IMG/VR virus record: IMGVR_UViG_3300013132_000206 | Location: 1-27,630 of that record | Reading direction: 5' to 3' (one strand) | DNA length: 27,630 bases | Origin: a virus | Shown here: positions 1 to 27,630 of the stretch, one piece after another | How positions within the stretch are numbered: position 1 is the first letter of the stretch | Layout of the letters: the number at the start of each line of letters is the position of its first letter | The notes under the pieces: generated by a model | Told to the model about the DNA's origin: nothing | Databases searched by the model: none | Seen by the model: the letters and a program-made list of their open reading frames with translations, nothing else | Position numbers and translations under genes: made by a program

Positions 1-1025
1 GAGGATGGTTCGATGTCTTGGATGACTGGCTTAAACGAGATCGCTTTGTATTTGTGGGTTGGTCTGGACTACTACTTTTTCCCACTGCTTATCTTGCCCT
101 TGGTGGCTGGCTTACTGGCACAACGTTTGTTACAAGCTGGTACACCCACGGGTTGGCGTCTAGTTATCTTGAAGGGGCTAATTTCCTTACGGCTGCTGTG
201 TCAACGCCTGCAGATTCTATGGGTCATTCTCTTCTTCTACTTTGGGGTCCTGAGGCTCAAGGGGATTTTGTCAGATGGTGTCAACTTGGGGGACTCTGGA
301 CTTTTGTGGCACTCCACGGGGCCTTTAGTCTGATCGGATTTATGCTTCGTCAGTTTGAGATTGCTCGTCTTGTAGGCATTCGTCCTTATAATGCAATCGC
401 ATTCTCTGGTCCTATCGCAGTATTTGTATCTGTGTTCCTGTTGTATCCACTGGGACAATCCAGTTGGTTCTTTGCGCCGTCATTTGGTGTTGCTGCTATC
501 TTCAGGTTCCTTCTGTTTCTTCAGGGTTTCCACAACTGGACACTCAACCCCTTCCACATGATGGGAGTTGCTGGTATACTGGGAGGAGCACTGCTCTGTG
601 CAATTCATGGTGCTACCGTAGAAAATACACTTTATGAAGATGGTGATGCATCAAATACATTCAAAGGTTTTGAACCGACTCAAGAGGAAGAGACTTATTC
701 TATGGTTACGGCTAACAGATTCTGGTCTCAGATCTTTGGTATTGCTTTCAGCAATAAACGTTGGTTGCACTTTTTTATGCTTTTTGTTCCAGTTATGGGC
801 CTCTGGACTTCTTCTATTGGCATCATCGGTCTTGCTCTTAACTTACGTGCCTACGACTTTGTATCTCAGGAAGTTAGAGCGGCAGAAGATCCAGAGTTTG
901 AAACGTTCTATACAAAGAACATCCTCCTTAATGAGGGACTTAGAGCGTGGATGGCTCCAGTAGATCAACCCCATGAGAACTTTGTATTCCCAGAAGAAGT
1001 GTTGCCCCGAGGCAATGCTCTGTGA
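1..1025 (+). CDS. psbD: Photosystem II D2 protein, 5'-truncated by window edge
   Basis: D2 is one of the two reaction-centre subunits of photosystem II in the thylakoid membrane; phage copies are thought to keep electron transport running during infection. The reading frame is already open at position 3 (GWFDV precedes the first in-frame start-like codon at 18), so about 12 N-terminal residues lie outside the window; 340 residues are present of the usual 352. Diagnostic D2 stretches are intact: [13 protein letters not shown], the [10 protein letters not shown] segment with the redox-active tyrosine, [10 protein letters not shown] and KRWLHFFML with iron and chlorophyll histidines, and the C-terminal [12 protein letters not shown]. 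No intron, frameshift or stop is seen. A strong terminator follows at once, so psbD probably ends a transcript that may include psbA upstream, which is not visible. Identification is certain; activity is inferred. Confidence 0.98.
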
Positions 1026-1031
1026 TATACT

Positions 1032-1058
1032 AGGAGGGGAAACCCTCCTTTTATTTTC
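1032..1058 (+). terminator. Rho-independent terminator after psbD
   Basis: A perfect 7-bp stem AGGAGGG (1032-1038) / CCCTCCT (1043-1049) closes a GAAA tetraloop and is followed by TTTTATTTTC. It starts 6 bases after the psbD stop codon. It should isolate psbD transcription from the glutaredoxin gene, which has its own late-type box just downstream. Confidence 0.9.
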
Positions 1059-1059
1059 T

Positions 1060-1066
1060 CTAAATA
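1060..1066 (+). promoter_or_regulatory. Late-type promoter box (CTAAATA) before glutaredoxin
   Basis: CTAAATA lies 21 bases before the glutaredoxin start codon and directly after the psbD terminator. It resembles the T4 late -10 box TATAAATA and the NATAAATA motif of cyanophages. The same box at similar distance precedes several other genes here (5908, 26427 and, as AATAAATA, 14964). Assignment is by resemblance and position. Confidence 0.5.
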
Positions 1067-1087
1067 ACTTTCAGTTTATTTTTACAT

Positions 1088-1324
1088 ATGAAATTTACAG
1101 TTTATTCAAAAGATGGTTGTCCCTATTGCACAAAGGTGCAGCAAGTGTTACAATTGGCTGAGTTGCAATACGTTGTCTATAAACTGAATACTGATTTTAC
1201 TCGTGAAGAATTCTATGCGGAGTTTGGAGAGGGTTCTACTTTCCCGCAAGTGATTGTAGACGATCAGCATATTGGTGGATGTACCGATACGGTTAAATAT
1301 TTAAAAGAACAAAATTTAGTTTGA
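1088..1324 (+). CDS. grx: Glutaredoxin
   Basis: Small dithiol glutaredoxin (78 residues) that would use glutathione to reduce disulfides, for example in ribonucleotide reductase; cytoplasmic. Seen: the active-site CPYC at residues 11-14, the cis-proline TFP at 51-53 and the glutathione-binding GGCTD at 63-67, all at normal spacing for the family, whose usual length is 75-90 residues. The gene follows the psbD terminator and a late-type box, and its stop codon overlaps the next start by one base (TGATG), so the two are probably translationally coupled. Confidence 0.93.
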   Translation: MKFTVYSKDGCPYCTKVQQVLQLAELQYVVYKLNTDFTREEFYAEFGEGSTFPQVIVDDQHIGGCTDTVKYLKEQNLV

Positions 1325-1683
1325 TGGAAAACAATCTTCAAGAAATTTATTCTGACGTAGAAAAGGCTATTGACTATGCTTTCAATGGTCAGTTTGTAAT
1401 GAAGTTCTATGACTATCTCAAGATTCGTGGAACTAAAAAAGTTGAAGTTGAAATGTTTATTGAAAGTTCCACTGCCAATCAACTTAATGAACTTGTATTG
1501 GAATTAGAATCTTATCTTGAAGGTGGATCTGATCAAGAGCACAAACAACTTCGTGAAGCCTATGGGCATATTCCCAAACCAATGGCACGAAAAATAAAAG
1601 AATATCTTTATGGCATCTTAGAAGATGCGCGGAAGTACAATCATGACAAGAGGCGTGGGCGACGCAAAAAGGAAACTAAATAG
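1324..1683 (+). CDS. Hypothetical cyanophage protein, 119 aa
   Basis: Not recognised. The ATG at 1324 overlaps the glutaredoxin stop (TGATG), which favours it over the TTG immediately upstream. The protein is mostly helical-looking and highly charged, with acidic N-terminal two thirds and a very basic tail (KYNHDKRRGRRKKETK), which could bind nucleic acid. No cysteine pair, transmembrane segment or catalytic motif is visible. It runs 41 bases into the next gene in a different frame. Confidence 0.75.
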   Translation: MENNLQEIYSDVEKAIDYAFNGQFVMKFYDYLKIRGTKKVEVEMFIESSTANQLNELVLELESYLEGGSDQEHKQLREAYGHIPKPMARKIKEYLYGILEDARKYNHDKRRGRRKKETK

Positions 1684-1849
1684 AAACGAACCCGAAATAA
1701 ATCGGGGAGTTGAATTACTACTACGCAATAGACGGAGGAGAGAATCAAAACCAAAAACTTTTCAAGTGAAGTTTGGTAAAATGATCTCTTTGTTCCGCCA
1801 AGAGTATCATTTCTTCATCGAATTTCACTTCGACATTAGGAAAAAATAA
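1643..1849 (+). CDS. Small basic protein, 68 aa, unknown function
   Basis: Starts at the ATG at 1643 inside the 3' end of the preceding gene, in another frame, and fills what would otherwise be a 180-base gap before 1867. The first half is very basic (TRGVGDAKRKLNRNEPEINR, then LLLRNRRRRESK) and the second aromatic and hydrophobic (EYHFFIEFHFDIRKK). An upstream in-frame TTG at 1625 is a less likely start. Function unknown; a small nucleic-acid- or protein-binding factor is possible but unsupported by a recognisable domain. Confidence 0.65.
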   Translation: MTRGVGDAKRKLNRNEPEINRGVELLLRNRRRRESKPKTFQVKFGKMISLFRQEYHFFIEFHFDIRKK

Positions 1850-1866
1850 CTCTCTGGAGAACTAAA

Positions 1867-2094
1867 ATGTTAGCAGTAGCACTTACCATCGGCACATTAG
1901 TTTCAATAATGTTCTTTTTTGTTGGTGGTGTAATAGGATGGATGGCCAAAGAACATTTTTATCAAACTTCGCCAGTGTATACTCACCCAGAGATGTTTGA
2001 CTCAAATGGAAACATCATTCCCGATGAAATTTTAGCAGTGAGATTTGAAAACGATTATGACTACGACGACGAAGACGACGAAGGCGGCGGCTGA
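1867..2094 (+). CDS. Small single-pass membrane protein with acidic tail
   Basis: A 75-residue protein preceded by a good ribosome site (TGGAGA, 8 bases before ATG). Residues 3-26 form one hydrophobic helix (AVALTIGTLVSIMFFFVGGVIGWMA), consistent with a membrane anchor, followed by HFYQTSPVYTHPEMFDSNG and a strongly acidic, glycine-ending tail (DYDYDDEDDEGGG). I believe this type recurs in T4-like cyanophages but know no function. The acidic tail is encoded by DNA that also encodes the Thr/Lys-rich N-terminus of the next protein in another frame. Confidence 0.75.
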   Translation: MLAVALTIGTLVSIMFFFVGGVIGWMAKEHFYQTSPVYTHPEMFDSNGNIIPDEILAVRFENDYDYDDEDDEGGG

Positions 2095-2548
2095 AACCGA
2101 CACCAAACTTCCACCCAATCCGTTTATGCATGAGATTTTAGATCTCGTTGCAAAACAAAAAACGAATGCAAAAAAAGTTGAAATTCTGAAAGAGCATGAG
2201 AACGACGCACTGAAATCGTTACTCATCTGGAACTTTGACGAATCAATTATTTCGGTTCTTCCCCCTGGTGAAGTTCCATTCAAAGCAAATGAAAACCCAC
2301 TGGGAACTGATCACTCTTCTCTAAGACGTGAGTTCAAGCACTTCTATAACTTTGTAAAAGGTGGCAACGACAGTCTTCCTACGATTCGTAGAGAGACTAT
2401 CTTCATTCAAATTTTAGAAGGTCTGTATCCAAATGAAGCTGAGATCTTGTGTCTGGTAAAAGATAAGCGACTTACGGATAAGTATAAAATTAGTCTTGAT
2501 GTTGTTAAAGAAGCCTATCCAGATATTACTTGGGGGGGACGCTCCTGA
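2057..2548 (+). CDS. DUF6433-type conserved cyanophage protein
   Basis: A 163-residue protein resembling the phage family DUF6433 (function unknown). Features typical of it are FMHEILDLVAKQ near the start, ALKSLLIWNFDESI, LPPGEVPF, the basic/aromatic stretch LRREFKHFYNFVKGG and ETIFIQILEGLYPNEAEIL followed by a lysine-rich tail ending DITWGG. Three starts are possible: TTG 2045, ATG 2057 and ATG 2126. I chose 2057, which gives a low-complexity TTTTKTTKAAAE leader overlapping the acidic tail of the preceding gene by 38 bases; 2126 is a real alternative because family similarity begins there. No good ribosome site is seen for any of them. The stop overlaps the next ATG. Confidence 0.8.
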   Translation: MTTTTKTTKAAAETDTKLPPNPFMHEILDLVAKQKTNAKKVEILKEHENDALKSLLIWNFDESIISVLPPGEVPFKANENPLGTDHSSLRREFKHFYNFVKGGNDSLPTIRRETIFIQILEGLYPNEAEILCLVKDKRLTDKYKISLDVVKEAYPDITWGGRS

Positions 2549-2799
2549 TGTGTTATGTTCTTTATCAGAAATGTGAAAAATCGGTAGCGAAAGATAAGGC
2601 ACTACCTTTAAATTCTTATATCGTTACTTATATCTCTGATGAAGAAACCTTTTACGATATTGTAATTTGCAACAAACAAGTTGAAATCTTTGATATGTAT
2701 TGGGATAAATATCGTGAGGGTTTGAAAAATATAAAATGGACAGATGGAAGAGTGAATCCAAGACTTTGGCAATCTAATAAGGAGAAAAATAAAAAATGA
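2548..2799 (+). CDS. Hypothetical protein, 83 aa
   Basis: Not recognised. The ATG at 2548 overlaps the preceding stop (TGATG) and has a G-rich ribosome site (GGGGGGAC) upstream; a TTG at 2530 is in frame but less likely. The protein has three cysteines, aromatic-rich central sequence (TYISDEETFYDIVICNK, IFDMYWDKYREGLK) and a lysine-rich end. It overlaps the next gene by ATGA, so it belongs to the same run of coupled genes ending in speD. Confidence 0.7.
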   Translation: MCYVLYQKCEKSVAKDKALPLNSYIVTYISDEETFYDIVICNKQVEIFDMYWDKYREGLKNIKWTDGRVNPRLWQSNKEKNKK

Positions 2800-2981
2800 G
2801 TGCAGGGTTTAGTGAAGAGAAGATTGAAGTTTCAATTGATAAGAGTAAACTCCAAGAAGTTTTAAAAGTGTATAAAAGAATTAAACGTTATCAAAGATCA
2901 AGTCTCTTTGAAATTAAAACTATGGATGGAACAGAAACTCTTGTGAGTGATTTACTTAAGCAACTGGACGAAGATGGGTAA
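2796..2981 (+). CDS. Hypothetical small protein, 61 aa
   Basis: Not recognised. It starts within the stop of the previous gene (ATGA), with AAGGAGAAAAATAAAA upstream as a clear ribosome site, and ends 8 bases inside speD. Lysine-rich and helical in appearance (IEVSIDKSKLQEVLKVYKRI), without a known motif. Confidence 0.7.
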   Translation: MSAGFSEEKIEVSIDKSKLQEVLKVYKRIKRYQRSSLFEIKTMDGTETLVSDLLKQLDEDG

Positions 2982-3300
2982 GCATTATCTTTTAAATTTG
3001 TATGGGTGTTCGTTTGTCTTATTGGATGATGAGCAATGCCTTATAGATCTATTAGAAAATGCTGCAGCGGCAAGTGGAGCCACTGTGGTTCAAACAATTT
3101 CAAAAAAGTTTGAACCACAAGGAGTCACTGTTGTTTGTTTGTTGTCGGAAAGTCATATTAGTATTCATACCTGGCCCGAAGAAGGTAAGGCAGCAGCAGA
3201 TGTTTATACTTGCGGAGATTGCGATCCTAAGATTGGATGTGATATAATTATTCAGCAACTCCATGCTCAGAATCATACACTAAGTTACATTGAACGTTGA
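2974..3300 (+). CDS. speD: S-adenosylmethionine decarboxylase proenzyme
   Basis: Makes decarboxylated S-adenosylmethionine, the aminopropyl donor for spermidine synthesis. At 108 residues it is the short prokaryotic class. Seen: LLSESHISIHTWPE at residues 57-69, where the proenzyme is cut between Glu59 and Ser60 and Ser60 becomes the pyruvoyl group, and the downstream VYTCGDCDP segment with the catalytic cysteine (about residue 80). The ATG at 2974 is used, giving an 8-base overlap with the preceding gene; an upstream ATG at 2947 is in frame but lies well within that gene. Polyamine supply may help phage DNA condensation or host stress; that role is inferred. A consensus promoter lies across its stop codon. 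Confidence 0.94.
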   Translation: MGKHYLLNLYGCSFVLLDDEQCLIDLLENAAAASGATVVQTISKKFEPQGVTVVCLLSESHISIHTWPEEGKAAADVYTCGDCDPKIGCDIIIQQLHAQNHTLSYIER

Positions 3301-3325
3301 CAGATTCAAATATATACAGTATAAT
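3297..3325 (+). promoter_or_regulatory. Consensus sigma-70 promoter over the speD stop
   Basis: TTGACA at 3297-3302, exactly 17 bases, then TATAAT at 3320-3325: full consensus at both hexamers and ideal spacing. The -35 box contains the speD stop codon. The expected start near 3332 leaves a ~15-base leader before the ATG at 3348. Likely an early promoter read by unmodified host polymerase. Confidence 0.9.
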
Positions 3326-3347
3326 CGGATCATAATGAACTTTTTTC

Positions 3348-3542
3348 ATGTCACACTATAAACCATATTCTCCTGAGTGGCATCGTAAACGCTACTTAAA
3401 AGAGGCAATTGATAATTATCTAAATGAGCAGGTTAATAATGAAGTAATACTTCAAGATTTATCTGATATTTTATCCGAAAGATCTGAACGAGCTTACGAA
3501 GAATTTAATCGAGTTAATGATTTAGAATCAAGAATACAATAA
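3348..3542 (+). CDS. Small conserved-looking cyanophage protein, 64 aa
   Basis: First gene after the consensus promoter, so probably expressed early. The N-terminus MSHYKPYSPEWHRKRYLKEA is a pattern I associate with T4-like cyanophages; the rest is acidic and helical (ILQDLSDILSERSERAYEEF). No known domain. It is followed 12 bases later by another small gene with a strong ribosome site, and both are probably co-transcribed. Confidence 0.78.
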   Translation: MSHYKPYSPEWHRKRYLKEAIDNYLNEQVNNEVILQDLSDILSERSERAYEEFNRVNDLESRIQ

Positions 3543-3554
3543 AGGAGAACATGT

Positions 3555-3872
3555 ATGCTATCTACCCAATATCGCCTCCGCCTTGAAGCAATTTGCAAAA
3601 AGATTGTTCTACACGAGGAAGTGAGTTTGGAAGATATAATTTGGGCAGAGAAACTTGCCAAAGCAAATCGTTCTGCTGCGACTATACTTCGTCAAGCAAG
3701 AAGGAAAGCAGAGAATCCTGATATGGATGCGATGGATGATTTTCTCAACACACTAGACATTGGTGGAATGGGCCACGAACGTTTTGGCCGCCGTGGTTTT
3801 GAGAGTCCTAATGATTTACATGATTGGTTCAAGCGTGATGATGATGAGACCGACTGGCGGACAAGAGATTAA
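3555..3872 (+). CDS. Hypothetical cyanophage protein, 105 aa
   Basis: Preceded by an excellent ribosome site (AAAGGAG). The first ~65 residues look helical and basic (YRLRLEAICKKIVLHEE, SAATILRQARRKAEN); the second part is acidic with DDFLNTLDIGG, then FGRRGF and a DLHDWF-DDDETDW end. I know of similar cyanophage proteins of unknown function. It lies in the early-type transcript that begins at 3332. Confidence 0.75.
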   Translation: MLSTQYRLRLEAICKKIVLHEEVSLEDIIWAEKLAKANRSAATILRQARRKAENPDMDAMDDFLNTLDIGGMGHERFGRRGFESPNDLHDWFKRDDDETDWRTRD

Positions 3873-3997
3873 TTAGTATCAAAAGTTACAAAAAAAGTAT
3901 CTAATATATTATACGTTCATTCGCTATTCGCAAATAGCGAACGGAAGTAAGGAAACTGAAGGAACGCAAATTTACCAAAAGTAAAGGAGCAAATCCA
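3873..3997 (+). other. Leader region with a 9-bp stem-loop
   Basis: No gene. TTCGCTATT (3920-3928) and AATAGCGAA (3933-3941) form a perfect 9-bp hairpin with a CGCA loop. No T run follows, so it is not a classical terminator. Weak -10-like TATTAT (3907-3912) with TTACAA upstream at 15 bases would place a transcript start right at the hairpin, making it a 5'-end stem that could stabilise mRNA for the genes at 3998 and 4147. AAAGGAG (3983-3989) is the ribosome site for 3998. Confidence 0.5.
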
Positions 3998-4150
3998 ATG
4001 TCCAAAGTCGTATATCGTGGTGTCGAGTATGATACCAAAGAACGCCCAAATCAAACATTTAAGATTGAACCACATGTAGAAATCTACCGTGGAACAATGT
4101 TCTGGGTAGATAAAAATGGAAACAAACTTTCCATGGAGAGGGTAAAATGA
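3998..4150 (+). CDS. DUF4278-like small protein, 50 aa
   Basis: A short gene with a strong ribosome site (AAAGGAG, 8 bases before ATG). The protein has YRGVEY at residues 6-11 and a second YRG at 30-32, the pattern of the cyanobacterial DUF4278 family, whose function is not known. Its TGA overlaps the next ATG as ATGA. It may be a gene acquired from a cyanobacterium; this rests on a short motif only. Confidence 0.6.
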   Translation: MSKVVYRGVEYDTKERPNQTFKIEPHVEIYRGTMFWVDKNGNKLSMERVK

Positions 4151-4245
4151 AAAAACTTAACTTCCTTCAACTCATTAAAGAGAAAAAACAAAAAGAAGAT
4201 CGTCGTCACCAAGCCAAACTAGTTCATCTAGTGGTTGCCAGATGA
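4147..4245 (+). CDS. Very small basic protein, 32 aa
   Basis: ATGA overlap with the preceding gene, then MKKLNFLQLIKEKKQKEDRR and a hydrophobic end (LVHLVVAR), closing 4 bases before a terminator. The overlap and the position between a coupled gene and a terminator support it as real. No known function; lysine/arginine content suggests nucleic-acid or membrane-surface contact. Confidence 0.5.
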   Translation: MKKLNFLQLIKEKKQKEDRRHQAKLVHLVVAR

Positions 4246-4249
4246 CATC

Positions 4250-4277
4250 GGGAGGGGTTGATTCCCTCCTTTTTTTG
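4250..4277 (+). terminator. Rho-independent terminator ending the 3348-4245 block
   Basis: Stem GGAGGG (4251-4256) / CCCTCC (4264-4269) with loop GTTGATT and a run of seven or more T from 4270. The outer G4250-T4270 can also pair. It ends the early-type small-gene block. Its loop supplies the -35-like TTGATT of the next promoter. Confidence 0.9.
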
Positions 4278-4286
4278 TGCTATGAT
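4258..4286 (+). promoter_or_regulatory. Putative promoter overlapping the terminator
   Basis: TTGATT (4258-4263), 17 bases, TATGAT (4281-4286). The -35 lies in the terminator loop and the spacer contains its 3' arm and T tract. A start near 4292 would give a leader of only ~15 bases before the ATG at 4307, with no purine-rich ribosome site. Confidence 0.55.
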
Positions 4287-4306
4287 GTATAAAAATATTT
4301 TTGCAT

Positions 4307-5095
4307 ATGACTTTAAAAATCAATTTTTATTGCAATGAAAAATATAAAAATAGAATTCCAGAACCAGTTGCAGCTTCAAAATGTTTTCCCGATTGGTTTT
4401 CAAGATTACCTTTAGATAATAAAAAACTTAAATATGACGTAAATCCACAAAACATTTATGAAATATTAGCAGACAATAGTAAAGCAAATGTTAAAAAATG
4501 TTTAGGTATTCAAGAATTTTTAAACACTGGATATATTATTCCTTCTTGGGCTGATTTTATTTTTAGAGAACAAGAAGATGGAAATCTATATGTAAACTGG
4601 ATGGAAAATTATTATGATAAAACTCTATATCTTCCACATTTAAATCGGCAATATCATACCATGCCAAATAAACCTATCTATGGACACTTTGGAAAAATAT
4701 TTACTCCATGGATAATTAAAACAGATCCAGGAGTTTCTTGTTTAATTACACATCCATGGTGGCATAGGAATAAATCATTTACTTCATCTACAGCAATTAT
4801 GCATACTGATTTTACTCCATTGATTATTCCTTGGTTTTTTGAGTGGAATTACAAAATTGAAACAAAAATGGAGATAAAAAATATCGATGTAGAAAAACAA
4901 ATTGTTCCAAAAAATGAACCACTTGTATTAATTATTCCTTTCTATAGAAAAACTTTTTCATCAAAAATTAATTATATTTCTGAGGATAAAATGAATAATT
5001 TAGATTACGCACAATTACATCTAACACATGATTCAACCGGGAGTCAGTGCCCATACAAAAATTTTAGAAAAACTATTGGTAAATTATTTCAGTAA
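4307..5095 (+). CDS. AT-rich phage protein of unknown function, 262 aa
   Basis: Starts at ATG 4307; a TTG two codons upstream is in frame. The N-terminus has IPEPVAASKCFPDWFSRLPL; later come IPSWADFIF, YGHFGKIFTPWIIKTDPGVSCLITHP and IVPKNEPLVLIIPFYRK. This order (HFG, P-W-I-I-K-T-x-P-G, T-D-F, late E-P-L-x-x-I-x-P) resembles DUF6065-like marine phage proteins with a presumed beta-rich fold and no known function. The end (HDSTGSQCPYKNFRKT) is Cys- and Lys-containing. The gene is clearly richer in A and T than speD or psbD, with its own promoter and a terminator before it, as expected of a separately acquired gene. Confidence 0.8.
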   Translation: MTLKINFYCNEKYKNRIPEPVAASKCFPDWFSRLPLDNKKLKYDVNPQNIYEILADNSKANVKKCLGIQEFLNTGYIIPSWADFIFREQEDGNLYVNWMENYYDKTLYLPHLNRQYHTMPNKPIYGHFGKIFTPWIIKTDPGVSCLITHPWWHRNKSFTSSTAIMHTDFTPLIIPWFFEWNYKIETKMEIKNIDVEKQIVPKNEPLVLIIPFYRKTFSSKINYISEDKMNNLDYAQLHLTHDSTGSQCPYKNFRKTIGKLFQ

Positions 5096-5100
5096 AAATT

Positions 5101-5271
5101 ATGGATAAAGATAAACTTAAATTAATTATTCACAATCTTGAGTTGCTCGTTGACTCTTTGAAGTCTGAAGTTTATTCAGATACTCAGAGTTACTTAGAGT
5201 ATGATAAAATTACAGCAGCACTTTCTGATTATGATGAGGTGTTTGAAGACGATGATGGTTACCCGGATTGA
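5101..5271 (+). CDS. Small acidic protein, 56 aa
   Basis: Open from ATG 5101 to TGA 5271, filling the space between the 4307 gene and thyX. It begins MDKDKLKLIIHNLELLVDSL, a likely amphipathic helix, and ends DYDEVFEDDDGYPD. I recall similar short proteins in T4-like cyanophages but no function. It stops 4 bases before thyX, so it is probably in the same transcript. Confidence 0.7.
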   Translation: MDKDKLKLIIHNLELLVDSLKSEVYSDTQSYLEYDKITAALSDYDEVFEDDDGYPD

Positions 5272-5275
5272 TTAA

Positions 5276-5911
5276 ATGACAGTAAAACTTATTAGCATTA
5301 CTCCTGATGCAGAACAAACAATGGCATATATTGCTAGGGTTTCTAATCCAGCAAATCAAGATAATGAAAACTATGCAGGTCTGTTACGTTATTGTATTAA
5401 GCACAATCATTGGAGTGTGTTTGAGCAATCTACTATGACTCTGGAAATTGAAACGACTCGTGGTATCGCAGCTCAGATCTTGCGCCATAGGTCTTTTACA
5501 TTTCAGGAGTTTTCGCAGCGTTATGCAGACTCTTCTTTGCTGAGTGAGTACATTCCTGTTCCTGACCTTCGCCGTCAAGACACCAAGAACCGTCAGAACT
5601 CGATTGATGATATTGCCGAGTATGAGAAACTGACATTGCAGAGTAAGATTCAAGATCATTTTGCACACTCTATGCGCCTCTACAAGGAACTTCTGGATCA
5701 TGGTGTGGCAAAAGAGTGTGCAAGGTTTGTACTGCCTTTAGCGACGCCCACACGCATCTACATGACTGGATCATGTCGTTCTTGGATTCACTACATCAAT
5801 CTTCGTTCATCTAATGGAACCCAAAAAGAACACATGGATATTGCATTAGCATGTAAAGAAGTCTTCAAAGAACAGTTTCCTTCAGTGGCAGAAGCCTTAG
5901 AGTGGATCTAA
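5276..5911 (+). CDS. thyX: Flavin-dependent thymidylate synthase
   Basis: Makes dTMP from dUMP with methylene-tetrahydrofolate and FAD, without producing dihydrofolate; a nucleotide-supply gene common in cyanophages. The 211-residue length is normal. Seen: the ThyX signature region RHRSFTFQEFSQRY at residues 70-83 (RHR plus the S and RY positions that bind dUMP and FAD), HWSVFEQ at 45-51 and the C-terminal region RSWIHYINLR with CKEVFKE. The enzyme is a homotetramer in known examples. A CTAAATA box lies at its stop codon for the following gene. Confidence 0.96.
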   Translation: MTVKLISITPDAEQTMAYIARVSNPANQDNENYAGLLRYCIKHNHWSVFEQSTMTLEIETTRGIAAQILRHRSFTFQEFSQRYADSSLLSEYIPVPDLRRQDTKNRQNSIDDIAEYEKLTLQSKIQDHFAHSMRLYKELLDHGVAKECARFVLPLATPTRIYMTGSCRSWIHYINLRSSNGTQKEHMDIALACKEVFKEQFPSVAEALEWI

Positions 5912-5914
5912 ATA
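5908..5914 (+). promoter_or_regulatory. Late-type promoter box (CTAAATA) after thyX
   Basis: CTAAATA spans the thyX stop codon and ends 22 bases before the ATG at 5937, the same geometry as before glutaredoxin. Putative late start for the 5937-7628 genes. Confidence 0.45.
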
Positions 5915-5936
5915 ACACTATATATTATTTCAGATT

Positions 5937-6182
5937 ATGGCAACTTATCCAATTATTCATGTAGAGACTGGTGAAAAAAAAGAAATCGAAATGAGTGTTC
6001 ATGAGATTACTCAATGGTACAAAGACAATCCCGAATGGAAGAGGGATTGGTCAGAAGGATGTGCATCCGCCGGCGAAGTGGGTGAGTGGGCAGATAAGCT
6101 CATTCAAAAAAACCCAGGGTGGAATGACGTGTTAAGAAAAGCTTCTAAAGCACCAGGATCAAAAGTTAGACCTTTTAATTAG
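5937..6182 (+). CDS. Conserved-looking phage protein, 81 aa
   Basis: Short protein with MATYPIIHVETGEKKEIEMSV, then WYKDNPEWKRDWSEG and a helical, lysine-rich end NPGWNDVLRKASKAPGSKV. I associate this pattern with small proteins next to phoH or thyX in T4-like marine phages, sometimes called FmdB-like, but no zinc cysteine pairs are present, so that label would not fit. Function unknown. It ends 1 base before phoH. Confidence 0.72.
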   Translation: MATYPIIHVETGEKKEIEMSVHEITQWYKDNPEWKRDWSEGCASAGEVGEWADKLIQKNPGWNDVLRKASKAPGSKVRPFN

Positions 6183-6183
6183 T

Positions 6184-6945
6184 ATGCCAAGAAAAAAATC
6201 AGCAGGGATAGGAACCAGTCCAGTTCCCTTTGGAATGAGCAACAAGATGATGAAGAGAAAGAAACCAATCAATCTCGATTACATCAGAGCTATTGATCCT
6301 CTTACAGATAATCAGGAACGTTTGTTTGATGCTTACGAAGATGGTAAAAACGTTGTTGCCTATGGTGCAGCAGGCACGGGTAAAACATTTATTACACTCT
6401 ACAATGCATTATTGGATGTTTTAAATGAAAAATCTTCCTATGAAAAGATCTATATTGTTCGCTCACTGGTAGCAACTCGTGAGATTGGTTTCCTTCCTGG
6501 AGATCATGAAGATAAGTCTTCGCTGTATCAGATTCCATATAAGAACATGGTGAAATACATGTTCCAGATGCCTACGGAAACTGATTTTGAAATGCTCTAT
6601 GGAAATCTAAAGAATCAAGGAACAATTAGTTTCTGGAGTACATCATTCATTCGTGGTACAACTCTTGATAATGCAGTTATCATCGTAGATGAATTCCAAA
6701 ACTTGAATTTTCATGAACTTGATAGTATAATTACTCGTGTTGGTGAGAATACTAAGATCATGTTCTGTGGTGATGCCACTCAAAGTGATTTGGTAAAGAC
6801 AAATGAGAAGAATGGTATTATTGATTTCGTGAGAATTCTTCATCAAATGCCTTCGATGGAACTGATTGAGTTCGGACTGGAAGATATTGTAAGATCTGGT
6901 CTCTGTAAAGAATACTTAGTTGCTAAAGCTGAATTGGGAATGTAA
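6184..6945 (+). CDS. phoH: PhoH-like ATPase
   Basis: P-loop ATPase of the PhoH family, very common in marine phages; the cellular role is unclear, with RNA-related or phosphate-stress roles proposed. Seen: Walker A GAAGTGKT at residues 61-68, Walker B VIIVDE at 165-170 followed by FQN, and the conserved FCGDATQSD at about 194-202. The N-terminus is basic (RKKSAGIG, KMMKRKK). Length 253 residues is normal for phage copies. The stop overlaps the next ATG by one base (TAATG). Confidence 0.94.
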   Translation: MPRKKSAGIGTSPVPFGMSNKMMKRKKPINLDYIRAIDPLTDNQERLFDAYEDGKNVVAYGAAGTGKTFITLYNALLDVLNEKSSYEKIYIVRSLVATREIGFLPGDHEDKSSLYQIPYKNMVKYMFQMPTETDFEMLYGNLKNQGTISFWSTSFIRGTTLDNAVIIVDEFQNLNFHELDSIITRVGENTKIMFCGDATQSDLVKTNEKNGIIDFVRILHQMPSMELIEFGLEDIVRSGLCKEYLVAKAELGM

Positions 6946-7628
6946 TGTCATTTAATCATGTAGAACTTGATCTCCCTAGATTAGAGAGAGACACCATTGA
7001 TGGTGTAAGATATTATACTGTTCCTGGTGAGACTGACACATTTAAGTTAGTCTCAATTACTTCTGTGATCAGTCACTTTAACAAAGACTTTTTTGCTTCT
7101 TGGAGAAAGAAAGTTGGTGATGCAGAAGCGGATCGTATCACACGTAAGGCCACGTCAAGAGGAACTGATACTCATACTCTGATTGAGCAGTATCTTCGTA
7201 ACATGGACTGCAACTCAGACGTTCTTCCAATTTCTGAGATGCTGTTTCAGATTTCGATATCAGAGTTAAAACGTATAAATAATATCTATGCACTAGAAGG
7301 TTCTCTTTACAGTAAATATCTTGGTATCGCCGGTACTGTAGATTGTATTGCAGAGCATGATGGAGAACTTTCTATCATTGACTTTAAGACTTCCAAAAAA
7401 CCAAAGCCAAAAGAATGGATTGAGCATTACTTTGTTCAGTGTGCAGCATATGCGTGTATGCTGCACGAATTAACAGGATTATCTGTTAAAAAGTTCGTGA
7501 TCATTATGACTTGCGAAACTGGAGAATGCGTAATCTACGAAGAACGAGATAAGGAAAAATATATTCGTCTTCTAACTCAATATATTAAAAAATTTGTCAC
7601 AGATAAGTTGTCCAGTCTTGACAAATAA
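6945..7628 (+). CDS. PD-(D/E)XK (RecB/Cas4-like) nuclease
   Basis: Putative DNA exonuclease or structure-specific nuclease of replication or recombination. Catalytic layout is visible in 227 residues: RGTDTHTLIE at 72-81 (motif-I-like R-G-x-x-x-H), a glutamate near 118, GTVDCIAEH at 130-138, IIDFKTSKK at 144-152 (the D-x-K core: D146, K148) and QCAAYA at 165-170. It is translationally coupled to phoH. Cyanophages usually have such a gene between phoH and gp33. A strong promoter overlaps its stop. Confidence 0.85.
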   Translation: MSFNHVELDLPRLERDTIDGVRYYTVPGETDTFKLVSITSVISHFNKDFFASWRKKVGDAEADRITRKATSRGTDTHTLIEQYLRNMDCNSDVLPISEMLFQISISELKRINNIYALEGSLYSKYLGIAGTVDCIAEHDGELSIIDFKTSKKPKPKEWIEHYFVQCAAYACMLHELTGLSVKKFVIIMTCETGECVIYEERDKEKYIRLLTQYIKKFVTDKLSSLDK

Positions 7629-7646
7629 TAAGTTATGTATTATGAT
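7618..7646 (+). promoter_or_regulatory. Near-consensus sigma-70 promoter over the nuclease stop
   Basis: TTGACA (7618-7623), 17 bases, TATGAT (7641-7646). The stop codon of the nuclease lies inside it. Predicted start ~7653, 14 bases before the gp33 ATG, with no clear ribosome site between. Likely host-polymerase driven, so gp33 would be made early enough to activate late genes. Confidence 0.85.
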
Positions 7647-7666
7647 GATCAAAATTCTTGTTATAA

Positions 7667-7948
7667 ATGTACGTTAATCTTTTAGATCCTATGCAGAACG
7701 AACTCGAAAAAGTATTCGAAGATAAGTTTTTCTGCCAATCAAAATTTGCTCAAGAAATTGAGAGTCTTGTGCATAGTGATTTAAACATGAACTATATTGA
7801 TGCTATCGTGTATTTCTGCGAGAAAAATAGCATTGATTTGGAAAGCGTTCCTAAGTTGATCTCAAAACCACTTAAGGAAAAGATTAAGTATGAAGCAATG
7901 CAATTAAACTTCCTGAAGCGCAGTTCGAGGGCTAGATTAGTATTCTGA
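7667..7948 (+). CDS. 33: Late transcription co-activator gp33
   Basis: In T4, gp33 binds the RNA polymerase beta flap and the sliding clamp gp45 and, with gp55, allows late transcription. The 93-residue protein matches the T4 gp33 core as I recall it: NMNYIDAIVYFCEKNSI at residues 40-56 and PLKEKIKYEAMQLNFL at 68-83 parallel the T4 stretch M-S-Y-L-E-A...F-L-E-E-N-S-I and E-K-I-Q-S-E-A. The short hydrophobic C-terminus ARLVF would be the clamp-binding tail. Position upstream of gp59 and gp32 agrees. Stop overlaps the next ATG. Confidence 0.82.
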   Translation: MYVNLLDPMQNELEKVFEDKFFCQSKFAQEIESLVHSDLNMNYIDAIVYFCEKNSIDLESVPKLISKPLKEKIKYEAMQLNFLKRSSRARLVF

Positions 7949-8565
7949 TGGAAAATATTCGTGCATTGAAAGAACCCTTTCCACACTTAATTGTGGAAAA
8001 TATGTATGATAACGAAGAGTTAAAATTAATTTGGGAAGAACTTGAGTTTTTAAATAAACGAGGAAAACTTAAGAATCCAGATGTATATGGAGCTTCAAAA
8101 AATAAAGACGGATATGATACTAATGCAAAAGCAATAGTTTTAGATTACGTATATGAAAATAGAGACTTTTCTAATATTTTAAATATAAATCGAAAATTAT
8201 TTAACTATTCAAAGATATACTCAGATCTAAGTCCATATCATTTTAAGTTTTCAATTTGTAACCATGATCACACAAAACTTAGATACTATTCAGATAAAGA
8301 ATATTATCTTCCTCATCGTGATCCTTGCGAGGATACTATTGCTTGCACATATTTTTACAAAAAACCTAAAAAATTTTCTGGCGGAGAATTATTTTTTCCA
8401 GATTATAATTATGAAATAGAATGTTTGGATAACATGTGCATTATTTTTCCATCATATTTTACACATGGAGTTAGAGAAATATCAATAGATGATAGTAACT
8501 ATCATAATGGATTCGGAAGATATTGTATGACACAATTCACAAACGTAATCGAAAAAAATGATTAA
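7948..8565 (+). CDS. 2-oxoglutarate/Fe(II) oxygenase (prolyl-4-hydroxylase-like)
   Basis: Would hydroxylate a protein, nucleic acid or small molecule using 2-oxoglutarate, O2 and Fe(II). In 205 residues the iron triad is visible: H123-R-D125 in YLPHRDPCED and distal H173 in SYFTHGVREI; R191 in GFGRYCMTQF is placed to bind 2-oxoglutarate. SGGELFFPDY at 144-153 is typical of the jelly-roll core. Start overlaps the gp33 stop (TGATG). Substrate unknown. It and the next gene are richer in A and T than gp59 or gp32 and interrupt the gp33-gp59 order. Confidence 0.85.
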   Translation: MENIRALKEPFPHLIVENMYDNEELKLIWEELEFLNKRGKLKNPDVYGASKNKDGYDTNAKAIVLDYVYENRDFSNILNINRKLFNYSKIYSDLSPYHFKFSICNHDHTKLRYYSDKEYYLPHRDPCEDTIACTYFYKKPKKFSGGELFFPDYNYEIECLDNMCIIFPSYFTHGVREISIDDSNYHNGFGRYCMTQFTNVIEKND

Positions 8566-9280
8566 TCAAATTTATCATACATCTCATTGTGGTTCTACTC
8601 TTTTAATTTCTCTTTTAAAGGACATCACTCAAGCATATTCTGAGCCATCTTGGAGTCATCAAGTCATTCGTGACTCTGCAGATTTTTTTGAAAATATTGA
8701 TCAATATAATGGTGGAATAATTAAATTACCTAGTGCATTATGTAATTATGCATATCAAACTGAAGGTAAAAAAATATTTTTATACCGCCAACTAAAACAA
8801 CATCTTTTTAAGATTCTTCCTGATAGAAAAATAACATATATTGATAGTGATTATTATCCATATTTTCGCAAAAATATTCATCCCAGTTTAAAAAATATTG
8901 AGTTTGATACCATAGAAAAAATAAATATTTTTTTATGGGCTAATAGAATCATGTGGATATCCGAGTGTCCTGATATTTCGTGGATCAATACCAACGAATT
9001 TTTAATCAATAAAAAAGAAACTTTAGATTTTGTTTGTGATCATTTTGAAATAGAAAGGATAAAGAATATTGAACTGGCAGATATTCATGTCAAATCTATT
9101 GGAATGAATCATAATGATATTGAGTTAAGTAAAGTAATACCAAACATTCAACAAGCAGTTCGTGTTGAACCCGATTTTGGTGTTATTTCTGACGAAGTAT
9201 GCTATAATAACCATGCTATTCGTGAACTCATAGAATGGACTCGTAATAACTTGCCGTTTATCCCACAGTACCTACTTTGA
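8558..9280 (+). CDS. Sulfotransferase-like P-loop protein
   Basis: A 240-residue protein whose start, YHTSHCGSTLLISLLKD at residues 6-22, resembles the phosphosulfate-binding loop of sulfotransferases (H-x-x-x-C/S-G-S/T-T-L-L). Other supportive points are an R/D-rich middle and a late helix NHAIRELIEWTRN. The second PAPS-binding motif is not clear, so a nucleotide kinase-like or non-catalytic relative is possible. It overlaps the oxygenase by 8 bases and probably works with it or on the same target. Strongly AT-biased. Confidence 0.5.
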   Translation: MINQIYHTSHCGSTLLISLLKDITQAYSEPSWSHQVIRDSADFFENIDQYNGGIIKLPSALCNYAYQTEGKKIFLYRQLKQHLFKILPDRKITYIDSDYYPYFRKNIHPSLKNIEFDTIEKINIFLWANRIMWISECPDISWINTNEFLINKKETLDFVCDHFEIERIKNIELADIHVKSIGMNHNDIELSKVIPNIQQAVRVEPDFGVISDEVCYNNHAIRELIEWTRNNLPFIPQYLL

Positions 9281-9361
9281 CGGCCACCAAAATTCACCTT
9301 TGATTCCATTTTTGGTCGAAAAAAAACTCCGGCAAAAATTTTTGCCCATTACTTTTTTCAA
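9281..9361. other. gp59 leader with a 16-bp perfect palindrome
   Basis: No gene. GGCAAAAATTTTTGCC (9331-9346) is a perfect inverted repeat 15 bases before the gp59 start. Upstream are a TTGACG (9277-9282) with only a weak TTTGAT partner, and CCAAAAT...ATTTTTGG arms that could form another hairpin. There is no recognisable ribosome site before gp59. Could be an operator, a translation-control structure or a transcription signal. Confidence 0.5.
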
Positions 9362-9958
9362 ATGATGCCCTTTGATACCTACAAAACCTATATTGCGCTG
9401 AAAAATCACTTTACTCAACCTAATTATGATTACCAGAAGTATTGTGGAAAAATTAAAGCGAGTGTCCAGTCTTTTTATAAGCGAAAAGACCGATTCTGGT
9501 TTGAAAAACTGTCCCGCAATAAAACTGACAAGGAAATTGAGGACTTTTTTGTCAGCAATTTTGTTATGGCCTCTGATCCTGCTAATTTGTGGGTCGGAAG
9601 CATTATTCGTGAAGGTGACCGAAATTATACAGAATGGCAGAAAAGGATTCAATCGCTAAGTTACGTTTTTAAGGAAGAAACGGAGCAATTGTTCTCTGAG
9701 AACAAATTTGAAGAAATCTTCGATTGCAAAAATGGTCATCCAGTAGTCCTTAAAAGATTCCTGAGCGGGAAAATTAGCCTGGAAACACTGGTGATCTATG
9801 ATAGAATATTCCTGTTCGGGAAAGACTTTGATAAAAAGTTAAAAGACCCGATTTGGGAGATTGTGAGTATGAAAATGAAAAAGTATTCTCCCTTTCTAAA
9901 TATCGATGTATTCCGTTATCGTAAAATCTTGAAAGAAATTGTTGTAGGAGACCGATGA
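9362..9958 (+). CDS. 59: gp59 helicase loader
   Basis: In T4, gp59 binds fork DNA and gp32 and loads the gp41 helicase. The 198-residue, basic, all-helical-looking protein follows the T4 gp59 pattern: an early DTYKTYIALKNHF helix, YQKYCGKIKASVQSFYKRKDRFWFEKLS (compare T4 Y-Q-K-R-R-D-K-Y-F-F-Q-K-L-S), a DFFVSNFVMASDPANLWVG segment and an end with FLNIDVFRYRKILKEIV. Two adjacent ATG codons (9362, 9365) could start it. It overlaps the next gene by 4 bases. Order gp33-gp59-gp32 is as in T4-like cyanophages apart from the inserted pair upstream. Confidence 0.88.
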   Translation: MMPFDTYKTYIALKNHFTQPNYDYQKYCGKIKASVQSFYKRKDRFWFEKLSRNKTDKEIEDFFVSNFVMASDPANLWVGSIIREGDRNYTEWQKRIQSLSYVFKEETEQLFSENKFEEIFDCKNGHPVVLKRFLSGKISLETLVIYDRIFLFGKDFDKKLKDPIWEIVSMKMKKYSPFLNIDVFRYRKILKEIVVGDR

Positions 9959-10299
9959 GTTTTTTTGAATCCGAAGTTGTTCGTTCCGAGATGTCTGAAA
10001 TTTCAGAACTTCAAGAAGAAGTGTATCATAACGTGTTTAAGTTCTTCAAAATGACAAAGGAGGACAAAATTAAGCATGTTGACGTACTTCAGAAGTTACT
10101 GAACAAACAACAAGTTCTCTACACAAGAATGAGTTTGTCTGATGATCCTGAAGCAAAAGCAATGAAGCAAAAAATTGCTGAATCTGCTTCGATGATGGGT
10201 CTGGACGCAAATGTCGATATGAACGTTATTTTTAGCAACATGTCAAAACTGATTGATGTGATGCGTGATCAGATTGACAAAAATGATCTGAAGGATTAG
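9955..10299 (+). CDS. DUF1825-like protein, 114 aa
   Basis: The N-terminus MSFFESEVVRSEM matches the start of the cyanobacterial DUF1825 family, and the following helices (VLQKLLNKQQVLYTRMSLSDDPEAKAMKQKI) keep its spacing. Function is unknown. It is coupled to gp59 (ATGA) and sits next to gp32, suggesting a replication-linked job, and the family's cyanobacterial origin suggests capture from a host. The gp32 promoter lies across its last codons and stop. Confidence 0.75.
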   Translation: MSFFESEVVRSEMSEISELQEEVYHNVFKFFKMTKEDKIKHVDVLQKLLNKQQVLYTRMSLSDDPEAKAMKQKIAESASMMGLDANVDMNVIFSNMSKLIDVMRDQIDKNDLKD

Positions 10300-10302
10300 A
10301 AT
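10274..10302 (+). promoter_or_regulatory. Near-consensus sigma-70 promoter before gp32
   Basis: TTGACA (10274-10279), 17 bases, TAGAAT (10297-10302). It overlaps the end of the DUF1825 gene; the TAG stop is the first half of the -10 box. Predicted start ~10309. Gives gp32 independent, strong expression. Confidence 0.8.
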
Positions 10303-10307
10303 AACGG

Positions 10308-10346
10308 GGTACACAAAGGCCAAATCCAATTTATACGAGGTACACA
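10308..10346 (+). repeat. GGTACACA direct repeat in the gp32 leader
   Basis: GGTACACA occurs at 10308-10315 and again at 10339-10346, the second running into the gp32 ATG; GAGG just before or within it is the likely ribosome site. T4 gp32 represses its own translation by binding its mRNA leader, so a repeated leader element is a candidate regulatory site. No pseudoknot was demonstrated. Confidence 0.45.
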
Positions 10347-11290
10347 TGTCTTTTGCTAATCTTAAAAAGCAATCTAAACTTGGTTCGCTCACCGAAAAAC
10401 TGGTGAAAGAAGTCGAGAAAATGAGCACTGGTTCTGGTGGTGCAGATGAACGTTTCTGGAAACCAGAAATGGACAAAACTGGTGTTGGTTCTGCAGTAAT
10501 CCGTTTCCTGCCTGCTGCTGAAGGGGAGGATGTCCCCTGGGTGAAGATGTATTCCCATGCCTTCCAAGGCCCTGGTGGTTGGTACATCGAGAACTCCCTG
10601 ACCACTCTGGGTCAGAAGGATCCTGTGTCGGAGCACAATCGTGAACTGTGGAACAGTGGTAGCGAGAAAGATAAGGAAACTGTGCGTAAGCAGAAGCGCA
10701 AACTGAACTATTACAGCAACATCTACGTTGTGAAGGATCCCGCAAATCCTCAGAACGAAGGTAAAGTGTTTCTGTTCAAGTTCGGTAAGAAGATCTTCGA
10801 CAAGATTCTGAATGCAATGCAACCAGAGTTTGAAGATGAAGAGCCGATCAATCCTTTTGATTTCTGGTCTGGTGCCAACTTCCGCCTGAAGATTCGTAAG
10901 GTTGAAGGTTATTGGAACTACGACAAGTCTGAGTTTGAATCTCCCGCTCCTTTGCTGGAAGATGATGATGCTCTGGAAACTCTGTGGAAGAAAGAGTATT
11001 CTCTGACTGCCGTTGTTGGTGTTGATCAGTTCAAGTCCTATGACGATCTTGAGAAGCGTCTGAAGTATGTGCTGGGTCAGAAAGGCACTTCACGTATGCA
11101 GAGCTTGGATGAAGAGGAAGAGTACGAATCTTATGTTCAGACTCCTTCCAAAGAAGAAAAGGTAATGGAAGAACTGGAAGCATCGTATCAGAAGAGCAAG
11201 GCATCTCCTTCTCTTCCGAATCTGTCAGCTGTCGATGACGAAGATGAAGATGATGCGATGAAGTATTTCCAAAAACTGGTTGACGAGTGA
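10346..11290 (+). CDS. 32: gp32 single-stranded DNA-binding protein
   Basis: Coats ssDNA at forks and recombination sites and recruits gp59 and other replication proteins. The 314 residues show a basic N-terminal LAST-like segment (SFANLKKQSKLGSL), a core with FWKPEMDKTGVGSAVIRFLP, WVKMYSHAFQGPGGWYIENS and NYYSNIYVVKDPANPQNEGKV, and an acidic C-terminal tail (AVDDEDEDDAMKYF). T4 binds zinc through His64 and three cysteines; here H71 remains but the CPVC equivalent reads DPVS (92-95) and the other cysteine is N/S (83-84), so the zinc site appears lost. Own promoter upstream; terminator downstream inside gp53. Confidence 0.95.
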   Translation: MSFANLKKQSKLGSLTEKLVKEVEKMSTGSGGADERFWKPEMDKTGVGSAVIRFLPAAEGEDVPWVKMYSHAFQGPGGWYIENSLTTLGQKDPVSEHNRELWNSGSEKDKETVRKQKRKLNYYSNIYVVKDPANPQNEGKVFLFKFGKKIFDKILNAMQPEFEDEEPINPFDFWSGANFRLKIRKVEGYWNYDKSEFESPAPLLEDDDALETLWKKEYSLTAVVGVDQFKSYDDLEKRLKYVLGQKGTSRMQSLDEEEEYESYVQTPSKEEKVMEELEASYQKSKASPSLPNLSAVDDEDEDDAMKYFQKLVDE

Positions 11291-11965
11291 TTACTCAAAT
11301 AATCTGATATTGTCGCCCTTCTTCAAGGTGGAGTTCACATATTGATCTCCACCTTTTTTATATGGCATGATGTTTTCTAAGTCATTGAATAAAGTATTCA
11401 GATAGATGGGCTTCAGAACGTAGATATTTCTCTTATCTTCTTGAATTTGATTCTCATAATCATAGTTTGTCACTTCATAAGCAATATTTGACTTAGTAAC
11501 TTCTTGTCCTAATCCAGAATCGTAATATGTGATCGAATATCCTTGATCAACCTCAAGTCCCTTTGGTACGATTACAAGGCCGTTTCCATTTAAAATTTCT
11601 TCTGTTTCATAGTGATGAACTCCATTATATAAGGTATTATAGTCACCATATTTTTCTAACAGATACTTATCAAATGTAATCTGAGTCATTGGCCACTCAG
11701 TTTGAATATTGAGTATATTGTTTGACAGGAGAACGACCCAATCTAATGAAGATTCATTATAAAACTTATAAGCAACATTATCTGGTCTTTCGTCACCAAC
11801 TACTTGATACTTTGTGAAGAATGAAAGATTACCAAAGATGTCTTCACGAATCTTTCCTCTTTTGAAAAGATTTTTTACATTATCATAATTTGAAATATAT
11901 TGTTCGTCCTTATTACGACTGATGTATTCAAAATTAGGAACTTGTCTGAAATAGGGTCTTGACAT
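11291..11965 (-). CDS. 53: Baseplate wedge protein gp53
   Basis: gp53 joins neighbouring baseplate wedges around the hub in T4. The 224-residue protein begins MSRPYFRQVPNFEYISR and has YQVVGDERPDNVAYKFYNESSLDWVVLLSNNILN at residues ~53-87, the hallmark of the family (a W-V-V-L-L-x-N-x-I/N segment after a Y-x-D-x-x-L/S turn), then EWPMTQITFDKYLLEKYG. T4 gp53 is 196 residues. It ends base-to-base against gp32 (convergent) and lies 2 bases after gp48 in the same minus-strand transcript. Its C-terminal codons double as the gp32 terminator. Confidence 0.88.
   Translation of the reverse strand: MSRPYFRQVPNFEYISRNKDEQYISNYDNVKNLFKRGKIREDIFGNLSFFTKYQVVGDERPDNVAYKFYNESSLDWVVLLSNNILNIQTEWPMTQITFDKYLLEKYGDYNTLYNGVHHYETEEILNGNGLVIVPKGLEVDQGYSITYYDSGLGQEVTKSNIAYEVTNYDYENQIQEDKRNIYVLKPIYLNTLFNDLENIMPYKKGGDQYVNSTLKKGDNIRLFE
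11325..11361 (+). terminator. Terminator for gp32 inside the facing gp53 gene
   Basis: Stem AAGGTGGAG (11325-11333) / CTCCACCTT (11347-11355), 13-base loop, then T run to 11359. It lies 35 bases past the gp32 stop and within the last ~25 codons of the oppositely oriented gp53, whose residues GGDQYVNSTLKKG it encodes. Confidence 0.85.
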
Positions 11966-11967
11966 TT

Positions 11968-13389
11968 TTAGTAACCGATTGTAGATTGACCTGGCACATC
12001 TTCGTCATAATTATCATTAAAGATTGGTTCAAGTTCATTGAATTGTAGCGTCAGTCCATATTGGGTCATTGTTGCTGCTGTATCATAAAAAGTTGCATAT
12101 GAACCATCTGGAGTATAATCAACGGAGCATTGTGATAATGCACAAACTTTAATCCTATTAATTGATGTATGGGGGTTTCCTGTTCTTCCATCAATGTAAG
12201 TAATCCTAAAAACGTTTGGTGCTTTAAGAAATAACTTGGTTGAAGATTTTCTTACTGACATTCCTTTTTTGAAGAATCGAATAATACCTTTGACCTGTTT
12301 TGCTTCATCTTCACTTCTTGGTGATAATTTAAAACTAAAATTAAAAGGTCTTAATTGTGGGCCATTAAACAGAAGTTCTAAGTTTGGGTTTACAGCAGCT
12401 CCAGCAAATCTTGAAAATATATTAGTACCTACTGCTTTTCCTGCAGCCCATAATGCCGCTGCCCTACCTGTCTCTGCATTTTGCATATCTCCTTTTGGAA
12501 AAATACTATTAAACGCATCTTTAAAGGCGTCCTTCGTACCTGTGATGGCACCTAAGGATCCTGCTGCCATCACCGCTTGTAAAGGATTGATTGTATCATT
12601 TTGCCAATCAACAGTATTAATATCTGAAATTGATGGTTGAATTGGAAGATAAACTCTCCCAAGAATTGTATTAAATGATCTTTCTCCTACTTTTGTCTGT
12701 CCACTATATTCAAGCATTTCAAATCTAACATAATCTTGTTGGTTATTTGCCAATCCAGTTGGATAAATCCAAGCTTGTGCTCCTGAAGGATTATAACTTC
12801 CCTCTTTTTGTTCTGTTTTTGCATCAATATCTATACTAATTGGTTTTGCTTTACCATCACCTCCTCCACCACCTCCTCCAGTTCCTCCAGTTCCTCCAGT
12901 GCCACCGCCAGTATTTTGTAATTTTGCAGATAATTGTCCAGCCAGTCCTTGCTGAGTATTAACCGCTGTGTTAATAACAGAATTATTGATTGCTTGATTT
13001 AATACTCCATTTGGACTATTTAATGATGCAATTGCTTGAGGACTTAAAACTGGATCTCCTACGTTTTTACCGAACGGAATTCTTCCAGCGTCAGCATCAC
13101 CTTGATTGTAGGCAAATGATGAAAATGTTCTACCATTATCTGAAGAGGCTGCAGCTAAGGTATAACCACCGTGTTGAAATCCATCTCCAGTTTCGTTTCC
13201 AGGTTGCCAAATTTCGCCAGTTGCTGATCTGCCACCACCCTTTGGAGTATAATAGGCATAAATTGTAGATCTAGTTACTTTTCCATTATTATCTATTGTA
13301 TATTCAGTTCGAGTCCTAAAAAATAACTGAGTTCCATTTAACTTTGGACCAGTCCCATCTGAGCTTATTATTTTCGTTTGCGTAGACAT
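11968..13389 (-). CDS. 48: Baseplate tail-tube cap gp48
   Basis: In T4, gp48 sits on the baseplate hub and starts the tail tube together with gp54. The C-terminal half carries the family hallmark RPFNFSFKLSPRSEDEAKQVKGIIRFFKK (about residues 341-369), then FRITYIDGR and a Cys-containing strand. The 473-residue length exceeds T4 gp48 (about 364) because of an N-terminal region with YTPKGGGRSATGEIWQPG and a glycine-threonine linker (GGGTGGTGGTGGGGGGG, residues ~163-178). Alternative: another hub cap of the gp48/gp54 superfamily. A minus-strand CTAAATAG box precedes it. Confidence 0.8.
   Translation of the reverse strand: MSTQTKIISSDGTGPKLNGTQLFFRTRTEYTIDNNGKVTRSTIYAYYTPKGGGRSATGEIWQPGNETGDGFQHGGYTLAAASSDNGRTFSSFAYNQGDADAGRIPFGKNVGDPVLSPQAIASLNSPNGVLNQAINNSVINTAVNTQQGLAGQLSAKLQNTGGGTGGTGGTGGGGGGGDGKAKPISIDIDAKTEQKEGSYNPSGAQAWIYPTGLANNQQDYVRFEMLEYSGQTKVGERSFNTILGRVYLPIQPSISDINTVDWQNDTINPLQAVMAAGSLGAITGTKDAFKDAFNSIFPKGDMQNAETGRAAALWAAGKAVGTNIFSRFAGAAVNPNLELLFNGPQLRPFNFSFKLSPRSEDEAKQVKGIIRFFKKGMSVRKSSTKLFLKAPNVFRITYIDGRTGNPHTSINRIKVCALSQCSVDYTPDGSYATFYDTAATMTQYGLTLQFNELEPIFNDNYDEDVPGQSTIGY
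12875..12901. repeat. Nine-base tandem repeat encoding a Gly/Thr linker
   Basis: Three copies of CCTCCAGTT/G in a row, within a longer run of CCTCCACCA-like triplets (12860-12908). On the minus strand it encodes the GGTGG linker of gp48. Such tracts change length by slippage, so linker length may vary between related phages. Confidence 0.75.
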
Positions 13390-13404
13390 TAGATGGTTTT
13401 TTAC

Positions 13405-13412
13405 CTATTTAG
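13405..13412 (-). promoter_or_regulatory. Minus-strand late-type box (CTAAATAG) before gp48
   Basis: Plus-strand CTATTTAG reads CTAAATAG on the minus strand; it contains the TAG stop of the 13755-13405 gene and ends 15 bases before the gp48 ATG. Confidence 0.45.
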
Positions 13413-13755
13413 TGACGAATTTGGCATAACGCAAAGAACGAAGATATTCAATCTCATTATTTCGTATTAAATGCATTTTACCTACAACTTCTTCCCAGGT
13501 ATAATTTCTAGACATTCCCCAATGAAAATTTATTCCTTTGAATCCCCATCGCTCTACAGCAGTCACAGCGACTAAAGGATGTTCGTCATATGTAATATCT
13601 GAAGTTTTGGGTATGTATATAAAGGTATAATAATTGCCAACGTCGGGAATAAATTCAGATTCTGTAAAAACTTCAAGTATATTCATCATGATAAGTTCTG
13701 CATTTTCAGAACCGTCGAGTTTTCTTTTTAATTGTTCGACTCTTGATGATGCCAT
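13405..13755 (-). CDS. Unknown protein between gp4 and gp48, 116 aa
   Basis: Not recognised by domain. The N-terminus MASSRVEQLKRKLDGSENAEL is helical; the middle is strand-like (YYTFIYIPKTSDITYDEHPLVAVTAVERWGFKGINFHWG) with a RNYTWEEVVGKMHLI segment. Start overlaps the gp4 stop by one base (TAATG). Its place in a strictly structural minus-strand operon (gp4, this, gp48, gp53) suggests a virion or assembly role. The stop is part of a late-type box. Confidence 0.75.
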   Translation of the reverse strand: MASSRVEQLKRKLDGSENAELIMMNILEVFTESEFIPDVGNYYTFIYIPKTSDITYDEHPLVAVTAVERWGFKGINFHWGMSRNYTWEEVVGKMHLIRNNEIEYLRSLRYAKFVTK

Positions 13756-14198
13756 TACTTGATTCCGAGTTCTTCTTCTGTGATAATCTTGAACTCAATC
13801 ATGTGATCTTTACAAAATTCTTCTGCAGCCTTCCACTTTGCTTGATTAGTTGCATAAGTGTAGACTTCGTTGACATATGCTTTCGTCGTTCTTGACTTTG
13901 GTTTTGGTGGTTGGGTTTGTTTCTTTGGTTTAATTTCTATGATATATTTTTTAATTTGCCCAGTACTTTCCTTGACTTTGATAATGAAGTCTGGGAAATA
14001 AGTTCTAACTCTTTTTCTTACGGGATCGTAATACTTGATTTTGATTTCTTCAGATCCCCATGCTATAATATTCTCATTCAAATCACACCAGCGACAAAAT
14101 ACTCTCTCCCAACTGCTCCTACAAATGATATTGTTGGGATCACCTTGGTACTTATTGGGATAGGATGGTTGATAGCGACTCTTAATACTTTCTGCCAT
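13755..14198 (-). CDS. 4: Head completion protein gp4 (nuclease fold)
   Basis: T4 gp4 (also called gp50/4) is needed to finish DNA-filled heads before tail joining. The 147-residue protein shows the family signature YQPSYPNKYQGDPNNIICRSSWERVFCRWCDLN at residues ~9-41, EEIKIKYYDP, and a PD-(D/E)XK-type pair: YFPDFIIKV (D at ~70) and YIIEIKPKKQ (E-x-K, ~84-93). In the nuclease superfamily these are catalytic, so the protein may trim DNA at the portal; that is inferred. First gene of the minus-strand operon, divergent from 14237. Confidence 0.9.
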   Translation of the reverse strand: MAESIKSRYQPSYPNKYQGDPNNIICRSSWERVFCRWCDLNENIIAWGSEEIKIKYYDPVRKRVRTYFPDFIIKVKESTGQIKKYIIEIKPKKQTQPPKPKSRTTKAYVNEVYTYATNQAKWKAAEEFCKDHMIEFKIITEEELGIK

Positions 14199-14226
14199 TC
14201 CCCATATACATAATATATAAGTAAAT

Positions 14227-14234
14227 CTATTTAG
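14227..14234 (-). promoter_or_regulatory. Late-type box between divergent gp4 and gp54-like genes
   Basis: CTATTTAG here is CTAAATAG on the minus strand, 28 bases before the gp4 ATG. The 38-base divergent gap also contains AT-rich ATATATAAGTAAAT, which might serve the plus-strand gene, but no clear plus-strand box is seen. Confidence 0.45.
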
Positions 14235-14236
14235 TA

Positions 14237-14965
14237 ATGCCTCACAGAGCCATTTCGCAGGTAAAAAAAACTATTTTAAAACCTGCGTTAACTCATCTTT
14301 TTCTGGTGCAATTTGATATGCCACCAGTAAATATTAAAAAACCAGATGGGGGATTGTTAAAATGGATGTTAAATAAGACAAATTTACCAATAGATCCAAG
14401 ATCTGCTGAGATGAAAGATAAACTTCTTTTACTCTGTTCTGAAGCTAATCTTCCTGGATCTACGTTACTAACTCATGAAATTAATAACGATTACACTGGA
14501 CAAACTGAAAGACATGCGTATCGCAGATCATATGATGATCGAATAGACTTTACTTTTTATGTTGATAGCGATTATCAAATATTGCAATTTTTTTATAATT
14601 GGATTACTTTTATTGGCAATGATCAAATAGGAAAAATCAAAAATGAAAATTACATCAGTCGAGTAAGATTTCCAAAAGATTACTATACACAATCACTGGA
14701 AGTTGTAAAGTTTGAAAAAAATACTGGATTGCTAGATTATGCGGGATCATCTCCTGCAACTCCTACTGGAAAGTATAAACCGCAAGTTGAACCACAAAAA
14801 AATGTTTTATCGCATAAATTTGTAAACGCATATCCAATCAATATAAACTCTATTCCAGTTTCATACGATCAACCTTCTCTCTTAAAATGTACTATTTCTT
14901 TTACATATTCTAGATATTATGTTCAAACAGAATTAGCATCCAAGTATCCTTCTAAACTGACCTAA
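14237..14965 (+). CDS. 54: gp54-like baseplate tail-tube initiator
   Basis: In T4, gp54 and the tube protein gp19 share a fold; gp54 nucleates tube assembly on gp48. The 242-residue protein has LCSEANLPGSTLLTHEINND, the bridge RIDFTFYVDSDYQILQFFYNWITFI and the end YPININSIPVSYDQPSLLKCTISFTYSRYYV, which follow the T4 gp54 order (M-P-x-x-x-L-S-Y-E then I-S-F-R-M-D...W, then C-I-P-I-S-V-S...S-Y...F-T-Y-R). The N-terminus has the DMPPV/LFLVQF strand of tube proteins. Could instead be another gp19-fold hub protein. Confidence 0.65.
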   Translation: MPHRAISQVKKTILKPALTHLFLVQFDMPPVNIKKPDGGLLKWMLNKTNLPIDPRSAEMKDKLLLLCSEANLPGSTLLTHEINNDYTGQTERHAYRRSYDDRIDFTFYVDSDYQILQFFYNWITFIGNDQIGKIKNENYISRVRFPKDYYTQSLEVVKFEKNTGLLDYAGSSPATPTGKYKPQVEPQKNVLSHKFVNAYPININSIPVSYDQPSLLKCTISFTYSRYYVQTELASKYPSKLT

Positions 14966-14971
14966 TAAATA
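14963..14971 (+). promoter_or_regulatory. Late-type box (AATAAATA) before gp26
   Basis: TAATAAATA spans the gp54-like stop codon and ends 22 bases before the gp26 ATG, the same spacing as other boxes in the window. Confidence 0.45.
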
Positions 14972-14993
14972 CTCACATATATCATAATACATC

Positions 14994-15713
14994 ATGCCGT
15001 TACCAAAGATTTCTACGCCAACGTATGAGTTGGAATTGCCTTCAACTGGAGAAACGATTCAATATAGACCATTTTTAGTTCGTGAAGAAAAGCTTCTTGT
15101 TCTTGCATTGGAATCTGAGAACATGAGGGAGATTACAACTGCAATCAAATCAGTTATCAAAAACTGTATTCTTTCAAAAGGAATCAAGATTGAAAGTCTG
15201 CCAACGTTTGATATCGAATATCTTTTCCTTAATATTCGTGGCAAGTCTGTTGGGGAAGAGATTGAAGTTAATGTAATTTGCCCCGATGATGAAGATATCA
15301 CAGTTCCTGTAACGATTTCTGTAGACGATATTAAAGTTGTAAAGAATAAAAATCATTCCAATCGAATCAAAGTAGATGATTTAATCATGATGGAGATGAA
15401 GTACCCATCATTGGATCAGTTTATTAAAAATAACTTTGATTTTTCTGGTGCAAATCTGATGGATCAATCTTTTGATCTCGTTGCATCATGTATTGATAAG
15501 ATTTATCAGGGCGATGAAGTTTGGACTTCGGCTGATGTGACTAAGAAAGATCTTTTAGATTTCCTTGATCAATTCAATGCAGCACAGTTCCAACAGATTG
15601 AGACATTCTTTGAAACAATGCCCAAATTGTCACATACGGTTAAAGTTAAGAATCCAAGCAGTGGTGTCGAGAGCGAAGTTGTTCTGGAGGGTTTGTCCAA
15701 TTTTTTCGCATAG
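14994..15713 (+). CDS. 26: Baseplate hub protein gp26
   Basis: T4 gp26 is needed for baseplate hub assembly. Clear family signature at the start: PLPKISTPTYELELPSTGETIQYRPFLVREEKLLVLALES (residues 2-41), then ITTAIKSVIKNCI and FDIEYLFLNIRGKSVGEEIEV (~72-92). The rest has a beta-like middle and a helical end (LLDFLDQFNAAQFQQIETFFETMP). Length 239 is close to T4's 208. Followed 11 bases later by a 54-residue gene, as expected for hub assembly genes. Confidence 0.92.
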   Translation: MPLPKISTPTYELELPSTGETIQYRPFLVREEKLLVLALESENMREITTAIKSVIKNCILSKGIKIESLPTFDIEYLFLNIRGKSVGEEIEVNVICPDDEDITVPVTISVDDIKVVKNKNHSNRIKVDDLIMMEMKYPSLDQFIKNNFDFSGANLMDQSFDLVASCIDKIYQGDEVWTSADVTKKDLLDFLDQFNAAQFQQIETFFETMPKLSHTVKVKNPSSGVESEVVLEGLSNFFA

Positions 15714-15724
15714 GCCTGGTCCAC

Positions 15725-15889
15725 ATGGATCTGGAATCCTATTACAAACTTAATTTTTCTTTGATTCAGTACCATAAATATTCATTAACTGAGATAGAAA
15801 ACATGATGCCCTGGGAAAGGGATATCTATGTTGCCTTACTACAACAACACTTAGACGAAGAAAGAGTTAAGCAGCAACAAAATGCGTGA
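15725..15889 (+). CDS. Small hub-assembly protein, gp51-like candidate, 54 aa
   Basis: ORF from ATG 15725 to TGA 15889, overlapping the next gene by 8 bases. The protein MDLESYYKLNFSLIQYHKYS then EIENMMPWERDIYVALLQQH is a helical, acidic small protein whose P-W-E-R-D-x-Y segment is common in short proteins that follow gp26 in T4-like phages, often named gp51 or tail assembly chaperone. T4 gp51 is much longer (249), so the name is uncertain. Confidence 0.68.
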   Translation: MDLESYYKLNFSLIQYHKYSLTEIENMMPWERDIYVALLQQHLDEERVKQQQNA

Positions 15890-17717
15890 CCAATTAGTTA
15901 AAGAAGCTATTGACGCTAGAATTCTAAGACTAATTGGTCTTGAGGAAACTTTTGATCTTGACTATGAGACATATCTTGTATTATTAAAAGAAGCGCAAGT
16001 TAAGGGAAAAAATACTTTACCAGCAGAAGAACAAGCAATTCTTGCAAACGAAAGAAAGAGAGTAAGAGGAAAGGTTGGTCGTTTTATACCAAAGGCAAAA
16101 ACAATCAACGTCAATAATATAACGTCCGTTGGAAGAGTAGGACAGAAACTTTTGCCTGCTGCAAAAGGTGTTGGTTCTGCTCCTATTGTAAAATCATTAG
16201 CGAGTATTGGTGCGATTGTCGAATCAATCTCGGAAAATCTAAGTGATCAAAGTAAAGATGATAAAAAAGAAGCAGAAGAAAATAGAAAAGATGAGGAAAA
16301 TAAGAGAAGATCAAAGAAAGAAGAATCATTAGAATCAAGTTCAAAAAAACTTGTAGCTGCTGCTAAAAAGTTGTTTGCACCTGTAAGAGGAATACTTGAT
16401 TCAATCTACAATTACTTATTCTATACTTTCCTTGGTAGAGGAATTAATGATGCATTGAATTGGTTAGCAGACCCCGCAAATAAAAATAAAGTTGCGGCGT
16501 TAGGTCAGTTTATTAATGATTTTTGGCCTTCTTTACTTGTTACCGCAGGATTATTTTTGACTCCTCTTGGTGGATTTATAAGAACTATTCTTTTTGAAAT
16601 TACAAAACTTGGACTTAGATTCCCATTAGTTGCAGCAGCTGCTTTGGGTGTTACTGCAGCTGGAGTTCTTAAAGGTAAAGCAGAAGAATCAAAAGAAAAA
16701 CAACTTAAAGAGTCTGGATATCTTGAAAAAGAAGCAAAAAGAACTGGAAAAAAACCAGAAGAAATAAAAAAAGAATTAAAAGACATTGAACAAAAGTCAG
16801 AATTTTTTAGAGGATTTAGTAATATTAACCAAATTGCATCTGGTGGACTTATTGATCAAAACACTGGTCTTAAAATTTCTGGAGCTGGAGCAGATACTCA
16901 ACTGACAGCGTTACAACCAGGCGAAGTTGTAATGAACCGTGCTGCTGTAAGAGCTGTTGGTGCTAATAATTTGCTTGGATTAAATCAAATGTTTGGTGGG
17001 CCCAATGCAAATAAGCCAAAGTTCACCAATAATATTCAATTTGCTCAGAATGGTGGTATGGTTGGCCAATTTATGAATTGGTGGAACAAAGGTAGAAATA
17101 TGAGAGTTCCAAATGAGAATACTGCAAAATTTGGTGGACTGAGACAGTATCTCCGAAAGATTCCTGATCCAACCACTTTATTTGGAGATGATGCATTACA
17201 AATAACAAGAGGTAATAAAGCATTTCAATCTGGAGCCACTGGATATCGTGGATGGAATCCATTCAAGGCATTCACACCAGAAATGGTAAGGACTGGACCA
17301 ACACCAGCAATTAGACAAGCGATAGAAAGACCTTTAAGAGCCGCTGCTCCGGTTTTAAGAGGTGCTATGCCAATTGCAAATTCGGCAATGTCATTACAAT
17401 TAGGTATGCAACTTCATAATATGATGCAGCAAAGAAATACCACCGTAAGAATGCAGCAATATGGATATGGAACTGTTGAAGATATGATGGTTGCTCCTGA
17501 ACGTTACGCAAAATTAAATCGTTCGACACCACCCACTCCTTCATTATCACCAGTGCCAAGAAAGAAAGTAAATATGATCACTCTTCCACCATCAATAGAA
17601 CAAGTACCTTCTACCACTCCTCAAAGAACAGGAGGATCTGAAGTCCCCTCATTCTCTGCAGTTGCTCCTGGCAATAGACGAATGGAAAATGCTCAAATCT
17701 ACGGAATAGTACCATAA
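15882..17717 (+). CDS. Large tail protein, tape-measure/hub type, 611 aa
   Basis: Similar in length to T4 gp29 (590), the hub protein that doubles as tape measure. Parts: helical N-terminus; charged coiled-coil-like stretch (residues ~119-155, Lys/Glu/Ser rich); the motif DSIYNYLFYTFLG at ~172-184; hydrophobic segments at ~207-240 and ~247-263 (FPLVAAAALGVTAAGVL), as in tape measures that enter the host membrane; a Gly-rich part with ALQPGEVVMNRAAVRAVG, a pattern typical of tape-measure C-termini; and a Pro-rich end. Position after gp26 and before the hydrolase supports it. Not proven to be gp29. Confidence 0.7.
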   Translation: MRDQLVKEAIDARILRLIGLEETFDLDYETYLVLLKEAQVKGKNTLPAEEQAILANERKRVRGKVGRFIPKAKTINVNNITSVGRVGQKLLPAAKGVGSAPIVKSLASIGAIVESISENLSDQSKDDKKEAEENRKDEENKRRSKKEESLESSSKKLVAAAKKLFAPVRGILDSIYNYLFYTFLGRGINDALNWLADPANKNKVAALGQFINDFWPSLLVTAGLFLTPLGGFIRTILFEITKLGLRFPLVAAAALGVTAAGVLKGKAEESKEKQLKESGYLEKEAKRTGKKPEEIKKELKDIEQKSEFFRGFSNINQIASGGLIDQNTGLKISGAGADTQLTALQPGEVVMNRAAVRAVGANNLLGLNQMFGGPNANKPKFTNNIQFAQNGGMVGQFMNWWNKGRNMRVPNENTAKFGGLRQYLRKIPDPTTLFGDDALQITRGNKAFQSGATGYRGWNPFKAFTPEMVRTGPTPAIRQAIERPLRAAAPVLRGAMPIANSAMSLQLGMQLHNMMQQRNTTVRMQQYGYGTVEDMMVAPERYAKLNRSTPPTPSLSPVPRKKVNMITLPPSIEQVPSTTPQRTGGSEVPSFSAVAPGNRRMENAQIYGIVP

Positions 17718-17721
17718 AATC

Positions 17722-20187
17722 ATGGCAATCAATCCACAAAAATTATTACCACCAGCAAAACTTTCCGCAGGCGAAAGAATGGCTGCTGCTTATGATAAAA
17801 AGATTGATGATATTCTAAATTTAAAAATCAAAAAGAAATTAATTAACGTCGATAAAGTTGTTAATACTACTAAAAAGGTAAAGGAAAAAACAAGAAAGCA
17901 AAAGAAAACCAGAAAAGAAAACGAAGAGAGAGAAAAAAAAGAAGGTAGATTGGAACAAAAGCAACCACAAGAAGCATCTAAATTAAATCTTCCTGGTCTA
18001 CCAAAAACTGGGTTTCTTGATACAATTCAAAATTTTCTTGGATATACATTTTTAGGTTATATTCTTTCAAATTATTCAAAGAATTTGCCTGCATTACAGG
18101 GAATTGCAAATATAATTCCTGCAGCAATGAATACTTTTAGTAATATTTTGATAGGGACTGTTAACTTCGCCGCAGGTATGATCGAAGGTGGATATAAATT
18201 TAAAAATGATCTTCGTCAAAAAGTAGAAGAACTTGGCGGTAAAGACGCTCAAAAAACATTTGATGATTTTACAAATGGTTTTAAAGACATGATCAATTCG
18301 ATCATGACTCTTGGACTATACAAACCAGATAAAGAAAAACCACCAATTCCACAGAAAAGTGCTGGCGGGTATGTTAAAAAAATGGCTCCTGGTGGTAATG
18401 TTACTAGAGAGAGTAGACCTGTTGGCGGGTCAGTTACCAGAAAAATACAAAAAGTAGAAACTAAAAAAACTCCAATCGTTTATCGCCAAATTAGTGATCC
18501 TGGAAGGGATATTGGCGGAAGAGATAACATTGAAAAGATTTTTCCATCTTCTCCAGATCCAAAATCACCTGGACCATTACAAACGCTATTATTCACTTCA
18601 AAAACTTTAGGGCAAGTTCCTCTTATTGGACCATTGATGGGTGCCGCAGTTGACATTGCGATGGGTCAAAGGCCAGATAAGAGAGTCTATCAGTCTTTTG
18701 GAGAGTCTTTAGCATCTTTAATGGGCCCAGGTATAGAATCTCAGTCAACTGGATCGGTAAACAATCTTATAACTGCTATCGCAACAATGGCAACGGGCGG
18801 CACAGTTACTAGAGAAATTGCCAAACGGATGACAGGTTTTGAAGAAGTCGCATCTTCTTTAGCAAGTTTATTTGAGTATAGTATTGAAAGTAGACTTGAT
18901 AAAATATTTTCTGAAATTTTAAGAACAAAACCTGTTGAAAAAGAACTTCCTCCAGGAGCGGGTGCTGTAAAAGTAGATAGTAGCAGTCCAGATTTTTGGT
19001 TGCTTGCTGTGGGAGCATTATTAGAAAATTCAGATCCACAAGGGGCTGCAGATGTTGCTCAAGCTATCTACAATAGAGTTGCTTCTCCTTCATGGCCCAA
19101 CAGTATCCGAGCAGTCATTATGGAAGGAAATGGAGGACAGTTTCAACCAGTACGTGACTATGGCACAATTGATGCTTGGAATTCAATTAAAGATAAAGAA
19201 TCTGCGGTTGATTTTATAAAAAGATATGGAAGAGGAAGAAATCAAAGTCAGTTAGAACAGGTAGCAGCAGCTTTACTTGATCCGAATCGTCAAAGATCTG
19301 CTGCGACTTTTGTTGGTCCAAGAGATAGTTTTAGAGCAGTTGCCTTTGAGGATGCAAACAATCATCTTGCAGATGATACGGAACAAAGAAGGCATGGTCA
19401 TGTTTTTGGATTTGAACCAAGAGGAGCTCAGATTGCAGCATTCCGTGCAGGAAAATTAAAACCTGCCGAGGTATCGCCATCAACTACAGGAACAGTAACT
19501 TCTTTATCTACGCCACTCACTGGCGAAAATGGAAGACTAAAACCATCACAATTAACTAGAGTTGGAACTTTATATGGCACAGTTGATTATCAAGACTGGT
19601 ATGGTAACGGAGCATACTTGAAGCATGATGCAGCAAAAGCTTTCCTTGAAGCAAAAGCACAGGCACAAAAAGAAGGAATTCAAATTCTTATTACGAGTGC
19701 ATATCGAAGTCTTGAACACCAGAAAGCACTTCAAGGAATTTATTCTGTTGTTGCACCACCAGGAACATCTAGGCATGGTGAAGGAACAGCATTAGATATT
19801 CAAACAGGAACTGCTGGTTATGATTGGTTTGTTAAAAATGGACCATCTTTTGGGTGGCATTATATGGCAATACCAAATGATCCAGTACACTTTGAATATC
19901 TTGGTAGGCCAACATTACAAACAAAAACTAAAAAATTAGGTGCAAGTGCATCAGGATCAATGGCGCCGCCGTCGGCAGAAGTTGCATCATCAAGACCAAA
20001 AATTATGGATGCTGCACAACAACTTGCTATGATGCCTTCATATGCTGAAGGTGGCGGGGATACGATCTTTTTAAAAGATCGTATTATATTAAAAGAAGTT
20101 CAAGGGCCTGAGACACCTCCACCAGCCTCCGTATCAAACATTGATTTTCCTGGAGTAAATAGTACAACACCATCGTTTATCGGATGA
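17722..20187 (+). CDS. Tail protein with SleB-like and VanY-like peptidoglycan hydrolase domains
   Basis: An 821-residue virion protein likely to open the cell wall during DNA injection. N-terminal ~100 residues are a Lys/Glu coiled coil; DTIQNFLGYTFLG at ~99-111 repeats a motif of the preceding protein; Gly-rich GGNVTR repeats follow. Residues ~420-576 resemble cell-wall hydrolase SleB/Hydrolase_2 (LLAVGALLENSDPQGAADVA, IYNRV, then FGFEPRG). Residues ~612-730 resemble VanY D-Ala-D-Ala carboxypeptidase: SAYRS, PPGTSRHGEGTALDI (zinc His/Asp), GWHYM, PVHFEYLG. Overlaps the hub gene by ATGA. Two hydrolase activities in one tail protein is unusual; activity is inferred. Confidence 0.85.
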   Translation: MAINPQKLLPPAKLSAGERMAAAYDKKIDDILNLKIKKKLINVDKVVNTTKKVKEKTRKQKKTRKENEEREKKEGRLEQKQPQEASKLNLPGLPKTGFLDTIQNFLGYTFLGYILSNYSKNLPALQGIANIIPAAMNTFSNILIGTVNFAAGMIEGGYKFKNDLRQKVEELGGKDAQKTFDDFTNGFKDMINSIMTLGLYKPDKEKPPIPQKSAGGYVKKMAPGGNVTRESRPVGGSVTRKIQKVETKKTPIVYRQISDPGRDIGGRDNIEKIFPSSPDPKSPGPLQTLLFTSKTLGQVPLIGPLMGAAVDIAMGQRPDKRVYQSFGESLASLMGPGIESQSTGSVNNLITAIATMATGGTVTREIAKRMTGFEEVASSLASLFEYSIESRLDKIFSEILRTKPVEKELPPGAGAVKVDSSSPDFWLLAVGALLENSDPQGAADVAQAIYNRVASPSWPNSIRAVIMEGNGGQFQPVRDYGTIDAWNSIKDKESAVDFIKRYGRGRNQSQLEQVAAALLDPNRQRSAATFVGPRDSFRAVAFEDANNHLADDTEQRRHGHVFGFEPRGAQIAAFRAGKLKPAEVSPSTTGTVTSLSTPLTGENGRLKPSQLTRVGTLYGTVDYQDWYGNGAYLKHDAAKAFLEAKAQAQKEGIQILITSAYRSLEHQKALQGIYSVVAPPGTSRHGEGTALDIQTGTAGYDWFVKNGPSFGWHYMAIPNDPVHFEYLGRPTLQTKTKKLGASASGSMAPPSAEVASSRPKIMDAAQQLAMMPSYAEGGGDTIFLKDRIILKEVQGPETPPPASVSNIDFPGVNSTTPSFIG

Positions 20188-21512
20188 CATATCAAACTCC
20201 CAATATTGCCGCAAAAGAATACGATATATCCAAGTTTGAAATTATTTCAAATCAAGGAAAGAAACTTGATGTTTCTTTAGGGTGCGTACAACTTCAATAT
20301 TATGAAAGCATTCTGGATAATACAATTCGGGTAAGTACTATATTAGTTGATGCTGGAGGAAGATTCGAGGGAGAGAGTGCCTCTGTCTTAGAAATGGGAG
20401 ATCTCAAATTGACGGGTGGAGAAGAAGTTACTCTTCTAATGGAAGACGGATACGGTCAAAAGTTAGAATTTTCAGGAAACAGTCAACTCAGAATTAAAGC
20501 AATTCGTGATGCCGTTCAAGAGAACGTATTAACATATATGATTGATTTGTGGTCTAAAGAATGTTTGGATAATGAACTTGTAGAAACTAGAGTTACAAGA
20601 AGATATGATGGAAAGATTTCTGACTCTGTTAGTTCTATACTTAGAAATGCACTGAAAACTCCAAAATTTATTGACACCGACGAGACAGAAAATCTTTTTA
20701 GTTTCCTTGGCAGATCAGAAAAACCATTTTACAAATGCGCTTGGTTAGCGAAAAGATCAATTCCTACAGGATCCACTGGAAAAAGTGCTGGATATTTGTT
20801 CTTTGAAACTGCAGATGGATTTAAGTTTAAGTCTATTGATAAATTATTTGACCAAAAATATGAAAATGGCCAAAAATATAAAAGAAAATTAATTTATACT
20901 CGTACTCCAGATCTTCCTGATAATTATGATGCTAAAATATTGAACTATTCTTATGATAGTTCAATTGATGTTGAAAAAGCATTGGTTACTGGTTCTTTAT
21001 TCCGAACAGAATTAAGAGCAACAAATTTTTATGATAATAAACCTAGAAGAAACGAAACATCACACACCAATCAAGAAGATGAAGACAAGATGGGTGGTAA
21101 AGAGCATCCAACGATTGCAAAAGATTTAGACTTACAAAATAAATCTACTCGGGTTGTTGTTCGATATGATAAAAAAGGAGTTTTGCCTCCTGGAAACAAT
21201 TTACAAGAACAATTGCAAAAATCAAAAGATAATGATTATGATATAGATGCGATTATTCGCCAATCGGCAATGAGATATAATCAACTATTCACTCAAAAAA
21301 TGTCAATGACAATTGCTGGAGACTTTGGACTTAGAGCTGGAGATATTGTATATTGCGATTTCCCAGAAATGACAATCAACAGTTTAAAATCTGTTAGCCA
21401 AAGAAAAGGTGGTCTATATATGATAGTAGATTTATCTCATTTGATAACAACAAATAAAACTTTTACCAGACTCAATTTGGTAAGAGAATCTATAGGAAGA
21501 AAACCTTTCTAA
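20184..21512 (+). CDS. 27: gp27-like baseplate hub protein
   Basis: gp27 forms the trimeric hub ring that holds gp5. The 442-residue protein is beta-rich, with an N-terminal YDISKFEIISNQGKKLDVSLGCVQLQYYE, an exposed middle Asp/Asn/Lys segment (DNKPRRNETSHTNQEDEDKMGG) and a C-terminal DFGLRAGDIVYCDFP ... GGLYMIVDLSHLI ... FTRLNLVRES. The last block is the usual end of gp27/gpD hub proteins. Length exceeds T4 gp27 (391). It precedes CP12 and gp5, so the hub order gp27-gp5 is broken only by the small metabolic gene. Confidence 0.7.
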   Translation: MTYQTPNIAAKEYDISKFEIISNQGKKLDVSLGCVQLQYYESILDNTIRVSTILVDAGGRFEGESASVLEMGDLKLTGGEEVTLLMEDGYGQKLEFSGNSQLRIKAIRDAVQENVLTYMIDLWSKECLDNELVETRVTRRYDGKISDSVSSILRNALKTPKFIDTDETENLFSFLGRSEKPFYKCAWLAKRSIPTGSTGKSAGYLFFETADGFKFKSIDKLFDQKYENGQKYKRKLIYTRTPDLPDNYDAKILNYSYDSSIDVEKALVTGSLFRTELRATNFYDNKPRRNETSHTNQEDEDKMGGKEHPTIAKDLDLQNKSTRVVVRYDKKGVLPPGNNLQEQLQKSKDNDYDIDAIIRQSAMRYNQLFTQKMSMTIAGDFGLRAGDIVYCDFPEMTINSLKSVSQRKGGLYMIVDLSHLITTNKTFTRLNLVRESIGRKPF

Positions 21513-21521
21513 TTTAAGACC

Positions 21522-21737
21522 ATGAGCAAAACACTTCAACAACATATCAATGATGATCGGGACGAATTAGATAATCCCGTAATTAGTTCACAACGTCGTC
21601 GTCATATTGAAACTGAACTTGATGCATTAGAACAGTATCAGGTTAATCATCCTGACGAGGATCATGATCCAAATTCACTTGAATTATTCTGCGATACTCA
21701 CCCCGATGCTCTCGAATGTAGAGTATATGATGACTGA
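21522..21737 (+). CDS. cp12: CP12-like Calvin-cycle inhibitor
   Basis: CP12 is a small disordered protein that locks GAPDH and phosphoribulokinase in an inactive complex in the dark; phage versions are proposed to slow the Calvin cycle and favour the pentose phosphate pathway. In 71 residues, the C-terminal block NSLELFCDTHPDALECRVYDD (residues 51-71) closely matches the CP12 C-terminal GAPDH-binding loop, with Cys57 and Cys66 spaced by eight residues as in CP12. A middle ELDALEQYQ takes the place of the AWD-x-VEEL core. The N-terminal Cys pair is absent, so only one redox disulfide could form; some cyanobacterial CP12s also lack it. It lies between gp27-like and gp5, with gp5 overlapping its stop. 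Confidence 0.88.
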   Translation: MSKTLQQHINDDRDELDNPVISSQRRRHIETELDALEQYQVNHPDEDHDPNSLELFCDTHPDALECRVYDD

Positions 21738-24064
21738 TGCAAGGAACTCTATTTAATCAAGAAAACGCAGCCCTCCAACCAATGTATTTTTGGTTTGGGC
21801 AAATTGTTGACGATTCGACCTGGAAGGATAACGAATTAAGACAAAAATGGAATGATCCTCAGCAGATTCCTGGTTGGGGTTCTAGATTTCGTGTGCGTAT
21901 TTTCGGAAGAGATATTGGGGATGTAGATAATTCTCGTCTGGATGTGGCAGAGTGCATTTATCCAGTCACTGCAGGATCTGGCCACGCAGCAAGTTACCAG
22001 ACAGCAAATTTAAGAAAAGGTGCATATGTTATCGGTTTCTATCGTGATGGAATTGATAGAGAAGATCCTATTATTCTTGGATGTTTAGGAAATAACGATC
22101 AGACACAATTATCACAGACAATTCCACTCAAACCATTTCAACCCCATAGTGGATTTGTTGGAGAAGGTGTATCTTATTATTCAATGCCGCCTGGCGGAAG
22201 TCCTGCTATTCCCAACCAAAACCCTTCGGAATCGAACACAGGATCGGCTACAGCAAGGAATAACATTGCAGACCAACAACAAAAGGATGATGGCCAGCAA
22301 AAGAATGCAATTCAATCAAAGTGCGATCCTGCAGAATTATCTGCAATGCAGAAACAAATTAAACAATTAATAAAAGACATTGAGGGTGCTAAAAAACAAG
22401 TTAAGGATTGGAAGAATACTGTTTTAAAACCAATTAATTACAAAGGACAGCAGATGTCCGTATCTGATTATATTCAGATGAAGATTAATGCCGCATCAGC
22501 AGACATTAGTAGATTTTTTAAAAAAATTATTGATGGCACAAGAAAATTTGTAACTGAAAAAATCAATAATACAATGAAGGATACTTATTATCTTTTGTAT
22601 CCAAATGAAAGACCAAATTTAAAGAAAGCAGCTGAACAAGTTAACGATACAATTTCTTGCTTATTCAATAAGATCATTTCCAATCTTTTAAAGATGATTG
22701 GAAAGGCACTGCTGTCTATGGCAGATCAAGTTATCAATACTGCAGACTGCCTGATTAATAATTTTATTGGTGGATTGCTTGGTAAACTGGTTGGGTTGAT
22801 TACATCAATCCTTAATAACAGTCTGAGAGCGGTTGAAGCATTGATTGGTGGTGCATTTGATATTGGTGGACAAATCTTAGGTTTTATTAGTCAACTGCTT
22901 GGATTCTTTACTTGTGAAGAAAAACCATCTTGTGGCAACTTAAAAGAATGGAGTATCTGGGATGGTGCAGGGCCCAATCTAAATTTAGATTTTACCAGTT
23001 TATTCAATACTGTTCAAACGTTTGCTTCAACTGCACAACAAGTAGTCAATCCTGATAATTTTAATTTTGATTTAGATTTTTCCGATATTTTCCAAGATAG
23101 TTGCAACTTAGGCCCAATTCTTTGTGGCCCTCCAAGTGTTGTATTCTATGGTGGCGGCGGCACTGGAGCATCTGCGAACGCAATTATCAGTGCAGCAGGC
23201 GATATCTTAGGTATTGATATTATTTCTACAGGATATAATTATGTAAGTCCACCATATGTTCGATTTGAAGATGCTTGCGGAAAGGGATCTGGTGCTGTTG
23301 GAACAGTTGCAATCGGTGCAGTATCACAACAGTCAAATGGCACCTATGCATCAGATCCAAATGGAACAACAAATGGTGTTACTCAAGTTGTAATTCAGCA
23401 ATCTGGCACTGGGTATCTTTCATCTCCAGATGGAGACCTTGGTGGGGATGGAAGAGTATGGGCTAATAGATGTCAATCAATTATTCATCGTGCAAATGGT
23501 AAATGGGATACACCATATGATCCAGATGAAATCATGCAAATTTTTAAGGGTGATACAGTTCAACTTGCAGGGCAACCTTCATATGTTGCACTTGAAGATC
23601 AATCAATTACTGCTCCTCAGTGTCCTCCAACCAGAAATCAAGTTGGAAATGAATTTGTAACATCACAACAACCAAGTTCTACAACTGCTCAGTATCCAGT
23701 TATTCTTTACATGTGTGATGTGAAGATCGTCAATCCTGGTGTTGCATACAGTGATGCAGATAAAATTATAGTTTCTCCAAGCAATGGTGCAATATTAGAA
23801 CCAATGTTTGGCCCATTTGGATCATTAGAAGATGTGAAGATTGTATCTGCTGGTATTGGTTTCACCGAAAGACCAAACATTTACATTCAGACAGAAACAG
23901 GATATAATGCTGAGATAGTTCCTGTATTCTGCGTAAATAGAATTGGAGATGTTCCTGAAGAAGATCTTATTTCAACTCCTGGTGGTGGCAAAACTACTGG
24001 ATCTCCAAATTCTCCAGTTGGAGAACAAATCATTCATGTTGTCGATTGTGTAGGTAAAGTTTAA
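21737..24064 (+). CDS. 5: Baseplate hub gp5 (OB-fold), without lysozyme domain
   Basis: Residues ~20-130 form the gp5 OB-fold (GSRFRVRIFGRDIGD, then NLRKGAYVIGFYRDGIDREDPIILGCLGNN). No T4-lysozyme domain follows. Instead there is a Gln/Lys-rich linker, a long helical part with hydrophobic helices (~285-385, GGLLGKLVGLITSILNN, ILGFISQLLGFF), and a C-terminal part with several repeats of the form I-x-S-x-G-x-x-Y/F-x-x-x-P near residues 492, 552, 664 and 702. Total 775 residues versus 575 in T4. The start overlaps the CP12 stop. The spike beta-helix is in the next gene. Confidence 0.85.
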   Translation: MQGTLFNQENAALQPMYFWFGQIVDDSTWKDNELRQKWNDPQQIPGWGSRFRVRIFGRDIGDVDNSRLDVAECIYPVTAGSGHAASYQTANLRKGAYVIGFYRDGIDREDPIILGCLGNNDQTQLSQTIPLKPFQPHSGFVGEGVSYYSMPPGGSPAIPNQNPSESNTGSATARNNIADQQQKDDGQQKNAIQSKCDPAELSAMQKQIKQLIKDIEGAKKQVKDWKNTVLKPINYKGQQMSVSDYIQMKINAASADISRFFKKIIDGTRKFVTEKINNTMKDTYYLLYPNERPNLKKAAEQVNDTISCLFNKIISNLLKMIGKALLSMADQVINTADCLINNFIGGLLGKLVGLITSILNNSLRAVEALIGGAFDIGGQILGFISQLLGFFTCEEKPSCGNLKEWSIWDGAGPNLNLDFTSLFNTVQTFASTAQQVVNPDNFNFDLDFSDIFQDSCNLGPILCGPPSVVFYGGGGTGASANAIISAAGDILGIDIISTGYNYVSPPYVRFEDACGKGSGAVGTVAIGAVSQQSNGTYASDPNGTTNGVTQVVIQQSGTGYLSSPDGDLGGDGRVWANRCQSIIHRANGKWDTPYDPDEIMQIFKGDTVQLAGQPSYVALEDQSITAPQCPPTRNQVGNEFVTSQQPSSTTAQYPVILYMCDVKIVNPGVAYSDADKIIVSPSNGAILEPMFGPFGSLEDVKIVSAGIGFTERPNIYIQTETGYNAEIVPVFCVNRIGDVPEEDLISTPGGGKTTGSPNSPVGEQIIHVVDCVGKV

Positions 24065-24660
24065 TGGCAAAAGCACAAAATTACCATACGATAAGATATG
24101 GTAATAAAGATGGCGAACTTAAGTTTGGGCACATTCACAATGACAATGAGATCTCAGCTTTCATGGTTAGAAGTGGATCTGATACTAGACATTATATGTC
24201 GATGGATGCCACAGGTAATGAAGGCAGGAAGGGTGGAACAATTAATCGCTGCCCAGGAACATATCAAATCAAATGTGGAGATGATGTAACCAGCGATCCA
24301 GAAGATGGAAAACCAGCATTTTACGTCGAGTGTGTTAATGGTGATATTATCTTTAGCGCAACTCGTGGTAGAATCAAGTTTCAAGCAGAAAATATAGAGT
24401 TTCTTGCGAATGGTGGAGACAATAAGAATGGAGTGATCACTATCAAATCCAATGAGAAAGTTGAAATCATTTCAAAAAATGTCGAGGTCAATGCAACTTC
24501 GGTTGCAAAGTTTTTTTCATCAGGAACTTGTAAAGTTGTTGGAAATGCAATCCTAGACATTTACGGTGGGCTATCTGCATGTGCCACCGGAGCATCCAAA
24601 ATTAAGAAATCTAAATACCCCAGTACACCAGAAACTGAAAATAATACCTTCGGAGGTTAA
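24064..24660 (+). CDS. Spike / gp5 C-terminal beta-helix-like protein
   Basis: A 198-residue protein with short repeating beta strands: GDIIFSATRGRIKFQAENIEFLANGG, GVITIKSNEKVEIISKNVEVNATSVAKFF and GNAILDIYGG (residues ~95-170). This resembles the triple-stranded beta-helix of T4 gp5C, the membrane-piercing spike, here encoded apart from the OB-fold protein. Start overlaps the gp5 stop (TAATG). The N-terminal part (YGNKDGELKFGHIHNDNE) may attach it to gp5. Function inferred from fold pattern and position. Confidence 0.75.
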   Translation: MAKAQNYHTIRYGNKDGELKFGHIHNDNEISAFMVRSGSDTRHYMSMDATGNEGRKGGTINRCPGTYQIKCGDDVTSDPEDGKPAFYVECVNGDIIFSATRGRIKFQAENIEFLANGGDNKNGVITIKSNEKVEIISKNVEVNATSVAKFFSSGTCKVVGNAILDIYGGLSACATGASKIKKSKYPSTPETENNTFGG

Positions 24661-24662
24661 TA

Positions 24663-25442
24663 ATGCAATTTGATGATATCGCTGTAGGAAAGCGACTCTT
24701 TGTTGGTGAAGGAAAACCAGAAGTATTAGGAAGAGGGCCAACAGAAATTCGTGGTTCTTCTTATATTGAAGGGCCAATGATTGTTGGAACACCACCACCA
24801 GTCTTAACTGCAAGTCTGATGGTAGGCCCAGCAACCAATTCAGATTTACTTACACCACCGATTGTTCCTGGTGCATTATGCACTGGTGTGAACAATCCAT
24901 ACTCACTTGCGGTTGATGGATCATCTGCATTCTTAGGTGTGATCGATACATCTGCCAATGTAAATGTTGGCGGCAATCTGATTGCTCAAGCAGAGGTCAT
25001 GTCTCGCTGCGGAACTCATATTCTTTCTGCCAAAAAGAACTTTGATATTCCACACCCATCCAAAGAAGGATGGAGACTGAGACACACCTGCCCAGAAGCC
25101 CCATACAATGATGTTTATATTCGTGGGCGAGTTACAAACGAAAACACTATCAAACTTCCAGAATACTGGAAAGATTTTGTAGACTTTAGAACAATCACAG
25201 TACAACTGACACCAATTGGTTCACACCAAGATGTCATTGTAAAGAGAGTTAATGACGATGCAATTCATTTACAGTCAAACTATAGTATGCCTATCGACTG
25301 CTTCTATCACATCTTTGCAGAACGAAAAGATGGTGAAGCATTGATCTCAGAGTATCAAGGCCAAACACCAGCAGATTATCCTGGCGATAATGGTCAGTAT
25401 TCAATTTCTGGTTATCATTACGATGTTAAGGAGAAAAACTGA
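24663..25442 (+). CDS. Fibre-like structural protein with C-terminal domain shared with the next gene
   Basis: 259 residues. The N-terminal ~115 residues are Gly/Pro/Val-rich strands (RGSSYIEGPMIVGTPPPV, FLGVIDTSANVNVGGNLIAQAE). From ~123 the C-terminal domain reads KKNFDIPHPSKEGWRLRHTC, ITVQLTPIGSHQDV and CFYHIFAERKDGE; the same domain follows in the next gene. The F-D-I-x-H-P-x-x-x-G-x-x-L-x-H segment is widespread at the ends of phage and giant-virus fibre proteins. It carries PEAPYND where the paralogue has LEGPESA, so the likely functional EGP turn is lost here. Confidence 0.7.
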   Translation: MQFDDIAVGKRLFVGEGKPEVLGRGPTEIRGSSYIEGPMIVGTPPPVLTASLMVGPATNSDLLTPPIVPGALCTGVNNPYSLAVDGSSAFLGVIDTSANVNVGGNLIAQAEVMSRCGTHILSAKKNFDIPHPSKEGWRLRHTCPEAPYNDVYIRGRVTNENTIKLPEYWKDFVDFRTITVQLTPIGSHQDVIVKRVNDDAIHLQSNYSMPIDCFYHIFAERKDGEALISEYQGQTPADYPGDNGQYSISGYHYDVKEKN

Positions 25443-26098
25443 TGGAAGAGTTAGTAACAAGACAAATTGGCAATAAGAGTTGCGGAGGATCTACATCTGG
25501 TACTCAAGATGATGCATTGGATTTTATTGCAAAAAGCACGACAGGTGATACTGATTATCCTGCAGATGCATGTCCACGCTATGTTCATGGTGGTGCTCAG
25601 ATTAATACGATCCAAGTTAATACTGCAATCACTGGAAGTCCAACATGCACATTGGGCACTGTGAATGCATCTACGGTCACTGCAACAGAAGTGTCTGCAT
25701 CTGGCATTACACTTACATCCAGAAAAGCATTTGATATTCAGCACCCAACTAAAAAAGGATGGAGATTACGTCACATTTGTTTAGAAGGCCCAGAGTCTGC
25801 TGTATATTATCGTGGGAGAATGAAAGATACGAATGTCATTCATCTTCCAGACTATTGGTTTGCATTGGTAGATCCAGAGACAATTACAATCAATTTAACT
25901 CCAATTGGTTCTTATCAGGAATTGTATGTTGAAAAAATTTCTTGGGGTAAAAACATCATCGTCAAAAATAGAGAAGGTGGGCCCATACATTGTCATTATG
26001 TAGTTTATGGTGAGAGAGTTGATGGTGAGAAACTGATTGTAGAATATGAGGGTGACCAGTATCCTGGTGACAATTCCCAATATTCCATCAACAAATGA
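25442..26098 (+). CDS. Fibre-like structural protein, paralogue of preceding gene
   Basis: 218 residues, coupled to the preceding gene by TGATG. A Thr/Ser/Ala-rich N-terminal ~90 residues (STTGDTDYPADACPRYVHGG, VNASTVTATEVSASGITL) is followed from ~93 by RKAFDIQHPTKKGWRLRHIC, LEGPESAVYYRGRM, ITINLTPIGSYQELYVEKI and HCHYVVYGERVDGEKLIVEYEGD, matching the previous protein's C-terminus. Both end with YPGDN-x-QYSI. Likely a tail tip or short fibre protein at the baseplate; receptor-binding is possible but unproven. Confidence 0.72.
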   Translation: MEELVTRQIGNKSCGGSTSGTQDDALDFIAKSTTGDTDYPADACPRYVHGGAQINTIQVNTAITGSPTCTLGTVNASTVTATEVSASGITLTSRKAFDIQHPTKKGWRLRHICLEGPESAVYYRGRMKDTNVIHLPDYWFALVDPETITINLTPIGSYQELYVEKISWGKNIIVKNREGGPIHCHYVVYGERVDGEKLIVEYEGDQYPGDNSQYSINK

Positions 26099-26099
26099 C

Positions 26100-26128
26100 T
26101 TGACAGGTCTTAGAGCCCGTCCTATAAT
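26100..26128 (+). promoter_or_regulatory. Consensus sigma-70 promoter after the fibre gene
   Basis: TTGACA (26100-26105), 17 bases, TATAAT (26123-26128), immediately downstream of the TGA of the fibre gene. Predicted start ~26135, 18 bases before the ATG at 26153. It would transcribe the 26153 gene and then tRNA-Leu. Confidence 0.9.
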
Positions 26129-26152
26129 AGCCAAGTAATCAATCGGTTCCAA

Positions 26153-26335
26153 ATGAAAAACGAGTTTCTGTCACGTTGCGTTGTGGATCCTGTGAAGCGT
26201 ACAGTGTATCTGTATTCGACTGAAGGTTCTGAAAAAGAAGTTAAGTGCGATACTGTAGATGAGTTCATGAATGTTCTCAACTATGTTCGTGATACTGTCG
26301 GTGAAGATGTCCTTTCGTATGCAAGTCCTCTATAA
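26153..26335 (+). CDS. Small hypothetical protein, 60 aa
   Basis: Downstream of a consensus promoter, so probably an early gene. Sequence has FLSRCVVDPVKRTVYLYSTEGSEKEVKC and an acidic helix (TVDEFMNVLNYVRDTVGED). No domain recognised. It ends 5 bases before tRNA-Leu. Confidence 0.7.
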   Translation: MKNEFLSRCVVDPVKRTVYLYSTEGSEKEVKCDTVDEFMNVLNYVRDTVGEDVLSYASPL

Positions 26336-26340
26336 GGCCT

Positions 26341-26413
26341 GCCCGTGTAGCCCAGCGGAAGAGGCAAACGACTTAAAATCGTTCAAGCGACAGTTCGAAT
26401 CTGTCCACGGGTA
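26341..26413 (+). tRNA. trnL: tRNA-Leu (anticodon UAA) with short variable loop
   Basis: Complete cloverleaf: acceptor GCCCGTG/CACGGGT with A at the discriminator position, D arm GCC..GGC with AGCGGAAGA loop, anticodon stem AACGA/TCGTT with loop CTTAAAA (anticodon TAA, 26374-26376), variable CAAGC (26384-26388), T stem GACAG/CTGTC and loop TTCGAAT. No CCA is encoded. Leucine tRNAs normally have a long variable arm; this one is only 73 bases with a 5-base variable loop. Confidence 0.9.
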
Positions 26414-26426
26414 TGGGGGCATCCCC

Positions 26427-26433
26427 TAAATAT
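26427..26433 (+). promoter_or_regulatory. Late-type box (CTAAATA) before the 26455 gene
   Basis: CTAAATA ends 21 bases before the ATG at 26455 and follows a small GGGG-GCAT-CCCC hairpin just after tRNA-Leu. Confidence 0.45.
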
Positions 26434-26454
26434 ACAAAAGTAGGAAACAATCCT

Positions 26455-26724
26455 ATGAAATACAGAATTGATGCCAGATACGTTTGGTATGATGAAGGAT
26501 CAAGAATAGTTCTGATGTATTTTATAGAGGGTATTCCATTTACTTTTGATGAACTTCCAGATGAATCTATATTTGATCTGGAGCTAATCAATGTGGCTGA
26601 CAAAGAAAGACGTTACGAACCAAAAGATTTGTATCAAACATCATTCTATTTGATTGATGAACAATGCCATCCAATGTTGTTCGAGCTCGAACTGGAAAAT
26701 CCAGAAATGTTACCACAAGATTAA
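26455..26724 (+). CDS. Hypothetical protein, 89 aa, between two tRNA genes
   Basis: I use ATG 26455 (with AGGAAA upstream) rather than the in-frame ATG 26413, which lies in the last base of tRNA-Leu. The protein is acidic with strand/loop character (YRIDARYVWYDEGSRIVLMYFIEGIPFTFDELPDESIFDLELI) and ends FELELENPEMLPQD. No family recognised. It ends 3 bases before tRNA-Thr. Confidence 0.75.
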   Translation: MKYRIDARYVWYDEGSRIVLMYFIEGIPFTFDELPDESIFDLELINVADKERRYEPKDLYQTSFYLIDEQCHPMLFELELENPEMLPQD

Positions 26725-26727
26725 TTT

Positions 26728-26799
26728 GCCCTTGTAGCTCAGTGGTAGAGCAGCTGTTTTGTAAACAGCTGGTCGTCTGTTCGAATCAGATCGGGGGCT
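26728..26799 (+). tRNA. trnT: tRNA-Thr (anticodon UGU)
   Basis: Acceptor GCCCTTG/CGGGGGC (two T-G wobbles), D arm GCTC..GAGC, anticodon stem GCTGT/ACAGC with loop TTTGTAA (anticodon TGT), variable TGGTC, T stem GTCTG/CAGAT with loop TTCGAAT, discriminator T. 72 bases, no encoded CCA. It would read ACA and ACU codons, frequent in this AT-rich genome. Confidence 0.9.
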
Positions 26800-26813
26800 T
26801 TGTTAGAAAATAA

Positions 26814-26821
26814 GCATAAAT
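26814..26821 (+). promoter_or_regulatory. Late-type box (CATAAATA) just before the Mom-like gene
   Basis: CATAAATA ends only 6 bases before the ATG at 26828, unlike the ~21-base spacing elsewhere. If functional, transcription would begin at or very near the start codon (a leaderless message). Confidence 0.35.
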
Positions 26822-26827
26822 ACTTAG

Positions 26828-27439
26828 ATGAAATCAGATTTTTATATAGATAAAGTATGTAAAGAACAAATCAAAGATCTTCTTTACACTCATCATTATC
26901 TAAAAGATGAATCCAAAGATTTTAAATCTGGTTTCAATTATGGACTTTTTAGATCCACATTCGAATGCCCTCTTAATATTGGCGGGTGCCTTGGTACTTG
27001 CGTTTTTACTGGTCTCCCAGTTCCAGAAATAGCAGTAGGAGCATTTGGATTAGAAAGAAATCAACAACAAGGAATATACGAGTTATCAAGGCTCTGTATA
27101 CATCCTGACATACAAAAAGAAGAATACAACATTACGTCCTGGTTTTTAAGTCGTTGCATTAGGAGGTTTAGAAAAGATGCTACAGTTCGTGCTATTCTTA
27201 GTTACGCTGACGCTGATCACCACACTGGAGTTATATACAGAGCTTGCAATTTTCAATATTACGGCCTGACAGACCCCAAAAAAGATTTTTATTATGCTAA
27301 CGGAACTAAACATTCTAGAGGTAGCATTCGAGGTGCTGATGGTGAGTGGAGGGATCGCTCTCGTAAACATCGGTATCTTATGGTTTTCGAAAAGGGATTA
27401 GAACCCTTGTGGAAAGAACAAAAGTATGGTAAAATATAG
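26828..27439 (+). CDS. Mom-like acyltransferase-fold DNA modification protein
   Basis: Mom of phage Mu modifies adenines in phage DNA and protects it from restriction. The 203-residue protein has the landmarks of that GNAT-like family: IAVGAFGLERNQQQGIYELSRLCI at residues 68-91 (E-L-S/N-R-L), TSWFLSRCIRRFRKD (103-117), and ILSYADADHHTGVIYRACNFQYYG (123-146; compare the S-x-A-D-x-x-x-x-x-G-x-x-Y-x-A-x-N-F of Mom). Catalysis is inferred. It stands alone after tRNA-Thr and before a terminator. Alternative: a GNAT-fold protein with another target. Confidence 0.75.
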   Translation: MKSDFYIDKVCKEQIKDLLYTHHYLKDESKDFKSGFNYGLFRSTFECPLNIGGCLGTCVFTGLPVPEIAVGAFGLERNQQQGIYELSRLCIHPDIQKEEYNITSWFLSRCIRRFRKDATVRAILSYADADHHTGVIYRACNFQYYGLTDPKKDFYYANGTKHSRGSIRGADGEWRDRSRKHRYLMVFEKGLEPLWKEQKYGKI

Positions 27440-27460
27440 ATTCCGTGTGAAGGAACGTGC

Positions 27461-27490
27461 AGAGGAGATCCTATGGGTCTCCTCTTTTTC
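27461..27490 (+). terminator. Rho-independent terminator after the Mom-like gene
   Basis: Stem AGAGGAGA (27461-27468) / TCTCCTCT (27478-27485), extended by T-G, C-G and C-G pairs to a TAT loop, followed by TTTTTC. It separates the Mom-like gene from the next structural gene. Confidence 0.92.
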
Positions 27491-27494
27491 ATGT

Positions 27495-27502
27495 GATAAA
27501 TA
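27495..27502 (+). promoter_or_regulatory. Late-type box (GATAAATA) before the final gene
   Basis: GATAAATA lies just after the terminator and ends 30 bases before the ATG at 27533; AACGGAAACT is a weak ribosome-site region between. Confidence 0.5.
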
Positions 27503-27532
27503 ATCTATAACGGAAACTATAGAACTAATAAG

Positions 27533-27630
27533 ATGGGTCTCTCCAGATTAGATAATTTTCTGAAATCAACTCGTGGCACGATTATTTACGTTGATCCTAA
27601 CGCAATCGACTCCACAGACTCAATTGAAAA
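27533..27630 (+). CDS. Structural protein, N-terminal fragment (runs off window)
   Basis: Starts at ATG 27533 and is open to the window edge. The visible start GLSRLDNFLKSTRGTIIYVD and then NAIDSTDSIEN is a beginning I associate with a long virion structural protein of T4-like cyanophages, thought to be tail or fibre related. Only 32 residues can be seen, so the assignment rests on this short resemblance and on the late-type box upstream. Confidence 0.7.
   Translation, partial: MGLSRLDNFLKSTRGTIIYVDPNAIDSTDSIE

Follow-up and report, generated by a model that had tools for sequence, protein, structure and literature searches.

How do T4-like cyanophages pierce the wall of their hosts? In phage T4, a wall-cutting lysozyme is carried by gp5, in the hub region of the contractile tail. 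How T4-like cyanophages manage without this tail lysozyme is unstated in the papers that we searched, although few viruses are as abundant as the cyanophages of seas and fresh waters. The question is raised here by a 27,630-nt virus record (IMGVR_UViG_3300013132_000206, positions 1 to 27,630; hereafter, the window), for which the original prediction was that a single tail protein carries two different peptidoglycan-hydrolase domains, and that gp5 lacks the T4 lysozyme domain.

Gene B and its genomic setting

The relevant features of the window are the following (window positions and strand):

14994..15713, +: gp26 homologue (baseplate hub; PF12322, E 3e-73), upstream anchor of the slot
15882..17717, +: gene A, a 611-aa neighbour with tape-measure-like sequence features; some relatives carry hydrolase domains
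17722..20187, +: gene B, tail/hub-region protein with two predicted peptidoglycan-hydrolase domains; 821 aa, ATG start; relatives L003-L009
17722..18930, +: N-terminal frame of gene B (aa 1-403), conserved and helical, hydrophobic segment at ~aa 96-160; apparently paralogous in part to gene A
18935..19909, +: exchangeable enzyme block of gene B; no alignable DNA in close relatives L101 and L023, both flanks align
19018..19452, +: predicted SleB/Hydrolase_2 domain (aa 433-577); E435 at 19024; N451-R452
19510..19905, +: predicted M15 (VanY/LdcB-like) metallopeptidase domain (aa 597-728); H685 at 19774, D692 at 19795, H723 at 19888
19921..20187, +: C-terminal frame of gene B, where alignment resumes in relatives with other enzyme pairs
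20184..21512, +: tail/hub protein (phrog_350), downstream anchor of the slot
21737..24064, +: gp5 homologue (phrog_1922, 'baseplate hub subunit and tail lysozyme', E 8e-78)

The gene order in the window is thus gp26, gene A, gene B, phrog_350 hub protein, CP12, gp5 homologue. A fixed slot of the form gp26-gp51-[A]-[B]-hub protein-(CP12)-gp5 is present in T4-like cyanophages, and was found in all Kyanoviridae isolates inspected; those with the same gene order include S-SM2, S-SCSM1, DSL-LC03, ACG-2014g, B23, SynMITS9220M01, S-SSM7, S-RIM8 and P-TIM68, among others. The database labels of A and B in these isolates vary (hypothetical, endolysin, transglycosylase, tape measure, carboxypeptidase). 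Two further features of the region were observed: (i) the gene between the hub protein and gp5 (window 21522-21737) encodes a CP12 carbon-metabolism regulator, a gene common in Kyanoviridae, and (ii) the adjacent proteins at 24663-25442 and 25442-26098 match the same PHROG families (17490, 28536), and look like a tandem duplication.

In line with what had been predicted for gp5, a profile search for Phage_lysozyme (PF00959) gave no match in the gp5 homologue, nor in the remainder of the 27.6-kb window; a PDB sequence search with the gp5 homologue returned nothing useful. No hydrolase domain was detected in the window's gene A, either by Pfam/profile searches or with the family HMMs described below. 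Weak similarity between genes A and B is found in a helical stretch (33% over 67 residues, E 2e-7), which suggests that the two are paralogues. The tape-measure likeness of gene B consists of its hydrophobic helices, this putative paralogy with gene A, and the names given to it in databases.

The two predicted hydrolase domains of gene B lie within its enzyme block. Pfam matches were obtained for Hydrolase_2 (PF07486; aa 439-507, E 3.7e-8, 34.4 bits against a cut-off of 27) and VanY (PF02557; aa 632-699, E 4.3e-11, 43.2 bits against a cut-off of 25), with both scores exceeding Pfam's curated gathering cut-offs. Family HMMs built during the analysis widen these domains to aa 433-577 and 597-717, close to the ranges first proposed for a SleB/Hydrolase_2 domain (~420-576) and a VanY-type domain (~612-730) in the same open reading frame. 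Zinc-ligand motifs had also been predicted for the latter, and are borne out by the motif SRHGEGTALD...DPVHFEY: none of the 25 M15 homologues departs from H685, D692 or H723, the putative ligands of the HxxxxxxD...H pattern, and R662 and G688 are likewise conserved in all 25. Ahead of the final histidine is an acidic position, D720, occupied by D in 14/25 and by E in 7/25 of these homologues. In the SleB-type domain, N451 and R452 are invariant in 29/29 homologues, and the candidate catalytic residue, E435, sits at the expected SleB place (E in 23/29 homologues as aligned; the rest may be misaligned).

Structure modelling gives a similar picture. An AlphaFold model of aa 411-735, based on an alignment of 33 sequences, has a mean pLDDT of 87.4 and comprises two separate domains. 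The SleB part of the model aligns to the solved SleB structure 4f55 (Z 10.9, 123 residues, rmsd 3.1) and to 4fet_A (Z 10.6). The M15 part aligns to LdcB/VanY structures (4jid_B, Z 12.3, 125 residues, rmsd 3.4; 4mph, Z 11.9), and also resembles the phage endopeptidase Ply500 (2vo9, Z 9.3). The full-length model (10 sequences) is poor, with a pLDDT of 41.6, and the fold and position of the frame are not argued from it. Profile matches, modelled fold and conserved catalytic residues agree that gene B joins two predicted domains of different peptidoglycan-hydrolase families. For the M15 domain, 'carboxypeptidase' is a Pfam name only: endopeptidases such as Ply500 also belong to the M15 fold, and neither sequence nor fold decides between the two specificities.

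Enzyme families in the slot and their pairing

With the hub protein and gp26 as search anchors, 132 loci containing a gene B were gathered. Clustering left 94 B proteins that are non-redundant at 90%, two of which are fragments (hence, 92 were used), and 97 non-redundant A proteins. The Pfam families recognised in B are VanY, Phage_lysozyme2, Hydrolase_2, DPBB_1, M23, Glucosaminidase, SLT, SLT_3 and M15_3, and those in A include GH19, Hydrolase_2, Phage_lysozyme2 and Glucosaminidase. Across the 92 B proteins, at least six predicted glycan-cutting families (SleB, Phage_lysozyme2, GH73, lambda-lysozyme-like, SLT_3, DPBB) and two or three predicted peptide-cutting families (M15, M23, LAS-like) interchange in the enzyme block. 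Nine other contigs share the architecture of the window's gene B, at 41-76% identity. Among cultured isolates, Pfam recognises GH73 + M15_3 in gene B of S-RIM2 and Phage_lysozyme + M23 in that of ACG-2014f, as well as M23 in the slot of S-RIM32 and Amidase_2 in that of ACG-2014a; gene B of B23 carries Phage_lysozyme2 + M23. The ACG-2014f gene (L187:5978-7936) places a GH24 Phage_lysozyme—the family of T4 gp5—with M23 in the slot.

The family HMMs were trained on the slot proteins themselves, and independent support for them comes from the Pfam calls. They gave no match to reversed A and B proteins, and among the 2,699 ORFs of the fetched loci their matches are restricted to A and B (two being unassigned copies of A or B). 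The lambda-lysozyme-like group ('LysX') was recognised from its match to 1am7 and 3d3d in a profile search (E about 5e-7). The LAS-like metallopeptidase family was defined in this analysis by a motif of the type HxxGxAxD...HxHVxV, and has partial PDB support. It occurs as a second domain in gene B of seven loci (L172, L174, L100, L171, L133, L089, L127) and in gene A of L074, with the motif in one of two orders: HYxGxAxD...HVHVAF, or NYHDHIAF...HYSGLAFD. Judging by the motif, the zinc site would be circularly permuted in the second order. A PDB sequence search with this motif-reversed group gave no match and Pfam only a weak one, to Hedgehog/M15_4; for this reason, counts are given below with and without the LAS-like family. 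BLAST-linkage clustering of whole enzyme blocks was uninformative, with everything chained into one group.

The strictest calls, made with HMMs that had Pfam-recognised families and the lambda-lysozyme-like group as their seeds, identify two enzymes in 34 B proteins. By predicted class, every one of the 34 is a combination of a glycan and a peptide cutter; two enzymes of the same class never occur together. Nine family pairings are represented, and the peptide cutter comes first in seven of the proteins, so that position alone does not explain the complementary pairing. On a rough hand count, the chance of drawing nine pairings that are all complementary from the 21 possible is ~3e-5, a figure to be read in the light of shared descent, which makes the counts non-independent. 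When the LAS-like family is added, 56/56 two-enzyme B proteins are complementary, and 15 of the 18 possible pairings are found. About a third of B proteins show a single recognised enzyme, with a glycan cutter alone in about 25 and a peptide cutter alone in 7. At six of the eight loci where A and B have one recognised enzyme each, the two are of opposite classes.

Exchange of the enzyme block

The exchange can be followed directly in comparisons of DNA. Locus L101 encodes a gp26 96% identical and a CP12 98% identical to those of the window; the flanks of the enzyme block align, and the block itself is unalignable between 18934 and 19910. A second pair of loci, L050 and L051, is 99% identical across 18 kb (98.9% over the 7 kb upstream to aa 477, and 99.3% over the 11.7 kb downstream from aa 836), and differs in the enzyme block only: Phage_lysozyme2 in L050 and SleB + M23 in L051. 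Following the Phage_lysozyme2 domain, gene B of L050 contains ~180 aa of no recognised family (aa ~650-835) that may be another enzyme. Replacement can also be confined to one domain; between L010 and L011, the glycan domain alone has been replaced, with the M15 peptidase 89% identical.

Mapped onto a tree of the hub protein (87 tips; a quick tree with some long branches), glycan type requires at least 38 changes, compared with a minimum of 6 and a shuffled mean of 54.6. Counted over pairs of loci, which are non-independent, different arrangements are seen in 1/8 pairs at 99-100% hub-gene identity (in addition to 38 pairs with identical gene B), 2/5 at 95-99%, 3/7 at 90-95%, and 11/14 at 85-90%.

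Exchange within species was not seen in the isolate sets available: 45 ACG-2014f and over 50 S-RIM2 records each keep one gene B, at 98-100% identity. This constancy in one-species sets shows that, over short times, exchange does not occur everywhere. Gene B of S-RIM2 contains, upstream of its GH73 module, a ~190-base block (nt 534-725; L185:7282-7473) that is conserved, at 86-95% identity, in dozens of Kyanoviridae records with no other match to this gene B. Judged by this pattern of conservation, the block is a possible recombination anchor.

A candidate entry lysin and its relation to known systems

We consider it probable that gene B encodes a virion-associated entry lysin of a T4-like cyanophage, whose enzyme block is an exchangeable cassette of one glycan cutter and one peptide cutter. 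As the tail lysin of a Kyanoviridae-type phage, the protein would be anchored by its N- and C-terminal frames in the baseplate hub or tail tube, beside gene A, the hub protein and gp5. This location is inferred from gene order and from homologues in virions. At entry, contraction of the tail would deliver the enzyme block to the periplasm, where the glycan strand would be the target of the SleB-type domain, and the peptide stem or cross-bridge that of the M15 domain. Together, the two kinds of cut would open a local hole in the peptidoglycan, replacing the job of the T4 gp5 lysozyme domain that is missing here. Through recombination at the block edges, as the comparisons show, close relatives carry different cutter pairs, and two-enzyme members retain one cutter of each class.

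The tail assignment made in the original prediction is supported by the run of baseplate-hub genes and by virion studies of two other phages. The virion proteome of S-SCSM1, obtained by mass spectrometry, includes the homologues of genes A and B, ORF213 (GH73) and ORF214 (D-Ala-D-Ala carboxypeptidase) (PMC9602691), and the database record of this phage marks gene B as a virion protein. The authors of that study regarded the two hydrolases as unlikely to be structural, and perhaps left in suspension after purification (PMC9602691). In S-CREM2, ORF208 and ORF209 were detected by virion mass spectrometry with 73 and 71 unique peptides, and lie directly before the central-spike genes (PMC10665884); by their position in the gene order, these two ORFs appear to occupy the A/B slot.

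Several database records call A and B 'endolysin', and the 27.6-kb fragment shows no other lysozyme, as might be expected if gene B were a late enzyme that bursts the host rather than one that acts at entry. We think this unlikely, given that gene B has large structural frames and lies between baseplate-hub genes, and that its homologues are present in purified virions. Moreover, a separate small GH24 lysozyme gene, which is likely the endolysin, is found elsewhere in the record in 8/13 metagenomic relatives searched, as well as in DSL-LC03. A virion protein could nonetheless be inactive, since tail proteins can retain hydrolase folds purely for structure. That both domains of gene B are such relics is very unlikely, considering the invariance of the zinc ligands and motif arginine on the one hand and of the SleB N-R pair on the other; swaps among unrelated enzyme families of matching function also argue for selection on activity.

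The exchange pattern itself might be an artefact of metagenome assembly, in which different phages were joined inside a conserved gene. Most of the swapped pairs are contigs from metagenomes, and chimeras arise where flanks are nearly identical. Yet every ORF is intact and in frame, the window's architecture recurs in the nine other contigs, and the cultured isolates S-RIM2, ACG-2014f and B23 differ from each other as well; any chimera would, in any case, still combine two natural variants. An assembly origin is therefore highly improbable.

Viewed as an entry lysin, gene B is like T4 gp5 in that its slot would place a wall-cutting enzyme in the hub region of a T4-like tail. It differs in that (i) the predicted enzymes are not part of gp5 but encoded by a gene upstream of it, (ii) two unrelated families are represented, by one enzyme each, and (iii) the cyanophage gp5 homologue has no detectable lysozyme domain. 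Two catalytic domains in one virion protein are also found in phi29 gp13 and in staphylococcal virion-associated hydrolases (e.g., HydH5), such that the two-hydrolase tail design originally proposed, which is supported here, is not unique. The domain families of those proteins are other than those of gene B, and their hosts are thick-walled; nothing comparable to this exchange slot is known to us from a T4-like hub gene. In mycobacteriophages, Lysin A proteins are combinatorial, modular lysins that join a peptidase with a glycosidase or amidase, and their domain exchange outpaces that of the rest of the genome (PMC3314691). These are endolysins of the lysis cassette, whereas the gene B modules lie in a virion tail gene, in phages of hosts with a Gram-negative-type wall. 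Similar to the tape-measure proteins of TM4, T5 (pb2) and enterococcal phages (PMC1796659, PMC10194240), gene B encodes a large tail protein with hydrophobic stretches and predicted hydrolase domains. Wall-hydrolase tape measures usually carry one hydrolase type, compared with two in gene B, for which a tape-measure role is a candidate function; in an enterococcal survey, lytic transglycosylases were the only hydrolases in tape-measure proteins (PMC10194240). Two-enzyme virion lysins and combinatorial endolysins are thus already known, and what is apparently new is an exchange slot inside one T4-like tail gene. A slot of this kind, for complementary enzyme pairs in a T4-like cyanophage tail gene, is undescribed in the open-access papers searched.

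The slot offers a candidate answer to the question of how these phages pierce the wall, together with a catalogue of natural two-enzyme combinations; the labels 'endolysin' and 'hypothetical protein' that its genes bear in databases could be corrected. With it, one could test directly if host range depends in part on the wall-piercing step, and if a glycan cutter must be paired with a peptide cutter. The enzyme pair may be adapted to the wall chemistry of the host. More tentatively, and with the balance tilted slightly against it, gene B could be a plug-in site at which recombination occurs in the conserved flanks, selection favours the presence of both enzyme classes, and the choice of pair tunes host-specific entry. 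If so, the enzyme pair would constitute a layer of host range beyond the tail fibres.
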